Shown here: positions 1 through 64,000 of the stretch, piece after piece | How positions within the stretch are numbered: position 1 is the first letter of the stretch | Layout: every line of letters starts with the position of its first letter | NCBI GenBank assembly: GCA_030706745.1 | Contig: JAUZNX010000001.1 | Coordinates: forward strand, 372,001 to 436,000 | Direction: 5' to 3' | DNA from: Bacteroidota bacterium | Lineage (GTDB): Bacteria; Bacteroidota; Ignavibacteria; Palsa-1295 | DNA: 64,000 nt | Notes under the pieces: generated by a model | Database searches by the model: none | The model's input: only the letters and a program-made list of their open reading frames with translations | Told to the model about the DNA's origin: nothing | Made by a program: the position numbers and the translations under genes

Positions 1-2
1 TC

Positions 3-1736
3 GCGCTTCGAGGCAACTGTGTGCAGCCTCGGTTATCCTGCTCTTCGAGCATGCTCGATATTCTGCTCGATACCACGAAGGCCTGCTCGCTTCGGGATTC
101 CATTCTGGTGTTTCGCAATACAGGCTGCGATACGATTACGATCGATTCGAATGCGTCGCAGTGGTCGCCGGGATGGAGCGCGGTCGATCCACCATTCCCG
201 CTTGTACTCGCGCCGGATAGCAGCTTTACCGTGCGGGTACACTTCGCTCCGAAGACACCGGGCAATAGCACCCAATATATTACCTATTTCTTCGATGCGG
301 TCGGGAAGAAGGATGTGGCGAGCCAGCGAATGCGGCTCACCACGATGGCCGTGCCCGGCACCGGCATTCTGGATGTGCCTAGTATGTCCCTAAAGGCGGG
401 AAGCTTCTCCTTCTGCGTGGGAGATACAACGGTCTACGACACCATTAAGAATACTGGTTGCGATACACTTTTGCTCTCGAAGGGGCAACTTCAAGGTGAT
501 GCGACGTTTACACTGCTCACACCATTGCCTTCGCAGCTTGCGCCAGACTCCGTGGCCATCATCTCCATTCACTTCTCGCCGCGCACCAAAGGCGCGCACG
601 CGGCACAGCTTCTATTTGATTCGCATAGCCTCCACGGCGGAGATACCGTGCGCAAAACTGCCATCGCCATGAGCGGCACGGGGTTGCGTGGCACGATGAT
701 GCTCGCGTGCGACAAATCCACTCTCGATCTCGGCACCACCCCCATCTGTCAGGAGCGCGACACGTTCGTCGTGATTCAGAACACCGGCTGCGACACGGTG
801 TGCGATTCATCGGTCACTCTCCAACAGGGCACATTCCAACTTGCAAAGCCGTGGAGCGCGCGGTGCCTCGCGCCGGGCGAGCGGGATACCGTGTGGCTTG
901 TTTCGAGATTGGACACGAATGGACATGCTGGACAGAATCTGGCGACGCTAACGATTGCCTCGAACGCAGACACCGCACTGCCGCCTATCACATTGACGCG
1001 CGAGATTCAGTATCCGGCACCGTGGCATCTCACCATCAGCGCGCCGGACAGTGCATACGCCGGCAAGCCAATCACATACCGGCTTATTCAGTCCGCCGCG
1101 GCGGATGCGCTGCCGACAGATGTCACCGCCATCGACTTCGTGCTGCATTACGATGATAACCTGCTGGAGTTCGAGCATGTGGATGAGCCATTCGTTTTGG
1201 CGGGCGCACGCGGCCAGGATGGCCGCGCCACGCGTATGCCGATTCACATCGCGCCGGTACCAACGGACTCCGTTCTTGCGACACTACACTTCTCAGCATT
1301 CCTTGCGCCGAATCAGCACACGAAGCTATCGGTCGATGGCATCACCTTCTCCTCGCAACCCGCGCGCCCATCGGATTGCATTGCGCTCGCGCAGGTGGAT
1401 ACGAGCGCGTTCACTCTTCGCACAACGTGTGGTTCCGATGAGATCACGCGCGAGCTGACTGGCCTACCGCTCACGGTGGATGCGGTCGTGCCAAATCCCT
1501 CGCACAACGAGGTGACGCTGTATTACTCACTGACTGGCTCGGAGACTATTCCAGCAACCATCATGCTTGAGGACGCGCTGGGTCGGACGTGGCTCTCGCA
1601 AATTGTGCAACTCGATGCTGGTGTGCGACAAAGGATCACGCTCGAATTTTCTGGCGTTGCGAGTGGCGTTTATAACGTACGGCTGGCATCGCCTACGATT
1701 GGTGCAAGCGTCGCGAAGAGAATCGTGCGGGAGTAG
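3..1736 (+). CDS. Choice-of-anchor D secreted protein, 5' partial, T9SS sorting domain
   Basis: The reading frame is open to the left edge of the window and no signal peptide is seen, so the true start lies upstream. What remains (about 577 codons) holds repeated immunoglobulin-like 'choice-of-anchor D' modules, recognisable by recurring NTGCDT motifs and LAPDS-type turns, at roughly residues 10-120, 130-210 and 230-320. A cohesin/dockerin-like beta domain follows (about 340-460). The last 85 residues contain VVPNPSHNEV, then LEDALGRT and SGVYNVRLAS, which is the pattern of a T9SS type A sorting domain. It is therefore probably exported across the outer membrane and attached to the surface or released. 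No catalytic motif is seen. It belongs to the same general family as the two large proteins at 44.9-51.2 kb. Confidence 0.85.
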   Translation, partial: ALRGNCVQPRLSCSSSMLDILLDTTKACSLRDSILVFRNTGCDTITIDSNASQWSPGWSAVDPPFPLVLAPDSSFTVRVHFAPKTPGNSTQYITYFFDAVGKKDVASQRMRLTTMAVPGTGILDVPSMSLKAGSFSFCVGDTTVYDTIKNTGCDTLLLSKGQLQGDATFTLLTPLPSQLAPDSVAIISIHFSPRTKGAHAAQLLFDSHSLHGGDTVRKTAIAMSGTGLRGTMMLACDKSTLDLGTTPICQERDTFVVIQNTGCDTVCDSSVTLQQGTFQLAKPWSARCLAPGERDTVWLVSRLDTNGHAGQNLATLTIASNADTALPPITLTREIQYPAPWHLTISAPDSAYAGKPITYRLIQSAAADALPTDVTAIDFVLHYDDNLLEFEHVDEPFVLAGARGQDGRATRMPIHIAPVPTDSVLATLHFSAFLAPNQHTKLSVDGITFSSQPARPSDCIALAQVDTSAFTLRTTCGSDEITRELTGLPLTVDAVVPNPSHNEVTLYYSLTGSETIPATIMLEDALGRTWLSQIVQLDAGVRQRITLEFSGVASGVYNVRLASPTIGASVAKRIVRE

Positions 1737-1739
1737 CGC

Positions 1740-2291
1740 TTACCAGTTCGAAATCACCGCGATCATGATTTGCTCGGCCACCTGATCTTCGGCCTGGTGG
1801 ATTGCCTTCTTTTGGCCGGTCAGGCTTTCAATGATCTGGTAGTTCGCGGTCTGCGAAAAATCGCGCTCCCAAAAGACCTTCTGCTTTTTCTGATCGGTGT
1901 ACTTCGCATGGACGCGAAGCGTGATGCGCTTATCCTTGACCACCTCGCCAACGCTCACGCTGACCGCTTCATCGATGATCCCGTTCGGCGCAATCGAGGC
2001 TTCGAGCAGCGCGTCCGAATTCGATCGGTTCGCCACGCGAAGCGAGCCTTCGTTGGTAAACTTCTGTATCAACAGATCGGTCAGATTTTGCCGCACATCG
2101 GACTGCCCCCATCCCGAGTTATCTTCCACGCCCGGAATCCCGATGGTATGAATATGCGGCGGAATGCTGGAGCCGGTGAAGCTGTAGCAGCCGCTGAGAA
2201 GGAAAATATGAAATATGAAGTATGAAATATGAAGGGATCGGGATTCGACACCTCTGTCACGCTTCAACAAATGATTTATTTCATATTTCAT
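1740..2291 (-). CDS. lptE: LptE-family LPS-assembly lipoprotein
   Basis: 183-residue protein with a lipobox LLSGC followed by YSFTGSSIPPHI and an IPGVEDNS stretch, the pattern of Bacteroidota LptE. LptE is the outer-membrane lipoprotein that plugs LptD during lipopolysaccharide insertion. It lies 16 bp downstream of a sigma-54 activator on the same strand, an order common in Bacteroidota. The N-terminal region is odd: about 30 residues precede the lipobox cysteine, and the ATG (2289-2291) and the hydrophobic stretch ISYFIFHIF are both encoded inside 7-bp tandem repeat arrays (2206-2233 and 2280-2307). No other ATG is available before the lipobox; a TTG start at codon 8 or 9 is possible. The family call is strong, the exact start less so. 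Confidence 0.85.
   Translation of the reverse strand: MKYEINHLLKRDRGVESRSLHISYFIFHIFLLSGCYSFTGSSIPPHIHTIGIPGVEDNSGWGQSDVRQNLTDLLIQKFTNEGSLRVANRSNSDALLEASIAPNGIIDEAVSVSVGEVVKDKRITLRVHAKYTDQKKQKVFWERDFSQTANYQIIESLTGQKKAIHQAEDQVAEQIMIAVISNW
2206..2233. repeat. Heptanucleotide tandem array, arm 1 (atatgaa x4)
   Basis: Four consecutive 7-bp units read atatgaa, atatgaa, gtatgaa, atatgaa. The array lies inside lptE, where the opposite strand encodes the hydrophobic part of the signal peptide. It is the inverse of the array at 2280-2307, with 46 bp between them, so the two can pair as a long hairpin. Confidence 0.9.
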
Positions 2292-2307
2292 ACTTCATAT
2301 CTCATAT
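2280..2307. repeat. Heptanucleotide tandem array, arm 2 (ttcatat x4)
   Basis: Four 7-bp units read ttcatat, ttcatac, ttcatat, ctcatat, the reverse complement of the array at 2206-2233. The array contains the lptE start codon (complement of 2289-2291) and ends directly before the stop codon of the sigma-54 activator gene (complement of 2308-2310). Confidence 0.9.
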
Positions 2308-3582
2308 TTATTCGAGTCCTTTCTCCTTCATTTTGCGATAGAGCGTTCGCTCGCTGATTCCGAGTGCGCGCGCAGCGTGGCGGCGGTTGCCTTGATAATG
2401 TGCAAGCGCTTGTTCGAGCGCTTCGGTCTCGATGATTTCGAGTGGCCGGATCGTCGGGCGGCTATCTCCGTTTGTTGATGGCGGCAGCGCCAGCGTGCCT
2501 GTGCGCGTTGGCGTGCGGCCATCCTGAATCATACTCTTGATGTCGGCGATCTCGTTGCGAAGTTCAATGAGTGCCCGGTAGATGAGCTCGCGCTCGCTCT
2601 GCTCCTTCGGCATGGAGATCGGCGCCGCCGGCAACGGCCGGTTCGCTCGCGTGTCTTGCGCTACACCTCCGTGGCCAATGCCGCCGCCATCCCAAAGATC
2701 TGCAACGCTCGATGCTAGCGCCCGCTCGACGTCGCGTTGCGTGATCACGCATCGGTCGTCCGCTCGCGTGATCGAGCAGACGAGTACGACGAGTTGCTCG
2801 AGTGTGTTGCGCAATTCCCGAATGTTTCCGCGCCACTCGTGATCGATCAGCATTTGTGTCGCGTCCGGTGTAAGCTGCGGCATCTGCGGCTTGCCACTGG
2901 CGTCGACAATGTGATGTCTGCGAACGAACTCGCCAAGCATCGTCTCGATCAAGAATGGAATATCTTCACGCCGGTTGCGCAACGGCGGAATGCGGAGCAT
3001 CACCGCGCGCAGGCGATAATAGAGATCGCTCCGGAACGTCCCGGCGCGGACATCGTATTCGAGATCGCGATTGGTCGCCGCGATGATGCGCGCGTCGGTG
3101 GTGATCTGTGTGGTCGATCCAACGCGGGTGAACTTGCCGGTCTCGAGTACCCGCAAAAGCTTCACCTGCAAAGCGAGCGGCATTTCACCGATCTCATCTA
3201 AGAAGAGCGTACCCGATTGCGCGGCTTCGAAAAATCCTTTGCGCTGCCCGACCGCTCCGGTGAACGAGCCTTTCTCGTGGCCGAACAATTCGGACTCGAT
3301 CAGCCCTTCCGGTATCGCACCGCAATTGACCGTTACGAATGGACCCTTGCGTCCGCTCAAATCGTGAATCAACTCCGCGAAGACCTCCTTGCCGGTGCCG
3401 CTCTCCCCGGTGATGAGGACGGTGATCGCCGTCGGCGCGACGACTCGCACGACGGAGACGAGTTCGCGCATTTCTTCGCTCGCCGCGATGATATGATCGG
3501 GCAAGGGGACGCTCAGGCTGCGCGGAAGCGCGACCTCGGGGAGAATATGAGCGAGCGAGCGGGATGTGCTGATTTCTGCCAT
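2308..3582 (-). CDS. Sigma-54-dependent Fis-family transcriptional activator
   Basis: 424 residues from the ATG at 3582, chosen because the longer frame would overlap the divergent aminopeptidase gene. An AAA+ sigma-54 interaction domain fills the first two thirds: Walker A GESGTGKE, the L1 loop ELFGHEKGSFTGA (GSFTGA instead of the usual GAFTGA), Walker B GTLFLDEIGE, and the AAATNRDLE sensor region. A Fis-type helix-turn-helix closes the protein (NRRHAARALGISERTLYRK). There is no receiver or GAF domain at the N-terminus, only about 45 residues, so activity may be set by a separate partner or by expression level. The gene runs directly into lptE and is probably co-transcribed with it. Target promoters are not identifiable here. 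Confidence 0.92.
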   Translation of the reverse strand: MAEISTSRSLAHILPEVALPRSLSVPLPDHIIAASEEMRELVSVVRVVAPTAITVLITGESGTGKEVFAELIHDLSGRKGPFVTVNCGAIPEGLIESELFGHEKGSFTGAVGQRKGFFEAAQSGTLFLDEIGEMPLALQVKLLRVLETGKFTRVGSTTQITTDARIIAATNRDLEYDVRAGTFRSDLYYRLRAVMLRIPPLRNRREDIPFLIETMLGEFVRRHHIVDASGKPQMPQLTPDATQMLIDHEWRGNIRELRNTLEQLVVLVCSITRADDRCVITQRDVERALASSVADLWDGGGIGHGGVAQDTRANRPLPAAPISMPKEQSERELIYRALIELRNEIADIKSMIQDGRTPTRTGTLALPPSTNGDSRPTIRPLEIIETEALEQALAHYQGNRRHAARALGISERTLYRKMKEKGLE

Positions 3583-3632
3583 TTTGTCAGATGCAAGAAC
3601 TTCTTCTGTCTGCTTATGAGTTCGGCATTCCG

Positions 3633-5600
3633 ATGAGAAGCTCATTACAGGTCGTTTTAGCGGTGTTTTTATTGGGCGGGTTGTCTCACCGCGCAACTGG
3701 CCAAATTCCTGCCAAAGGCTATCACGCCATCTCCTACAATGCTACGGTCAAGCTGGACCGGCAAGCCGATTCGCTATGGGGTGTTGTGACCATGACGGGC
3801 CGGACATCAGAGAGCTTGACTGGAATTCGTCAATACGCTTTGTATATCCAGGTCGATAGTGTTTTCGTAAATGGCAGCCGCGCCGTTGTTCGGGTACTTC
3901 CTGATAGCTCCTTAATGTATGGCGGGTATTTCGCGCTCTCTCCAAGTGCTATCGACAGCGGCAATCTCTTCACAGTGACGACTTACTACCACGGCAAAGG
4001 CATGCCCGAGCAGCAAGGTACGCTCCACTGGGGAGGCGTGACCGACGAGGACACAATGATGTTTGCGATGGGCGTCGGCTTCAACGCGCCCTACACTTCC
4101 TGCACGCGGCACTGGATGCCCTGCTACGATCTGCCGGACGATAAGCCGGACTCAGTCGACCTAACGTTCATTTGTCGGGATAGCGATGTGACAGCTTCGA
4201 ACGGGTTGCTCGTCAGCAACACTGTAGCAAACGGCTGGCGGACGATGCACTGGCACATCAGCCATCCGATTGCGACGTATTTGCTCACGTTTGCGACGGG
4301 ACCCTACACCATAGATAATGTTCCGAACTCGCTGAACAAGCCATTTCAGGTCTTTGCGTTGCAACGCGATAGTGCTAAAGCTGCGGTGGACATGCGCGCG
4401 CGCGTGCGAGACATACTCGCGTTTTATGATTCACTCTTCGGCACATATCCATTCGAGAAGGTCGGCTATGTCATCACGCCCATCGGCTCGATGGAACATC
4501 AGACCATGATCTCGCTCGATAAGGGCGTGCTCATCGGCGATTCAGCGAAAATGGCAAGCAGCACCGGAGGCGGGAGCACCACTGCAATCCATGAACTCGC
4601 GCATCAGTGGTGGGGCGACTGGGTGACGTGCAAGACGTTCGACGATGCGTGGCTCAATGAAGGATTTGCGACATACTGCGAGGCGCTCTCGCTCGAACAT
4701 CTCTTCGGGCGCTCGGTATATCTTGCGACGCAACACTCGAACATCGCCATTTCCAAGTACCCGGCAGTAAATGCTCTGCCACTTTTCGGCGCCGCGACTG
4801 CGGACAATCACAGCAATAACTATCCCTCTACAATTTATCAAAAGGGCGCGGCCGTTCTCGGGATGCTCCGGCAGTATCTCGGCGATTCTACGTTCTTCAA
4901 ATGTGTCCGTTACTACGGTCGCGTGCATGCATATTCCACTGCTACCAGTTTCGATATGCAGCAAGACTTTAAAGAGATCAGTGGTCAGGATTTGTCGTGG
5001 TTCTGGAAAGAGTGGGTCTATGGTATTGGGTTTCCGAAGGATACGATCGTGTGGTACCGAAGACAGACTGGTGCGCCGATTGAATTTCATCAGAAGTTTA
5101 ACAATGCCGGCATGCCATACTTCCGAGTGCCGATTCCAGTGCGCGGGTACAGCAATGGTAGTCCAAAAGATGTCATCGTTTGGATGGACTCGACCCAAAA
5201 GAGTCAGGATTTCGCAAACTTTGGGTTCATGCCAGACTCGATCAAGATCGACCCGGATGGACTACTGTTGATGACGACAATGAAGATGACGTATTCTGCA
5301 TCAGTCGGTACTACAATGGTGGAGGTCAGTGTTCCTGCCACTCGTCTTCGAGTATTTCCCAATCCCAACAACCAGGACTTGCTTTCGTACTCTATCGACT
5401 ATCCGAATGCGTCTGGCGATCTCTTACTCATACTTTTCGATGACGCTGGTCATCAAGTACGCACTTGGACTCGTACGATAACCAAGACTATCATTCAAGA
5501 TAGCTTGAATATTGCCGGACTGAGCGCTGGTAATTATCGGTTGTACGTTCGGATACCAAATGAATTCTCTGTTTCAACCGGCGTAACAATAAGTCGCTAA
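3633..5600 (+). CDS. M1-family zinc aminopeptidase with T9SS sorting domain
   Basis: 655 residues from the ATG at 3633, which gives a clean signal peptide (MRSSLQVVLAVFLLGGLSHRA); an in-frame ATG 42 bp earlier would bury it. The gluzincin site is intact: H320-E321-x-x-H324 in HELAHQWWGDW and the third ligand E343 in LNEGFATYCE. The exopeptidase motif GxMEN appears as GSMEH (285-289). The C-terminal about 80 residues begin with LRVFPNPNN and end in a beta-rich T9SS type A domain. It is likely an exported peptidase that trims N-terminal residues from peptides outside the cell. It diverges from the sigma-54 activator across 50 bp, and its stop overlaps the next start (TAATG). Confidence 0.93.
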   Translation: MRSSLQVVLAVFLLGGLSHRATGQIPAKGYHAISYNATVKLDRQADSLWGVVTMTGRTSESLTGIRQYALYIQVDSVFVNGSRAVVRVLPDSSLMYGGYFALSPSAIDSGNLFTVTTYYHGKGMPEQQGTLHWGGVTDEDTMMFAMGVGFNAPYTSCTRHWMPCYDLPDDKPDSVDLTFICRDSDVTASNGLLVSNTVANGWRTMHWHISHPIATYLLTFATGPYTIDNVPNSLNKPFQVFALQRDSAKAAVDMRARVRDILAFYDSLFGTYPFEKVGYVITPIGSMEHQTMISLDKGVLIGDSAKMASSTGGGSTTAIHELAHQWWGDWVTCKTFDDAWLNEGFATYCEALSLEHLFGRSVYLATQHSNIAISKYPAVNALPLFGAATADNHSNNYPSTIYQKGAAVLGMLRQYLGDSTFFKCVRYYGRVHAYSTATSFDMQQDFKEISGQDLSWFWKEWVYGIGFPKDTIVWYRRQTGAPIEFHQKFNNAGMPYFRVPIPVRGYSNGSPKDVIVWMDSTQKSQDFANFGFMPDSIKIDPDGLLLMTTMKMTYSASVGTTMVEVSVPATRLRVFPNPNNQDLLSYSIDYPNASGDLLLILFDDAGHQVRTWTRTITKTIIQDSLNIAGLSAGNYRLYVRIPNEFSVSTGVTISR

Positions 5601-5863
5601 TGTCTCTCCACATCTCCAAAGAGCACGACACCGAACTGGCGCGACAAGCCTACGCGGCGGTTGCGGATGTACCGACCGTTGAAGAGAACGACCGCAACCG
5701 GTTAGGCTATCACGTTTGGCTTTATCTTCGAGGTGAACTCACAACGCTCGAAGAGGCGGTGCGGATGGCGCGCTCGCGGTTCAAGCCGAGATCGCTGCCG
5801 CAGGAGGATGTCGTGAATATCGTTTCTTCGGCTCTGGAGAAGCTTCGCGCGGAGGCCGTGTAG
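5600..5863 (+). CDS. Small hypothetical protein, translationally coupled
   Basis: 87-residue, soluble, charged protein with no signal peptide or membrane segment. Its ATG overlaps the stop of the aminopeptidase gene (TAATG), suggesting coupled translation. I do not recognise the family. The predicted fold is mostly helical, with two acidic/arginine-rich helices separated by a proline. The last two codons before the stop (GTG TAG) belong to a 27-bp palindrome arm, so the natural C-terminus may have been altered by insertion of that element. Confidence 0.7.
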   Translation: MSLHISKEHDTELARQAYAAVADVPTVEENDRNRLGYHVWLYLRGELTTLEEAVRMARSRFKPRSLPQEDVVNIVSSALEKLRAEAV

Positions 5864-5932
5864 CGCACGCTTTCGCTTGCGCGAATACTCGGTGTTTCGA
5901 GGCGCTCGCGCAAGCGAAAGCGTGCGCTACAC
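5858..5932. repeat. 27-bp perfect inverted repeat between convergent genes
   Basis: Left arm 5858-5884 begins gtgtagcgcacgctttcg; right arm 5906-5932 is its exact reverse complement; the loop is 21 bp. Each outer end reads GTGTAG and provides the last codon and stop of the flanking convergent gene (small hypothetical on plus, meaB on minus). It could act as a bidirectional terminator, although there is no U-tract, or it may be a mobile REP/MITE-like palindrome. Confidence 0.95.
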
Positions 5933-6868
5933 TTTTGTCAACTCTCGCGCCACATCGAAGCTCGTTGTCTCATGCGCGGAGATGCGAATGAGTTCTTGTT
6001 CGAGTCTCGCCGATCGCTCGGCGGTCCAGAAATCCGTGTGAAGCATGAGTTCGACGAGTTCGTGGACTCGCTCGCGCTCGCGCTCGATACGGCGCGTGGC
6101 CAGTTCACCGGTCTTGAGTAGATGTTCCCGATGTTTTTCGATGTTCGAAAGTATGTGGTCTATGCCTTCGTTCTTGCTGGCGGCGGCCTTGATGACGGGT
6201 GGAATCCACTCGTCTTCTTTGTGGGTGACGCGGAATGTGAGAATTGTCGTCAGCGCGCGGACAGCTTGATCCGCGCCTTCACGGTCGCACTTGTTTACGA
6301 CGAAGAAATCGGCAATTTCCATCAGTCCGGATTTCATCGCTTGTACGGCATCGCCGCTTTCCGGTACGAGCACAACGACGGTTGTGTCCGCCGCCTTTGC
6401 AATATCCAACTCGGATTGTCCCACGCCGACCGTTTCGAAGAGTACAAAATCAAATCCGGCGGCATCCAGCACGTCAGCAGCATCTTTTGCTTTCGAAGAA
6501 AGTCCGCCGAGCGAGCCACGCGTAGCCATCGAGCGAACATACACACCGGGGTCCATCGAGACCTCCTGCATCCGAATGCGATCGCCGAGCAGAGCGCCTC
6601 CGGTAAATGGCGAAGTCGGATCGACAGCCAGAATGCCGACAGTTTTACCCAAAGAGCGGATGAGTTTTGTCAGCTCGGAGGTGATGGTTGATTTCCCTGC
6701 GCCAGGTGGGCCGGTGATTCCCACGCGATACGCGTGGCCCAGCCGCGGAGCTAACTCACGAAGAAGCGCTCCGGCATCTTCGCGGTCGTTTTCGACACGA
6801 GAAATTGCTCGGGCAACCGCGAGCCTGTCATGCGTCGAAAGTCGTCGGGCGAGTTCGGAAGAAGTCAT
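5927..6868 (-). CDS. meaB: Methylmalonyl-CoA mutase-associated GTPase MeaB (ArgK family)
   Basis: 313-residue G3E-type P-loop GTPase. The P-loop GPPGAGKST is at about 53-61, then DPTSPFTGGALLGDRIRM, the switch/Walker B-like ETVGVGQSE, and the base-recognition motif NKCD. MeaB proteins gate cofactor loading and protect B12-dependent mutases such as methylmalonyl-CoA mutase. No mutase subunit gene is in the window, so its partner is elsewhere. The final codons (GTG TAG) come from the palindrome at 5858-5932. It may be co-transcribed with the acyltransferase gene upstream (gap about 100 bp). The family call is secure. Confidence 0.95.
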   Translation of the reverse strand: MTSSELARRLSTHDRLAVARAISRVENDREDAGALLRELAPRLGHAYRVGITGPPGAGKSTITSELTKLIRSLGKTVGILAVDPTSPFTGGALLGDRIRMQEVSMDPGVYVRSMATRGSLGGLSSKAKDAADVLDAAGFDFVLFETVGVGQSELDIAKAADTTVVVLVPESGDAVQAMKSGLMEIADFFVVNKCDREGADQAVRALTTILTFRVTHKEDEWIPPVIKAAASKNEGIDHILSNIEKHREHLLKTGELATRRIERERERVHELVELMLHTDFWTAERSARLEQELIRISAHETTSFDVARELTKV

Positions 6869-6973
6869 GGGCAGCGATAAACACTTATCGCCGCCCGGAG
6901 GTGCGATCTTATTGCGAAAGCTGCTTTAGACGGATTCTCATGGTGGCGCCGGCATCATCGGCATAATCCCGGT

Positions 6974-8104
6974 TCAAAGCGTCTTCTTATAAACCCGATA
7001 CGTTTTGTATTTCTCGCCGTTCATCATCTGCGCGGCGCGGTTCATCTGCGTGTTACTCTCCTGGACCCACGAGGCTTCGCCATACTTATAGCCTTTGCGT
7101 TTTGCAGCTTCCATTGTGGCGCTATAGAGCAACGCATCGACTCCCCGATTACGATACTCTTTGAGTACGCCAAGCACGATAATGCGGACCGTATCAATGG
7201 CCTTCTTCTTCGTGAATAAATTCCAGAGTGCAATCGGAAGATTCAACATGCCGCGCGGAATCCGAATCCCCGCATGGAATGCCTGATTGACATCCGGCAG
7301 GGAGAGCGCAAACCCAATCGGTTTGCCTTCGACCTCGGCAAAGAAGATCAGATTCGGATCGTATATCGGCTTAAGGTCCTTAGCGAGAAAATCGAACTCC
7401 GCATCCGTCATTGGGAAGAATCCTCGATTCTCCCAGGCCGTATTATAGATGTATTTGATAAGATCCAACTCAGCATTGAATCGCTTCGGATTCATTGGTC
7501 GAATCGTGATCTTGTTGCGCTCGCGCAAGGCGCTGGCAACGCGCATGAGCTTATCACTCCGCGCTGTTTCCTGTGAGAGCAGCCACGCATAGAGATCGTG
7601 GTCCTTCGCATAGCCATTCTGTTCGAAGAGCGACGCATAGTAAGGAGGATTGTACGTTAGCAGCAGCACCGGCGGCCGGCTAAAGCCCTCGATCAGCAGC
7701 CCATACTCATCATTCGAGGATGGATTGGCGGGGCCATAGGCGACCTTCATTCCATTCTCACGCAAGTAGCGCTCGGCTGGCTCGAATAGCGCGTTAGCGA
7801 CATCCGGATCGTTGATGGATTCATAGAATCCAAAAAAGCCCGCTTGCTCGTTCTGGGCCTTGATATAATTATCGTTGATCGATGCGCCTATTCGTCCGAC
7901 AATCTTGCCATCTCGCTCGGCAGTCCAAAAGCGGATGTTCGTGTGCTGATAGAACGGGTTCTTCGCAGTGTCGATCAGCTTCATCCGGTCCATCTCCATC
8001 GGTGGTACCCAGTTCGGATCGCTGCCATAAATATCCCAGACCATCCGAACGAAGCGGAGCCTGTCCGCTTTGGACACAACTTCTCGAACGTCGATCTTGC
8101 TCAT
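6974..8104 (-). CDS. GNAT-like acyltransferase, paralogue of the C-terminal half of the SPT fusion
   Basis: 376-residue soluble protein that aligns along its whole length with residues about 416-808 of the fusion at 13.7-16.1 kb. Shared landmarks are DKLRFVR/DRLRFVR, NWVPP(M/L)EMDRM, GFxGFY(E/D)SINDxxVANALF, the GPxxPSxND motif and the closing KxYRVY(K/E)KxL. The tail has a GNAT-like core (GVLKEYRNRGVDALLY, an acyl-CoA-binding-loop-like RNRG). The donor and acceptor are not known from sequence. Because its twin is fused to serine palmitoyltransferase, an N-acyltransferase role in sphingolipid synthesis is plausible but is inference. It starts 6 bp after the stop of the upstream secreted protein gene and is likely in the same transcript. 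Confidence 0.8.
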   Translation of the reverse strand: MSKIDVREVVSKADRLRFVRMVWDIYGSDPNWVPPMEMDRMKLIDTAKNPFYQHTNIRFWTAERDGKIVGRIGASINDNYIKAQNEQAGFFGFYESINDPDVANALFEPAERYLRENGMKVAYGPANPSSNDEYGLLIEGFSRPPVLLLTYNPPYYASLFEQNGYAKDHDLYAWLLSQETARSDKLMRVASALRERNKITIRPMNPKRFNAELDLIKYIYNTAWENRGFFPMTDAEFDFLAKDLKPIYDPNLIFFAEVEGKPIGFALSLPDVNQAFHAGIRIPRGMLNLPIALWNLFTKKKAIDTVRIIVLGVLKEYRNRGVDALLYSATMEAAKRKGYKYGEASWVQESNTQMNRAAQMMNGEKYKTYRVYKKTL

Positions 8105-8110
8105 GCTATT

Positions 8111-8821
8111 CTAATCGTTGTTGGATTGTGCGGTATTGAATTCCCGAAGTTTCTTGTGGGCCCGTTGCGATGCATCACGTGATGCGGCCGCTGCCTCCGC
8201 AGCTTCTTTCTGAGCATCATCGGTTTGTGTCAGCATCTTTTGATAGGTTACCATATCCTTTGGTAGACGAAATTGTGGCTTGCCTTTGACCATCGAATAG
8301 GGAGTGTGCTGAAGGAATAATAGGATGTTCAGTACGTTCGAATAAACTTTGCTCAAGGCTCCAACATATCCATCGAACGCCTTATTATCGGCCATATAGG
8401 ATTCGGCAACCGCCTTGATGAGCCGCTTTTCCCGAACCGGCGGAAATTCACTTTCAAGTATGAATAGTGAATCTTCGAATCGATCGATGGTCGTCTTGCT
8501 ACTGGCGCGATATTGCTTGAGATATTCGATGAATTCCAACGTCAGGCCGGCGTTCGTGGCAAGGTGTGCCGAGTCTAGATTTGTGGCTTCGAGCGGACGA
8601 GTCTTGTTGATTGCCGAAACATGCGCATTGAAGTCCTGCGTGCGCAACGAGAGCGTGTGCATCATCGAGTCGAGCACGTTGTTGGCGCTCATCGTGACGA
8701 GCCGCGTGATCGTCTCTTCTTTGGTCTGAGCTTGCGCGGCTGGCGCCAGCACGATCGAAACAAGAAGCGATACGAAAAGCGACGTGGCGCTTAGAGGAAG
8801 TGCGAGGTAGCGGTACGGCAT
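8111..8821 (-). CDS. Secreted hypothetical protein, helical
   Basis: 236 residues with a Sec signal peptide (hydrophobic stretch about residues 12-30, cleavage near AAQAQ). The mature part is predicted to be almost entirely alpha-helical, with a long alanine/lysine-rich C-terminal helix (KEAAEAAAASRDAS), compatible with a periplasmic coiled coil. I do not recognise a family. It lies between an OmpA-family gene and the GNAT-like acyltransferase on the same strand, with only 6 bp to the latter, so it is probably part of an envelope operon. Confidence 0.72.
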   Translation of the reverse strand: MPYRYLALPLSATSLFVSLLVSIVLAPAAQAQTKEETITRLVTMSANNVLDSMMHTLSLRTQDFNAHVSAINKTRPLEATNLDSAHLATNAGLTLEFIEYLKQYRASSKTTIDRFEDSLFILESEFPPVREKRLIKAVAESYMADNKAFDGYVGALSKVYSNVLNILLFLQHTPYSMVKGKPQFRLPKDMVTYQKMLTQTDDAQKEAAEAAAASRDASQRAHKKLREFNTAQSNND

Positions 8822-8911
8822 GATGGAATCAACTTCCGGCGGGCGTGGAAAGATTCTTTGAAAAAGGGCGCGGAATCCGCGCCCCAGCTTTCCCCCACAG
8901 AATGCCGTGCG

Positions 8912-10117
8912 TTATTGTTTGACGAATTCGACTCTCCGGTTATTGGCCTTGCCCTCCGGTGTGTCGTTGCCCGCGATGGGCTTCGAAGCACCAAAGCCAG
9001 TCGTAGTAAGACGCGAGCCAGCAATACCCATCGCGACAAGCTGCGACTTGACCGCATCGGCCCGCTGCTGTGAGAGCGTCATATTTGATGATGCCGAACC
9101 ATCGCTATCCGTGTGGCCATCGATCTCGAATTTCATGGAGCCATGCGATTTGAGGAAAGCAGCCACGTCATTCAGCACTCCCATGCTCTCCGGCTTGATC
9201 GTCGCCTTGCCTGCCTCGAAGGTGATGCCGTGCGTAACGAACTTCCCATCGGTAAGTAGCTTGCCAATCGTATTCGCACCACCGCCGGAAGCCAGACGGA
9301 AATTCCGAATGGAGATCGGGTTGTTCGCATCGCCGATGCCGCCGATCACGAATTTTACTGGCGTCAAATCACAGTGTGGCACCACAAGCGCGCGCGTGTT
9401 ATCCACGTAGGCCTTGAGTTGATCCGCTTGATAAATGAGCGCCGCATGGTGCCACTTGCCGTAGTACTCTTCGTCGGAACCGAGTTGGCCCCCAGCCAAA
9501 TCTCGTGTGAAGGAGCCCGTATGAACCTCATGACCAAAGAAGATCTCGCGCGGTGTGCCTTCCGCATCGATGAACCGGACCAGTGGTGCCCACTGGTTGT
9601 TGTTCACCTGATAATAATCGAATTCCATCGTGAAGGGATCGCTCAAATACGATGGAGTTTTCATACGAGGTGAGACCAGCACGTAATTCCCATCGGTCAT
9701 GAGAAAGGTCGGCTCTCCATTTACCTTATTCACGACCGCCTGGCCACCTTCCAAATTCCAATGCGCGGGAAACTCGCCATCCTGATCGTCGGCAAAATGG
9801 TCCTCAAAAATAATATTCTCACCGGACTTGAAATCGTAGTTGTTGTAAGCCTTTAAGACTTGCGCCGATTGTTGGGCCGCGGCCGGGCTACCACTCTGTG
9901 TCTGCGGAGTTGACGCGCTCTGCGACGGCTGGTTCTTGGACTTGTTGCCCAACATCGAGTCCATTGCTTCGCCCGTCTTCTCCGTAGCCTTCTGGGTAAC
10001 CTTCTCCTCGACCTTACCATTAATGGCGTCGATCAGGCCGCCGAACTGCGCCATTGCAGGCAACGAGCAGGCACTCAAAAGGAACAAGGCGAGCGGGACG
10101 TATCGTGTAACTTTCAT
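8912..10117 (-). CDS. OmpA-family protein with a lectin-like central domain
   Basis: 401 residues. The signal sequence has LLSAC, which could be a lipobox, followed by SLPAMAQ, which could be a signal peptidase I site; lipoprotein versus soluble export is therefore open. Residues about 95-260 form a beta-sandwich-like (concanavalin/LamG-type) region with FEDHFADDQDGEFP and WNLEGG. The last about 110 residues are a classical OmpA C-terminal peptidoglycan-binding domain, with IDGHTDSDG, LSQQRADAVKSQL and GKANNRRVEF. It probably ties the outer membrane or a surface structure to peptidoglycan. The N-terminal mature region is rich in Q/S/P, a flexible linker. Confidence 0.88.
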   Translation of the reverse strand: MKVTRYVPLALFLLSACSLPAMAQFGGLIDAINGKVEEKVTQKATEKTGEAMDSMLGNKSKNQPSQSASTPQTQSGSPAAAQQSAQVLKAYNNYDFKSGENIIFEDHFADDQDGEFPAHWNLEGGQAVVNKVNGEPTFLMTDGNYVLVSPRMKTPSYLSDPFTMEFDYYQVNNNQWAPLVRFIDAEGTPREIFFGHEVHTGSFTRDLAGGQLGSDEEYYGKWHHAALIYQADQLKAYVDNTRALVVPHCDLTPVKFVIGGIGDANNPISIRNFRLASGGGANTIGKLLTDGKFVTHGITFEAGKATIKPESMGVLNDVAAFLKSHGSMKFEIDGHTDSDGSASSNMTLSQQRADAVKSQLVAMGIAGSRLTTTGFGASKPIAGNDTPEGKANNRRVEFVKQ

Positions 10118-10296
10118 TGGAATAATCCGGTTAGATTGTGGATCGCTTTCTGATCCTGCATCGATGCGGGACCGGGACGTAGTCCTTCGTACCCGAGTGA
10201 ATCCTGCAATTGCACTGATTCGTTTCCCCGAAGTTCGGCTGAAGAGATTGTGACGAGTGTGAGCCGACCCTAATTGATCGTAAAGAAGATGTTACC

Positions 10297-11310
10297 ATGA
10301 TACGTGTAGCTCGAGGATTGTCGCTGTCTCGCTTCTTCCTGCGGTATGGTATCCTCTTGATGATGCTCGGCTTCATTGCTGTTCCCGTATTTGCGCACCC
10401 GCCGCCGCATTCACCCGCTGATAAGTCCCTGTATGTGATCTTCGCTGCCCCGATGTCCGCTTCTCTTTCGTACTCAACGATCGCCTTTACGAGTGAAACC
10501 TTCGTCCTAGGTGTGTACAGTACGACCCAGGAACGCTATGACACCTGGCTCCATGCAGGAGGGAATTTCTCTTATACCGAAGATATTCCCAATGCCTTCG
10601 CGAAGTGGTCGGTAAGTGGATATGCCAATGGAACCGCGACGGTTGGCAAAATCAGACCCCTTTCTGACCCGCACGATCCGGACGCGAGAGCCTACTATGA
10701 TGCCCCGGAGAACGATGTCAGTCCGGTCACGATCTCCGTCGAGGTGACCGGCAGGGACGGCCTGCAGCATACCGCATCCGTGAAGATAAGCGTCGTCCAC
10801 AAGTCTTTTGTTTATCTTTATCAAGTCGGAATTGGATTTAAGTGTATGAGCATCAATCCGACCGCGAGTGCCGATGTGCATGAGATCGACCGCATGGAAG
10901 TTGATTTTAATCTCAAGCGCAATGCAACGGGAGATGGATGTACATCGGAAATTACGAGCGGGCCGATGATCGTAAAGGACGACGAGACAGGCAAAGGATC
11001 ATGCGATCCTTCCATCAAAACCGGAATTACACTTGGAAGAACGATGGAGGTGACTGATTTCCGTTGCACCTACACTGGCTCCGACAATCTGCTCCGCTTT
11101 CGAGTCAAATTCCACAATCCTGATTGCCCCGGATACAAGAATGTGCTACTCCTGACCGGCGGGACGATCGTGGATATGCCTGTTAAACCATCATCGAACT
11201 CCGAACTCGTGCCCGAGCTACATCCGAAGCCTTATACCGAGGTGGTCTCTCCCAAGACGACTACAGGGGAAGTATTAAGGACCGGATGGAGCCTGAAAGA
11301 AGTGGATTGA
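10297..11310 (+). CDS. Secreted hypothetical protein
   Basis: 337 residues with an N-terminal signal sequence (hydrophobic about residues 15-35, cleavage near VFAHP). The mature part is beta-rich; four cysteines occur in the second half (KCMS, GCTS, GSCD, FRCT). There is no recognisable enzymatic motif and no T9SS tail. It is divergent from the OmpA-family gene and followed 59 bp later by another secreted-protein gene, so the two may share a transcript. The family is unknown to me. Confidence 0.7.
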   Translation: MIRVARGLSLSRFFLRYGILLMMLGFIAVPVFAHPPPHSPADKSLYVIFAAPMSASLSYSTIAFTSETFVLGVYSTTQERYDTWLHAGGNFSYTEDIPNAFAKWSVSGYANGTATVGKIRPLSDPHDPDARAYYDAPENDVSPVTISVEVTGRDGLQHTASVKISVVHKSFVYLYQVGIGFKCMSINPTASADVHEIDRMEVDFNLKRNATGDGCTSEITSGPMIVKDDETGKGSCDPSIKTGITLGRTMEVTDFRCTYTGSDNLLRFRVKFHNPDCPGYKNVLLLTGGTIVDMPVKPSSNSELVPELHPKPYTEVVSPKTTTGEVLRTGWSLKEVD

Positions 11311-11369
11311 GTGCGCTCCACCTGTAACGGCTCATTCCAAAGTACTCTATCAAAGTGATAACAGTATCA

Positions 11370-12722
11370 ATGAAAAATATCAGCACCATCATCGTTGCAC
11401 TCATCGGACTCTGCTTCATGACCGGAAGCACGCGCGCGCAGTCGATTGCTAAAATCGACATGATCAAAACCCTGGATGAAATTCCGGCGCCACCAGCATC
11501 CACCGTGGAAGCGCACGCAAGGGCAACCTGTACCGATAGTCGCTGCAAGGTGGACGAGCTGTTCAACGCGTACGAGCGAGATATACAATCGGCCCGGAAA
11601 CAATGGGAAACATTGAACGCGGTTCAGTCGCGTCAGGTCGATAGCAACAAACGTCTTGCCTCGGCACTCGGCGCGGCACAGGGGAAGTCCAAGAAGGACC
11701 AGATCGAGATCGCGGGGAAGAATCTTCCTGGCGTGAATAAGAAGGCGCTTACGCTGGCGGAAGTAATGCAAGATCCTGAGTCCATGAAGAAGATTGCGGC
11801 AATGTCGCAAGATGAGAAGCTGGCGTACATCCAGAGCATTTTGAATCCTCATTCGAACCCGGTCGTCGGACAGGACGCTGGAATGGCAACTACCAAGCAG
11901 GGCTTTCAGCAGCGGATGATCCACGATCCTGCGTTTGCCGCTGCGTGGAAGAAGAAGACACCTGCCGAGCAAGATGCATATTTCAAAGAACAAGCATCGA
12001 AGAACGGCACCGACTGGAAGTCGATGGCTTCTCAATCGCGAAAACGGGCCGCTGCTTCAGCTCCCAAGGAAACGGTGACGTCCTCTGGCGGCACCGGCAA
12101 TTCTAACGACCTTCTGGGCTTCGACGATGATTCGAAGGCCGCTACGGGTTCGCCTGCATCGCAACTGAAGCAACAGTCTGATGCGGCGATGCAGGGACTC
12201 CTTGTGTTCAAAGTCTCGACAGACCAGGCCTCGGCGCGGATTGTTGAGATCCTCGATGCGACCCCGGCGAAGCAGGATTCAGCGCGCGTAATGCATGACA
12301 GGGAGCTGAAGACAAAAGCCAAACGGATCGGTGTGGCTGTCATCCATGATGAGCCTGGCTACCACGCAATTCGATTGAAGTCCGTTACCGATGAAATCAA
12401 TGCCGTCAACATAGCGCTCGGCAATGTTGCCAACGCATTCAAACGCGATAAGGAACAACTCGATCACATCTGCGCCGGCTACAATACCAGCCTCATGCAA
12501 TCGCGGTACGGCGAAACGCTGACGACCCCTGAGGATCAAATGCTCGTGACCAACCTTGCGCAGACTCAAGTTCGCGCAATGAGTTATATCGATCAGATGG
12601 AAGTCGCGCTCAAAGAGATCTATCCACGAGTCGCATTTCTCGAAATCCAAAAAGCGGTAATTGAAAAAGAGACATTTGGCAACTACGAAGAACTCATGGT
12701 GAAGGGCGAGGGAGACGATTAG
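11370..12722 (+). CDS. Secreted hypothetical helical protein
   Basis: 450 residues from the ATG at 11370, which gives a clean signal peptide ending in TRAQS; an in-frame GTG at 11355 would only add five residues. The mature part is strongly charged and helical, with long lysine/glutamine/alanine-rich helices, a low-complexity linker around residue 230-270 (SSGGTGNSND) and a second helical domain to the end. It resembles a periplasmic coiled-coil protein. No family is recognised, and no T9SS tail is present. Confidence 0.72.
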   Translation: MKNISTIIVALIGLCFMTGSTRAQSIAKIDMIKTLDEIPAPPASTVEAHARATCTDSRCKVDELFNAYERDIQSARKQWETLNAVQSRQVDSNKRLASALGAAQGKSKKDQIEIAGKNLPGVNKKALTLAEVMQDPESMKKIAAMSQDEKLAYIQSILNPHSNPVVGQDAGMATTKQGFQQRMIHDPAFAAAWKKKTPAEQDAYFKEQASKNGTDWKSMASQSRKRAAASAPKETVTSSGGTGNSNDLLGFDDDSKAATGSPASQLKQQSDAAMQGLLVFKVSTDQASARIVEILDATPAKQDSARVMHDRELKTKAKRIGVAVIHDEPGYHAIRLKSVTDEINAVNIALGNVANAFKRDKEQLDHICAGYNTSLMQSRYGETLTTPEDQMLVTNLAQTQVRAMSYIDQMEVALKEIYPRVAFLEIQKAVIEKETFGNYEELMVKGEGDD

Positions 12723-12791
12723 CTCTCCGTCGTACCATCGATGACTCTTGCAAACACCATCTTTACTTACATTCCAACTATCAAAACGACC

Positions 12792-13643
12792 ATGAATCTT
12801 CGCTACATACTGGTTCTCCTATTCGGGCTTCTTACTAGCACCACGTCGTCAGCCCAAATCCCAAACGGCGGTTTCGAAACCTGGACCAGCGGCCAGCCGG
12901 ATAGCTGGTACGGATTTAACACCGTGCAGTCATCCGATGCTCACTCCGGCAGTTCCGCCGCCAAGGGGCAAGTCGGCTTAAGCTTCCCTACCCTTGCTGC
13001 GATGATTGTTACAACGAATGACCCCACAACACTCGGTGTTCCTTACACGGGTCGACCTGGGAGTTTCACCGGCTATTATAAATTCTCACCCATAGCCGGA
13101 AGCAACGATACGTTGTCCTTCATCGCCATGTTTACAAAATACGACGCGACACTCGGCAAGAATATCATCGGCTATGGACGGATCGCAACCGCCGCCGCTG
13201 CCGGGACCTATACTCAATTTACTGTTCCGATTCAGTGGCTTACAAGTGACGCGCCAGACACCGTTGCGGCCAGTATTGAAACGACAGAGTCCGCGAATGG
13301 AATCGGCACCTCGGGGACGACCTTCGAAGTGGACGATGTGAGTTTCGGAGGCAGCAGTGATGTAGCGGAAAGCACCGCACCCTCACTCTCGTTATCCGCA
13401 AGCGTTCCGAATCCAGTATTCTCCAGTTCGAAGATCAAATATTCGCTTGCGAACGATGGCCCCGCAACGCTCACGCTTTATGATGAGACTGGACGGCAAA
13501 TCGCAGTTCTTGCCAGTGGTTTCCAAACGGCGGGCAATCACATGGCCATTTTCGATGGCTCCAGCCTCCCAGCAGGTACGTACTATTACCGCCTTGCCAC
13601 GGCCGATCAATCCAGCGGGCGCTTGCTCCAATTGATCAAGTAA
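12792..13643 (+). CDS. Secreted PCMD/jelly-roll-like protein with T9SS sorting domain
   Basis: 283 residues from the ATG at 12792, which gives a signal peptide ending SSAQ. The mature protein starts IPNGGFETW, the signature of beta-jelly-roll carbohydrate-binding-like domains (PCMD-type) common in T9SS cargo. The C-terminal about 80 residues contain SVPNPVFSSSKI, LYDETGRQI and PAGTYYYRLA, a T9SS type A sorting domain. It is probably a surface-exposed glycan-binding protein; no catalytic residues are visible. Confidence 0.83.
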   Translation: MNLRYILVLLFGLLTSTTSSAQIPNGGFETWTSGQPDSWYGFNTVQSSDAHSGSSAAKGQVGLSFPTLAAMIVTTNDPTTLGVPYTGRPGSFTGYYKFSPIAGSNDTLSFIAMFTKYDATLGKNIIGYGRIATAAAAGTYTQFTVPIQWLTSDAPDTVAASIETTESANGIGTSGTTFEVDDVSFGGSSDVAESTAPSLSLSASVPNPVFSSSKIKYSLANDGPATLTLYDETGRQIAVLASGFQTAGNHMAIFDGSSLPAGTYYYRLATADQSSGRLLQLIK

Positions 13644-13697
13644 GAGACAGCCGTACGGGATTGGGGCGTGGCAGTATCTATCATCCCACGATAATTC

Positions 13698-16124
13698 CTA
13701 AACCGCCCCGATCCGCTCATCCCCCTGTAACAGCGGCTTCTCATACACGCGGTACCGCTTGTACGGCTCGCCGTTCATCACCTGTGCAGCGCGCGACATC
13801 ATCGCATTGTCCTCGAGCACCCAGGATGCTTCGCCAAACTTGATGCCCTTCTTGCTCGATCGCTCCAGAATCTCGCGATACATCATCGCATCGACGGCGC
13901 GGCCACGATACTCCGGCATGACGCCCAGCAGTATGATGCGCAACGTGTCGATCGACTTCTTTTTCGTCATGAGATTCGAGATCGCGGTCGGCAAATTCAT
14001 CGCGCCCTTCGGGATCGGCTTGCCGGCAAGGAATGCCTGATTGATGTCCGGCACGCAAAGCGAAAAGCCGATCGTCTGCGGCTTTCCATCCGCGCCGGGT
14101 ACTTCAGCGAACAGGACAAAATCCGGATCGATAATTTGCTTCAGTTCACCGGCCAGCATGGTGATCTCATCCTGCGTGAGCGCCACGGCACCCCAGTTCT
14201 CTTCCCAGCCGCGACCGTAGAGATCGCGAATGAGATTCACCTCTTCATCGAACTTCTTCATGTTGAGCGGACGCAAACGCACCTTCGAGCGCTCGCGAAG
14301 CATCGTGGTGACGCGCTCGATTTTCGGCGAGAGTCCGATGCTCTGCGTGATGCGCCATGCCAGCAAGTCCTTCGCCTTTTTGTATCCAGCCGCATTCCAA
14401 AGTTTCTGATAATACTCCGGATGATACGGCATCATCACGGCTGGCGGAAACTCGAAGCCATCGACGAGCAATCCGACTTCATCATTGATCGATGGACTGA
14501 TCGGACCGCGCACTTCCGTCATGCCGCGCGAACGGAGCCAATCCTCCGCCGCGCCAAACAGCGCGTTGGCAACCTGCTGATCGTTGATCGAATCATAAAA
14601 TCCGACGAAGCCTGTTTTATCACCATAGATCTCGTTGTGACTATAGTTGATGATGGCGGCGATGCGCCCAACCGTTCGACCCGACCCGTCCTCGGCAAGG
14701 AAAAGCTGCGAGATCGCATGTTTGTAAAACGGATTCTTCACTTCGTCGATCAGCCGCATGCGGTCCATCTCGAGCGGCGGCACCCAATTCGGCACGTTCT
14801 CATAGAGCGCCCACGGAAGCCGGACAAAGCGGAGCTTATCCTTGCGGCCATCAACTTTGTGGATGTGGATCTTCTTTGCGCTGGCAGCACCAACCGCGTG
14901 AATCTCAGCTGTTGGCTCTGCGGCTTCCTCTTCATCGAGGACTCCAAGCTCTTCGCCGATTTCCTTGAAGAGTTCGAGGATGCGGTCCAGGTGCTCTTTT
15001 TCATGCGTCGCCATGAAGCTCGTGCGCATCATCTGCAGACCGGGCATCACGCCAGGCGAAATAAATGCATTGACGAACACGCCGGCATCGAACAACTTGC
15101 GCCAGAAGACGAACGTCTTCACATCATCACCGATGATGACCGGCACGATTCCAGTCTTCGACTCGATGATCTTGAAGCCCATCGCCTTGAACTCGCGACG
15201 CATGTAGTCGGCATTATCGATCAGGTGCTGAATGCGCTCCGGCTCCGCCCGCAAAATCTTCAGCGATTCGAGTGCCGCAGCAACCGAGGCTGGGGTCGGG
15301 CTCGCAGAGAAGATCAGCGCAGGCGAATTATGTTTGACATAGTTGATGACGCGCTCCTCGCCGACAACGAAACCACCAAGACTCGCGAACGTCTTCGAAA
15401 ACGTCCCCATCGTCATGTCGGTCTCTTTGACGAGATTGAAGTAGCTCGCCGTGCCACGTCCACCCTCGCCAATGACACCGACCGCGTGCGCATCATCCAC
15501 CATGACACGCGCATTGTACATTCCAGCGATCTCGACCATGCGCGGCAGATCGACGATCTCGCCCGAAGTCGAGAAGACGCCATCGCTGACGATGAGCTTC
15601 GGCGCATCCACCGGCAGCTTCGAAAGCCGACGCTCCATGTCCGCCATGTCGTTGTGGTTGTAACGGACCACTTCGCCGTACATCCCTTTCGACATCAAGT
15701 TACCCGCAACGATGCACGCGTGATTATCCCGATCGCTAATCACATATTCACCACGCTGGCACAGTGTCGGGATGACGCCTTGCGCAGTCTGGTAGCCGGT
15801 CGAAAAAAGCAGACACGCTTCCTTCTGGAAGTAGTCAGCCATTTCGTGCTCCAGCTCTTCGTGCAGCCGGACCGTCCCGGTCAGATACCTCGAGCCCGAG
15901 CAGCCGGTGCCATAGCGCTCGATGGCATGGATCGCCGCCTCCTTGACACGCGGATCGGCGGTCAGCCCGAGATAATTATTCGAGCCGGCCATGATGATCT
16001 TCCGGCCTTCGATCTGAACGACCGGGCCTTCGTTTTCCTCGATCGCGCGAAAATACGGGTAGTAACCGGCTTCCTTGACCTCATCGGCTCGCGTGAAGTC
16101 GTAACATTTTTGAAATAGGTCCAC
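13698..16124 (-). CDS. spt: Serine palmitoyltransferase fused to a GNAT-like acyltransferase
   Basis: 808 residues, about twice the usual length of serine palmitoyltransferase (SPT, about 395-400). Residues 1-395 are a pyridoxal-phosphate alpha-oxoamine synthase of the Bacteroides SPT type: YPYFRAIE near the start, [14 protein letters not shown], the ring-stacking His135 in DRDNHACIV, the DDAH cofactor motif (210-213) and the Schiff-base lysine K244 in [14 protein letters not shown] condenses serine with a fatty acyl thioester to 3-ketosphinganine, the first sphingolipid step. An acidic linker (396-415, [10 protein letters not shown]) leads to residues 416-808, a full-length homologue of the acyltransferase at 6974-8104. 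The fusion is continuous in one frame without a stop. I infer that the second half N-acylates the sphingoid base (a bacterial ceramide synthase role); BioF- or KBL-type activity of the first half is less likely. Confidence 0.88.
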
Positions 16125-16895
16125 AGAGTAAGGGGGTAAATGTCAAATGCTCGAGCCCGCCTAACGCAAAACCGAGCGAAAATGTCATTCACCCAAATGG
16201 ACTGCCTTCAACCCGATCAGGGGAGGCAAACCGCCCCTCGTCATTTCCGCGAAAGCCAGTACGCATTCATCACGCTTTCTTCTTGAAGCGATTTTCTCTC
16301 TTTTGAATTGTCATTTAATGAACGCCCTCTCCAGTTGCGCGAAATCGCCTAAGTTGTCAATGAGCAAGACAGGTGCCTATGACCTCACCACCTAATATAG
16401 CACACGAAAGTCCGCGATGCAAGGGCTTCGTCAAAAAAGTCACAACAATAATTGTGGCCTGGTTTCCCGGACCAGCCCCACGGTGCTGCGGCCCCTCACC
16501 ACGACGCACGGCTAGCAGGTCATCCTCAATATTCTGGTGAATGCCCTTATGACTGAACTATTAGTGATCCATCTATGTCAATTCTTGCATCACAGGTGAG
16601 CGCCAGTCTCACACCCACTCCCAAAGAAGTCAGATCCTGACCGTTCGCGAGTGCCGGTCCACGGTCCGGATAATGGTAGTTGGAAGCGATAGGATGAGCA
16701 GTAGTCTATTATCAAACATAATGCAGCTATCGTTTTCAACAAATCGAGTTCTTCGTTCGCCCGACGTCCTGCCGCCGGACATATTCCCATGTCCATTGAC
16801 TTATTTGGATGTGTTATTCATGCCTCACATCGTTCGGGGTTCATCGCTCACTCTCCTTTCGCGTCGTCCCTTCATACATCCCGCGCCATTCGATC
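16125..16895. other. 770-bp region without a supported gene
   Basis: No reading frame here looks real. The part next to the SPT fusion is its leader; it holds a weak stem (aggggagg/ccgcccct, about 16220-16238, one mismatch) without a U-tract. Farther right are two short GC-rich self-complementary stretches near 16465 and 16660. The right-hand 150 bp probably hold the promoter of the sigma-factor gene, but I cannot pick a convincing one. No tRNA, tmRNA, 6S or RNase P signature was recognised. Confidence 0.6.
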
Positions 16896-17429
16896 ATGGC
16901 ATCCAATGAGCTTGTTCGGGAAGCAGTTCGACAGTGGCCCTCCGTTGTGCGCTCACTGGGTCGGAGCTATGCCTCGTCTACTTCTACAGCCGAACGTGAA
17001 GACGCTGCGTCTGAAGCACTCCACCGTTATCACCATACCCTGATCTCTGGCAAACTCCGTAGCGAGCACAGAGCATTCAGCTTCATGCGAAGGACCGCCG
17101 GGAGAATTCTCCAACGGCAAATTAAGCGCAACGCTCGCACAACACATCTTGACGATTTTCATCGTGACCCGCAGACAGAAGACAAGCTTAAGTCGTTTGA
17201 AGCGAAAGCAACTTTGAGCGTCATTCTCGGTGCACTCAAAGCATCCGATCGAGAGATTATCTTAATGAGGCATAGACTTGGACTCTCATTCGATGAAATC
17301 GGAACAATGCGCGGCAGAACTTACGCAACCGTGCAGCGGCAATACGAACGTGCCATTGAGCGAGCACAAGTGATCGCGGGAGTGAGGAAGCCTCGGGGTG
17401 GTACTAAAAGAAATTCTAAGAATAATTGA
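16896..17429 (+). CDS. Small sigma-70-family (ECF-like) RNA polymerase sigma factor
   Basis: 177 residues from the ATG at 16896; the frame is open farther upstream but that sequence is not protein-like. The N-terminal part has a sigma region 2-like helix pair (AEREDAASEALHRYHHTLISG, then FSFMRRTAGRILQRQ). The C-terminal part has a region 4 helix-turn-helix (ASDREIILMRHRLGLSFDEI, GRTYATVQRQYERA). The tail is basic (KPRGGTKRNSKNN). No anti-sigma gene is next to it. It is followed by four co-directional genes for exported proteins (17473-21106), which may be its targets or simply co-transcribed. Confidence 0.82.
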   Translation: MASNELVREAVRQWPSVVRSLGRSYASSTSTAEREDAASEALHRYHHTLISGKLRSEHRAFSFMRRTAGRILQRQIKRNARTTHLDDFHRDPQTEDKLKSFEAKATLSVILGALKASDREIILMRHRLGLSFDEIGTMRGRTYATVQRQYERAIERAQVIAGVRKPRGGTKRNSKNN

Positions 17430-17472
17430 AATCGCGTGTCGGATTTTTGGGGCGAGGTGACTCATACCATGT

Positions 17473-18498
17473 ATGAAGAACATCTTGATCTCATTCGTTT
17501 TGATTCTCGGCTTTGTTTCGGTGACGCAAGCACAGCTTGGAGATACCATTCAGTATCGCACGCTCGTTAGCTATCTCGGCGATTCAACAACGTTCAATTA
17601 TCGAATCGGCGAAGTAGGGCTCCTGCAGTCAACGACGGCCAGCTATGTGGGTTTTGTTTCAGGACCTTGGACGGCCCCTGAGCAGGATTTCTTGGTATCA
17701 TTGCCGTTCACGATCTCTGGCAGTACTGACACACTGTCGTTCTATAGAACGCTGAACATGGATACGAAGGACGTCCTTGAGACCAGCGTGGACATGACAG
17801 TCCAAGGAGCTCAGTTCGACTCAGTCTTGGCGGCGTGGGACACGATCATGAGTAGTAGAGTCGTACACCCCGATACATCTTACTTCGCCGTTTCTTCGAT
17901 GTTGAACTACATTGTCGAAATAAGAAGGGCTTCGGATAGCTCGATACTGTTGGGCCTCGATACCGTCAGGGCTTACGTGAATTCATTAGGCAATTTGAGA
18001 TATAGCACAACTAAGAATACTCCCTCGCATCGTGTCTGTTCGATTGGAAGTATCGGTACCGGAACGAGCGTCTTCTTGGATGTTCGACTGGTGACGCTTC
18101 TACCGATAGGATCTACCCTCGCTCATAACGCGCATCTCCACGCACTCCAGGATCCGACTTTAGTTTCGCCGATTTGCGGGCAGTATCAAGATAATTGTGA
18201 TCCGGGTGCGGAAAAACGGTCGCAACTCTTTAACAACACAGCTACTGGTTACTCACTTTCTGCTACGACATTCGATAACACTGGTGGCCGATTGCACGTC
18301 ACCATCGACTGCTCCGTCGGAGGTCAAGTGGAGTGCGACATCGTTAACGTACTCGGTGAGATTGTTGCTGCGAATGTCTCCACCCTGTCACCAGGCCTGT
18401 CATCATTCGATTTTGACGTGAGCAAACTACAAAGAGGTCCGTACTTCCTCCGCTTGACGGATGGTATAACCACGACAACCAACAAAATTCAACTATAA
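17473..18498 (+). CDS. Secreted protein with T9SS-type C-terminal domain
   Basis: 341 residues with a signal peptide ending TQAQL. The mature part is beta-rich and serine/threonine-rich. The C-terminal 80 residues (LHVTIDCSVGG, VNVLGEIVAA, LQRGPYFLRLTDG, NKIQL) match the fold pattern of a T9SS type A domain, though the usual PNP motif is replaced (FDNTGGRLHV), which may mark a divergent copy. A cysteine cluster (CGQYQDNCDPG) precedes it. First of four exported-protein genes after the sigma factor. Function is unknown. Confidence 0.75.
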   Translation: MKNILISFVLILGFVSVTQAQLGDTIQYRTLVSYLGDSTTFNYRIGEVGLLQSTTASYVGFVSGPWTAPEQDFLVSLPFTISGSTDTLSFYRTLNMDTKDVLETSVDMTVQGAQFDSVLAAWDTIMSSRVVHPDTSYFAVSSMLNYIVEIRRASDSSILLGLDTVRAYVNSLGNLRYSTTKNTPSHRVCSIGSIGTGTSVFLDVRLVTLLPIGSTLAHNAHLHALQDPTLVSPICGQYQDNCDPGAEKRSQLFNNTATGYSLSATTFDNTGGRLHVTIDCSVGGQVECDIVNVLGEIVAANVSTLSPGLSSFDFDVSKLQRGPYFLRLTDGITTTTNKIQL

Positions 18499-18507
18499 GA
18501 CACGATT

Positions 18508-18849
18508 ATGAAAAGACGCAACTACTTTGCAGCGTTTCTCCTGGTAGCGATACTTACCGCTTCGAATGCAGCTTTCGCTTGGCGGATAACGGGTTGGGAA
18601 AGAAATGATGCTTCTGGATGCACGACAATTACAATTGAGAATCACAACTCTAATGGTACCTGGACGACCCTGACGATAACGGAATGCCCCGGTCGTACAG
18701 ACCTTAAGGGCGGCTGTTCATTGCCCATCTGGGGATTTGATGAATGGTATGCAAGTTTGATTCCTAACGGCACTGTGTCAGTGCCGAGAGTGGTTCGTTC
18801 TGGAATACTGAATGGATCGCCCTTACCAAATAGACCAACCAAAGGATAG
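18508..18849 (+). CDS. Small secreted cysteine-containing protein
   Basis: 113 residues; signal peptide ending AAFA, mature protein about 90 residues, with three cysteines (GCTT, ECPG, GCSL). It follows the previous gene by 9 bp, so co-transcription is very likely. No family is recognised and there is no T9SS tail; it is too small for one. The end overlaps only the untranslated lead of the next gene if that gene starts at 18872. Confidence 0.65.
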   Translation: MKRRNYFAAFLLVAILTASNAAFAWRITGWERNDASGCTTITIENHNSNGTWTTLTITECPGRTDLKGGCSLPIWGFDEWYASLIPNGTVSVPRVVRSGILNGSPLPNRPTKG

Positions 18850-18871
18850 ACCGCTTTTATCAGTGATGGCC

Positions 18872-19852
18872 ATGAAAACGCGATATTTCATTCTCACAAT
18901 TCTGCTTGCTGGCTGCTTCAACACTGTCAACGCGCAATGGACTTATCGGCGAGCGGTTTACACCGGACCGCTAATGTTTTCCTATCCCGTATTGACTAGT
19001 TATCCGCCACTAAGCACTGGAATGCCTCTTGAAGTTTTGATAGGCTACATTTACTTCGATAGCCTTTCGCGAACCATGCCACTCGCGCGTATAGACTCGT
19101 TTTTCAATGCGCTCGGTTATTCCGACACGCTCAAATATGCGTTGAAGTTTGCGTACGAAATAGATGACTACGATCCTGTTTCATTCTCGCAATACGTGAA
19201 CAATCAGGAGCAGTATCCGCGTCATCGAGCAAATCTTGCAAGAGTCTTACAGTTTTTGTTCCGATCTATTTCCAAAACGTATCCCGACAGTCTCAAATCA
19301 ACTTTGTTGCTTTATAATGCTGATTATATCGCTCACATTAGGGTTAATTGGACGAATTCGGTTATTGACACAGCACTCCCGGTTTTTCAGAATGGAATTG
19401 CAGCCGATTGCTCACTCATAGATGGAATAAAAGGGCAGCGCTATCCCCCTTGTGTACTTTCGAGCCTGCATGCTGCTGGGACTGGCTCGAACAAAGCTCT
19501 TAGTACTGACACGTGTGTCGAGTTTACCTATCGGCCTGACTGGCCCCGCTTCGCAAACGTACATTCAATTGATGCTACGGATTCAACACTGATCCTACAG
19601 GGTCATCAATGGGTCGAGGCAGATTCGGAATATATCGTTTTTCTTCAACTCCTGGATCTTGGACGAGATACCTCACTTAATTACTCGACTTTGGAGCCAC
19701 TTCCAACCAAGAACACGATGGCCGGGATGTATCCGATTCGAGGTGGGATCGTCTTTGATCCGAACAACGACTTTGGTTTCGGAAGCGGCCTCACCGCGGA
19801 TCAATTTAAGACCAAGCTTCGGCAGAAGATTAACTCTATCAAAAATCCATAG
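18872..19852 (+). CDS. Exported hypothetical protein, possible lipoprotein
   Basis: 326 residues from the ATG at 18872 (an ATG six bases earlier is equally possible). The signal sequence contains LLAGC, a strict lipobox, but also a signal peptidase I-like site at VNAQ nine residues later, so both fates are possible. The mature part is mixed alpha/beta, with no recognised domain and no T9SS tail. Codon and base use are AT-richer than in the flanking housekeeping genes, like the other members of this cluster. Confidence 0.68.
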   Translation: MKTRYFILTILLAGCFNTVNAQWTYRRAVYTGPLMFSYPVLTSYPPLSTGMPLEVLIGYIYFDSLSRTMPLARIDSFFNALGYSDTLKYALKFAYEIDDYDPVSFSQYVNNQEQYPRHRANLARVLQFLFRSISKTYPDSLKSTLLLYNADYIAHIRVNWTNSVIDTALPVFQNGIAADCSLIDGIKGQRYPPCVLSSLHAAGTGSNKALSTDTCVEFTYRPDWPRFANVHSIDATDSTLILQGHQWVEADSEYIVFLQLLDLGRDTSLNYSTLEPLPTKNTMAGMYPIRGGIVFDPNNDFGFGSGLTADQFKTKLRQKINSIKNP

Positions 19853-19867
19853 CGAGGGTTCGAAATC

Positions 19868-21106
19868 ATGTTTAGATATTTCTTCGCTTCGGCACTCGTT
19901 GTGCTTTCGCTGATGCCACTGAGCAGTCAGGCCCAGAAAAAGCTATCGGCGCTGAGTGTGGACTGTCCTCCTGGGAAGCAATACCCATTTGTGTATTGCC
20001 CTGGGGCAATAATCCGTTGCAGTGCTTGCCCTAAGGATGATGCGGAACCCGGGGAAAAAGTAAATGCTCCGGGTCTGCCGACGAGTGTATGCGTGGATGA
20101 CCGTCGAACGACGAGTAGCAGTGTGGCGATGTATGTTATTAACAACGGTCCATGCGCTTCAAATAAGATAGCTAAAGTCTTTGATCCTGTATACATGAAT
20201 GAGGATGCTCATAATGCTCTATCAAATTGGAGTGGTATATGTGATCCTGATCCTGCTTCTCCGTGTTGCTGGCATATTATACTAACCGATGACGCTTCGT
20301 TCATCCAAGCCGACGGTCGTACTCCAGGCGGAGACAATCCAACACCTGCCTATACTATCCACAATTATGATCACGATGATTGCATCCTGTCTTGCGATGC
20401 ACAATACACGGTGCTGAACTTTTGCCAGGATTTTATGTCCCCGAGCGTGGTGTTTGATAACGATCCAAGCGGAGATCCATGTGATTTTTCGGTCATGACT
20501 ACCTCTTTTTATAACCCTGAACTCGCCTCAAACATCATACATCCTCAGCCATCTGACGGCCAGGTTGGAAACTACTTCCTGAACGTAACGGACGTTCTCA
20601 CCCATGAGTTGGGGCACTATCTTGGCTATCCAGACGAGAATCTTCTTACCAATAGCGGCCTACCTTGTGCTCCCTATACGGCAGCTGACGGTATAATGTA
20701 CGGTATTAATAATTGGGATGACCTCAAAACTCCTTCGAGCGTTGGCCTTCCCACTGGTGACCCTGTTCGCTGCTGGTTCAAACTTCTCTATTGCAGTAGC
20801 TGCACACTTTCGGTGGCCTCAGGCCACTCTTCCCCCGATGGCTTGGGCATTATTGATCTGCAGCCGAATCCAACAACTGCGAGACTCACCCTGACGTACA
20901 CTTTGTCTAAGTCCTCGGTCGTCGCCATTGCGGTTTATGATCTGCTGGGGAACCAAGTTGGTTCACAAATCATGTCTCGTGCGGCGGCGGGTCTAAATTC
21001 GGCGAGCATTGACATCGGAGGCTCGGTAGCCGAAGGAGTGTACTACCTGCGCTTGAGCTCTGACGTTTCTGTCACTTCGATGAAATTTGTAAAGGCTGCT
21101 AAGTAG
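19868..21106 (+). CDS. Metzincin-like zinc metalloprotease with T9SS sorting domain
   Basis: 412 residues; signal peptide ending SSQAQ. The zinc site is HELGHYLGYPD: H246, E247, H250, G253 and D256, i.e. the HEXXHxxGxxD metzincin variant in which aspartate replaces the third histidine (as in snapalysin). A Met-turn candidate is M277 in DGIMYG. The mature part is cysteine-rich (around 15 cysteines before the tail), suggesting a disulphide-bonded extracellular enzyme. The C-terminal 75 residues contain LQPNPTTARL, VYDLLGNQV and EGVYYLRLSS, a T9SS type A domain. It is last in the four-gene block after the sigma factor. Confidence 0.87.
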   Translation: MFRYFFASALVVLSLMPLSSQAQKKLSALSVDCPPGKQYPFVYCPGAIIRCSACPKDDAEPGEKVNAPGLPTSVCVDDRRTTSSSVAMYVINNGPCASNKIAKVFDPVYMNEDAHNALSNWSGICDPDPASPCCWHIILTDDASFIQADGRTPGGDNPTPAYTIHNYDHDDCILSCDAQYTVLNFCQDFMSPSVVFDNDPSGDPCDFSVMTTSFYNPELASNIIHPQPSDGQVGNYFLNVTDVLTHELGHYLGYPDENLLTNSGLPCAPYTAADGIMYGINNWDDLKTPSSVGLPTGDPVRCWFKLLYCSSCTLSVASGHSSPDGLGIIDLQPNPTTARLTLTYTLSKSSVVAIAVYDLLGNQVGSQIMSRAAAGLNSASIDIGGSVAEGVYYLRLSSDVSVTSMKFVKAAK

Positions 21107-21219
21107 GAATACGCTCGCAGGTCTCAGGGACGTGATGAAAATCTTTACATTCCCTAATAGTTGTAAGACTACCGTTCGTCCCCTTGCCGAACACAGTGCC
21201 CGACCCCTACGCGTTTGAA

Positions 21220-21597
21220 TTACTGGGCTTTGAACCCCGGGTTCTCGATTAACCCGACCGCATTCCCGAACGGATCGAGGACACTGGCGACCTTGATGCC
21301 CTCGCCGACGTCCTGAATCGGCAGGTGCGGCCGCGCGCCGATGGCCAGAATGTTGGCATAAGCTTCCTCGATGTTCGCGACGCCCCAGTACGTCAGCGGA
21401 CCTTCCATCGGGCCAGATGCTTGCTTCTTCGGGTTCGGATCCAGACCAAGTTCGTAGCCGCCCACATTGTAGCCGATGTAGAACGGTTGATCGAAGTATG
21501 GCTCCGCACCCGTGAGCGCGTTGTAAAATTTCTTCGCCTTTGCGGCGTCGGAGACGGGATAGATGACGGTTCTCAGTCCTTGAAGCACGATATTCAA
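21220..21597 (-). CDS. VOC-family (glyoxalase/bleomycin-resistance fold) protein
   Basis: 125 residues with the paired beta-alpha-beta-beta-beta layout of VOC proteins: VIYPVSDAAKAKKFYNALTG at the start of module one, and a second module ending DPFGNAVGLIENP. Likely metal ligands include a glutamate in the last strand (E118 region) and a glutamate in YELGLDP. Substrate cannot be predicted; members range from glyoxalase-like lyases to antibiotic-binding proteins. It is a single gene near hicBA. Confidence 0.85.
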   Translation of the reverse strand: MNIVLQGLRTVIYPVSDAAKAKKFYNALTGAEPYFDQPFYIGYNVGGYELGLDPNPKKQASGPMEGPLTYWGVANIEEAYANILAIGARPHLPIQDVGEGIKVASVLDPFGNAVGLIENPGFKAQ

Positions 21598-21613
21598 TAG
21601 TTGCTGACTTCTC

Positions 21614-21838
21614 TCAGAGGTTTAGAAAATCGTCCACCGCAATTGCGGCCTCCCGAAGAATTGCCCGGAGTGTGCCTTCGGCCATATCGCGTGCATGTCT
21701 TGGCACGGTTACTTTCCTGCCGGAGATTGAATGCCGCCATACTTCGTGGCTTCCCGCGCCATGACGATCGAAGGTAAAGCCCAGGAGCCGCAATCGGCGT
21801 ACTACCTCACGATAGGAAAACCCGGCAAGGCGGCCCAT
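21614..21838 (-). CDS. hicA: HicA-family toxin (mRNA interferase)
   Basis: 74-residue dsRBD-like protein with the HicA signature: SYREVVRRLRLLGFTF, then GSHEVWRH with the likely catalytic histidine, then VTVPRHARDMAEGTLRAIL. HicA toxins cleave mRNA and tmRNA. It lies 2 bp downstream of the hicB-like antitoxin gene on the same strand, in antitoxin-first order. Unlike the other two toxin genes in this window, it is full length. Confidence 0.88.
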   Translation of the reverse strand: MGRLAGFSYREVVRRLRLLGFTFDRHGAGSHEVWRHSISGRKVTVPRHARDMAEGTLRAILREAAIAVDDFLNL

Positions 21839-21840
21839 CG

Positions 21841-22089
21841 CTATGGCAGCGAAACTGGAACGAGCAGATCCTGCTGGGAAAAAGCATTGGCCAAGCGTTC
21901 CAGCGCAGGCGGGAGCGGATCCCCATGCTCGACACAGGATTCCGCAATCTTTCGCGTCAGGTCTTGGGCGATCTCCATCGCTTCCTGGACTGTTCGTCCT
22001 TCTGCTACAAGGCCAGGGACGTCGCTACTCGTAGCAAGAAAGCCGCCTTCCTCCAACTGCTCGACATGCAAATGAATGAGAGAATCCAT
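21841..22089 (-). CDS. hicB: HicB-family antitoxin
   Basis: 82 residues from the ATG at 22089 (an upstream TTG is possible). A partial RNase H-like HicB fold is visible: HVEQLEEGGFLATSSDVPGLVAEGRTVQEAMEIAQD. No DNA-binding helix-turn-helix or ribbon is present after it, so autoregulation may be weak or need HicA. It is directly upstream of hicA. Confidence 0.87.
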   Translation of the reverse strand: MDSLIHLHVEQLEEGGFLATSSDVPGLVAEGRTVQEAMEIAQDLTRKIAESCVEHGDPLPPALERLANAFSQQDLLVPVSLP

Positions 22090-22197
22090 AATAGCAGACA
22101 ACCGTGTGGCAAAAGGTCAGCGTTCCCTGCCTTGAATACAATGCGCCTAAGTACCTGATGAAATTCTCACCCCGCTCCCGGTGTTAGGCACGTTCCC

Positions 22198-23805
22198 ATG
22201 CCAAACACCAAGCCAGACCCCTTCGCGATTGAGTTACCGGTGCTGGCCATTCCGGGTCAGGACAACTCCCAACGGGAAATCGACAAACCCGAGAGCAACT
22301 GCGGCGTTGTAGGCATATTCAATCATCCCGAGGCAAGTGTTACCGCCTACTACGCATTGCACGCGCTGCAACATCGCGGACAAGAAGCGGCTGGAATTCT
22401 CGCGGCGAATTGGGAAGAATCCACTAACCCTGCCTCTTCTAATGGGAAGAGGGTCAATCATCTGAAGAGGCGCTTCGCGATTCATAAAGATAACGGCCTT
22501 GTCCTTGATGTCTTTAAGGATGACAAGATTCTTTCGGAAGTCCTGGTCGGCGATGCAGCACTCGCGCATAATCGCTACTCGACAACCGGCGCAAGCGGTA
22601 AAGTCGAGAACATCCAGCCGTTTTACATGCATTATCGCATGGGCAATTTTGGCCTGGCGCATAACGGCAACCTGACGAACACCCGCTCGCTCCGCGAGCA
22701 GCTTGCTAATCAGGGGACGATCTTCCAGACTTCGACCGACAGCGAACTCATCCTGCATCTGGTCGCGCGCTCGCAGAAGGAGGACCAGATCGAACAAATC
22801 CGCGACGCGCTCACGCAAACGCGCGGCGCATTCTCGCTTGCCTTGCTGACCGACTCTGCACTTATCGCTGTGCGCGATCCGCATGGCATTCGTCCGCTTG
22901 CGATCGGGCGCCTGAAAAAACCCGACGGCGAGTACGCCTACATGGTCGCGAGCGAGACGTGCGCATTCGATATCGTTGGCTTCGAATATCTGCGCGATGT
23001 CCAGCCGAACGAGATCGTGATCATCGATGCGCACACAGTGGCAACGGGCGAGATTCGTTCGGTGCAACTCGCCGAGCATGCACCAAAGCCGACCTATTGC
23101 ATTTTCGAGTATATTTATTTCGCGCGACCCGACTCGAAAATCTTCGAAGAGAATGTCGATCGCGTCCGCCGCAAATTGGGCAAGAGCCTGGCCGTGGAAT
23201 CGCCCGTCAAGAATGGCGAAGGCAAAAAGGTGACGGTTATCAACGTGCCGGACTCCTCGAACACCGCGACGCTTGGCTATGCAAGCCAAAACCAGCAGCT
23301 CGGCAATCAGACGAAATATCAGATCGGCCTCATCCGCTCACACTATGTAGGCCGCACGTTCATCCAGCCGGGACAAGACCGCCGCGAGATGAAAGTCAAG
23401 GTCAAGTTCAACACCGTCAAGGGCGTGCTTAAGGATAAGCGCGTTGTCGTCGTCGATGATTCGATCGTTCGTGGGACCACATCAAAAGCACTTGTCAACT
23501 TGATCCGTGAAGCGGCTCCGAGCGAAGTCCATCTACGCATCACGGCTCCACCCATTACACATCCCTGCAAATATGGGATGGACTTCCCAAGCAAAGACGA
23601 GTTGATTGCGAATCATCATTCGGATCAGGATGCAATCGGCGAGTACCTTGGCGTTGATTCGTTACGGTATCTATCGGTCAAGAAATTACTTGAAAGCGTA
23701 CCGCGAAAGAATAAGGCTGGACAAGACATCGGATACTGCACAGCTTGCTTTACCGGCAACTATCCGGTCCCCTTCGATGAAGAGGCTGCCGAAACCGACG
23801 ACTGA
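22198..23805 (+). CDS. purF: Amidophosphoribosyltransferase
   Basis: 535 residues. It makes phosphoribosylamine from PRPP and glutamine, the committed step of purine synthesis. The N-terminal nucleophile glutaminase begins at Cys35 in NCGVVGIF, which implies an unusually long 34-residue propeptide that must be removed (about 11 in Bacillus). The PRPP loop VVVVDDSIVRGTT is intact. Cysteines in YCIFEYIYF, HPCKYGMD and CTAC are placed like the 4Fe-4S ligands of the Bacillus-type enzyme. Standalone gene with no other pur genes around. Confidence 0.96.
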   Translation: MPNTKPDPFAIELPVLAIPGQDNSQREIDKPESNCGVVGIFNHPEASVTAYYALHALQHRGQEAAGILAANWEESTNPASSNGKRVNHLKRRFAIHKDNGLVLDVFKDDKILSEVLVGDAALAHNRYSTTGASGKVENIQPFYMHYRMGNFGLAHNGNLTNTRSLREQLANQGTIFQTSTDSELILHLVARSQKEDQIEQIRDALTQTRGAFSLALLTDSALIAVRDPHGIRPLAIGRLKKPDGEYAYMVASETCAFDIVGFEYLRDVQPNEIVIIDAHTVATGEIRSVQLAEHAPKPTYCIFEYIYFARPDSKIFEENVDRVRRKLGKSLAVESPVKNGEGKKVTVINVPDSSNTATLGYASQNQQLGNQTKYQIGLIRSHYVGRTFIQPGQDRREMKVKVKFNTVKGVLKDKRVVVVDDSIVRGTTSKALVNLIREAAPSEVHLRITAPPITHPCKYGMDFPSKDELIANHHSDQDAIGEYLGVDSLRYLSVKKLLESVPRKNKAGQDIGYCTACFTGNYPVPFDEEAAETDD

Positions 23806-23862
23806 GCCATAGCTTTCCAAGCGTGCAACTCATTTGGTGCTTTTCTTGCTACACCAGTAGTT

Positions 23863-24237
23863 GTGAACCGCAAACAAATCAAATTTCTTCCGATCGTACT
23901 GGCCACTTGCCTGGCGCTTCTGGCTTCCTGCAAATCGGAACCCGAAAAATGGGAGAAATCACCCGGTCTCGAAATAACAGTCTTTCGCGATTATGACGCC
24001 GGCAAACCCTATATCACGACGCTCTACGAGAATTTCGGCAAGGATACGATCGAAAAAATCCGCTACCAACTGATTCTCGAAACGAAGGGTCACTTCGATA
24101 CGGTCATGAAGGAGATCGACCCGCCGAAGCTCCTGCACCCCAAGGACCGCCACAGCGTACCGCGCGCGATTGGTGAAGATACCCTCGCCGCCGATTACGT
24201 CCACGTTGGACAAGTATGGGCGGTGAAGAAGAAATAG
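23863..24237 (+). CDS. Small hypothetical lipoprotein
   Basis: 124 residues from a GTG start. The signal sequence has the lipobox LLASC followed by KSEPEKW. The mature domain (about 100 residues) looks like a small beta-sandwich, with ITVFRDYDAGKPYI and LILETKGHFDTV. No family assignment. It could be a FxLYD/CARDB-like small envelope domain, but I cannot support that firmly. Confidence 0.7.
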   Translation: MNRKQIKFLPIVLATCLALLASCKSEPEKWEKSPGLEITVFRDYDAGKPYITTLYENFGKDTIEKIRYQLILETKGHFDTVMKEIDPPKLLHPKDRHSVPRAIGEDTLAADYVHVGQVWAVKKK

Positions 24238-24246
24238 ATTGCGCCG

Positions 24247-24581
24247 TTAGCGAAAAAAGAGAAATCGGCAGACGTTGTCTCGTTCGAGTGGTTTCAGTTC
24301 TTTGTGATCGGACGTAACGAAGACACTTCGAGTGGATATTGCGAGATACTTGGATCAAGCTCGTCATGCATCTCGATTCCCAGTGCCACCATGTCCCGTA
24401 GCACCCGATTTGCCGTCAGGTGGTCGGCCATCCGCCAGAAATGATAAAACACTTCGCAGGCATTGAGGGAATGAATGGTAACCAGCTCACGGGATGACAA
24501 TAAGATATCTTGGATAACGAGATGACCCCGCTCGGAGTCGAAGAATGCTATCAGTGCGTTTGCATCCAGGACGTACTTCAC
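24247..24581 (-). pseudogene. Decayed PIN-domain (VapC-like) toxin: internal deletion plus frameshift
   Basis: The N-terminal half is a clear PIN domain: MKYVLDANALIAFF carries the first catalytic aspartate, and SLNACEVFYHF carries the conserved glutamate. The frame stops at 24294 after only 95 residues. The PIN C-terminal strand is present directly downstream in another frame: FVTSDHKELKPLERDNVCRF then LFFR and a stop at 24247-24249. The expected middle helix with the remaining acidic residues (about 40 residues) is missing. A deletion that also shifted the frame explains this. Its ATG overlaps the stop of the upstream antitoxin-like gene. Confidence 0.82.
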
Positions 24582-24787
24582 TTCTTGCCGTTCGTTGATC
24601 GCTTGAGGTATCGCATTGCGAACTTTGCTTCTTCACGCGCGACTTCTTCCCGTCGATCGCGGATCACGTCATCTGAAGAACCTCCCACCCACGCATATTT
24701 ACCACACATGGAGGTTACCAGCGCTCTCCACTCGGCGTCGGTCATCTTTTTTGCTTTGGCTGTCTTCGGCTTTGCTGTGGCTTTCAT
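24578..24787 (-). CDS. Putative antitoxin partner of the PIN remnant
   Basis: 69 residues: a lysine/alanine-rich N-terminus (ATAKPKTAKAKK), then a helical part with DAEWRALVTSMCGKYAW, then EEVAREEAKFAMRYLKRS. The stop overlaps the PIN toxin start (ATGA), the classic antitoxin-toxin coupling. I infer the antitoxin role from this context and size; I do not recognise the DNA-binding family. The actual start may be the internal Met15. Confidence 0.65.
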   Translation of the reverse strand: MKATAKPKTAKAKKMTDAEWRALVTSMCGKYAWVGGSSDDVIRDRREEVAREEAKFAMRYLKRSTNGKK

Positions 24788-24897
24788 ACTCTATCTGACT
24801 CTTTTAGAACCGAAAAAGTTCTAATAACCATGAGCGTTGACTGCGGCAGGACACCACCTTGTAAAGATGACCCCGGCTGGTGTCCTATCAATTCGCC

Positions 24898-25485
24898 TTA
24901 GCCGTGAGCCGTCTGCCACTGCTCGAACGATGTCGTCCGGTATGCGCCGGTGCCGATATATCGCAGGACTCCGGCGAATTCCTTCGCAGGCATGTAACCG
25001 GGAAGCTGGTCGACGATCTTGCCGTCGGGTGTTAAGAAGAGGACCGTCGGGTAGCCGGTGACCTGCCACTGAGTCGCGAGTTGACGCTCCGTGAGTTCTT
25101 TGCCGCCAAACGTATGACTTGTCGCGGATTCCGCGTTGATCTTCACCGCCGTGAAGTAATTATGCATTTCCTTCTGGACTTCTGGTGCGGGATAAACATC
25201 CTCATCCAATTTCTTGCACCAGTGGCACCAGTCGGTATAGACATCGACAAGGATGTACTTGTTCTGTGATTTCGCCTCGGCCATTGCTTGCTCGAGCGAT
25301 TCGAATGGCGCGGCTGGCGCGGCTAAAGTATTGCTTACATTACTTGCCACCGCCTGCGAATGCGCGACCGCTTGTGAGGTGCTGCACGAGCCGCCGGGGC
25401 ATAGTCCCGCTACCTTCGCAACAGCGAAGACCCCAATCAACCCAGCGAATCCGAGTATCCAGACCTTCATATTCATTCCTTTCAT
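24898..25485 (-). CDS. Periplasmic thioredoxin-fold protein (DsbD-gamma-like)
   Basis: 195 residues at the longest start; three in-frame ATGs (25485, 25476, 25470) are possible, and the last has a purine-rich AAAGGA six bases ahead. A membrane anchor or signal segment (residues 7-27) is followed by a cysteine-containing linker (LCPGGSCS) and a thioredoxin domain with WCHWCKKLDEDV, redox cysteines C87 and C90. The cis-proline motif is GYPTVLF. It is likely a periplasmic disulphide reductase or a thiol supply protein for cytochrome or cofactor maturation. Confidence 0.88.
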   Translation of the reverse strand: MKGMNMKVWILGFAGLIGVFAVAKVAGLCPGGSCSTSQAVAHSQAVASNVSNTLAAPAAPFESLEQAMAEAKSQNKYILVDVYTDWCHWCKKLDEDVYPAPEVQKEMHNYFTAVKINAESATSHTFGGKELTERQLATQWQVTGYPTVLFLTPDGKIVDQLPGYMPAKEFAGVLRYIGTGAYRTTSFEQWQTAHG

Positions 25486-25656
25486 TGATATATCATATCG
25501 TTGTTTATCTTACCTAGCGTTTGTGTAAACGAAAGTTCTCTCTGAAAAATCCAGCGGATAAGATGACCAAATCCTCACGGAAGTCATCCGAGCACTTTTT
25601 GAATATACAATTCATCCGGGCACGTTGCTCATGCCATGTTGTTCGAATTGCCAGGT

Positions 25657-26091
25657 ATGCAATCACAAATTCGATTGAACGTCCTGCTCGTGCTGGCTCT
25701 CGCGCTGGTCGCCGGATGCAGCTTCCCGAATCACGCCGAGCGAAAATACTTAGCCAGCATTTACGGTAGTTCTCCGAATATCCATGTCCCGAGAGCCCAG
25801 TTCGATACGGCATGGAGTCGCGCGAAGCGGTTCGTTTCGACCTATTCTTCACAACCAGTTCTCGTCGCGAATGACAGCCTTATTACGACGGACACTTCTA
25901 AACCGTCATACTTCTCGCGACTTTTCTCACCATATATTCACCAATATCCTGTCTGTAAAATCACGGCTCATCAGATTTCCGATGGCGTACTGATAAAGAC
26001 ACACTGTTGGGACGGCAGCCACAAGTCCGAAATCCTTGTCGACTATATCAAGACCGGCTTGCTGCCGTATCCCGAATTGATTGATAGATAA
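25657..26091 (+). CDS. Small hypothetical lipoprotein
   Basis: 144 residues from the ATG at 25657 (an ATG seven codons earlier is in frame). The lipobox is LVAGC after a hydrophobic LLVLALA stretch. The mature part is about 120 residues, with WSRAKRFVSTYSS and two cysteines. No family recognised. Isolated plus-strand gene, convergent with arfB. Confidence 0.7.
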   Translation: MQSQIRLNVLLVLALALVAGCSFPNHAERKYLASIYGSSPNIHVPRAQFDTAWSRAKRFVSTYSSQPVLVANDSLITTDTSKPSYFSRLFSPYIHQYPVCKITAHQISDGVLIKTHCWDGSHKSEILVDYIKTGLLPYPELIDR

Positions 26092-26103
26092 TATCCAGCT
26101 CTT

Positions 26104-26574
26104 CTATTCTCTCGTCCTTCGCTCCCGCTTTTTCTCACTCTCTCGCTTCTTGGAGCTAAGCCGCCGCTCGACGGCCGATCTGGTCGGCTTCGATTTCTTT
26201 CGTTTCTTTGGCCGTAGAATGGCTTGCTGGAGTAGTGCTTCCAATCGATCGATCGCGGCTTGCCGGTTGCGAAGTTGACTGCGGTATTCCTGCGCGGCGA
26301 TGTGCAGTTTGCCTTCGGTATCGAGTTTACTTTGGAGCCGACCCATCATCCACGCGCGGTCGGCCTCCGGGATGCTCGGCGAGTGCGCCAGATCGAACGC
26401 GATCTCGGCTCGCGTGGAAGTCTTATTGACGTGCTGTCCGCCGGGTCCGCTCGAACGAGTGAAGGAAATCTCGATCTCGGCGAGTGGAATTTGCAGGCGG
26501 TCCGAGATGTGGATCGCAAGCGAAACGCCCGCGCCACGCGCCTCACTTAATGTTTGGGAAGAAGACTCGGACAT
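26104..26574 (-). CDS. arfB: Peptidyl-tRNA hydrolase ArfB, ribosome rescue
   Basis: 156 residues from the ATG at 26574. The release-factor catalytic loop is SSGPGGQHVNK (GGQ at 45-47), and the basic C-terminal tail (KKRKKSKPT, then SSKKRESEKKRERR) is the part that enters the empty mRNA channel of stalled ribosomes in this family. No stop-codon-recognition domain is present. Its start overlaps the end of the upstream membrane-protein gene by 32 bp. Confidence 0.94.
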   Translation of the reverse strand: MSESSSQTLSEARGAGVSLAIHISDRLQIPLAEIEISFTRSSGPGGQHVNKTSTRAEIAFDLAHSPSIPEADRAWMMGRLQSKLDTEGKLHIAAQEYRSQLRNRQAAIDRLEALLQQAILRPKKRKKSKPTRSAVERRLSSKKRESEKKRERRTRE

Positions 26575-26914
26575 AACAGACAAAAATGAGGAAGAGGATA
26601 ACAACATGGAGCGCAATGCGGCCCATCGCTCCGCCACCTTGATCGAGTTTGGATACGGCTTTGAGAGTCCCTCGCACGATCGGCTCGATAATTCGAATGG
26701 CCAGCGCAAACACCCCAAGCACACCGACCATCAAGAGTAGCGCCTTGAGGTACGGGGAGATAGAGTATCGATGGATAAAATCCTCCATGAGTCCCTCCGC
26801 CAGCCCGACGAGCAATCCGGATTCCAGGAGCACGAGAGTCCGGCGTGTCGGAACGGCACGCTGTGCTAAGCGGGCGGGGGCCGTCGGGCGGTGTGCTGTC
26901 TTGCGCTTACTCAT
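26543..26914 (-). CDS. Small membrane protein of unknown function
   Basis: 123 residues with a basic N-terminus (KRKTAHRPTAPARLAQR), two clear membrane segments (about 56-74, ALLLMVGVLGVFALAI, and about 100-117, ALHVVILFLIFVCYV) and perhaps a weaker one around residue 30. No family is recognised. It overlaps arfB by 32 bp and is probably co-transcribed with it. Confidence 0.65.
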   Translation of the reverse strand: MSKRKTAHRPTAPARLAQRAVPTRRTLVLLESGLLVGLAEGLMEDFIHRYSISPYLKALLLMVGVLGVFALAIRIIEPIVRGTLKAVSKLDQGGGAMGRIALHVVILFLIFVCYVRVFFPNIK

Positions 26915-26953
26915 TGGTCGGATCGGTCCGATCTCGTCAAAGCAAATAAAAAG

Positions 26954-27054
26954 GGACCAAGCTTACCACGTCACACTCGTACAATCGCTGAGAGCTGCTT
27001 CCTTCCGGACCTGACTCGGTTGGGCGCGTTCGAATTGCGTGGGACTCAGTCCCT
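26954..27054 (-). ncRNA. ffs: Signal recognition particle RNA (4.5S type)
   Basis: The complement strand reads CAGGTCCGGAAGGAAGCAGC in the middle, the conserved apical domain IV that binds Ffh (GGAA tetraloop plus symmetric and asymmetric internal loops). The flanks pair: the 5' end GGGAC pairs with the 3' end GTCCC, giving a single long rod of about 101 nt. The 3' end runs into CCCTTTTTATTT, a U-tract that can serve as terminator with the closing stem. The size fits the short bacterial form without an Alu domain. Confidence 0.93.
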
Positions 27055-27063
27055 CGAAGCGCG

Positions 27064-27084
27064 TAACGCGGAACGAGTAACGAG
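27064..27084. repeat. Heptanucleotide tandem array upstream of the SRP RNA gene
   Basis: Three 7-bp units, gtaacgc, ggaacga, gtaacga, followed by a degraded fourth. The array lies 10 bp upstream of the SRP RNA 5' end, where its promoter should be. It belongs to the same family as the arrays at 2.2, 28.4, 44.4, 53.4 and 63.9 kb. Confidence 0.7.
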
Positions 27085-27131
27085 TGGTTTCTGGCAATTG
27101 AAATCAGCCAATATTTCTCGAGCGGCACTCC

Positions 27132-27704
27132 TCAGGCACCGGCGGCTTGCGCGGCTTTGACCTTGATGATGCGGGTTTCGAGTTCATGCAGAATGCGCAG
27201 CAGGTCGGACTTCAGGAAGGGCTTGGAGAGAAACGCGCTGCACCCGGCGGCCATACTCAGTCGAACATCCTCCTCGGTGGCAAAGCCGGCAACGCCGATA
27301 ATTGGTGTCCAGGAATACTCGCTCGTCTGTCGGAAGAGTTTGGTCAGTTCCAATCCTCCCATGCCTTCGCTCAGCTTGAGATCGGTCAAAATATAATCAT
27401 AATGGTGTTCGAGTGCCGCCTTGAGTCCTTCTTCGGCCGTCATCGCGGTATCGACATCGTAATGATTGCGGAGATAATAGTAAACGAGATCGGCGGTGCG
27501 GCCAATATCCTCGATGTGCAGCACGCGATACCGCTGCCCTGGCTCGGGTACCGTGCCGGGAGGCGATGGCGGTACCAGCTCAATATCGGGACGCAACGAA
27601 AGCGTCACGCTGATATTTGGACCGTCGTCGGACTCAGATATGGCGACGTTTGCGTGTCCGGCAATCGTGCGGATTAGCCGAAGGGCTTCCTGACGTTTCA
27701 TCAT
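27132..27704 (-). CDS. Stand-alone receiver-domain protein, possible hybrid-kinase remnant
   Basis: 190 residues. Residues about 58-178 form a response-regulator receiver: the acidic pair in HIED (65-66), phospho-acceptor D108 in ILTDLKL and K161 in SKPF. The conserved switch Thr/Ser appears to be alanine (A139 in IIGVAGF). There is no output domain. Residues 6-38 (LIRTIAGHANVAISESDDG then ISVTLSL) look like the last strand and G2 region of a histidine-kinase ATPase domain, so the gene may be the 3' part of a truncated hybrid kinase. It is 21 bp downstream of folE. Confidence 0.82.
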   Translation of the reverse strand: MMKRQEALRLIRTIAGHANVAISESDDGPNISVTLSLRPDIELVPPSPPGTVPEPGQRYRVLHIEDIGRTADLVYYYLRNHYDVDTAMTAEEGLKAALEHHYDYILTDLKLSEGMGGLELTKLFRQTSEYSWTPIIGVAGFATEEDVRLSMAAGCSAFLSKPFLKSDLLRILHELETRIIKVKAAQAAGA

Positions 27705-27725
27705 GATGACTCAGACCGTTTTCCA

Positions 27726-28403
27726 TTACAGAAATTTTGTCCCGATCAGAGTCATGAACTCCGACCGGGTTTGAGCTTCCTTGAATGCGCCGAGCATCGC
27801 GCTTGTCGTTGTGACCGAATTTTGTTTTTCGACACCGCGCATCATCATGCACAGATGTCGCGCTTCACAAACGACTGCAACACCAACGGGATCGAGATAT
27901 TCCTGGATCGTATCGGCAATCTGCCGCGTCATCCGCTCCTGCGTCTGAAGTCGCCGTGCGAACACTTCCACCATGCGCGGGAGCTTCGAAAGACCGACGA
28001 TCTTCCCGTTCGGAATATACGCGATATGCGCCCGGCCGTAGAATGGCAGCAGATGATGCTCGCACATCGAGAAAAAGTCAATGTCTTTGACGACGACCAT
28101 TTCGTCGTACTTTTCCTCGAAGATCGCGCCGTTCAGGATTTTTTTAATATTTGCCGTGTATCCATGCGTCAGGTATTCCCACGCGGCCGAAACCCGGTGG
28201 GGCGTTCGCCAGAGTCCGGCGCGCTCCGGGTCTTCGCCAATCTCGGTGAGCAATTCGCGGGTGAGTTCACGGATGCGAGGGTTTGACTCAGCCTCGTTCT
28301 CTGCCGGCCCCATCGCACATGCGGAAGCAATAAATCCTTCGCGCTCATTTGCGGGGAGTTCGTCCAGATTGCGGGTTCGATTCGGAAGTGTAGTAATACT
28401 CAT
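27726..28403 (-). CDS. folE: GTP cyclohydrolase I
   Basis: 225 residues. It converts GTP to dihydroneopterin triphosphate, the first step to folate, tetrahydrobiopterin and queuosine-type pterins. Signature elements are [14 protein letters not shown], the zinc and active-site motif [31 protein letters not shown], and [14 protein letters not shown] with the second zinc cysteine. The N-terminal 35 residues are a variable extension. It is adjacent to queD on the same strand, the natural next enzyme in queuosine synthesis. A heptad array sits directly upstream of its start. Confidence 0.96.
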
Positions 28404-28410
28404 CGAGAAG

Positions 28411-28452
28411 TTAAGAATGAAGAATTAGGCGTGACGAGTTAAGAATGAAGAG
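28411..28452. repeat. Heptanucleotide tandem array upstream of folE
   Basis: Six 7-bp units alternating as ttaagaa, tgaagaa, ttaggcg, tgacgag, ttaagaa, tgaagag (14-bp super-period). It starts 7 bp upstream of the folE ATG and is partly inverted relative to the array at 28524-28544. Confidence 0.85.
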
Positions 28453-28523
28453 TCGGGGACAAGAGCACGCGGATAGCGGTCTCATGAAGTGAGCATTTGA
28501 TGTAATCGGTTGCATTCCTGAAT

Positions 28524-28544
28524 TTTTCATTCTTAATGCTTCAT
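28524..28544. repeat. Heptanucleotide array overlapping the queD stop codon
   Basis: Three units read as tttcatt, cttaatg, cttcatg. The complement contains the last codons and TAA stop of queD (28533-28535). Eleven bases (ttcattcttaa) are the reverse complement of part of the array at 28411-28452, about 75 bp away, so the folE-queD spacer can fold into a long hairpin. Confidence 0.75.
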
Positions 28545-28952
28545 GGGAGCGCCGCGATATTCCGCGTAATTATTATCGCTCTCGGCAATTCGAACCGAAT
28601 GAAGATGACCGTCTGTAATCTGCGGTTCCAGCAGATCCCAAACTTTCAGCGCGATATTCTCGGCCGTTGGGATAATCCCTTCAAGCTCGGGCACATCGTA
28701 ATTCAGGTGCTTGTGATCGAACCGGCCAATAACATGCTCTTCCATCAGAGCCGCAAGCCGCTTCAGATCGATGACATATCCAGTTTCCGGGTCTGGCTCG
28801 CCGGCCACCGTTACTTCGACGATGTAGTTGTGCCCATGCCCGCGAGGGTTGTTGCATTTATCGAAGATGCGTTCATTCTCGGCATCGCTGAACTTCGGGT
28901 TGAAGAGCCGGTGCGCCGCGGAGAAATGCGCCTTACGGGTGACGTATACCAT
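28533..28952 (-). CDS. queD: 6-carboxytetrahydropterin synthase / 6-pyruvoyltetrahydropterin synthase family
   Basis: 139 residues from the ATG at 28952. Zinc ligands sit in HFSAAHRL and RGHGHNY; the catalytic cysteine is in KCNNPRGHGHN; the DHKHLN and TAEN motifs are present, and ESDNNYAEY ends the fold. With folE next door, a role in queuosine (7-deazaguanine) synthesis is the most likely, but tetrahydrobiopterin or folate use cannot be excluded. Its final codons lie in a heptad array. Confidence 0.92.
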   Translation of the reverse strand: MVYVTRKAHFSAAHRLFNPKFSDAENERIFDKCNNPRGHGHNYIVEVTVAGEPDPETGYVIDLKRLAALMEEHVIGRFDHKHLNYDVPELEGIIPTAENIALKVWDLLEPQITDGHLHSVRIAESDNNYAEYRGAPMKH

Positions 28953-29029
28953 TATTAGGGGAAATAGAGAATAATGAACCCGCAACAGGGCTATTTTGTC
29001 CCACTTGGGACACGAGATTGAGCGATGAG

Positions 29030-29614
29030 TTACACTGGCTCCGAAAGATCTCGCGCAATCGACTCGCGTTGTTCGTTCGTAAGCTGGGTCGCGAAACGAT
29101 AATTCGGATGCCGGACGATCAGGCTTACATCACTCTGTCCAAAGCGAATGCGCTCGACATCCTGATCGGTGAGGTGCCATCGAACATACTGGACGGCGCT
29201 GATGCGCCCTTCTTCGGACTGCTCCTCATCAAACTGCGTCGCGATCTCCCATTCGCCAATTACGAGGAAAATGCTATTTTCCGTCAGGCCCACGAGCGAA
29301 TCGAGTGTCGGCTTGATCTTCTCTTTTTCTGTAATCTCGACGAGAAGCGTTGCCGATAGCTCATTCCGGGAGGGCAGGAGTTTGCTGTATGTATCAATCT
29401 CGTGCTGGATTGCCTCGTCATGCACGAGCCGCTCCGTGCGCAGCATTTCCTGAATCTGGAATTGCACCGTCATCCGGTTCTCGAAGACGAACGTCATGAC
29501 CGGGCCGACCTGCACCCGCCGGTGCCGCTTCTCCTCGATTACGCGTTTGCGCAGTTCCGGTCGGATCTTTTCGTATTGGGCGATGTCAAGAATGTCAGTG
29601 AGGGTGATGGGCAT
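29030..29614 (-). CDS. DUF3501-family protein
   Basis: 194 residues matching the conserved pattern of DUF3501: YEKIRPELRKRVIEEKRHRR near the start, then FENRMTVQFQIQEMLRTERL, HEIDTYSKLLP and ELSATLLVEI. The biochemical role of the family is unknown; in many genomes it sits next to rubrerythrin or Fe-S oxidoreductase genes, which is not the case here. It lies upstream of queD on the same strand, and its start is 30 bp from the end of the PBP gene. Confidence 0.88.
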   Translation of the reverse strand: MPITLTDILDIAQYEKIRPELRKRVIEEKRHRRVQVGPVMTFVFENRMTVQFQIQEMLRTERLVHDEAIQHEIDTYSKLLPSRNELSATLLVEITEKEKIKPTLDSLVGLTENSIFLVIGEWEIATQFDEEQSEEGRISAVQYVRWHLTDQDVERIRFGQSDVSLIVRHPNYRFATQLTNEQRESIARDLSEPV

Positions 29615-29644
29615 AGGAGTTAAACAAGTGGTATCGCATCCTCG

Positions 29645-32086
29645 TTACCGTTCCCGCTTCTGCAACGCTCGTGTCAGCGTATCATTGAGCGAGGGTGCAC
29701 GAAGGGTCTTTTCCTGTTTTGAATTACTATCATCAAGGCTTGGACGATCGAAACTCTGTGCGTGCGGCTGGGATTGCCCGATCGTTGATGGCTCTTCGGC
29801 ATTCGTATCATCAATGAACGTCTTGCGGCCCGGCACCGAATCGGAGGAAGGTGGATTGTGCTGCCCACCATCGATCTTCGGCATGTACTCCAGGCCCTGT
29901 CCGTTCGTGTCGCCGGAATGGTCCTGAATGGGGAAGTTCGGCGAGCTCGTGTTGCTGTAACTCGTAACGAAGTATTGAATCGCAGGCCGGAGTGCTTCGT
30001 AGGTATACTTCATAAACAAACCCCAGATTGGCGCGGCGGCACGACCACCCTGTCCATCGGCCCCAGTGAATGCTACGCGTTTATCATCGAACCCGACCCA
30101 TACGCCGGCAGTAAAATGTGGAGTGTAACCGATGAACCATGCATCAGCGAAATTCTGTGTCGTACCGGTCTTGCCCGCGGCGGGAAAGTGAAATCCGAGT
30201 GTGCGGATGCGCGCTGCCGTGCCGGCATTAACAACATCGCTCAATGCCGATGTCATCATGTGGCAAATGCGCGGCTCCAGAACATTTTCGAATTCCGGAT
30301 GCGAACGATAAATGACTTTGCCGTTCCGGTCCTCGACCCGAACGATCGCATAGGGTGTCGCGCGGACGCCATCGTTGGCGAATGTGCTGTATGCGCTGGT
30401 CAACTCCATCGGACTTACTTCCGCGGTGCCCAACGCGATGGATGGATAAGGCGGGATGTTCGACTTGATGCCCAATCGCTTCGCCATGCGCGTCACATCG
30501 TTCAGATTTGTGATTTCGAGCAGAGCATGTACCGCACAAAGATTCACCGAATATTGTAACGCGGCTCGGATCGTACGGTAGCCTCCGACGGACTCTCCTT
30601 CGAAATTTCCGGGCGACCAAATGTGATCGCCATCCGGAATCGAGATCGGCTCGTTCGAGACTGAAGTCTCTGGTGTTGCGCCATGCTCGAAACAGGACGC
30701 ATAAATGATCGGCTTGAATGCGCTGCCGGGCTGACGAACGATTTGCGTAACGTGATTCAGTCCGTAGCGGGCCTCCCGGAAATTCGAACTGCCGACCATG
30801 GCGAGGATCTGACCGGTCGACTGATCGAGACACACAAATCCGCACTGCATGCGAATGGCTGCATCTTTGACACTATCGACGAAGGCTTTGTCAGCGCGCA
30901 ATCCGCGCTCGACGCTTTGCTTTGCCGGAATGCCCGCTGCAATGCGATACTCGGGGCGGGCATGGGCCGCTTTCATCAGGAGTGTATCGAGCAGGCCTTT
31001 ATGTGCTGCCCAATTCCATCGTTTATCGACCACGTTCTGCTGGTACTCAGCGATGTGCTCCAGGACGGCCTTGTTCGCAGCGCGCTGCATGGTCGCGTTT
31101 AGCGTCGTGTACACCACGAGTCCATCGCGGTAGAGATCGTATCCCTGAAGCTCCGGCTGTTTCGTCAGCTCCTGACGGATCATCTCGACGAAATGCGGCG
31201 CGATGCCTTCGTAGCCTTTGGCATCCTGCACGCGCAATGGTGTCGCTTTGAACTCGCCGGCCTGATAGCGCGTGATGTACTTTGCATCGGCCATGTTATC
31301 GAGCACGGTGTTCCGGCGCGCAACCGCGTGATCGTAATCGTCGTCCGGATCGTAATTTTCCGGACCTTTGAGCAATCCAATAAGATACGCGCCCTCTTGT
31401 GGCAATAAATGACTGACATCTTTGCCAAAATATACCTGGCTGGCTGCTTCGATCCCATAGGCGCCGCGGCCAAAGTACGCGACGTTCAGATACATCGCGA
31501 GAATCTCATTTTTGGTATGCGACCGCTCGATCTGTACGGCGCTCGCCATTTCACGCAGCTTGCGTAGAATAGACTTTTCCTGAGAGAGATAGAGATTCCG
31601 AGCCAATTGTTGGGTGATCGTGCTCGCGCCTTGTCGCGGCGAGAGCGTGATGAGGTCCGTCCATGCCGCGCGGATATTGCCCCAGATGTTAATGCCCCAG
31701 TGGTGATAAAAATCGCGGTCCTCCGTTGCGATCAGCGCCGCTACGACATAGCGAGGCACTGACTTCAGATCGACGGTCGTCCGGTTCTTGATGAAGTACT
31801 GATCGAGCCGTTCACCATCGGCACTGATCAGCCGGGTGGCAATCTCCGGATGTGGATTTTCGAGTTGGTCCAGGGTCGGCATGCCTTTACTGACAGCAAT
31901 CCAAAGCCAGACGCCAGCCAGTAGAAATCCGATAAATATGGAGCCGACGACAATTTCCCAACGGTGCAGGCTTCGGCGTTTCCGGTCGCGCTGTTCCGCA
32001 TCCTCATTCGTTTCGATCAATGGCTCATCCAAGCCCCCATTTGGAGCGGATTCCTCGTGATCTTCGTGCCACCATCGATTCGGCAT
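29645..32086 (-). CDS. mrcA: Class A penicillin-binding protein 1A (bifunctional)
   Basis: 813 residues: cytoplasmic N-terminus of about 43 residues, one membrane segment (44-66), then a glycosyltransferase family 51 domain with E122 in ATEDRDFYHHWG, RQGASTITQQLARN and the FGRGAYGIE region. A transpeptidase domain follows with S455-x-x-K458 in GSAFKPI, SVN (513-515) and KTGTT (639-643). All catalytic residues are intact. It polymerises and cross-links peptidoglycan at the inner membrane. The C-terminal about 110 residues are a low-complexity, S/P/N-rich tail. It directly follows lpxH (13 bp). Confidence 0.96.
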   Translation of the reverse strand: MPNRWWHEDHEESAPNGGLDEPLIETNEDAEQRDRKRRSLHRWEIVVGSIFIGFLLAGVWLWIAVSKGMPTLDQLENPHPEIATRLISADGERLDQYFIKNRTTVDLKSVPRYVVAALIATEDRDFYHHWGINIWGNIRAAWTDLITLSPRQGASTITQQLARNLYLSQEKSILRKLREMASAVQIERSHTKNEILAMYLNVAYFGRGAYGIEAASQVYFGKDVSHLLPQEGAYLIGLLKGPENYDPDDDYDHAVARRNTVLDNMADAKYITRYQAGEFKATPLRVQDAKGYEGIAPHFVEMIRQELTKQPELQGYDLYRDGLVVYTTLNATMQRAANKAVLEHIAEYQQNVVDKRWNWAAHKGLLDTLLMKAAHARPEYRIAAGIPAKQSVERGLRADKAFVDSVKDAAIRMQCGFVCLDQSTGQILAMVGSSNFREARYGLNHVTQIVRQPGSAFKPIIYASCFEHGATPETSVSNEPISIPDGDHIWSPGNFEGESVGGYRTIRAALQYSVNLCAVHALLEITNLNDVTRMAKRLGIKSNIPPYPSIALGTAEVSPMELTSAYSTFANDGVRATPYAIVRVEDRNGKVIYRSHPEFENVLEPRICHMMTSALSDVVNAGTAARIRTLGFHFPAAGKTGTTQNFADAWFIGYTPHFTAGVWVGFDDKRVAFTGADGQGGRAAAPIWGLFMKYTYEALRPAIQYFVTSYSNTSSPNFPIQDHSGDTNGQGLEYMPKIDGGQHNPPSSDSVPGRKTFIDDTNAEEPSTIGQSQPHAQSFDRPSLDDSNSKQEKTLRAPSLNDTLTRALQKRER

Positions 32087-32098
32087 AATTGGGGGGGT

Positions 32099-32884
32099 TC
32101 AAGGAGCATTCTCGATCCGAAATCCCGCTTCGTCAAAGACCCCGTAGGTATAACTGCGGAGCCAATCGCCAAGATTAATGTACGTTCCGCCGTGTGCGGA
32201 AATGATCGCAGGATCATGCTTGTGGCCCATGACCACATAATCCGCTTCGCGATTCATAAGGATGTTCTCCGCGAATTGTCGGAGACCATCATATTTCTTG
32301 AGCGCATTGCGGGCATCCGTATGAAGTCGCGAGCGCCCGGATATCCATTCGGCAAAGGGAATGCCGAGGTCCGGATGTATGATCTTATAGGCCGCCTGCG
32401 CAAAGGGACTCCGTAAAAGTTTGCGCAAGAAAAGATAACCGGTGTCGTTCGCGGCCTTGCCATCGCCATGGGCAATATAAAAGCGTTTTCCAAGCAATTC
32501 GCGGCGAATATCCATGCGATGAAGCGGAATCGACAATTCCTCTTCGAAAAAGTCCCGATGCCCGAAATCATGATTGCCCATCAGATACTCGACCGGCACC
32601 CGGTCAGCGATCCGTGCCAGTGCGGCAATGGTGCGCACATGCCGTCGCGGGATCACATGGGCAAAATCGAACCAGGAATCGAATAAATCGCCAACGACAA
32701 AGACGCCACCGGCTTCACCACGAATAGCTTCATCGAGAATTTTGTCGAGCAACGTAAGCAAACGGCCTTCCCGGGCTCGGTCTTCCTCCCGAGGACCATA
32801 GCCCAAGTGCACATCACTAATGAAGTAATATCTCAAAGAAAAAGGAGCAGGTTGTATCGTGAATTGCAATTTTTTTTGCCCCAT
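32099..32884 (-). CDS. lpxH: UDP-2,3-diacylglucosamine hydrolase-like metallophosphoesterase
   Basis: 261 residues from the ATG at 32884 (a TTG three codons earlier is in frame). The calcineurin-like two-metal site is complete: SDVHLG, GDLFDSW, GNHD, AHGD and GHKHDP. The overall pattern, including the RSRLHT helix region between GNHD and GHKH, is that of LpxH, which makes lipid X in lipid A synthesis. It is consistent with LPS transport genes in the window (lptE, and lolA for lipoproteins). It precedes the PBP1A gene. Confidence 0.9.
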   Translation of the reverse strand: MGQKKLQFTIQPAPFSLRYYFISDVHLGYGPREEDRAREGRLLTLLDKILDEAIRGEAGGVFVVGDLFDSWFDFAHVIPRRHVRTIAALARIADRVPVEYLMGNHDFGHRDFFEEELSIPLHRMDIRRELLGKRFYIAHGDGKAANDTGYLFLRKLLRSPFAQAAYKIIHPDLGIPFAEWISGRSRLHTDARNALKKYDGLRQFAENILMNREADYVVMGHKHDPAIISAHGGTYINLGDWLRSYTYGVFDEAGFRIENAP

Positions 32885-32971
32885 CCGTAACAATCGGGCC
32901 GCGAGAGTGTTTCTTCCTTGTACGTTTCATCGTGGATGGACGGTCATTCACCCTGATTTTATAGGACTTAT

Positions 32972-34498
32972 ATGATCCATCGGAGCTTCCTGTTTGTCGC
33001 CATCGGGTGCAGCTTGTTAGGCGGAATCCTTTTCGGAGGCTGCACCCCTGCCTGCGACATTGTCCCAACGCAATCGTTAGCCCATCTTCGGATCATCGAT
33101 GCTGTCGCCGATGTGCCGGAGGTAACGATTCGAATCGACAACAGCAAAGTGTTCGATCACGCCTACTATAATCTCGATCGCTACACAGCACCGTTCCATC
33201 CGCTGGGCTACATCAGTCAGTACCTGGATGGCTCAGGCCTTTCGGCTGGCCCGCACCGTATTACCGTCTACGAAGGCCATGACACACTCGGCAGAGTCAT
33301 ACTCGATACTTCATTGACGCTCACCGAGCAGGATGAAACGCTGACTTGCGCCGGACTCCAGGCTGACCTCGCCAACGCACGTCCGCGAATTATCCAACTG
33401 TATGACGAGTGGCCATTCGATGGGACCGGCCCGTCACGGCTCCGATTTGTGCAGGCGGTTCCGGATCTGATCAAGGGAATCGATGTCTATTTTCTCGATT
33501 CCGGCAAAGGACCGCGGATCGATACGACCAACCATGTCGATACACTCAAGCCGGATATTCGGCTTGCTTTTGGAGAAGTAACGGATGGACAAGGGGGCGG
33601 ACGAGGCACCGGCAAATCATTCTCGGACTATGTCGTGCTCGGTTACGCGCCGAACACGCTCATCACAATCGCGAAGGATACCAGCGCATCCGGCATTATC
33701 GTCCGTGTGCCATATCCGCTCAGCACGAGTGGGCTCTTCTCAACGATCCTGATTCGAGGCCGCGGACAGCCGGTAGATACCCAGGCGAATATTGCATTGG
33801 TCGATTTCCGTGATGGCTCGAAATTCGGCGGTTCGACATCCATCGATTATCGCCTCTATGGCGTCCGATTCCTCAATGCCACGAGGATCGACAGCTTGAG
33901 CCTCCTGGTCCACCAACCGGGAGCAATCAAGGCGGAGCCCGATCCTCGCGATAATTTGCCGCAGCAACAGGTCGTCTTCGATATCAAGCCCAACGCGATC
34001 TCCGAATACTGGCGACTGACAACCACCTTTGATTGGGACCCGATCTTCACGATCGCAAAATCGCACCATCAAACGGGTGCCGATAGCGTCTTTAACTTGC
34101 AGTTTGCGACAGAGGACAACGCGCGCTACACGCTGATCGCCGAGGAAACGACACCGCTTGGTTCTCCGAACTCTGTCATTTCCGTGCTCCGTCTCAATGA
34201 TACGTTGGATATTCCAGCAAATGCGAATCAGTGCCGTGCTCGGTTCATCAATGCTTCGCCGGATCATGCGACGATCACCGTGACGGATTCCACGACGGGT
34301 GCTCTCATTGCTTCGCTTGGTGCAGAGGGCACGGTTGTCACGAAAGATATTCCGATCAGCAATCACACGATCAAGGTTAGCGATGGTACCAACTCCAAAA
34401 ACATACCGCTAAACCTGACCAACGATTCGCCGATTTCCATCATCTTCACCGCCGCTTCCACAAGCGATTCATTCCCGTATGCCATCGCAACCAAATAA
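32972..34498 (+). CDS. DUF4397-repeat lipoprotein
   Basis: 508 residues; lipobox FGGC after a hydrophobic LLGGILF stretch. The mature part holds repeated DUF4397-like beta domains: LRIIDAVADVPEVTIRID (about 40-130), RFVQAVPDLIKGIDVYF (about 150-260), VRFLNATRIDSLSLLVH (about 290-390) and CRARFINASPDHATITV (about 415-500). Such proteins are surface or outer-membrane lipoproteins of unknown binding function. The 3' end overlaps the glutaredoxin gene by 20 bp. Confidence 0.87.
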   Translation: MIHRSFLFVAIGCSLLGGILFGGCTPACDIVPTQSLAHLRIIDAVADVPEVTIRIDNSKVFDHAYYNLDRYTAPFHPLGYISQYLDGSGLSAGPHRITVYEGHDTLGRVILDTSLTLTEQDETLTCAGLQADLANARPRIIQLYDEWPFDGTGPSRLRFVQAVPDLIKGIDVYFLDSGKGPRIDTTNHVDTLKPDIRLAFGEVTDGQGGGRGTGKSFSDYVVLGYAPNTLITIAKDTSASGIIVRVPYPLSTSGLFSTILIRGRGQPVDTQANIALVDFRDGSKFGGSTSIDYRLYGVRFLNATRIDSLSLLVHQPGAIKAEPDPRDNLPQQQVVFDIKPNAISEYWRLTTTFDWDPIFTIAKSHHQTGADSVFNLQFATEDNARYTLIAEETTPLGSPNSVISVLRLNDTLDIPANANQCRARFINASPDHATITVTDSTTGALIASLGAEGTVVTKDIPISNHTIKVSDGTNSKNIPLNLTNDSPISIIFTAASTSDSFPYAIATK

Positions 34499-34772
34499 GC
34501 TGCCGATACTCCAGTTCATCACAAAAGAAGGCGGCTGCTCGCTCTGCGAGGAAGCCTTCGAAGAGGTCGAGTCCGCGAAAGACTACGTCGATTTCGAAGT
34601 TGAAATCGTGAAGCTCCGCGAGGGCGATAGCGATTGGGAGCGTTACAAAAACGACTTCCCGGTGATTCTGATCGATGGCAAATTTGCATTCCGACACCGC
34701 ACGACACGGGACCTTCTGATTCGAAAGCTGCAGCCAAAACCGAAGTGGAAGTTTTGGTCACGGAATCAATGA
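34479..34772 (+). CDS. Glutaredoxin-like protein (DUF836/thioredoxin fold)
   Basis: 97 residues with a redox CSLC motif (C20, C23) in KEGGCSLCEEAF and the cis-proline turn DFPVILIDGK. This is the compact glutaredoxin-like family of cytoplasmic thiol proteins. It overlaps the end of the DUF4397 gene (20 bp), so coupled expression is likely. Its 3' end overlaps the remnant of the DUF5615 pseudogene on the other strand. Confidence 0.87.
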   Translation: MPSQPNKLPILQFITKEGGCSLCEEAFEEVESAKDYVDFEVEIVKLREGDSDWERYKNDFPVILIDGKFAFRHRTTRDLLIRKLQPKPKWKFWSRNQ

Positions 34773-35080
34773 CAGCAATGACGACACAGGATCCCGATGG
34801 AAGCGTTCGATAAGAGCTACATTATCTAAGAGTAACTTCTCAATAACCTTGGTCGGACAATTGCCCGAGAATATCCCAATGACCTTCGGAGGAAAGCCGT
34901 AAAGAAGGCTCCGATGATGGAAGTCTGCGTCTTTGGATACAATGCAGAAGTCATTTGCAATGGCATATTCCCAGATATCTTCGTCTGGCGAACGCTATAG
35001 GCCGATGTCCCGAACATGGTGCGTGCCGGGAGAGCACTTACAAGCTTGTGTGAGAGATTCTCATCAAGCAACAGTCTCAT
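34758..35080 (-). pseudogene. Decayed DUF5615 (PIN-like) toxin: frameshift and in-frame stop
   Basis: The gene begins MRLLLDENLSHKLVSALPA, the DUF5615 opening with the first catalytic aspartate. About 20 codons in, the frame is lost. In the neighbouring frame the expected sequence continues: HHVRDIGL, a TAG stop, RSPDEDIWEYAIANDF, IVSKDADFHHRS, GFPPKVIGIFSGN, then an alpha-helical end and a stop at 34758. So one frameshift and one nonsense codon are needed to explain it. Its ATG overlaps the stop of the DUF433 gene (ATGA). Confidence 0.88.
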
Positions 35081-35301
35081 GCTGCGAGTCCCATAATCTG
35101 ACGCTCTCTATCGGCGGCAAACGCCAAACAGGCCTGGAAATCTTCTGGCTCGAGGTCGGGGAAATCGGCAAGAATCTCTTCATTCGTCATGCCCGAAGCC
35201 ATATAGTCGAGCACATCATATACGGTAATGCGTAGCCCACGAATACATGGCTTGCCGCTACGCTTACCCGGTTCGATCGTGATGCGGTCCCTGTAGTCCA
35301 T
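35077..35301 (-). CDS. DUF433-family antitoxin
   Basis: 74 residues with the DUF433 signature: ITIEPGKRSGKPCIRGLRITVYDVLDYMASG and EEILADFPDLEPEDFQACL, a winged-helix-like DNA-binding fold. DUF433 and DUF5615 genes form common type II toxin-antitoxin pairs. The antitoxin frame is intact, while its toxin is broken. Confidence 0.88.
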   Translation of the reverse strand: MDYRDRITIEPGKRSGKPCIRGLRITVYDVLDYMASGMTNEEILADFPDLEPEDFQACLAFAADRERQIMGLAA

Positions 35302-35335
35302 GAAGGACGAACTACGAGCGGTACGGAGGAATTCC

Positions 35336-36976
35336 TTAATGCTCGACGATCATTCGTTGTGCGATTTCACCTGTAGCGGTCTTGAGCCGGTAGATATACG
35401 CCCCGCTTGCGAGCCGGCTCGTATTGAACGACACTCGTTGCAGACCGGCTTCTTGCCGCTGATCGATGATGCGCTCGAGCTCCGCACCGCTGGTGCTGAA
35501 AATTCCTAACTCAACAGGCCCTGATGCGGGCAGCGCATATTCTATTGTCGTGAGGCCTGAAGCGGGATTGGGATAATTCTCCATCAGCGTCAGACCCATC
35601 GCGTTCGGGTCCGCCGCGACAGCTTGCTGCGGCTGCGCTTTGAATATCCCAAGCGAAGTCCAATTCGAATTCGTCGAGTATGTGCCGTTGGTGTCGGCAG
35701 TCAGAATAGACCGGATGTCCGAATCAATTTGCGTTTGCGAACCACCTTCCATGAGCCATTCATTCAGCATGGTGGTGTAAACATTTCGAAACTCATGCTG
35801 CGGATCGTAGGCCAGATTACCAGCGATGAGCGAGTTCGTGTCAAGCTTCGGATCGCTGCCGTGCACACCCGGAATGACTTGTGTTGAAATCACAAAATGC
35901 GGCGCGGCGGTACCGTGATCGGTGCCGGAACCATTCTCTTTGGGACGCCGGCCGAATTCGGAATATGTCATGATGGCAACCTGATCGGCGATACCGAATG
36001 CCTCAAGATCTTGCTGGAATGCCAGGAGCGCATCGCTCAGTGCGCCAAGGAGTTTGGCCTGTCCTGTCAATTCATTTGAGTGCGTATCGTAACTGCCTTG
36101 CGTGACAAGGTAGATCTTTGTCTGGACCTGTCCCAAATCGATCTGGCTCTTGATCATTTGTGCGATGCCCGCGAAATCCGTCGCAAGGGCGTTGCCTGTA
36201 GGATAGGTCACGTTGTTAGATGAGACGCTCCGTCCGCCGATCGTTTGTGCGTAAATCTCCGTCTCTTCCTGGATGATGCGAACATACGCAAGCTCATTGT
36301 ATTGCGTCGTCGGGTTCGGCGGGATCGCATCGTAATGGTGGGTGCTCGGATTCGACGCTGTCGGCATCTGGTTGATCGCGACACCCATGCCGCCGGTCTG
36401 TGCAAGAAAGAGATTGCTCAGCGCGTTACCAAATTCGACCGCGAGTGGCCAACTTCCCGACGGAATCGTCTGTGGCGGATAACCGGGATTTTGAGAGAGC
36501 AAATAGCGTCCAATCCAGCCAGTGGAAGCATAGATTGAGGGATCGGTCGCCGTGTTCCAAATATCGGTCCCACGAAAATGCGAGAGGCTCGGTGTCGCGT
36601 ACCCGACGTTCTGCAAAATGGCAACTTTGCTTTCAGCATAGAGCGTACTCAGGCCGGTCATCGCGCCATGAAATGCGAGCGTATTATGGTCCGGGAGCAC
36701 GAGCAGATTGTCGGCAGTCTTATCGAGTCCGAGCGTGGGCCGAAGTTGCTTATAGAGCGAATCGGTATATGGCACGAGACAATTCAGTCCATCATTGCCA
36801 CCCTGAAGTTGGACGATGACGAGCACTTTATTATTGTTCGCACTCGTCGTTTCGAGCGCGCGCCGGAGCGGCGAGCGCCCGAGCGCGCGAACGGGCCGTC
36901 CACCGATGAGCACCGGAAGAGTATTGACTGCTACGCCAAGTTTAAGTCCTGTCTTAAGAAAATCGCGACGTTTCAT
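35336..36976 (-). CDS. DUF1501 protein with Tat-like signal and T9SS sorting domain
   Basis: 546 residues. The N-terminus carries a twin-arginine-type motif (MKRRDFLKTGLKLG). The body is DUF1501, a sulfatase/alkaline-phosphatase-like fold: VQLQGGNDGLNCLVPY, ILQNVGY, SHFRGTDIW, MTYSEFGRR and GTDHGTAAPHF. The last about 85 residues (NYPNPASGLTTIEY, IFSTSGAEL, ASGAYIYRLKT) form a T9SS type A domain. A folded, Tat-exported protein then secreted by T9SS is the implied route. It follows the DUF1800 gene on the same strand; the two families are nearly always neighbours. Confidence 0.92.
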   Translation of the reverse strand: MKRRDFLKTGLKLGVAVNTLPVLIGGRPVRALGRSPLRRALETTSANNNKVLVIVQLQGGNDGLNCLVPYTDSLYKQLRPTLGLDKTADNLLVLPDHNTLAFHGAMTGLSTLYAESKVAILQNVGYATPSLSHFRGTDIWNTATDPSIYASTGWIGRYLLSQNPGYPPQTIPSGSWPLAVEFGNALSNLFLAQTGGMGVAINQMPTASNPSTHHYDAIPPNPTTQYNELAYVRIIQEETEIYAQTIGGRSVSSNNVTYPTGNALATDFAGIAQMIKSQIDLGQVQTKIYLVTQGSYDTHSNELTGQAKLLGALSDALLAFQQDLEAFGIADQVAIMTYSEFGRRPKENGSGTDHGTAAPHFVISTQVIPGVHGSDPKLDTNSLIAGNLAYDPQHEFRNVYTTMLNEWLMEGGSQTQIDSDIRSILTADTNGTYSTNSNWTSLGIFKAQPQQAVAADPNAMGLTLMENYPNPASGLTTIEYALPASGPVELGIFSTSGAELERIIDQRQEAGLQRVSFNTSRLASGAYIYRLKTATGEIAQRMIVEH

Positions 36977-37022
36977 AAACCGCCTCCATGTCCCTTCTTT
37001 ACTTTAATTGAAGGGGATGTTA

Positions 37023-38774
37023 TTAATAGAGTTGAAATTCCGGCAAGTTGGTCATGAGTACCGCGAAATTCTTCGCGCCCAATGTATTGTACTGGTAGTT
37101 CGGATTCGGATACGTCCCTTGAATATCGATATCGAGATCTCCGCCTTCATTTGGCCCGAGTGTAAATGCGAGCGAAGCCGCTTCGAGGCTCTGACTCAAT
37201 GCGGCAGAGGGCAGCGATTGGGCATTGGCAATTTGGCTTGCGTAGCGATCGGCATCGAAGGCCAAATTCCAGTTCTTTTTCGCATTGACCAATGCATTAT
37301 TCACGATGCCGAGACTATAAATCTCTCGGTTCTGGAATGTGCCGGTCGAGATCCAGTTATGACCGCCGGGCCAACCTTTGACGTTTGGAGGATTCAGAAG
37401 TTGTTGACCCTGGCCACTCATGATCGAGGTAATAACCGAAAGCGTCGGATTCGGATCGCCATACGTGTTGTATCCCTGAGTATCGGTACCGGTGACCGGT
37501 GGATCGGCCGCATTGAATGCGGGATAGCTGAGTGCTAACTCGCGGACAAGGCTCCCAAAAAATTCAGCAGGGCTTTTCAATTGTGCGCCGATCGTATTCA
37601 CGTCGTAAAAATGCGCGCTCGAAAGCAGCGCTCGCATGACCGGTGCGATCTCGAAATTATTCGCAAGCATGACGGTTGCCATTGTATCGATCACGCTGGG
37701 ATTCGGCACATAATAGACGAATGCCTGATAGAGCTTCTGGCAAACAAAGTAAGCGGCGTTATAGCCCTGCGGCGTGCCTTGCTCGAATATGATATTGAGC
37801 ACATCCTGAAGTCCCCAATTCCCCGTCTGGCCTAAAAATGTCTTGACACCGGTATCTCGACGATCGGGATTTCCGTTGGTGCCATCCCAGAGGACGCCGG
37901 TATATGGGGCGGTCTTTCCTTCCTTCCATCCAGCCAAGGCCCGAGCGGCATTTTGCACATCGGTCTCAGTGTAGTTCGGTTGAGCGGTTTTCGGGTCGAG
38001 AATGCCGAGTGTGAACAGCTCCATCAACTCACGAGCGAAATTCTCGTTGATGTGCGGCGTGCCATTCTCGACAAAATTCTGATCGCCGTTCAAATAGACC
38101 AGCATCGCCGGATTGATTGCGATCGCGTGGGCAAACGTCTTGAAATTCCCAAGCGCATACTGACGGCAGGTCTGCAAGTACGAATACATATACGGCGCCA
38201 ACTGCACTGTGAGCGAGCCAGTCACAAAATGATTGGTCCAGAGCAGTGTCAGCTTCTCACGCAGCGAAAGGTCTTCTTTCACGATGAGATCGAACCACCA
38301 ATTTGCGATCTGATTGATTCGATTGCCGTGTAGGCGATTAAAATTGGTGGCCTCCACCTGATAGTTCGGGTCCTTCGGACTGGGTGGCGTTAAATCCCAC
38401 ACCCATGCCGCGGGATCCGGCGGTAACGGGACACTGCCGAGATCGGCGGCGGCGAGCAACCGGTCGAGCACGGCCGACATTGTGCCGAGTGACTTCGCTT
38501 CCGCAAACTGCGCGGGCGGAACACCGAACATCGAGCGTCGAAGCAAATGATGTAGCAGTTCATCAGACCAGGGACCGGTATACGGTGTCAGGTCATTCGA
38601 CTCGGTTTGAAGTGGTGCATCGAGTGGAGTCAAGTTCGACCGCATGCGATACCACGCGCGATCGGTTCGGCGGGCGGCAACGGCTCCCGAAGGTTCGAGT
38701 GTTTCGAAAATGCTGCCGGCTCCGATAAGTGAAGCGGCGGCTCCGCCAGCTTTTAGTAAGGTCCTGCGTTCCAT
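37023..38774 (-). CDS. DUF1800 protein with Tat-like signal
   Basis: 583 residues from the ATG at 38774. A Tat-like leader (MERRTLLKAGGAAASLIGAG) precedes a DUF1800 body: LLHHLLRRSMFGVPP, REKLTLLWTNHFVTG, NENFARELMELFTLGI, ARALAGWKEG, NVKGWPGG. No T9SS tail is seen at its C-terminus, unlike its partner. Function is unknown; DUF1800/DUF1501 pairs are thought to act together at the cell surface. Confidence 0.92.
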   Translation of the reverse strand: MERRTLLKAGGAAASLIGAGSIFETLEPSGAVAARRTDRAWYRMRSNLTPLDAPLQTESNDLTPYTGPWSDELLHHLLRRSMFGVPPAQFAEAKSLGTMSAVLDRLLAAADLGSVPLPPDPAAWVWDLTPPSPKDPNYQVEATNFNRLHGNRINQIANWWFDLIVKEDLSLREKLTLLWTNHFVTGSLTVQLAPYMYSYLQTCRQYALGNFKTFAHAIAINPAMLVYLNGDQNFVENGTPHINENFARELMELFTLGILDPKTAQPNYTETDVQNAARALAGWKEGKTAPYTGVLWDGTNGNPDRRDTGVKTFLGQTGNWGLQDVLNIIFEQGTPQGYNAAYFVCQKLYQAFVYYVPNPSVIDTMATVMLANNFEIAPVMRALLSSAHFYDVNTIGAQLKSPAEFFGSLVRELALSYPAFNAADPPVTGTDTQGYNTYGDPNPTLSVITSIMSGQGQQLLNPPNVKGWPGGHNWISTGTFQNREIYSLGIVNNALVNAKKNWNLAFDADRYASQIANAQSLPSAALSQSLEAASLAFTLGPNEGGDLDIDIQGTYPNPNYQYNTLGAKNFAVLMTNLPEFQLY

Positions 38775-38903
38775 GGCAGACGACAAGATTAGATGGTTCG
38801 AAGCGACGATTGCTTCCGAATTCCGGCCACCCACGACACGATGGCAGCTCCTATAGACGATGACCTAAACAAAATGGTTTAATCTCGGTGTTCGAAGGGG
38901 GAT

Positions 38904-39389
38904 ATGAGCACTCCCCGCAATCCTTCGAAAGCTCCGCGCCGGGACCGGGGTGAGATTCTCATTGGTATCTTCAAGCTTTTGAAGGCCATTCTCGTGCTGG
39001 CGCTGGCGTTTGGTGCTCTTTCGTTAGTCCATCGAGATGTGCAAGAGGTGCTGGCGCATCGATTCGAGCAACTTGGCGTCGATCCGGGCAATCGTTACAT
39101 TCACCATTTGCTCGTGCAAGCGGGATTGGCAAGTCCGGGGCGGATCAAGGTCTTCACTGCTGGCTTCTTTTTCTATGGTGCAATATTCGCTATAGAAGGC
39201 GTTGGGTTGCTCCTGGCAAAACGATGGGCGGAATATTTCACCGCGATCGTTACCGGCTCATTCCTTCCCTGGGAGATTTATTCGATCTCTCGCCATCCAG
39301 ACAACTTGAAAGCTATTGTGATCGCCCTGAATATCGCAACAGTGATCTATTTGATTGTGCGAATCAGAAAGCCGCTGAAGCATGAGTGA
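38904..39389 (+). CDS. DUF2127-family membrane protein
   Basis: 161 residues, four predicted membrane segments (about 18-40, 80-102, 108-126, 135-152). GEILIGIFKLLKAILVL at the start and YFTAIVTGSFLPWEIYSI later match DUF2127. A good ribosome-binding sequence (gaaggggg) precedes the ATG. Role unknown. Confidence 0.85.
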   Translation: MSTPRNPSKAPRRDRGEILIGIFKLLKAILVLALAFGALSLVHRDVQEVLAHRFEQLGVDPGNRYIHHLLVQAGLASPGRIKVFTAGFFFYGAIFAIEGVGLLLAKRWAEYFTAIVTGSFLPWEIYSISRHPDNLKAIVIALNIATVIYLIVRIRKPLKHE

Positions 39390-39472
39390 TCGTGGCATGT
39401 ACCTTGCCCGGTAATATACAGGATTATACTATACCAATCAAAGTATTATGGAAAAATTATCGGAGGCTCATT

Positions 39473-39889
39473 ATGACAAGAACAAGAAAGAAAAAATCAG
39501 ATTCACTCACACGCAGTAGTGGAATGTCAAGTAACGGTTCAGGACTTCGTTCGTCATCCAGCTCGCGGTCCAGAACATCGCGAGGCCGGAGTGGACGTTC
39601 ATTGCGTCGAAGCAGATCACGTAGCTCCAGCCGAAGCCGCTCCAGTATGGGTAGCTCCAGCAGGAGCAAACGGTATTCGACGATACTCGGAATGCCACCA
39701 TGGCTTGCGATTTCACTCGGATGTGTCGGTGTCGGCACGCTCCTCTATGGAGTAATGCAGTTCGATGCCGTCAGCGATTTCATGGACCCCGTCATCCATG
39801 ATGTCGGCGAATTCTTTGGGCTGAGTGAAGACGGTATTGACACAGAAAACATCACGCATGACCGCTTCTATCGCGGAATTGGTGTATAA
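39473..39889 (+). CDS. Arg/Ser-repeat single-pass membrane protein
   Basis: 138 residues from the ATG at 39473, with CGGAGG seven bases upstream. Residues 1-70 are extremely rich in arginine and serine (runs such as SSSSSRSRTSRGRSGRSL and RSRSRSSSRSRSS), like a eukaryotic RS domain. A membrane segment (about 80-98, PWLAISLGCVGVGTLLYGV) and an acidic tail (FFGLSEDGIDTEN) follow. The basic half should be cytoplasmic by the positive-inside rule and could bind nucleic acid or acidic lipid. No family recognised. Confidence 0.7.
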   Translation: MTRTRKKKSDSLTRSSGMSSNGSGLRSSSSSRSRTSRGRSGRSLRRSRSRSSSRSRSSMGSSSRSKRYSTILGMPPWLAISLGCVGVGTLLYGVMQFDAVSDFMDPVIHDVGEFFGLSEDGIDTENITHDRFYRGIGV

Positions 39890-39981
39890 GCTGCGGCAAT
39901 TGACTCAAGACAATCAATAGAATATGGCGCCACTTCGAGTTCGGAGTGGCGCCTCTATGATATTCGGAATTCAGGGCCGGA

Positions 39982-40443
39982 TTAGAATGGCAGATCGTCA
40001 GCAGGAGCCGAGGCCGGCTCATAGTCTGGCTCCGGCGCGGAGTTGCTGGCTGCGGGTGCGCGATAGTTAGACGTGGCGGGCGTGCTCATCGCCGCATTCG
40101 GTCCACCCTGACCACCGAGAAGAATCAAATCGTTGGCGATGATCTCGGTAAAGTACTTCGTTTGGCCGTCCTGCTCGTATTTGCGAGTTGAAATCTTTCC
40201 TTCGACATAGACCTGCTTGCCCTTTTTCACATATTGATTGCAGGTTTCCGCGAGCTTATCGAACGCGACGATATTATGCCACTCGGTGTGATCGACCCAT
40301 TCGCCACTGGCCTTGTCTTTGCGCCGATCGTTGGTTGCAAGACTGAACTTTGCGATGGCCATCCCGGCACCGGAGTATGCGATCTCGGTATCTTTGCCAG
40401 CATGGCCCATGAGCATGACTTTATTGAGACTTCTGCCTGCCAT
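39982..40443 (-). CDS. ssb: Single-stranded DNA-binding protein
   Basis: 153 residues: OB-fold (LNKVMLMGHAGKDTEI, FSLATND, EWHNIVAFDKLAE, VEGKISTRKYEQDG), a proline/alanine/serine-rich linker, and the acidic tip DDLPF that recruits repair and replication partners. It is a single gene. Confidence 0.96.
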   Translation of the reverse strand: MAGRSLNKVMLMGHAGKDTEIAYSGAGMAIAKFSLATNDRRKDKASGEWVDHTEWHNIVAFDKLAETCNQYVKKGKQVYVEGKISTRKYEQDGQTKYFTEIIANDLILLGGQGGPNAAMSTPATSNYRAPAASNSAPEPDYEPASAPADDLPF

Positions 40444-40563
40444 AGTAATCTTCCTTCTTCTTTAAATAATGCGGTTGGTGCCCGTCAACGGGTTTCTAAA
40501 TATACGGAGGAACTCGCGGACGTCGAAAAATTCTAACCGTTTCGAGCGGAGTAAAGTTGTACG

Positions 40564-43500
40564 CTATTGCTTGATGATGATCCGCGTTAGACTTGTACCC
40601 TGACCACTGACTTCTATCGCCAGCAACCCGGAGGGAATATGTGAGAGATCGATTTCATCGCCGTTCGCAACTGATGTACGGAGCACAACGCGACCAAGCA
40701 TGTCACTCGCGCGAATCGAGAGGGGCAAGCCAGCCGGGAGGTCGCGCAACTCGACGCGCACGCGTTGCGTGGCCGGGCTTGGCCACACTTCAATACCACT
40801 TCCGGTCCGGCTGCCTGGTTTGACGTCCAGCGTTCCATTCCATCTACCGATTGTCAGTTGCAGGTTTTTTCTTGCATCGGCAGCGTTCACGCCGAGTGCC
40901 ATGCCGTAGACGATCGAAGTCTCGCCGCCCGTAAAATCAAGATTCGCTCCGAGCAGAACGGCAACATCACCTTGGCCGGCGCGCACGTTATTCTGCTGAA
41001 AGAGATCCCATTTCAGGGCTTGCGAAAATACACCACTGACTGATCGGCCCGTATCGTATGAGTTGTTCAAAGCATAGTGCCGAATCGGCGAGCCGATTGG
41101 GAAGACCTCCGCAATCTTCATTGCCACGGTCGCATATCCAGGTTCGTTGCGCTGTGTGTAGAAGATACTATCTCGCGCATCGAACCAGGTCGAATCGCGC
41201 AGGCCGAACTCGCCGATGTCCCAATCCATATAAATACCGGCGTCGAGATGCGTGAAGCTGGAAGGGATATCCGTTCGTGCCATGCTATAGGCCAGGATTA
41301 CTCCATTCGCTGCCGCACCCGGCTCGGCATAGCATTCTTCGTTGACCCGCACGCCAACCCGCTGGGAAGCATCTGCGATACTGTCCGAGAAACTTCCAAA
41401 GACAAAGTCGCCGGTATCTTTCGTCTGTTGCGAGAGTGGTTGAATCGGTGTGAACGTGGCGCCGTCGCCGCCGGAATTAAATCCGCCGATTGCATCGACG
41501 ACATGGGAGCTGTCCGAAGCAATGATAAGTCCACCGCCCAAGAGAACATCGCGGCCATCGACCCGAATCTGACTCGGCGCGTTCATCCATCGGAAGCCAT
41601 CGCCATGCTGATCGAGCGTGGCATCCCGAAATCCGATGGCACCGTTATCCGTGATCGTTACTGCGAGATTGTTGTGAACAGTCGCATACCCCGGATTCGC
41701 ATGGACGACAAAGTAATCATAATCGCCGGTGTAGCCTACCGAGGAATCGCTCAGCCACAGGCGGACAAGAAGATCCGTTTGTGGCGGAGTTGTGCTATCG
41801 GCAGTGATGCTGATCGTCACTATTGAGGAATCCATCGGACCCATCGAGCTCATCGGTCCGATCGTTTGCTTATCGAGAGCAAAGTGCCCTCCGTTCGGAA
41901 GCGGATTGCCCTGAACATCCAGGAGTTGGAGCGTCACATTCGCATCGGGCAACGAGTCGAGATAATTTTTGAGTACCAGACGGTATTGCGCGGACTCACC
42001 GGAGACAATCCATTGCCGGATCGTGTCCAACTTTTGCGCGCGTTCGAGCCGGAGCGAGTATGCATGGGCATCGCTCAGCGCCCGATAGACATTCATCATT
42101 CCGCGGCCATTAAAACCCGGATGTGGATCCAGCAGGATGGGATCGCACGTCGCGCGCAATCGCTCCATCGCCCAACGGTTCGTAGCATTCGGCCAGTGTT
42201 GGCGAATCAGCGCCAGTGCCCCCGCAGCTTGCGGAGCCGACATGCTGGTGCCGCACATTTCGCCATATCCGCTGGCATCGGTATCGGAAGAGCTCCCACA
42301 GAGATCCAACGGACAGCGCGCGGCCAAATCGGGATAGAGCGTGCTCAGAATTGAATCCCCCGGCGCGCCGACAGCGACATGTGTGCTCGAGTTTGCGTAG
42401 TTCTTGACGCTGCCATCCGAAGCCAGCGCCGTGACGGCAAAGGCATGGTCGAACGAAGAAGGATAATTCTCGGCGAGCGTCCCATTGTTGCCGGCCGAAC
42501 AGACGACGCAGGCATTTTTGAAGTAGGCATAATCGATCACGTCCTGATCGGCTTGCGACCGGCCTGACGAACCCCAACTGCAACTAATGACTTTGGCACC
42601 GTGGTCCACCGCATAGAGAATTCCCTGAAAGCCACTGTTGATCTCGTCCTGACAGGGGAAATTACTCTCCGCTTTGATGACCATGAGCCTCGCGCCGAAC
42701 GCCTCGCCGGCAATGCCGATGTTGTTGTTTCCGACCGCGGCCAGGATTCCGGCGACGATATGCGCGTGGTCCGATTCCGACGTCGGATGGTTGCTTGACG
42801 AGCTGCCGAAGAATCCGCTGAAATCCCAGCCTTGCCAGTCATCGACAAATCCATCAGAATCATCATCGATGCCATTGGAGCTTTTGTCATTGCCCTGAGC
42901 GTCGGTCCCCATCTCACCGGAGTTGTGCCAGATGGCCGCAGCCAGGTCTTCATGATCGAGCGAAACTCCGCCGTCGATCGATGCAACGACCATCGTCGAA
43001 TCACATTGCTGAATGCCCCAGGCCGCAAGCGTATGAGTGACTTTTAGATAGTACTGCGAGTCGAGCAATGGATCGTTTGTCAGCGCATTGTGCTTCCGGA
43101 CAAAGACCGGCTCGGACAGTTCGATCAGCGACGATTTGTGCGCATAAAGGATCACGCGTTCTGGAGAAATGTCATTGGAGAACTCCAGCGTGAACCAGCG
43201 GGAAAGTTTGTCCTCCGCAATCGCCAGATCGTTGAGGGGATTGGCGCGAACGGAAGCATCGCTCCCATGAAATAACCCCGGATTCAGCCGTTCGCGAATA
43301 TCCTCAAAGACGGCACTGTGCTGCGCGGCAAATGGCGCGAACCGCGTGATGTGAATAGTCGGAGGAAGTCCCAGAAGCGATCCGATAGAATCGGACTCAT
43401 GAAGAATGATTTGTTGGATATCGTGCTCTCGCACGCGGTGCATCGCAAACGCAGCACGAAGTGGTGCAATCGCCTGCGGCCGAACGAGGACTCGGATCAA

Positions 43501-43584
43501 GTGGGGGACTTCGCCCGTAGGCTGCGCGTTCACTGTGCCGGCGCTCGCAAGGACGATTAGAAGAATCGAAAGGGTGTTCCTCAT
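40564..43584 (-). CDS. Subtilisin-like S8 serine protease with T9SS sorting domain
   Basis: 1006 residues from the ATG at 43584, which begins a signal peptide ending TVNAQ. A pro-region (20-185) precedes the S8 domain: D204 in ASIDGGV, H273 in DHAHIVAGI (an unusual HAHIVAG instead of HGTHVAG, catalytic His kept), the oxyanion N in SAGNNG (about 365), and S447 in GTSMSAPQ. Several cysteines lie between His and Ser. Beta-sandwich domains follow (about 530-900), and the end is a T9SS type A domain (IEVWPSPATQRVRVE, ASDMLGRVV, PSGLLAIEVSG). It is probably an exported protease. Confidence 0.94.
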   Translation of the reverse strand: MRNTLSILLIVLASAGTVNAQPTGEVPHLIRVLVRPQAIAPLRAAFAMHRVREHDIQQIILHESDSIGSLLGLPPTIHITRFAPFAAQHSAVFEDIRERLNPGLFHGSDASVRANPLNDLAIAEDKLSRWFTLEFSNDISPERVILYAHKSSLIELSEPVFVRKHNALTNDPLLDSQYYLKVTHTLAAWGIQQCDSTMVVASIDGGVSLDHEDLAAAIWHNSGEMGTDAQGNDKSSNGIDDDSDGFVDDWQGWDFSGFFGSSSSNHPTSESDHAHIVAGILAAVGNNNIGIAGEAFGARLMVIKAESNFPCQDEINSGFQGILYAVDHGAKVISCSWGSSGRSQADQDVIDYAYFKNACVVCSAGNNGTLAENYPSSFDHAFAVTALASDGSVKNYANSSTHVAVGAPGDSILSTLYPDLAARCPLDLCGSSSDTDASGYGEMCGTSMSAPQAAGALALIRQHWPNATNRWAMERLRATCDPILLDPHPGFNGRGMMNVYRALSDAHAYSLRLERAQKLDTIRQWIVSGESAQYRLVLKNYLDSLPDANVTLQLLDVQGNPLPNGGHFALDKQTIGPMSSMGPMDSSIVTISITADSTTPPQTDLLVRLWLSDSSVGYTGDYDYFVVHANPGYATVHNNLAVTITDNGAIGFRDATLDQHGDGFRWMNAPSQIRVDGRDVLLGGGLIIASDSSHVVDAIGGFNSGGDGATFTPIQPLSQQTKDTGDFVFGSFSDSIADASQRVGVRVNEECYAEPGAAANGVILAYSMARTDIPSSFTHLDAGIYMDWDIGEFGLRDSTWFDARDSIFYTQRNEPGYATVAMKIAEVFPIGSPIRHYALNNSYDTGRSVSGVFSQALKWDLFQQNNVRAGQGDVAVLLGANLDFTGGETSIVYGMALGVNAADARKNLQLTIGRWNGTLDVKPGSRTGSGIEVWPSPATQRVRVELRDLPAGLPLSIRASDMLGRVVLRTSVANGDEIDLSHIPSGLLAIEVSGQGTSLTRIIIKQ

Positions 43585-43663
43585 CGCAGGGGGCAACTCT
43601 TGATAAAGCCTAATGACTCCCTGAAACCAGTACGATGCCATCCGTAGTATATCTCTAGAATCC

Positions 43664-44308
43664 ATGAAATCCATGCTATATTTCGCAGCCGGCTTATTGT
43701 TATTTGGAGCCCTCTCTGCGAGGGCTCAGGAAAGCGCTATCGCGTTGGCCCAGCGTGCGGAAGCATCAGTGCTCCGCTCGCCGGGTGTTTCGATGACAGT
43801 CCGTGTGCCTCAGCAGGGCTCGATCTCCGTCAAGATCGATTTTCATGCAAAGCGCATTCGCATTGAGAGTCCGAGCAACCTGATCATCTCGGATGGTTCG
43901 ACACTTTGGAATCTCAGCAAATCCACCAACCGGCTGACAATCGATAACGTCGCAAAAACCGGTTCGCCGTTCGCCGATCCGGCGATGGTGTTTCAGTTCG
44001 CCGAGCATTACGCCGCCCAAGTGTCTCATCGCGCCGGCCAAACATATACTCTGGATCTCACACCGGACGGCCATCTCTCCGCGCTGCTGAATGCCGCGAG
44101 TGGCTCGGCTCCCGGCGGTGCGCAAAAGCTCCAACTCACGCTGAGGACGAACGGCAAATCGATTAAGATTGTGAAAGCGCAAGTCATGAGTTCGCGCGGA
44201 GTGCAGCAAACCAGTTCGCTCACCATCAAGCCGATCAACAAGATTCGGAGTGACGATTTCTTGTTCAAGCAAAATGCATCGATGAAGGTGATCGATCTTC
44301 GGGAGTAA
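43664..44308 (+). CDS. lolA: LolA-like outer-membrane lipoprotein carrier
   Basis: 214 residues with a signal peptide ending SARAQ. The mature protein has the LolA half-barrel pattern: MTVRVPQQGSISVKIDFHAKRIRIESPSNLIISDGSTLWN-type strands, then RLTIDNV and a long C-terminal beta region (QLTLRTNGKSIKIVKAQV). LolA ferries lipoproteins from LolCDE to the outer membrane, a fitting role with several predicted lipoproteins here. It diverges from the subtilase gene across 79 bp. A second ATG three codons on is possible. Confidence 0.83.
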   Translation: MKSMLYFAAGLLLFGALSARAQESAIALAQRAEASVLRSPGVSMTVRVPQQGSISVKIDFHAKRIRIESPSNLIISDGSTLWNLSKSTNRLTIDNVAKTGSPFADPAMVFQFAEHYAAQVSHRAGQTYTLDLTPDGHLSALLNAASGSAPGGAQKLQLTLRTNGKSIKIVKAQVMSSRGVQQTSSLTIKPINKIRSDDFLFKQNASMKVIDLRE

Positions 44309-44360
44309 TTGAGCGAACGCGCTGAACGCGGAGAGGAAAGTCGATCGCTGCTGGTTAGCA

Positions 44361-44388
44361 ACTCGTTATTCGTTACCCATTACTCATC
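44361..44388. repeat. Heptanucleotide tandem array upstream of the ferredoxin gene
   Basis: Four 7-bp units, actcgtt, attcgtt, acccatt, actcatc, ending 7 bp before the ATG at 44396. The reverse complement reads like gatgagt/aatgggt/aacgaat, the same family as the arrays at 27.1 and 53.4 kb. Confidence 0.8.
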
Positions 44389-44395
44389 CACTCTT

Positions 44396-44728
44396 ATGCG
44401 CTTCGATTATCATATCTTTATCTGCGAGAATGTCCGTGGCGAGGATGATCCCAAAGGGTGCTGCGCCCAAAAAGGCTCGCCGCTCATCCGGGCCGCGCTC
44501 AAGGACGAGATCAAGCGCCGAGGACTTCGCGGAAAAGTCCGCGCGAATCAATCGGGCTGTCTGGATGCCTGCGAGTTCGGACCATCGATGGTCGTCTATC
44601 CCGAAGGCATCTGGTATGGTGGCGTCAAACCGGAAGATGTCCCGGAGATTATCGAGCAACACATTATCGGCGGCAAACCGGTTGAACGGCTAAGAATTGC
44701 GAAATATCGCGAATTTGAGCATGAATAG
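44396..44728 (+). CDS. Thioredoxin-like [2Fe-2S] ferredoxin
   Basis: 110 residues from the ATG at 44396. Cluster cysteines fit the thioredoxin-like ferredoxin family: C10 in IFICEN, C22/C23 in KGCCAQKG, C55 and C59 in SGCLDACEFG. The tail YGGVKPEDVPEIIEQHI is also typical. A small electron carrier of the cytoplasm; the partner is not evident here. A longer frame exists upstream, but that part is encoded by a heptad array and is unlikely to be translated. Confidence 0.9.
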   Translation: MRFDYHIFICENVRGEDDPKGCCAQKGSPLIRAALKDEIKRRGLRGKVRANQSGCLDACEFGPSMVVYPEGIWYGGVKPEDVPEIIEQHIIGGKPVERLRIAKYREFEHE

Positions 44729-44757
44729 GTTGCCCTGAGAATGATCTTATCGTTTTC

Positions 44758-44788
44758 TTGACAACGTCCTGAGACTTTAGTATTTTTG
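44758..44788 (+). promoter_or_regulatory. Predicted promoter of the first large choice-of-anchor D gene
   Basis: TTGACA (44758-44763), a 17-bp spacer, then TATTTT; the same stretch reads TATTTTTG (44781-44788), an exact fit to the Bacteroidota -7 element TANNTTTG. It lies about 120 bp ahead of the ATG at 44907, leaving a long leader. Confidence 0.6.
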
Positions 44789-44906
44789 TCCCAATAGGTT
44801 TACTCCGATTCAGGACTGCGTGGGTGTATTGTCCCCCCGACATCATACTGTGTGGTTCCTCCCTCGAAGCAGATTGCAGTTTCAATTCTACAATTTAAGT
44901 ACCGCT

Positions 44907-47870
44907 ATGAATTCTTGGAATAAACTCCGGGCAGCGTTAGGCCTGCTGGTCGTCCTTGCATTGTCAGGTTCGGCCTTCGCCCAGGCTGGGCGAGTTACGC
45001 GTTACACAACGACGACATTCAGTGGGAGCTATTCGTCGATCAACGGTGGCAGCAGCTTCGGCTCAGGCGATGACAACTCCTATTTGTGTCCACAGACCTT
45101 GCCATTCGCTTTCAATTATGATAGTGCCAGCTACTCTGCCGGTCAGTCGATTTACGTCAATACCAATGGTGGTATGTCATTTGGGAATTCGCAAAGTGGA
45201 TGCTGCTCCGATTATGTTGGCAATAGTACCTACCAGAAGTTCATCATGCCTGATGACTTCGATGGTTACATTTTTGGGGGACTCTATTATGCAGTGACGG
45301 GCACCGCGCCGAACCGCGTATTTACGATTGAGTGGTACAACTTTTCGCCCTGCTGTTCGAACACGAACCACATGAACATGCAGGTCAAACTGTATGAGAC
45401 GTCGAACGTCATCGAGATGCTATACTCCAGTCACAGCTATGCGATGGGCGGCGGCTCGATGGGAACGGGCTTGAACGGCTCCTCAACCCCATCCTTTGTC
45501 TATAATCGCTACGGCTCGTCTTCGACCTCAAGCCAGTCGACTGATCTTCGATGGACCCCACCGTTCAATGTTCCTCCCGCGGAGCTCTCATTGAGCCCGA
45601 AGGCGCTTAACTATGGCGGAGTGACCTCGGGATCATCACTGACTCTCTATGACACGGCGTACAGCCTGGGTCCAAATCCTCTGACATTGACGAGTTGGAA
45701 TATCACCGGCTCGACGAATTTTACCGTTGTCAGCGGCCCGGCTCCCGGTGCCTCGGTCCCGGCCGGACAGTACGCTGTTTTCGGCATTCAATTTTCACCG
45801 ACTGCTTCCGGTACTCTCACGGGAATGTTCAATTTGGTAACGACCGGCAGGGATTCTGGTACGCAGACGTGTGCTCTGAACGGCATCGGAGCGGCGGCGG
45901 GTGTGCAATACACGTTCCCAACGACGGTCTATCCAACGAATACTCTGTTCCATCATGTGGCCCGCGGCTTTGGAGCAGTGGCAACGCAGTATATCACCGT
46001 TCAAAGTACTGGCATCGCCGCTTTGAACTTCAGCTCGATCTACTTCACCGGCCTGCAGGCTAATATGTATCATATCGTACACGTCCCCCCGAATCCTCTG
46101 GGGTCGGGGCTGACCGATTCGATTGGAGTTCAATTCCAGCCCTATCTGGAGGGCCGGCCGGATGCGCAACTTATCATCAATACCAACGCGATCAACATTC
46201 CATCGGATACGGTCACGCTCTGGGGTGTCGGTGTGCTTCCGCATCTCGTCATAACTCCGGAGAAGGGCCTGGCGACTGTCAATGGCGCAGGTACCTTACT
46301 ATTCGATTCGGTCGCAATCGGCGATTCGATCTGCAAATCCTTGACGCTGCAAAATATTGGCTCGGATACACTTCGAATCACCAATCAGGTTGTCACCTAT
46401 GGCGATTATGATTTCACGTTCTATCCTCTGACCGGATCCGATTTGATCCTTCCACCGGACGCGTCGAAGATCGTAAATGTTTGCTTCAAACCAATTAAGC
46501 AGGGTGCACGCTTCGCTTCGGTCCGGTTCTATACGGACATTGCGCGGACGTACCCCGACAATCGGGACACGAGCCAGTTCCTGATCAGCGTATCCGGTAC
46601 CGGTGTACCCTACGGCATTCTTTCCTTGGGCGGTACGGTACTGGATTCCGTTCTGATCGATAGCACGAAGTGTACCTCCGCGACGATCAAGAACATGGGA
46701 TTGTCTTCGATGACCGTGACGACGGCGACGATCAGTGGTTCAAATAACTTTACAGTAAGCACGACTCCTCCACTGCCGATCACCCTCGGAGCGGGTCAAT
46801 CGCAGCTCATTGATATTTGCTACACCCCGACGGCCCGCGGCCCGGAAGCAGCAACGCTCGTACTGACCGGCACGACATCCGGTCGTCCGCTCACGCAGTC
46901 ACTGCCGCTCGAAGGCGTCGGCCTTGCAGCATGTTTGGATGCAGCGCCATCGCCGCTCGCTTTCGGCTCCGCCGCATACTCCGGAATGACGCTTGCCAAT
47001 ACTGAGAACGATACGTGCATTACGGTCACGAACTGTGGTGATGTGTCGGAGACTTTCTCGGCCGCACTCAGCCCGGATGCGAGCAGTGCATACTCATTGA
47101 TCGCACCGTTCATCGTTGGTCCGATTGCTCCTGGCGGAACAGGCACGCTGTGCGTCGCCTTCAAGCCGGACACAATCGGCATCATGCCAGGCTCGGTGAT
47201 CGTCAGTGCAAGCGAGAAGTCGGCAACGGCCAAGACGCTTCCACTCGCCGGCACGGGTGCCGGTGTGGTAATCGCTGGCTCTGGCCAGGGCAAACTGACC
47301 TCGCTGACCAAGTGCGACACGTTCGCCGTGACGATTCAGAACACTGGCAACACACCGTGGACACCTGGTACCGGTGCAGTCATGTCCGGAGCAAACGGTC
47401 CGGACTTCACAGCAATCGGCATGACGACACCAGCAACGATCCCAGCCGGCGGTTCGGGAATTCTGATGGTGCAATTCTGCCCGACGACTTCCGGCACTGA
47501 GACTGCGGAGATGTCCTTCCCGACCTCGAGCCCCGCGCCACTCAATGGCACAGTAACATTGAGTGCAATTGGCACCTCTGCTGGTGTGACAGAGCGGACG
47601 GAGCAGAACGGTTTCTCGCTCGGCGCAAGCTACCCGAACCCGACGAACGGCAAGGCCGACGTGATCGTGACGATGCCAAGCCAGGCAAAGGTAACGATTG
47701 CTCTTCTGAACCTTCAGGGCTCAGTTGTTCGGACCATCTACAACGGTGCGTTGAACACCGGAAACAATGTTGTCTCTCTCGACGCACGCGATCTGGCAAG
47801 TGGCACCTACTTCGTTGTCTTGACGAGTGGCGACATTCGTCTGACGCGAGAGATGATCCTGAGCAAATAG
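44907..47870 (+). CDS. Large choice-of-anchor D surface protein A, T9SS sorting domain
   Basis: 987 residues from the ATG at 44907 (signal peptide ending SAFAQ). Residues about 30-215 are a unique N-terminal beta domain with cysteine pairs (SGCCSD, SPCCSN). Then come five to six immunoglobulin-like choice-of-anchor D modules, each with an LxFGxxxxG-type opening and an FxPT/FKP turn (LSLSPKALNYGG, SVAIGDSICKSLTLQN, IDSTKCTSATIKN, NTENDTCITVTN, TKCDTFAVTIQN). The tail (SYPNPTNGKADV, LLNLQGSVV, ASGTYFVVLTSG) is a T9SS type A domain. From about residue 215 on it is nearly identical to the next gene. Probably a surface fibre or adhesin-like protein; no enzyme motif. Confidence 0.92.
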   Translation: MNSWNKLRAALGLLVVLALSGSAFAQAGRVTRYTTTTFSGSYSSINGGSSFGSGDDNSYLCPQTLPFAFNYDSASYSAGQSIYVNTNGGMSFGNSQSGCCSDYVGNSTYQKFIMPDDFDGYIFGGLYYAVTGTAPNRVFTIEWYNFSPCCSNTNHMNMQVKLYETSNVIEMLYSSHSYAMGGGSMGTGLNGSSTPSFVYNRYGSSSTSSQSTDLRWTPPFNVPPAELSLSPKALNYGGVTSGSSLTLYDTAYSLGPNPLTLTSWNITGSTNFTVVSGPAPGASVPAGQYAVFGIQFSPTASGTLTGMFNLVTTGRDSGTQTCALNGIGAAAGVQYTFPTTVYPTNTLFHHVARGFGAVATQYITVQSTGIAALNFSSIYFTGLQANMYHIVHVPPNPLGSGLTDSIGVQFQPYLEGRPDAQLIINTNAINIPSDTVTLWGVGVLPHLVITPEKGLATVNGAGTLLFDSVAIGDSICKSLTLQNIGSDTLRITNQVVTYGDYDFTFYPLTGSDLILPPDASKIVNVCFKPIKQGARFASVRFYTDIARTYPDNRDTSQFLISVSGTGVPYGILSLGGTVLDSVLIDSTKCTSATIKNMGLSSMTVTTATISGSNNFTVSTTPPLPITLGAGQSQLIDICYTPTARGPEAATLVLTGTTSGRPLTQSLPLEGVGLAACLDAAPSPLAFGSAAYSGMTLANTENDTCITVTNCGDVSETFSAALSPDASSAYSLIAPFIVGPIAPGGTGTLCVAFKPDTIGIMPGSVIVSASEKSATAKTLPLAGTGAGVVIAGSGQGKLTSLTKCDTFAVTIQNTGNTPWTPGTGAVMSGANGPDFTAIGMTTPATIPAGGSGILMVQFCPTTSGTETAEMSFPTSSPAPLNGTVTLSAIGTSAGVTERTEQNGFSLGASYPNPTNGKADVIVTMPSQAKVTIALLNLQGSVVRTIYNGALNTGNNVVSLDARDLASGTYFVVLTSGDIRLTREMILSK

Positions 47871-47892
47871 AATTCAACGATTCCATCGATAC

Positions 47893-47916
47893 AAAGCCCC
47901 TCGGAAGAGGGGTTTT
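47893..47916 (+). terminator. Rho-independent terminator, copy 1
   Basis: Hairpin aaagcccctc-ggaa-gaggggtttt directly followed by gtgtttt. It sits 23 bp after the stop of protein A, and the sequence from the stop through the hairpin is the same as after protein B. Confidence 0.93.
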
Positions 47917-48257
47917 GTGTTTTGGTAATTATCTGAGCTTCAGTCTCGGCAGACAGCGGGGATTCTCCACCTATCAGGATTCGTCTACCTCGATTTAGGC
48001 TCGCGTTAGGCTCGCCGGGTGAATCTGCGATCTTGGCGCCGGAGCCATCTTGGCGCCGGAGAAGAATGTGCCCCGGACCATCCAGAATGGGGCTTTGTTT
48101 CTATGAGAACACATCCAAAATCCACATTTCGTGAAATTGCCGGAAAAGCCTGTTATATTTGTTTGATCTTAAGGAATTGGATGCGGTCAGGTTGCCGGAA
48201 ACTCCCCTGCTGTCCGTTGTCCATTATTTCTTTCTTACATTTAATTTTGGGCATCTT
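47917..48257. other. Spacer between the paired genes: short direct repeat and promoter region
   Basis: 340 bp between terminator 1 and the start of protein B. It holds a 15-bp direct repeat (atcttggcgccggag at 48030-48044 and 48047-48061) and a TATATTTG promoter-like element (48154-48161). No coding sequence is supported; the frame that runs through 48159 is only the leader. Confidence 0.7.
48154..48161 (+). promoter_or_regulatory. Predicted -7 element of the second large choice-of-anchor D gene
   Basis: TATATTTG fits TANNTTTG exactly; the upstream -33 element is weak (TTTC 23 bp away). About 95 bp ahead of the ATG at 48258, a placement similar to the first gene. Confidence 0.45.
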
Positions 48258-51176
48258 ATGAATACGTGGAATAGATTCATTCGTGCGAGCGCCAGCCTCC
48301 TCGCAACGGTTCTTGTTTCGGCTCTCTGCGCATCGAGCGCGATGTCGCAAGGAGTCTACACGACGGTGATGAGCACGCAAAGCTTCACATCGGCCTCGCC
48401 GAGCGGCTGGAGCATTGGTGGCGGGTTCTATTGGACTTCAAACGGCAACGGCGGCTCGAATGGCAGTTATTATATAGATATTTGGGGCTGTCAGCAAGGC
48501 CCTCTGAAAACTCCATCGTTCGATGTCAGTAGCTATGCCGCCACCGCCGATTCGGTGTGGGTCGATTTCGACTTCTTCTGGCAATACAACTGTTACGACA
48601 GCTACGGTTACGGCGATGATAATTTCAAGCTGATGGTCGGTTCCGATATTTTGCTGCAGGGTACACAAGCGACTCTCTACTCGTATTATAACACATCGGA
48701 TTGCTCCTATAGCACCATTCAAACCAATTCCGCGTATTGGCATCATTACCACATTCTTATTCCCGTTGCTGACCGGACTTCCGGCATGGCGGTCGCGTTT
48801 ACCCAGCAATGCGGTTGGGGATGCTCGGACTACGCAATTGACAATGTGTCGATCACCGGTTATGCACTGCCTCCGACGCAGCTTTCGCTGGAGCCGAAGA
48901 GCCTCAACTACGGAGGAGTCAGCAGCGGAAGTTCATTGACGCTGTATGACACCGCTTACTGCCTCGGCCCGGCTTCCATGAAGATCAATGGTTACGGGAT
49001 CGCTGGAGCAGGTGCGAGCAGCTATTCAGTGGTGAGCGGCCCACCCGTTGGATCGATCATTCTTCCCGGGCAATACGGAGTCTATGGTATCCGGTTCGCG
49101 CCGATTTCATCCGGCAATTTGAACGGGACCTTCACCCTTTCGACGAATGGAAAAGATTCCGGCACGCAAGTGTGCCAGTTGAACGGTGTGGGCGCCGCTG
49201 CCGGCGTGCAATATTCTTTCCCATATAACGAGAGTTATCCCCCGAATAGTCTTTTCCATCACGTGGCCCGGCCACTGGGGGACTCGGCGACACAGTATTT
49301 TTATGTGGCGAGCACCGGTGTGGCCGGCTTGAACTTCAACTCGGTCTACTTCACCGGCCTGCAGGCCAATATGTATTCGATCATCCATTTACCACCGAGC
49401 CCATTGCCATCCGGTGTGACGGACTCGATCGGTGTGCGGTTCAAACCGTGGCTCGAAGGCCGCCCGGACGCGCAACTCATCGTCAATACCAACGCGATCA
49501 ATAATCCATCGGATACTGTCTCCTTATGGGGCGCCGGCGTGCTGGCGCATTTGGTTATCACTCCGCAGGAGGGCCTGACGACCACCAATGGAGCAGGCAC
49601 ACTGCTCTTCGATTCGGTCGCAATCGGCGATTCGATCTGCAAATCCTTGACGCTGCACAATACGGGTTCGGACACGCTTCAAATCACCAATCAGGTTGTG
49701 ACTTATGGCGATTATGATTTCACATTCTATCCGCTGACGGGATCCGATGTGACCCTCCCACCGGACGCCTCGAAGATTGTGAATGTTTGTTTCAAACCGA
49801 TCAAGCAGGGTGCACGCTTCGCTTCGGTCCGGTTCTACACCAGCATTCCTAAGACGTATCCTGACAATCGGGACACAAGCCAGTTCCTGGTTAATGTTTC
49901 CGGTACCGGTGTACCGTACGGTATTCTCTCATTGGCCGGTACGGTACTGGATTCGGTACTGCTCGACAGCACAAAGTGTACTTCCGCGACGATCAAGAAT
50001 GTTGGCTTGTCCTCGTTGGTTGTGACGACGGCGACGATTAGCGGTTCAACTAACTTCGCAGTGAGCACGACTCCGCCACTGCCGATCACACTCGGAGCAG
50101 GTCAATCGCAGCTCATTGATATTTGCTACACCCCAACGGCCCGCGGCCCGGAAGCCGCAACGCTCGTACTGACCGGCACGACGTCCGGCCGTCCCCTCAC
50201 GCAGTCGCTGCCGCTCGAAGGCGTTGGCCTTGCAGCATGTTTGGATGCAGCGCCATCGCCGCTCGCTTTCGGCTCCGCCGCATACTCTGGAATGACGCTC
50301 GCCAATACTGAGAACGATACGTGCATCACAGTCACGAACTGTGGCGATGTACCGGAGACTTTCTCGGCGGCACTCAGCCCGGGTACCAGCAATGCCTATT
50401 CGTTGATTGCTCCATTCATCATTGGTCCGATTGCTCCGGGCGGGACTGGCACGCTGTGCGTCGCCTTTAAGCCGGACACGATCGGCATCATGCCCGGTTC
50501 GGTGATTGTCAGCGCAAGCGAGAAGTCGGCAACGGCCAAGACGCTTCCACTTGCCGGCACAGGTGCCGGTGTGGTGATCGCTGGCTCTGGCCAGGGCACG
50601 CTGACATCGCTGACCAAGTGCGACACGTTCGCCGTGACGATCGAGAACACGGGCAACACACCGTGGACACCTGGTACCGGCGCTGTCATGTCGGGACCAA
50701 ACAGTCAGGACTTCACGGCAATCGGGACAACGACACCCGCGACCATCCCAGCCGGTGGCTCGGGAGTTCTGATGGTGCAGTTCTGCCCGACGACGTCTGG
50801 CAATGAAACGGCAGATATGTCATTCCCTACATCGAGCCCTGCGCCGTTATCAGGCACCGTGACTGTAAGCGCGATGGGAACATCCGCTGGCGTGACAGAG
50901 CGCACGGAGCAGAATGGCTTCTCGCTCGGCGCGAGCTATCCGAACCCGACGAACGGCAAGGCTGACGTGATCGTGACGCTTCCACAAGAGGCAAAGGTAA
51001 CGATTGCTCTTCTGAACCTTCAGGGTTCAGTCGTACGGACCATCTACAATGGCGCATTGAACATGGGGAACAACGTTGTTTCTCTCGATGCACGCGATCT
51101 GGCAAGTGGCACGTACTTCGTTGTGTTGACGAGTGGTGACACTCGTCTGACGCGAGAGATGATCCTGAGCAAATAG
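48258..51176 (+). CDS. Large choice-of-anchor D surface protein B, T9SS sorting domain
   Basis: 972 residues from the ATG at 48258 (signal peptide ending SAMSQ). Residues about 30-200 are a different N-terminal domain from protein A: a jelly-roll/MAM-like beta domain rich in Tyr, Asn and Cys (FFWQYNCYDSYGYGDD, QQCGWGCSDYAIDNVSI). From LSLEPKSLNYGG onward the protein repeats protein A nearly residue for residue to the same ...REMILSK end, including the T9SS tail. The pair is a tandem duplication with exchanged N-terminal domains. It is likely exposed at the surface, the variable tip being the N-terminal domain. Confidence 0.92.
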   Translation: MNTWNRFIRASASLLATVLVSALCASSAMSQGVYTTVMSTQSFTSASPSGWSIGGGFYWTSNGNGGSNGSYYIDIWGCQQGPLKTPSFDVSSYAATADSVWVDFDFFWQYNCYDSYGYGDDNFKLMVGSDILLQGTQATLYSYYNTSDCSYSTIQTNSAYWHHYHILIPVADRTSGMAVAFTQQCGWGCSDYAIDNVSITGYALPPTQLSLEPKSLNYGGVSSGSSLTLYDTAYCLGPASMKINGYGIAGAGASSYSVVSGPPVGSIILPGQYGVYGIRFAPISSGNLNGTFTLSTNGKDSGTQVCQLNGVGAAAGVQYSFPYNESYPPNSLFHHVARPLGDSATQYFYVASTGVAGLNFNSVYFTGLQANMYSIIHLPPSPLPSGVTDSIGVRFKPWLEGRPDAQLIVNTNAINNPSDTVSLWGAGVLAHLVITPQEGLTTTNGAGTLLFDSVAIGDSICKSLTLHNTGSDTLQITNQVVTYGDYDFTFYPLTGSDVTLPPDASKIVNVCFKPIKQGARFASVRFYTSIPKTYPDNRDTSQFLVNVSGTGVPYGILSLAGTVLDSVLLDSTKCTSATIKNVGLSSLVVTTATISGSTNFAVSTTPPLPITLGAGQSQLIDICYTPTARGPEAATLVLTGTTSGRPLTQSLPLEGVGLAACLDAAPSPLAFGSAAYSGMTLANTENDTCITVTNCGDVPETFSAALSPGTSNAYSLIAPFIIGPIAPGGTGTLCVAFKPDTIGIMPGSVIVSASEKSATAKTLPLAGTGAGVVIAGSGQGTLTSLTKCDTFAVTIENTGNTPWTPGTGAVMSGPNSQDFTAIGTTTPATIPAGGSGVLMVQFCPTTSGNETADMSFPTSSPAPLSGTVTVSAMGTSAGVTERTEQNGFSLGASYPNPTNGKADVIVTLPQEAKVTIALLNLQGSVVRTIYNGALNMGNNVVSLDARDLASGTYFVVLTSGDTRLTREMILSK

Positions 51177-51198
51177 AATTCAACGATTCCATCGATAC

Positions 51199-51222
51199 AA
51201 AGCCCCTCGGAAGAGGGGTTTT
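51199..51222 (+). terminator. Rho-independent terminator, copy 2
   Basis: Same hairpin as copy 1 (aaagcccctc-ggaa-gaggggtttt then gtgtttt), 23 bp after the stop of protein B. It also separates this locus from the minus-strand phage-like module that begins at 51233. Confidence 0.93.
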
Positions 51223-51232
51223 GTGTTTTCGA

Positions 51233-51739
51233 TCACAATTTCGCGATCACTATACCGGCCGCGACAGAGACGAGGATGGCCAGGACCTGATCGTACCAGT
51301 TTCGTTTGTCGGTCGATACAATCCGGATGGTATCTTCGCGCGAATAGAATGTATCGCGGGCCATGTATGGAATGTCGATTGACTTTCGCCGTGTGCCCAA
51401 ACCCACTGCGACGGAAAACATGTTATGCGCAAAACACACGGACAGTGTGTCGGGCGCGATCTGCGACGTGTCCGCTATTAGTAAGGTGTCGAGGCAGCGT
51501 TCGGTACAGACACTATCGTGAATGGTGATCGGACGCATCCGATTGACTTTTGCCTGAAGATGGATTGGGGCAACAGAAACACCGATGAGACCATGTGCCG
51601 TATCCAATCGGAGTCGGATTATCTGGGACTCATGCGTCATGCGTGACTCATCGGTCCCATTGGGAGCATTCCATAACAGCCCGAGCAGAAACGCCGCGAT
51701 CGGCCCAAGGACTGCCCATTGCCACTTCATGTGGATCAT
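51233..51739 (-). CDS. Hypothetical membrane-anchored protein at the end of the phage-like module
   Basis: 168 residues from the ATG at 51739. Membrane segments at both ends: about 6-22 (WAVLGPIAAFLLGLLW) and about 150-166 (VLAILVSVAAGIVIAKL), with a mostly beta middle containing four cysteines. The start overlaps the stop of the transglycosylase gene (ATGA), so it is translationally coupled to it. A holin- or spanin-like helper would fit this position but is only a guess. Confidence 0.65.
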   Translation of the reverse strand: MIHMKWQWAVLGPIAAFLLGLLWNAPNGTDESRMTHESQIIRLRLDTAHGLIGVSVAPIHLQAKVNRMRPITIHDSVCTERCLDTLLIADTSQIAPDTLSVCFAHNMFSVAVGLGTRRKSIDIPYMARDTFYSREDTIRIVSTDKRNWYDQVLAILVSVAAGIVIAKL

Positions 51740-52362
51740 GGTGTTTCCTCCGCGAAGCTCTTTGTATAGGCCTGCCATGCCAAACAGACGCGATAAACAT
51801 AGCGCGCGTTCAGGAAGGCGCCGCGCCGTGGACCTTCGCGCGCCCTTCGAGCAGAGCCCTGATTATAGGCGGATATTGCTGCAAGCGTGTCGCGCGGATA
51901 CCGCCCGAGAAGATGCGCCAGCAATCGGGCGCCATGCTCGATCGCATTCGCCGGTAGATACAGTTCGGCAAGGTATGGGGCATCGAAGCCTTGCTCGCGA
52001 GCTGTCTCGCCCATGACCTGCATGAGGCCATACGAGCGCGACCGATCGGCGAATTCTGTTGCAGAGTTCGGGCCGACACGATGTGTTCGGACCCAACTTA
52101 TAGCAGCATGGTGCACGCGGCGTGATGTGGCATAGCGTGGCTCATGTCGCGTGGCCCATTGCTCGAACCGCGACTCTTCCTGAATCACAGCCGCTATGAG
52201 TGCCGGCTGGAGATGGTATCGCGCCGCCGCTCGGAGGATCTCGTTGCGGTAGGGAATCAGCAATGGCTCGACGGCCGAAGTGGAATCCCGGAGCGCAATC
52301 GCATCGATCGTGCGCGCGATGAGCGCAGGAGTAGAGAGATGAAGGATAATGAGAAAGATCAT
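51736..52362 (-). CDS. Lytic transglycosylase (SLT-like), probable phage endolysin or virion lysozyme
   Basis: 208 residues. A hydrophobic start (MIFLIILHLSTPALIA) may be a signal-anchor. The SLT domain follows: VIQEESRFEQWA with the catalytic Glu, SYGLMQVMGETAREQG, and ISAYNQGSARRAREG, all typical of family 1 lytic transglycosylases. It carries an insertion (ATRHEPRYATSRRVHH) common in phage and secretion-system members. It sits downstream of the capsid and connector genes on the same strand. Confidence 0.88.
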   Translation of the reverse strand: MIFLIILHLSTPALIARTIDAIALRDSTSAVEPLLIPYRNEILRAAARYHLQPALIAAVIQEESRFEQWATRHEPRYATSRRVHHAAISWVRTHRVGPNSATEFADRSRSYGLMQVMGETAREQGFDAPYLAELYLPANAIEHGARLLAHLLGRYPRDTLAAISAYNQGSARRAREGPRRGAFLNARYVYRVCLAWQAYTKSFAEETP

Positions 52363-52439
52363 TGGTCTTCAGAAAGGGACTTCGGTGGACGAGGCAGACA
52401 GGTTGCGTGACCGCTTCTGTCCATCGAGTCCATCGTTAA

Positions 52440-52859
52440 CTATGTATTTGTCAGTGCATCCGAAATCGCCGCCGCGAGCCGGAAGCAAAGTTGCAGCATT
52501 CCATTTTGCTCATGCGCTTCGATCAGGGAAACCGATGCAGACACGTAGCCGCCTTGTCCGTAACGGGTGAACTTGGCTTCGTGATAGGTCGCAGTTTTGT
52601 AGAGCATCAGGAATGTGAGAAGCGAAGCCTCGGAGGCTAGCGGGATCGGTGCGCAATTCGCGCGAAGGATGAGATAGCTATCCTCTGTCGATGCGCCGGG
52701 ACAACCACAAGGCGTCACAGCTTGAGGTGCCGTTTCGAGTGTTGTCGAGCTGATCGGCATTGATCCGGCGGCGAGCCCTGGAAATGCGCCCGTCAAAGAA
52801 GGTACTGTGCTCCACGGATCACTGGCTGAATTCCGATAACGGAGGTAGAGTGGTATCAT
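52440..52859 (-). CDS. Hypothetical phage-module protein
   Basis: 139 residues, no signal peptide. Middle part has CGCPG and LILRANCAPIPLASEASLLTFLMLY; the end is ASVSLIEAHEQNG and LQLCFRLAAAISDAL. The size and position fit a small head or tail completion protein, but there is no motif I can name. Part of the minus-strand array. Confidence 0.62.
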   Translation of the reverse strand: MIPLYLRYRNSASDPWSTVPSLTGAFPGLAAGSMPISSTTLETAPQAVTPCGCPGASTEDSYLILRANCAPIPLASEASLLTFLMLYKTATYHEAKFTRYGQGGYVSASVSLIEAHEQNGMLQLCFRLAAAISDALTNT

Positions 52860-52936
52860 GGGTTTGGGCTCTCGATGTAGCCAATGCTATTCTGAGATAC
52901 AGGAATATCATAGTGTGCATTGGATAAAGCGACAGA

Positions 52937-53377
52937 CTATAAGATGGTGAAGGAATATTGTCCGCGCACCGACAGAACTGAGCGAGTATCATTCTTGCGG
53001 AGTGTTGGCGGATCGATTTTGACAATCGTGATGGAATCGATGCGATCGGGATCGCTGGGGCTTGGGGTGGGCGGAGTGTAGAGTCCGCCAAAAAAAGACT
53101 CGGTCAGACCGATGTAATCGGATCGTGTCGCGAGCCGGGCATCGAGTTCGAGTTGTGGATGCGACCACAGGATATTTAGCCCGAGGGCTTGCGAACCCGC
53201 AATTGCGTATCCGAAGGAATCGTACGCCGTGAATGTCGTCTCGCCGAGTACCAGTTCGAAGCCAGGGAGATCGCTGAGCGCGAGCGGTCGCGCACCTTCA
53301 AGACCGACGGCGGTCCAGCCCATGTGAGCTGCGAACTGTGGCTCGAAGCTGGTGGTAAATAGAAGTTCTCGTGTCAT
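52937..53377 (-). CDS. Hypothetical phage-module protein
   Basis: 146 residues from the ATG at 53377 (an upstream TTG is in frame). Beta-rich with ELLFTTSFEPQ and FELVLGETTFTAYDSFGYA, reminiscent of small tail or neck proteins, but not identifiable. Just upstream on the same strand lies a heptad array and then the connector gene. Phage origin is inferred from context. Confidence 0.62.
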   Translation of the reverse strand: MTRELLFTTSFEPQFAAHMGWTAVGLEGARPLALSDLPGFELVLGETTFTAYDSFGYAIAGSQALGLNILWSHPQLELDARLATRSDYIGLTESFFGGLYTPPTPSPSDPDRIDSITIVKIDPPTLRKNDTRSVLSVRGQYSFTIL

Positions 53378-53398
53378 AGGGTTTGGCAAACTGAGTGG

Positions 53399-53419
53399 AT
53401 GAGTAATGAGTATCGAGTA
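53399..53419. repeat. Heptanucleotide tandem array inside the phage-like module
   Basis: Three units, atgagta, atgagta, tcgagta, in the spacer between the connector and the next small gene, 22 bp from that gene's start. Same family as the chromosomal arrays. Confidence 0.8.
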
Positions 53420-53467
53420 GTATTGTTATGTTCCATTACTTCAGCTCGCTACATATCCACATTTTTA

Positions 53468-54076
53468 CTATATTGGATAGCGCTTGTAGGGTCGCAGCAT
53501 TTCCCTGTGTCGTTCGGTAAGGTCGAGAAATTTCTCACGATCGGAGAAGCCTCCGGAGAATCCGAGCGCACCCTGGCGCTCGCTCGAACTCGCAAGGGCA
53601 AGTGTGCCCTGGCCTTGATTGCTTGCCTGAAATGCCAGCGTCGCAATTTCCGTAATTACTTGTTTGATAGTCTCGGGACACTGGATCGCGCTCGGCTGCT
53701 GATACGTAAGTGCGTGCTCATATCCCGACTGAAATGTCTTCACGCTCGTGCTGGCAATCTGGATGAGATAGCCATTGGCGCGGAGCAGAAGCTCGCCGGT
53801 GCCATAAATGGTCGTAGTGCCGGCGGCGTCCGTCGCACTCCAGGTCAGCAGCGTGCCTACGCGATTGCGGGGCGCATAACACTGTGTGTCATCGCCAAAG
53901 AAGGTATCGGTCTTCGGAGCGGCCGGTGTGTAGTCGCGGTCGAGCCAGGTATAGACCGATTCCGTCGCCGTGTCGAGCAGACTCTGATAGAAGAGCAGAA
54001 GCGCGGCATCGGTCGAGGCATCCTTAATGTATTCCTGGAATTCGACCAGCAACACAGGACTGGGGTAGGTTGGCAT
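53468..54076 (-). CDS. gp6-like phage head-tail connector
   Basis: 202 residues from the ATG at 54076. The N-terminal half (EFQEYIKDASTDAALLLF, SLLDTATESVYTWLDRDY) matches the helical pattern of phage gp6/HK97-type connector proteins, and the long C-terminal helices (IKQVITEIATLAFQASNQG) also fit. It would join the portal to the tail. In known phages it normally follows the capsid gene directly; here 8.6 kb of T9SS genes lie between them. Confidence 0.72.
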   Translation of the reverse strand: MPTYPSPVLLVEFQEYIKDASTDAALLLFYQSLLDTATESVYTWLDRDYTPAAPKTDTFFGDDTQCYAPRNRVGTLLTWSATDAAGTTTIYGTGELLLRANGYLIQIASTSVKTFQSGYEHALTYQQPSAIQCPETIKQVITEIATLAFQASNQGQGTLALASSSERQGALGFSGGFSDREKFLDLTERHREMLRPYKRYPI

Positions 54077-54171
54077 TGTGGGTATGATTAGTGTAGCGGC
54101 GAGGCGATCATGGCTGATTACCCAATTCGCCATTGGGAAGGGATGAACGATGAAAGGGCAAAGCTTTCGCT

Positions 54172-54194
54172 GGCCCCTTCAATGGGAAGGGGCC
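54172..54194 (-). terminator. Hairpin downstream of the giant T9SS protein gene
   Basis: Perfect 9-bp stem ggccccttc/gaaggggcc with a 5-base loop, 28 bp after the stop of the 2166-residue protein. No U-tract follows on the minus strand, so termination is uncertain. A smaller palindrome cccaat-tcgcc-attggg (54121-54137) lies beside it. Confidence 0.5.
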
Positions 54195-54221
54195 AAAGAC
54201 GAACCGGGGCAAAACAGAATT

Positions 54222-57200
54222 CTATTTCACGACCTGGAATTTTACGACGCCGCCAAGGACGGAATTCGCAACGCGGACGTAATACGTGCCATTGGCGAGG
54301 CCAGAGCAATCGAGCGTGTAGCACAGCCCGATATCCGCTTCCGGTGTTGCATCATAAAGCGTAGCGATGTGCTGGCCGGTCGCGCTCACGACTTCCGCCA
54401 TGAATGGATTATCCGCCGGAAGCGCATCGACACAGATCAGCACCCGAGTCGTTGCTGGATTGGGATGGATTGAGATGTTGAGATCACCGATTCTCGCCGT
54501 CGTGGTCTTCGGGTGCGGTTGTGATTTCTTGTATGCGGTGCTGTCGTCAGGGTTTGGTGCAGGCAATGTGATCGTCCCACCAAACTGTTGCTGCTGCATT
54601 AGCTCCGCACTGGTGCCAGTGTCCTTGTTCCAGATGATCGTGATGTATCCGACACCAGAAGCAGTCGGCAAAATCCTGGATTGAATATGATACCCGACAC
54701 CCATCATAGTAGTATCATTCATATCGACTCCCGGATTTGAGCCACCGAATACACCCTGGCCATGGATGACAGCCGAATCGAGGACTTGGCTCACGAGTTG
54801 GCTTGCTGAGTCCTTGATAACGATGGAGTAGGAGATAAAATTAGTTGGATCAGGAAGCTGCGTCGAGAGTTGCGAGGTATCGACAAGAAGAATCCTCTTC
54901 ATGTCGAGGATCGCGCTGTCCATGGTTGTCGGGAAACAAGTTGTTCGCACAGTATCTTCCGTGACCGGCCATTGTGATTGCACGATCGTCGTAGTCGAAT
55001 CGTCAATCGAATCACCCTGGAACACTCCCGCAGGCGCATAAAGCCAGTTCACTTGTTTTGTGAAAGTCGAATCGGGATTTACACGCATCAATAATTTAAT
55101 ATCGTCGCTAGCCTGTTGAATGAGCGGTTGACAATACTTGCCCGTTGAGAACGTCTGAATGAGCGATGCATCCACTTTCGTTTCCACGGGAGGATTGGCA
55201 ACGATCTTTTGAGCGTAGAGCCCATTCGCGTCAGCAGATATGCTGCGGTACGCAATTGACCCGAGGTCCTTCGGAGCATTGGCCGGAGGAGGACCCGGAG
55301 GATCCAGCTCGTAAGGCAAGCTCACCGTTCCACACTGAGCATACTCTTCAAGGCGCTTGAACTGCCAGGAATTGTCGCTCTGATGACGATAGACAAGGAC
55401 TTGGTTCGAAAGCGTATCATTGAATACTACCTCCTCCAAAAGTCCATTGCCGCTAACGCCGCCGCAGAGATTTGTCTCGACACGCAGTATTGGAAGCGGA
55501 AGATTGTGAAACTCCGAATCAATAGAAGTAATGGTCGTAAATGTTGGAGGATTATTGAATGACTCAGGACTCGTCTCTTCGCGAATCAGAACCCGCCTCA
55601 CGTCACTCCAACAATTCAAGGCAGATTGCCCGGGAGATGTTGTAACTTGATTGCCAAGTACAGCGTCAATCGGCGTCTGGCCGCCGGAACAACCTGCCGT
55701 ATCCTGACCTTCCCACGTAACGATTGGCAGCGTAGACCCACCGGAAGGAGCTGGCTTGAGTGCAATGAACGGATGGTGATTCGAGCAATATCGAACGCCT
55801 TGCGAGATTTGATATGCAGGCAGCCAAAACCACGACTCGGGCGTCAGACCATTCATGAAATAGTGTTCGAGAGGTGCAACCATGATTGCAGACGAGCCTC
55901 CACTGAAGTCCTCTTCCCAAGCCAAATAAAACGTTTCATACGTTGGATTATGCGGGCCTTCGTTGCGCGAAGCAGATGTGACAAAGTGGACCTGACCGGA
56001 AGCTTTGCATTGGCTCGAAATCGGGCAATCCGGTACCGGGGTGGCAGTCCAATTACCCTGATAATAATGAATCTGGTAATTTGGAGCGCGCCGATAGGGC
56101 ATGCTCACAGCAGTGTATGAGACCAAAAATCCATCAATTGCCGGTGTGATAACAGGTGCAAGGACATCACGTCCATTGCCCGTCACCTCAGGCACTAACG
56201 TATGCCCATACCCAGGATGATCGGACAGTGGAACGGTCCCGGTGGGAGACCATGAAATGCCAGCATCCGTGCTTGTAAGGATTACCACCGTAATTGACCG
56301 TGGGGTAGTGCGAGAGATGTAGTCATCAGTTGAGTAGACGACTGCAATTGTATCTGGACCGTTGACGGTATTTGTATGGACATCCCAGGAGTGCTTGCTT
56401 GCAATCGTTGGATCGTGACCAAGAAGAGAATTGGTTGGAGTGTACAACGGTTGAGGTTGATAACCGAGATTACCACCGGCCAGCGTTTGGAAGACATCGT
56501 CCCCATTGCCAGCGGGTTTGACTCTACAGAAATTTATAGAACCGTTCGAAGCCCAGACAACCCCACGGTCGTTTGCAATCGCGCATCCGGGACCTTGCGA
56601 AGTAATTTCGCAAACTCCATGCCCATTGTTGTATCGCCACTTGTCCGTCCGGCCTACTACCAGACCCGTCGCAGGTGCGATACGGAGCAGAGTGCCCTCC
56701 CCTGGTTCGAGATCGACTCCAAATGCCGATGGACTTACAGTTGGATCGATATATTCCTGACCAACTGATGTCCATGAGGTTCCATTGTTCGTCGTCTTGA
56801 AGAGATTCTTCCCTCGAAGATCAGAAATCGTGTAAAATGTTCCAAAAAGGTATGAAGGAGATTTGGTTTGCCCAGTATAATCGGTCCAACTGCCTTTGAG
56901 TTGAACTGTTACACGGCGAGCGTCGATTGCGCCGAGTAATCCAATCGAGGCAGGGCCGGTTGCATCGACTCGAGAAATCGAGTGATCTGCGTTATAGACT
57001 ATTGGCCAGGTTCGTTTATTAGCCACCGTTACATAGACTGCGTTCGGATCATCAGGATCGTGGAATACTCCGATGTTATAGTACATGGAATCGGCGGGAT
57101 CTACAAGCGTTCCACTAATAGTGTCATTGACTGTCTTGGGTACAAGCGGCCATGTAGAACGATCCACTTTTCGACTTTGGATGACAGTGAAAGGAAAGAC

Positions 57201-60200
57201 TCCATCTCCTGTAGGATGTGGTCCTGCCTGAAGATCACCATGCGCCCAGTGATAATTCGGCAGTGTGTTATCGGCCAGATCGGAATATGAGAAGCTGGTT
57301 ATCCATTGCAGTTTCGCTAGTTCAGATGCTATCGGGGCAATATCCGCCGTCGAACGCTTTACCCCATCAGCACGGTCTTTCACACCGTAATAAGTCGGCA
57401 AGGAAACGACGTTGTAATACCATGGTGCTATTGGATTGGCATAATAAGGAGCATACCACCACGGATCATAAGTATGTGGTCCATGCGAGGGATAGTGGGC
57501 GTCAAGCATTCGATCAAATGCTACCCAATTATTCCAATTGTTAGCAATACAACTCGGCCCCTGGCAGCCAGGATTCCAGTGGGTTTGAGGGCGAGAAGCG
57601 TAATAGCTCTTTTTTGTTCCATCTTCAGCCGTTCCACTCGGGTAAGTTCCCAAATAAGCCCACCCATTTTGCATGGCCTTTACATATGCATCAAGCTTCG
57701 TTTCGGTGTTGTTTGGGGGCGGGCAGTTGCTAAACGCATCGACTTGATCTCCAGCACTTAGTAGCTTATTACTGCTACCCAACGGACCATCATATATATC
57801 ATAATCGCTCAATGTCGGTACCCAAAGATAGTCGCCACCGTTCCAAATGACATGGTCTGGGAAATGTGTTAACGGGTCATCAGAAGATGATCTAATAGGA
57901 GGAATAACACCGTCATTTGGGTGAAATGCGACTCCCGGTAATTCGGAAAAAGTATAAGTCGAGCCGCCTTGCGGAGTTACCTGGTCGCCATTGGTTACAT
58001 CCGCAAAACCACTGTTAACGCCATCTTCGAAATTCTTGCCACAGAAGCCGATGTTACTGCCTCCATCATTCCCGATCGGATTAAAAATGATACCTTTGGC
58101 TCCCCAAGTTAAACAGTCCCATGTTTCCTCACGGATCTCGGAGGTAGTGAGGGGCTCAATTGATCCGAACCTGAAATAATCACCAAGACTTGTCTCTGTG
58201 GGCTGCCAATATGCGCTTAATTGGCAATTCCCATGCTGATCGACAGAGACTGGCGTTTGATTTGTCCCGGCTTGGGTGCAGACAAAATACACGAAACTGC
58301 CACATCCCTTGTAATAAACGACATCACCCATTGAATATGATTTGGTCGGATCATAACTAACAGGAGGGGGCGGCGATGAACTCGCCTGCCATGAAGAGTT
58401 ACCTCCGCAAGTTGGAGGCGTATTCGTGTTAGTGCTCAAGGCAGTCCAATACACTGTCGAACAATTTGGGATCGGGTATATAACCCATGCACCTGGTAGA
58501 TACGTTTGAGTTGCGCTCCAGGTCGGGAGGACGCTCATGGCATTCAACTGATCGTATGTAAACGTGGTAGGTGGTGGTTGGCCATTTCTTAAGGCATCGT
58601 AGAGAACTTTTCGTAGCCCATCGCGAATCAGCGGCCAGGAAGCATAAGGTGTTTGGTCGTCAAATGTGGATGGGTAACTAAAGAATGAAGTCCACAATGA
58701 GGGCTGATTCGGCTGAGGGAATTTATTCTGCGGGTACGAGCCTTTTGCAGCCGATTGATTTCTAAAGCTCATATCTCTCGCTGCATTCTGATAATGCAGG
58801 GTATAAGTGGAGTAATCGTCTGAGTCACTCGATGCGCGAATGACAGTGTTCCCATATGTTCCACTTGGATTCGCGGCTGTAATCGAGCTAGCCGAATTCC
58901 AGCCGGTAATTGTGAGTCCTAACTCCAGGAAGTTAGTATGATTCTTAACTTCCGAGGGAATTGCATCTCCTGCGAACAGAAGCGGAGTAACCATTTGCCA
59001 GTATGTAAAATTAGCATCCGGTGCAGCAGGGGGAATCCCTGTCCATGTGGCTCCGCCATTGAATGCTTGCCATCTCGTCTTAAAGTCATGGTCCGGGCGG
59101 CCGCCAATTTGACTTCCGTATGAGAAAAATGGTCCGGTATTAAAGTACCAGTATCCGCCGCTCGAAAATCCAATTCCCTCCATTTGCAGTGGGGGCGGTG
59201 GATTACCGCCCGACTCATCTTCATAAACGGAACGCCACTCAGGAGGACCGCCGGTTTTTAGCATGTAAAAATTCTTAATGACCTTATCCCCGAGGGCCTT
59301 GGAATATTTTCGAAGCGCTTCGTTAAAATGTGTGAAGGCTCGGAAGGATGGAGTTCCTGTTTCGTTTCCGCATTTCAATACCTTCGTATGCGACCAACCG
59401 TTGTTGCCAATTTGTGTATGAATAGAGTGAAGAATTCCGTTCACGGAAGTGGGAATTTGGTCGCCATCAGAGAGCACGTTGTGGTCATCGAAATCGCCCC
59501 TGAACAAATGATCGGCATAATCTGAGCGCAGACGGACACCGCGAACAAAAATGCCATGCGCATTGACGCCTTTTAGGTTTAGTGCGATTCCGATTGGAGT
59601 CTTGCCACTTGTTTGAATCTTGATCCGCTTAATTGTGTATGGCGAAGGTGTAATGTTTTTTGTCGGATCGCTAAGCACGTTGCTTGGAAAATTCAGAATA
59701 TTTTTGTTCTCGTTGGGCAATGGTCTAAAGTTTCCGCCCTTGCCCGCATATAACACATCATTGATCGTAATGGGAATGGATTGCATGCCAGAGCCAGATG
59801 TCGTCGTAAAGCTCTGGCCACCATCGATCGAATAGGTATAAGTAACGCTACTCGAGTAATCAGACCATAAGATGGTCATCTCAAGGGCGTAAATCTCTGT
59901 TGTTGGATCAGTGATTGAGCTATAATCGGATGGCTTGATACGCGATACGAAGTCGATGTAAAAATAAGGCGCTTCAGAGTTCGAATAATTCACGCCCGGG
60001 AACGGCAGGATGTTGGTTTGAGACATTGGATTCCACGATGCATTGCTACAACTGGGCTGACTCTGCGTGCCATCTTGATTGCAGACCCAAAAGCTGAATG
60101 GACAATTTGGATCGGTTTGTGCTTGGACGACTGGATTCCCGGCGTTATACGTTCCCGAAGTAAATGCCGCAACCGATCCCGTCGGTTCGTTAAAACCCCA

Positions 60201-60722
60201 AAGGTAATAGCCGGCATGTCCTTGAGAACTAAGGTCAGCGCTCGTCGGACCAATCGACCACTCGTCATTTGAGTTTAGTGATCCAGTGCGAAGCCTCCAA
60301 CTTGACTGCAAGTCCCAAGCAGCATCACCGGATTCATTCGAGGCGAGATTGAAATCCCATTCTGCGAACAGCGGATTATACGCCTCGCCATTCGGAAAAA
60401 ACCAACCGAGCCCACCAGCGTCTATATCCTTATTCAGATAAGCTGTTTCTCCAGGAATCGTCAGAAGCTGGGGACTGCGGTCCGGATTCAGCGGTATACC
60501 ATCGAAATAGGTGTTAAGACCGAACTTCAGGAGTTCCTCGCTAAAATCACTTATCGTTCCGTTAAGACCAGTCCCAAACGATAGCGCGCCCAATGGGAAC
60601 ACCCAATCAGGAACTGGTGGTCTCGGTGTTTGGGCTCTGATGGATTCGACCTTTATCGTCGTTAGCGGAACGACTATTGCGATCATAATAGAAAGCAATC
60701 GAATATTGGATGTCCGTTTCAT
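54222..60722 (-). CDS. Giant T9SS-exported protein with chitin-binding-like modules
   Basis: 2166 residues; signal peptide ending IRAQT. Three CBM5/12-like (chitin-binding type) modules are seen at about 190-225 (FSFWVCNQDG), 725-775 (WSATQTYLPGAWVIY) and 780-840 (YDPTKSYSMGDVVYYKG), each ending in an aromatic SW/YW. A TIM-barrel-like region may follow (EETWDCLTWGAKGIIF near 880-900). BNR/sialidase-like Asp-box motifs occur near 1305 (TTNNGTSW) and 1480 (STDAGISW). The end (SIHPNPATTRVLI, VVSATGQHI, ANGTYYVRVA) is a T9SS type A domain. No certain catalytic residues. AT-richer by eye than most neighbours. It stands between phage capsid and connector genes. Confidence 0.93.
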   Translation of the reverse strand: MKRTSNIRLLSIMIAIVVPLTTIKVESIRAQTPRPPVPDWVFPLGALSFGTGLNGTISDFSEELLKFGLNTYFDGIPLNPDRSPQLLTIPGETAYLNKDIDAGGLGWFFPNGEAYNPLFAEWDFNLASNESGDAAWDLQSSWRLRTGSLNSNDEWSIGPTSADLSSQGHAGYYLWGFNEPTGSVAAFTSGTYNAGNPVVQAQTDPNCPFSFWVCNQDGTQSQPSCSNASWNPMSQTNILPFPGVNYSNSEAPYFYIDFVSRIKPSDYSSITDPTTEIYALEMTILWSDYSSSVTYTYSIDGGQSFTTTSGSGMQSIPITINDVLYAGKGGNFRPLPNENKNILNFPSNVLSDPTKNITPSPYTIKRIKIQTSGKTPIGIALNLKGVNAHGIFVRGVRLRSDYADHLFRGDFDDHNVLSDGDQIPTSVNGILHSIHTQIGNNGWSHTKVLKCGNETGTPSFRAFTHFNEALRKYSKALGDKVIKNFYMLKTGGPPEWRSVYEDESGGNPPPPLQMEGIGFSSGGYWYFNTGPFFSYGSQIGGRPDHDFKTRWQAFNGGATWTGIPPAAPDANFTYWQMVTPLLFAGDAIPSEVKNHTNFLELGLTITGWNSASSITAANPSGTYGNTVIRASSDSDDYSTYTLHYQNAARDMSFRNQSAAKGSYPQNKFPQPNQPSLWTSFFSYPSTFDDQTPYASWPLIRDGLRKVLYDALRNGQPPPTTFTYDQLNAMSVLPTWSATQTYLPGAWVIYPIPNCSTVYWTALSTNTNTPPTCGGNSSWQASSSPPPPVSYDPTKSYSMGDVVYYKGCGSFVYFVCTQAGTNQTPVSVDQHGNCQLSAYWQPTETSLGDYFRFGSIEPLTTSEIREETWDCLTWGAKGIIFNPIGNDGGSNIGFCGKNFEDGVNSGFADVTNGDQVTPQGGSTYTFSELPGVAFHPNDGVIPPIRSSSDDPLTHFPDHVIWNGGDYLWVPTLSDYDIYDGPLGSSNKLLSAGDQVDAFSNCPPPNNTETKLDAYVKAMQNGWAYLGTYPSGTAEDGTKKSYYASRPQTHWNPGCQGPSCIANNWNNWVAFDRMLDAHYPSHGPHTYDPWWYAPYYANPIAPWYYNVVSLPTYYGVKDRADGVKRSTADIAPIASELAKLQWITSFSYSDLADNTLPNYHWAHGDLQAGPHPTGDGVFPFTVIQSRKVDRSTWPLVPKTVNDTISGTLVDPADSMYYNIGVFHDPDDPNAVYVTVANKRTWPIVYNADHSISRVDATGPASIGLLGAIDARRVTVQLKGSWTDYTGQTKSPSYLFGTFYTISDLRGKNLFKTTNNGTSWTSVGQEYIDPTVSPSAFGVDLEPGEGTLLRIAPATGLVVGRTDKWRYNNGHGVCEITSQGPGCAIANDRGVVWASNGSINFCRVKPAGNGDDVFQTLAGGNLGYQPQPLYTPTNSLLGHDPTIASKHSWDVHTNTVNGPDTIAVVYSTDDYISRTTPRSITVVILTSTDAGISWSPTGTVPLSDHPGYGHTLVPEVTGNGRDVLAPVITPAIDGFLVSYTAVSMPYRRAPNYQIHYYQGNWTATPVPDCPISSQCKASGQVHFVTSASRNEGPHNPTYETFYLAWEEDFSGGSSAIMVAPLEHYFMNGLTPESWFWLPAYQISQGVRYCSNHHPFIALKPAPSGGSTLPIVTWEGQDTAGCSGGQTPIDAVLGNQVTTSPGQSALNCWSDVRRVLIREETSPESFNNPPTFTTITSIDSEFHNLPLPILRVETNLCGGVSGNGLLEEVVFNDTLSNQVLVYRHQSDNSWQFKRLEEYAQCGTVSLPYELDPPGPPPANAPKDLGSIAYRSISADANGLYAQKIVANPPVETKVDASLIQTFSTGKYCQPLIQQASDDIKLLMRVNPDSTFTKQVNWLYAPAGVFQGDSIDDSTTTIVQSQWPVTEDTVRTTCFPTTMDSAILDMKRILLVDTSQLSTQLPDPTNFISYSIVIKDSASQLVSQVLDSAVIHGQGVFGGSNPGVDMNDTTMMGVGYHIQSRILPTASGVGYITIIWNKDTGTSAELMQQQQFGGTITLPAPNPDDSTAYKKSQPHPKTTTARIGDLNISIHPNPATTRVLICVDALPADNPFMAEVVSATGQHIATLYDATPEADIGLCYTLDCSGLANGTYYVRVANSVLGGVVKFQVVK

Positions 60723-60756
60723 TGGAGTCGATAAGATACAGGTTGAGGTGTTTGGC

Positions 60757-62526
60757 TCATCGCATGACCGTTAGTCTCGTTTGTGCTTCATGCAACTCAC
60801 CGTGAACAACGAAAAAGTATGTGCCGCTCAGGAGATTGGAGAAATTAACCCTCTGCTGCTGGGTTCCGCCAAGCATCCGAATCCGTCCTCCTTGTACCAC
60901 GGTACCTAAAAGATCATACACTTCATATTCAGCATTCTCTGCTTCTGGCCAAATGATGGTTGCGACGCTCCATCCGTGCGTCGCCGGGTTCGGAGTGAAG
61001 TTTATGCCCGCGCCATCTTTTAGGGGTATGCTCCTGACATCGGAAAATTGTGGATTCAAATGTACCGGAATCTGCGTCGAGCCATGCATCAGCCAAATTG
61101 AGCCGACGGTTCGCTTGCCATTGGATAAATCGTCGGAAGATGTATAACCGGGAAGCCCCATTAAAATATCTTCCAGACTATCCCTGTCAGCTGTGAGTGT
61201 GTCGCCAAATGCACCTGCAGTTGACCAATCATAAATATCTATCTTGTTGTCTAGAGCGCGGCCCGTGATGTAAAAGGTCTGGGCGGCATATCCTTGATCC
61301 CCGCCCAATGTGTAAAAAACATGATTTCCTGTCCCAGTCAAATCGCCTGCGTCGGTAAACTGGCCCGGCCAATAAGTCCATCCAAATTTGGGCTTCGTAA
61401 TAACAAATGCTGCGCTATCGATCATTATCCGGTGCGAGCCGAAATCGGGACCGCCTCGGAAAATGAAAATACCATTGTTACTATCTGTTGTCGTGGGAAG
61501 CGAAACTACCAGATCGCTTGAACGATCGCTAGTCTTCTTGGGCAGCGCTGGCATTGCAAGAGAAGTGAAAGTCTCCAACCATCCTAAGGTAGTATCTCTC
61601 CATTTGGGATCGCCGGCGCGAGACCAAAGAGTGTCGTACAGGATTGAATGAAGCAACCTCTCCAAAGAGAACGGAGAGTCATTCTTATAAAAGAATAAAT
61701 TATGTAAATTGTCCGTAATAAGAAGATCATCTCTGCCTGTTCCTCGAAAATCACCTTGCAGGGTATAATGTGAGTTGCCGATATATGGCGGTGGCATTAC
61801 AATGGACGTGTCCTCGTGGGCTACACGATTTAGGGTGAGTCCAGATCCGCCCCTGAATAGAGCAAGGTATAGCGAATCTTTTGTATGGTCGGCATTGAAA
61901 GTAATAAAGCCCGTTACTACATCATCAACGGTATCGCTTGTAAGGTGAGCAATGTAAGCAGGATCGAAAATGCCGTCACTTCCGCCGCTACTTCCTTGAT
62001 CGCCATAAATATTAGGCTGGAGTATAGTGAACCGGGATGAATCATAATTTCCATCTTCATCAGCCCAGTAAATGCGCCGCCAATCTTCGTCGAAAAGATC
62101 GAGATGTGTACGATCGCGAAAATGGCCAAAACGGAGAACATGTGGATCAATCGACAAGGTTAATGCGATTGCCTTCAGTGAGTGTAAATCAAAGTTCGAA
62201 CCCGTTGAAGTCTCTTCCCAATCAACAAATGGACTTACATTCCCCTTGCCGAGCAGCATCTTACCAAACGAACCATCGGTCTTCGGTCCAAGATTATGAA
62301 GATAACCGCCGAGCCCTTCACCGTAGATATAGTTGCCTTCCGTGTCATGGGCGTTGCCGTAGATCGTATCGATCTCGCCCGACATGCCGATGTTCGGGAA
62401 ATAGCAATTCGAATCAAGCGAGGGACTTTGGAACGGCGTGTTTTGGGCGTGGGACTCCCCTCCTATAAAAAGGAACGCCATCAGGATAGCCAACACCAAT
62501 GACCGCCTCAGGGCACGTTGCTTCAT
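60757..62526 (-). CDS. T9SS-exported FG-GAP/VCBS-like repeat protein
   Basis: 589 residues from the ATG at 62526, which gives a signal peptide (RSLVLAILMAFLFIGGESHAQ region); the longer frame upstream runs into the capsid gene antisense and is not credible. The body has FG-GAP-like beta-propeller repeats (GDFRGTGRDDLLITDN, ITFNADHTKDSLYLALF, AGDLTGTGNHVFYTLGG, RSSDLVVSLPTT). The T9SS tail is NFTPNPATHGWSV, VYDLLGTVV, SGTYFFVVHG. It is 34 bp from the giant gene and surely in the same operon. Confidence 0.9.
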   Translation of the reverse strand: MKQRALRRSLVLAILMAFLFIGGESHAQNTPFQSPSLDSNCYFPNIGMSGEIDTIYGNAHDTEGNYIYGEGLGGYLHNLGPKTDGSFGKMLLGKGNVSPFVDWEETSTGSNFDLHSLKAIALTLSIDPHVLRFGHFRDRTHLDLFDEDWRRIYWADEDGNYDSSRFTILQPNIYGDQGSSGGSDGIFDPAYIAHLTSDTVDDVVTGFITFNADHTKDSLYLALFRGGSGLTLNRVAHEDTSIVMPPPYIGNSHYTLQGDFRGTGRDDLLITDNLHNLFFYKNDSPFSLERLLHSILYDTLWSRAGDPKWRDTTLGWLETFTSLAMPALPKKTSDRSSDLVVSLPTTTDSNNGIFIFRGGPDFGSHRIMIDSAAFVITKPKFGWTYWPGQFTDAGDLTGTGNHVFYTLGGDQGYAAQTFYITGRALDNKIDIYDWSTAGAFGDTLTADRDSLEDILMGLPGYTSSDDLSNGKRTVGSIWLMHGSTQIPVHLNPQFSDVRSIPLKDGAGINFTPNPATHGWSVATIIWPEAENAEYEVYDLLGTVVQGGRIRMLGGTQQQRVNFSNLLSGTYFFVVHGELHEAQTRLTVMR

Positions 62527-62607
62527 ACTCTTAAGAAGACCCGCGAGAGCGCAAAAGGTTACACCCCCTCGGCGCAAATGTACGGCAAAAATTTGTGACC
62601 TCATTAG

Positions 62608-62655
62608 AAAACCCTCCCCCGGCCCCTCCCGCAGGTACGGGAAAGGAGAAGAGAG
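62608..62655. repeat. GC-rich imperfect palindrome between capsid and T9SS genes
   Basis: The stretch aaccctcccccggcccctcc continues into gcaggtacgggaaaggagaagagagg; the core cccg/cggg and the flanking pyrimidine/purine tracts can fold. It resembles a dispersed intergenic palindrome rather than a canonical terminator and lies at the upstream border of the two-gene T9SS insert. Confidence 0.45.
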
Positions 62656-62660
62656 GAGTG

Positions 62661-63938
62661 TTAGGACGCTGACGTTGAAAGCACCGCAAGGTAGCCGGGT
62701 TGTCCGACGCCGAAAGCGACACGCTCTGTGAGTCGCAACATTTGGATGTCGTTGGTAAATGCGTTCACTCCGTCGGCAGTTGCATCGAACGAAATTCGCA
62801 TTTCCATGCCTCCGTGCTGTCCCATCCATGCTCCGGCCGTCTTGAAATTACCAAACACAGCGAATGGAGTAGAAGGATGACTTCCGGAATCATATCCATT
62901 GATAACGATTCCATTGGGCAGCACAACAACTGGGAATCCACGGAACGTCAAGCCACCGGCGCCTTGCAGTCCGGTCATTCCCTGGATCGGCGGGTTGTTA
63001 CTCTGCGCCAAATCCCAGAGGTACCGATTTTGCGAATCTTTCTTCTTCAGCAGATCAGTAAGCGTGTTTTGTTCGATGAAAAGAGATGCACCGCGTTGCT
63101 GTGCCGGTCCGATTGAATTGGCGAGAGTAATCAGGTCATCGAGCGTGATGTCGGTGTACTTCGTCTTGCCCGAAGTCGAAGAGCCGCCGAGATAGGTTGT
63201 GACAACGCTACTGGTGTTCAGGATGCCGGTGAATGGCGAGCCGGTGCCACGGAAGACCTGCGTATCTTCTTCTTGTCCGAAGACTTCGACGAAGATTTGC
63301 AGGATGGCTTTGTAGACATCGATGTTCGCGTCGTCGAGCAGTTCGTTCGATATGGGATAGATCGCAGCGAGCTTCTGCGCGGTGAGCGTGAGGCGTCCGA
63401 AGACGGCCTTGCTGGCAGCGATGGTGGCATTCTCCGCCGTCCAGGCAACCGAGGGCTTGCCCGTCAAGGTCGAGACATTGAGGACATTGGTTCGCATCTG
63501 GATCTGCCCGCAGAATTTGCGCGCAAATCCGAACTCGTTGAGCATGTAGAGCACATCCGAGTAAAACTCGGGCGGCACCAAATAGCCCCCAGACGAACTG
63601 GTACCCTCGAGTTGTGTCGCAAGGGTGCGAACGTATTCGGGTTCATACGACTGTTGAATCGATCGCAGCGTAGCATGGTCGTTCTGTGCGACGGCGTTGA
63701 AGAAGCGAAACGTCTTCAGGATACCATCGCGGCTGGCAGTCGGCACATATCGTTCACGGCCCTGTGTGTGCAACGGTTCTGGTGAAGCAGATGTCCGCAG
63801 CATGTCCCGGTTTCCAAGGGACGCTAGTGCAGAGCGATCGGGTAGAGCTTTGATTTTGTGGTCGAGGGCTTTATCGATCAGGGTGGAGAGTTCGTCACGC
63901 GTGGCAGTCAGGGTGTTGGTGGGTTCGTTGATTGTCAT
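62661..63938 (-). CDS. HK97-type phage major capsid protein
   Basis: 425 residues. A helical N-terminal scaffold-like (delta) region (about 1-105) precedes the HK97 fold: SSSGGYLVPPEFYSDVLYML, the N-arm/E-loop region with RTNVLNVSTLTG and VFGRLTLTAQKLAAIYPISN, ELLDDANIDVYKAI, FRGTGSPFTGIL, and the P-domain end (RISFDATADGVNAFTNDIQML, RLTERVAFGV). The pattern is that of phage capsids rather than encapsulins. The protease/portal/terminase genes normally upstream would lie beyond the right edge. Confidence 0.95.
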   Translation of the reverse strand: MTINEPTNTLTATRDELSTLIDKALDHKIKALPDRSALASLGNRDMLRTSASPEPLHTQGRERYVPTASRDGILKTFRFFNAVAQNDHATLRSIQQSYEPEYVRTLATQLEGTSSSGGYLVPPEFYSDVLYMLNEFGFARKFCGQIQMRTNVLNVSTLTGKPSVAWTAENATIAASKAVFGRLTLTAQKLAAIYPISNELLDDANIDVYKAILQIFVEVFGQEEDTQVFRGTGSPFTGILNTSSVVTTYLGGSSTSGKTKYTDITLDDLITLANSIGPAQQRGASLFIEQNTLTDLLKKKDSQNRYLWDLAQSNNPPIQGMTGLQGAGGLTFRGFPVVVLPNGIVINGYDSGSHPSTPFAVFGNFKTAGAWMGQHGGMEMRISFDATADGVNAFTNDIQMLRLTERVAFGVGQPGYLAVLSTSAS

Positions 63939-63946
63939 AATAGATA

Positions 63947-63974
63947 ATTGTGGAATGTAGATTGTGGAGAGTGC
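63947..63974. repeat. Heptanucleotide tandem array upstream of the capsid gene
   Basis: Units attgtgg, aatgtag, attgtgg, agagtgc (14-bp super-period), 8 bp upstream of the capsid ATG; weaker period-7 sequence continues toward 63936. Sixth locus of the heptad-array family in this window. Confidence 0.75.
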
Positions 63975-64000
63975 AGGGATACTTTTGAAGCGATGTGAGC

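Follow-up and report, generated by a model that had tools for sequence, protein, structure and literature searches.

How a conserved bacterial gene obtains its export signal is a question that the lptE locus described here raises in an unusual form, namely whether the signal peptide was built from a simple 7-bp repeat and where that repeat came from. Signal peptides turn over fast and can be gained. The locus lies in a stretch of 64,000 nucleotides (the window) of a Kapabacteria-related bacterium, whose nearest named relatives are MAGs labelled Candidatus Kapaibacterium, Ignavibacteriae or Bacteroidetes. Its lptE product scored 45 bits with the LptE profile PF04390 (cut-off 23, E = 2e-11), and lptE is present in one copy in the genome.

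A heptad hairpin at the 5' end of lptE

The features at this locus are the following, in window coordinates.

1740 to 2291, minus strand: lptE open reading frame, 183 aa, PF04390, with lipobox LSGC
2204 to 2309, minus strand: predicted mRNA stem of about 32 bp, its ends read from the fold of 2198-2315
2206 to 2233, minus strand: 3' pyrimidine arm in the lptE sense, TTCATAT TTCATAC TTCATAT TTCATAT, translated SYFIFHIF
2234 to 2279, minus strand: 46-bp loop with the basic n-region NHLLKRDRGVESRSL and in-frame TTG codons at 2270-2268 and 2267-2265 as alternative starts
2280 to 2307, minus strand: 5' purine arm in the lptE sense, ATATGAG ATATGAA GTATGAA ATATGAA, holding the candidate ATG (2291-2289)
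2308 to 3696, minus strand: upstream gene, sigma-54-dependent activator with a Fis-type HTH (Pfam PF00158, PF02954)

The original prediction had described two inverted arrays of four 7-bp units each around 46 bp, and both the coordinates and the reading of the units proved exact. On the plus strand, arm 1 (2206-2233) reads ATATGAA ATATGAA GTATGAA ATATGAA and arm 2 (2280-2307) reads TTCATAT TTCATAC TTCATAT CTCATAT. The arms pair at 27 of 28 positions when arm 1 is compared with the reverse complement of arm 2, and Tandem Repeats Finder called period 7 for both arrays. The lptE element is a hairpin of two inverted arrays and not a direct repeat without a partner array.

One arm had been said to encode the core of the LptE signal peptide, SYFIFHIF, which translation bore out. 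Arm 1 is translated into ISYFIFHIF directly ahead of the lipobox LSGC, and the core reads SYFIFHIF-LLSGC. Both the hydrophobic core and the lipobox lie in the LptE N-terminus, and export was judged from hydrophobicity, charge and lipobox alone. By these features, LptE would be exported by the array-encoded peptide. The further claim that the lptE ATG lies within one of the arrays held in part. The sole in-frame ATG ahead of the conserved LptE part is indeed located inside arm 2, but it is one candidate next to the two TTG codons of the loop. We infer that LptE starts at one of these, either the array ATG in the purine arm or a TTG in the loop. Use of the ATG would give a long n-region of about 20 aa, which counts against a role of the array as signal peptide. 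Between the pyrimidine arm and the lipobox Cys there is no ATG, GTG or TTG start, and every in-frame ATG or TTG candidate is found 5' of the pyrimidine arm. Therefore, the hydrophobic core is array-encoded whichever start serves.

The purine arm begins right after the TAA stop codon (2310-2308) of the sigma-54 activator gene, and the mRNA stem starts within this stop codon. The RNA fold of the hairpin had a minimum free energy of -43.6 kcal/mol (z = -8.35), equaled by none of 200 shuffles, so that the hairpin proposed over the candidate lptE start is strong in the predicted fold. Since the stem begins in the upstream stop codon, translational coupling is plausible, and the 32-bp mRNA stem may link the translation of lptE with that of the gene upstream.

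The arms belong to a dispersed family of heptad arrays

The sequence ATATGAAATATGAA was found at 21 sites in the 3.81-Mb genome that contains the window (G000), and its reversed control at none. When up to 3 mismatches were allowed to the 21-mer, the whole genome revealed 71 sites versus 0 for the reversed control. The unit order A, A, G, A recurs in many copies of the ATATGAA array, and from this shared order the 28-mer seems to have been copied as a block. In 446 kb sampled from G000 we counted 35 strict period-7 arrays versus 0-1 for periods 4-6 and 8-13, a count that is biased upward for the ATATGAA unit as the sample was picked mostly around ATATGAA hits. Further units in this genome are GGATGAA, AGTGGAT, AATGACG, AACGATG and AATTCGT, the last in nine copies near a tRNA-like sequence. 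Across the sampled genomes the arrays are mostly intergenic, and the coding ones are located in signal peptides, protein termini and a few internal positions. As tandem 7-bp units that are dispersed and mostly intergenic, they correspond to STRR-like arrays. The lptE hairpin departs from elements of the MITE, RPE or YPAL kind, which span about 100-200 bp and are conserved in sequence between copies. By eye, the inspected elements of the sampled regions have just the arms in common with this copy, and its loop was found in none of them.

Some of these arrays lie near other sequence elements. The AATTCGT array (L037:13068-13133, G000:C11) consists of about nine near-perfect copies just past the tRNA-like sequence and 4 bp ahead of a called gene; its reverse complement encodes TNYELRI. 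ATATGAA arrays, some of them as hairpins, are also found between or beside tRNA-like sequences at L026:9999-10020 and L027:9818-9926. In L021, L022, L025, L028, L035 and L037, single ATATGAA 28-mers sit within a larger shared intergenic repeat (gggcacc ... ttcattaaatgacaattcaaaagagagaattaaagtaatactttaactt ...), which constitutes a second family.

REP elements are hairpins as well, and G000 has seven Y1_Tnp matches, which would fit a REP or MITE moved by a Y1 (RAYT-like) transposase. However, no clear heptad array was located within 1.5 kb of the three strongest Y1 genes, and only two weak Y1 matches have arrays in their flanks, at some distance. Furthermore, heptad arrays are not confined to inverted pairs but also occur singly, and they have many different units. 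None of the seven genes being clearly linked to arrays, we rejected a RAYT/Y1 transposase as the mover and consider an origin of this kind very improbable. Telomerase-like repeat addition by DRT10-type reverse transcriptases was likewise set aside as an analogy; the best-studied of these enzymes makes 9-nt repeats in cDNA (PMC12632851).

The lptE junction differs between species of the genus

We compared the junction, from the stop codon of the activator gene to the lptE lipobox, in G000 and in the genomes G001 to G006. Mature LptE proteins across this set are 61-80% identical to that of the window, showing that the protein is kept while the signal peptide changes. Four of the seven genomes, G000 included, have a heptad array of their own at this position. 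The hairpin is built from GGATGAA in G001 (...HFILHPSSLILLSALLGSC), from GGTATGG in G002 (...LLHTPYPILRSLYPIPLLLLVGC) and from GGTAAGA/AGTAAGA in G003 (...CCLPLTSYLLLLTFQGC). Each of these three is translated into, or followed by, a different hydrophobic segment; in G002 the core lies mostly downstream of the array, which counts against the use of arrays as signal peptides. The hairpins of all four species fold strongly, with z scores from -6.6 to -10.7 in G001 to G003. G004 and G005 carry no heptad repeat and have a short ordinary peptide, e.g., MNNRRSLVILFFFVFSGC, for which a TTG that overlaps the upstream stop can serve as start. In G006 the junction holds a different palindromic repeat of the GCGGGAATGAC type, GGATTCCCGCTTTCGCGGGAATGAC (L015, upstream of 1439). 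This palindromic repeat may supply the n-region MDSRFRGNDS. No relative has the signal peptide of the window without the repeat, as the signal peptide differs in every one of them. Strict period-7 arrays are frequent in the sampled regions of G001 (19, with some contigs picked because ATATGAA hits were present) and G003 (16), and sparse in those of G002 (4) and G004 (2).

The strength of these folds raises the possibility that the hairpin is mainly an RNA regulator, acting at the junction of the sigma-54 gene with lptE by translational coupling, occlusion of the start site or processing by RNase III, and that the peptide is a by-product. A stem of about 32 bp that extends from the upstream stop codon and has so low a z score would be in line with this, as would the strong folding of differing hairpins in three other species. 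Yet G004 and G005 do without a heptad hairpin at the junction, and two G001 genes of other function share the design (see below). In addition, a search of the hairpin for known structured RNAs and intrinsic terminators matched no Rfam family and no terminator-like site. A mainly regulatory role is therefore unlikely in our view.

The two closest genomes provide insight into the history of the hairpin. In G000 and G001 both arms align heptad by heptad, and 14 of the 15 differences fall on two unit-defining positions. This points to a joint rewriting of the units or to the replacement of one array by another. The LptE tree joins G000 and G001 (99/98), with G002 next (89/90), and places G003 with the repeat-free G005 (85/82). 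The original prediction had suggested that the repeat was inserted at lptE. This is one of two histories, because sister G001 has a different hairpin in the same register and the units may have turned over in place. According to the other, the hairpin would be ancestral to the genus at lptE, its units having been rewritten by gene conversion between dispersed arrays and not inserted anew in each species. Such an ancestral hairpin is favored by its location directly behind the upstream stop in four species, by the concerted changes in the two arms of G000 and G001, which share one register, and by single GGATGA stretches at the upstream stop codon of G003 and G006. Against it, the loops are unalignable and differ in length, and G003 pairs with a repeat-free genome in the tree. 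We rate this history at close to, though just short of, an even chance. A clear empty site was not found in the close relatives.

The part of the original prediction that concerns co-option, a repeat at the lptE 5' end taken into use as a signal, agrees with the data. The repeat is a member of a dispersed family and abuts the upstream stop, its place is taken by a short peptide in the repeat-free G004 and G005, and the hydrophobic core is array-encoded. We conclude that the lptE feature is probably one copy of a dispersed heptad-array hairpin family that was domesticated as the lptE signal peptide.

Heptad arrays recur at lptE in other Bacteroidota

Outside the genus we analyzed 137 non-redundant lptE loci (138 less L238, which was removed by hand as a repeat of L139). 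A strict array at the lptE 5' end was present in six of these (L139, L154, L180, L181, L188, and L197), with the units TTAAGAA, TCAATTG, ATTCAAA, TCAGAAC and GCTTACT/GGCGATT. The array codes for the hydrophobic core itself at two loci (L154 and L197) and for the n-region at three (L180, L181 and L188), and at L139 it is located upstream of the likely start. Array density at the lptE 5' end is 17 times that elsewhere in the same loci (P about 7e-6). At the same threshold, periods 5, 6 and 8-11 were absent from the lptE 5' ends of the 137 loci, although period 7 is the commonest period elsewhere in those loci, too. All six loci stem from one retrieval (6/71), while the second set had none (0/66). 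Since one set backs a hotspot and the other does not, we rejected lptE as a phylum-wide hotspot and claim recurrence only.

Such arrays could also be neutral passengers in a permissive gap, where almost any hydrophobic sequence is tolerated, and confer neither an advantage nor a regulatory role. The distribution of arrays in the sampled genomes, mostly intergenic and otherwise in signal peptides, termini and few internal positions, is what one would expect of passengers, and G006 indeed has another palindromic repeat at the same lptE junction. The restriction to period 7 at lptE elsewhere in Bacteroidota might speak against a passenger; however, it holds at a strict threshold and is weak either way, period 7 being the commonest anyway. 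A passenger is moreover compatible with co-option and denies its benefit only. We see the chances of neutrality as evenly balanced.

Arrays in other genes

The design of the lptE hairpin recurs beyond lptE. For this comparison, gene calls on the sampled regions were made in this analysis, and signal genes were identified with a simple rule of our own. In G001, ATATGAA hairpins form the N-termini of two exported proteins unrelated to each other, a Por secretion tail protein (L045, MKYEMKFWSGTWVNPSKVLPALVILFIFHTSYFIFSARAQ) and a subtilase (L048, MKKSILFCLIFHTSYFIFCSGLSAQ). In both genes the purine arm contains the ATG, and the pyrimidine arm contains or adjoins the hydrophobic core. In a Big_5 lipoprotein of the same genome (L056, MMKYVKIRPPFLIPHSSFLICALLAFGSIIASC) AATGAGG provides the core, and in an M16 peptidase-like lipoprotein (L054) AATTCGT provides the n-region. 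For L045, L048 and L056 one orthologue each was found, in G004 or G002, with a signal-like N-terminus that lacks the array. With lptE excluded, arrays occur in the first 35 codons of signal-peptide genes in 4 of 13 clusters of G001 (P = 4e-4); the same count over five sampled genomes gave 4 of 53 clusters and is borderline (P = 0.05). Array enrichment in signal-peptide codons outside lptE is thus suggestive and clear in G001 only.

Coding arrays are also found further inside genes. In-frame arrays are present within DXP synthase (twice), a TauE permease, an amidohydrolase and a large subtilase-like protein, the family of the last being taken from reading its sequence. The two DXP synthase arrays differ from each other and lie in one gene (L020:5509-5529 and 5879-5904, G000:C1), near aa 484 and 609 of 667, where they give STPLYPLSTINC and NILHPSSVIPHP.

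Heptad hairpins as potential frame-independent cassettes

Why hairpins of this type might lend themselves to use as signal peptides can be derived from the unit length. A run of at least three heptads presents every reading frame, because 7 mod 3 = 1. A purine arm (ATATGAA)n would therefore contain both a stop and an ATG whichever frame is read, and a pyrimidine arm (TTCATAT)n would be open and hydrophobic in every frame, repeating FIFHISY. Both ATATGAA and GGATGAA place one stop and one ATG in every 7 codons of the purine strand, and their other strand is an open hydrophobic repeat (FIFHISY and FILHPSS, respectively). Among all heptad classes, only 6.8% have both a stop and an ATG on one strand and leave the other open. 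In an inverted pair the purine arm comes first on either strand, and consequently a start followed by a hydrophobic stretch would be presented in any frame and in either orientation. The hairpin fills precisely the gap from the stop codon of the sigma-54 activator gene to the conserved lptE part. Placed in this way ahead of a mature domain, it could act as a frame-independent "stop, start, signal" cassette.

The best reading of these data is that dispersed heptad hairpins were recurrently domesticated as signal peptides. A bolder version, in which the cassettes repeatedly replace signal peptides across Bacteroidota with a preference for lptE, and copying in fixed steps of 7 nt generates and concertedly rewrites the arrays, strikes us as doubtful.

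Comparison with known systems

At the locus described here, the conserved outer-membrane gene lptE appears to owe its signal peptide to a simple repeat, the unit is a different one in each related species that carries such a repeat, and further cases exist in other genes. These cases suggest simple repeats as raw material for signal peptides, and they offer a concrete and testable route by which export signals arise or are replaced, as well as a possible use for the unexplained 7-base repeats of bacteria. A survey of Enterobacterales sought mobile elements behind signal-peptide gains and found none (PMC5952966).

Several known systems share part of this design. In the mitochondria of Nematomorpha, inverted-repeat arms also lie within coding sequence (PMC6649704), but there both arms encode conserved protein, whereas here they encode a fast-changing signal peptide. 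The Rickettsia palindromic elements are palindromic repeats translated in frame inside conserved genes (Ogata et al., in PMC2229807; PMC10969869). They measure about 105-146 bp and encode a conserved peptide, in contrast to the species-variable 7-bp unit and its N-terminal use at lptE. The in-frame arrays inside DXP synthase, TauE permease, amidohydrolase and the subtilase-like protein resemble them.

Heptad tandem repeats themselves are known from Cyanobacteria, Beggiatoaceae, Bacteroidetes and Xanthomonas, such as TAACTGA (PMC4679880), GGGNATC (PMC4692102) and STRR. They are described as mostly intergenic direct repeats whose origin is unexplained (PMC4679880; PMC4692102). They share with our arrays the 7-base unit, the low copy number per array, the dispersed and mostly intergenic location and, in several cases, a position near start codons or protein ends. 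In contrast to ours they are mainly direct repeats for which a translational or G-quadruplex role was proposed, and the portions consulted do not report inverted pairs that form signal peptides. The literature searched held no report of heptad arrays as signal peptides.

The closest parallel is YPAL/RU-2 of Yersinia, a palindromic repeat whose translation is hydrophobic and forms part of the signal peptide of the putative exported protein YPO1552 (Delihas 2007, as given in the review PMC2229807). As with YPAL in YPO1552, the hydrophobic core of LptE is encoded by a dispersed repeat, and in both systems a small palindromic repeat becomes the hydrophobic segment of a signal peptide. YPAL, however, is a MITE-like repeat in a putative new protein, whereas the lptE hairpin is a heptad array whose units vary between related species and that serves a conserved protein. 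The Yersinia YPAL element is the one precedent described for a repeat-derived signal peptide, and heptad arrays used as signal peptides would be a further case.
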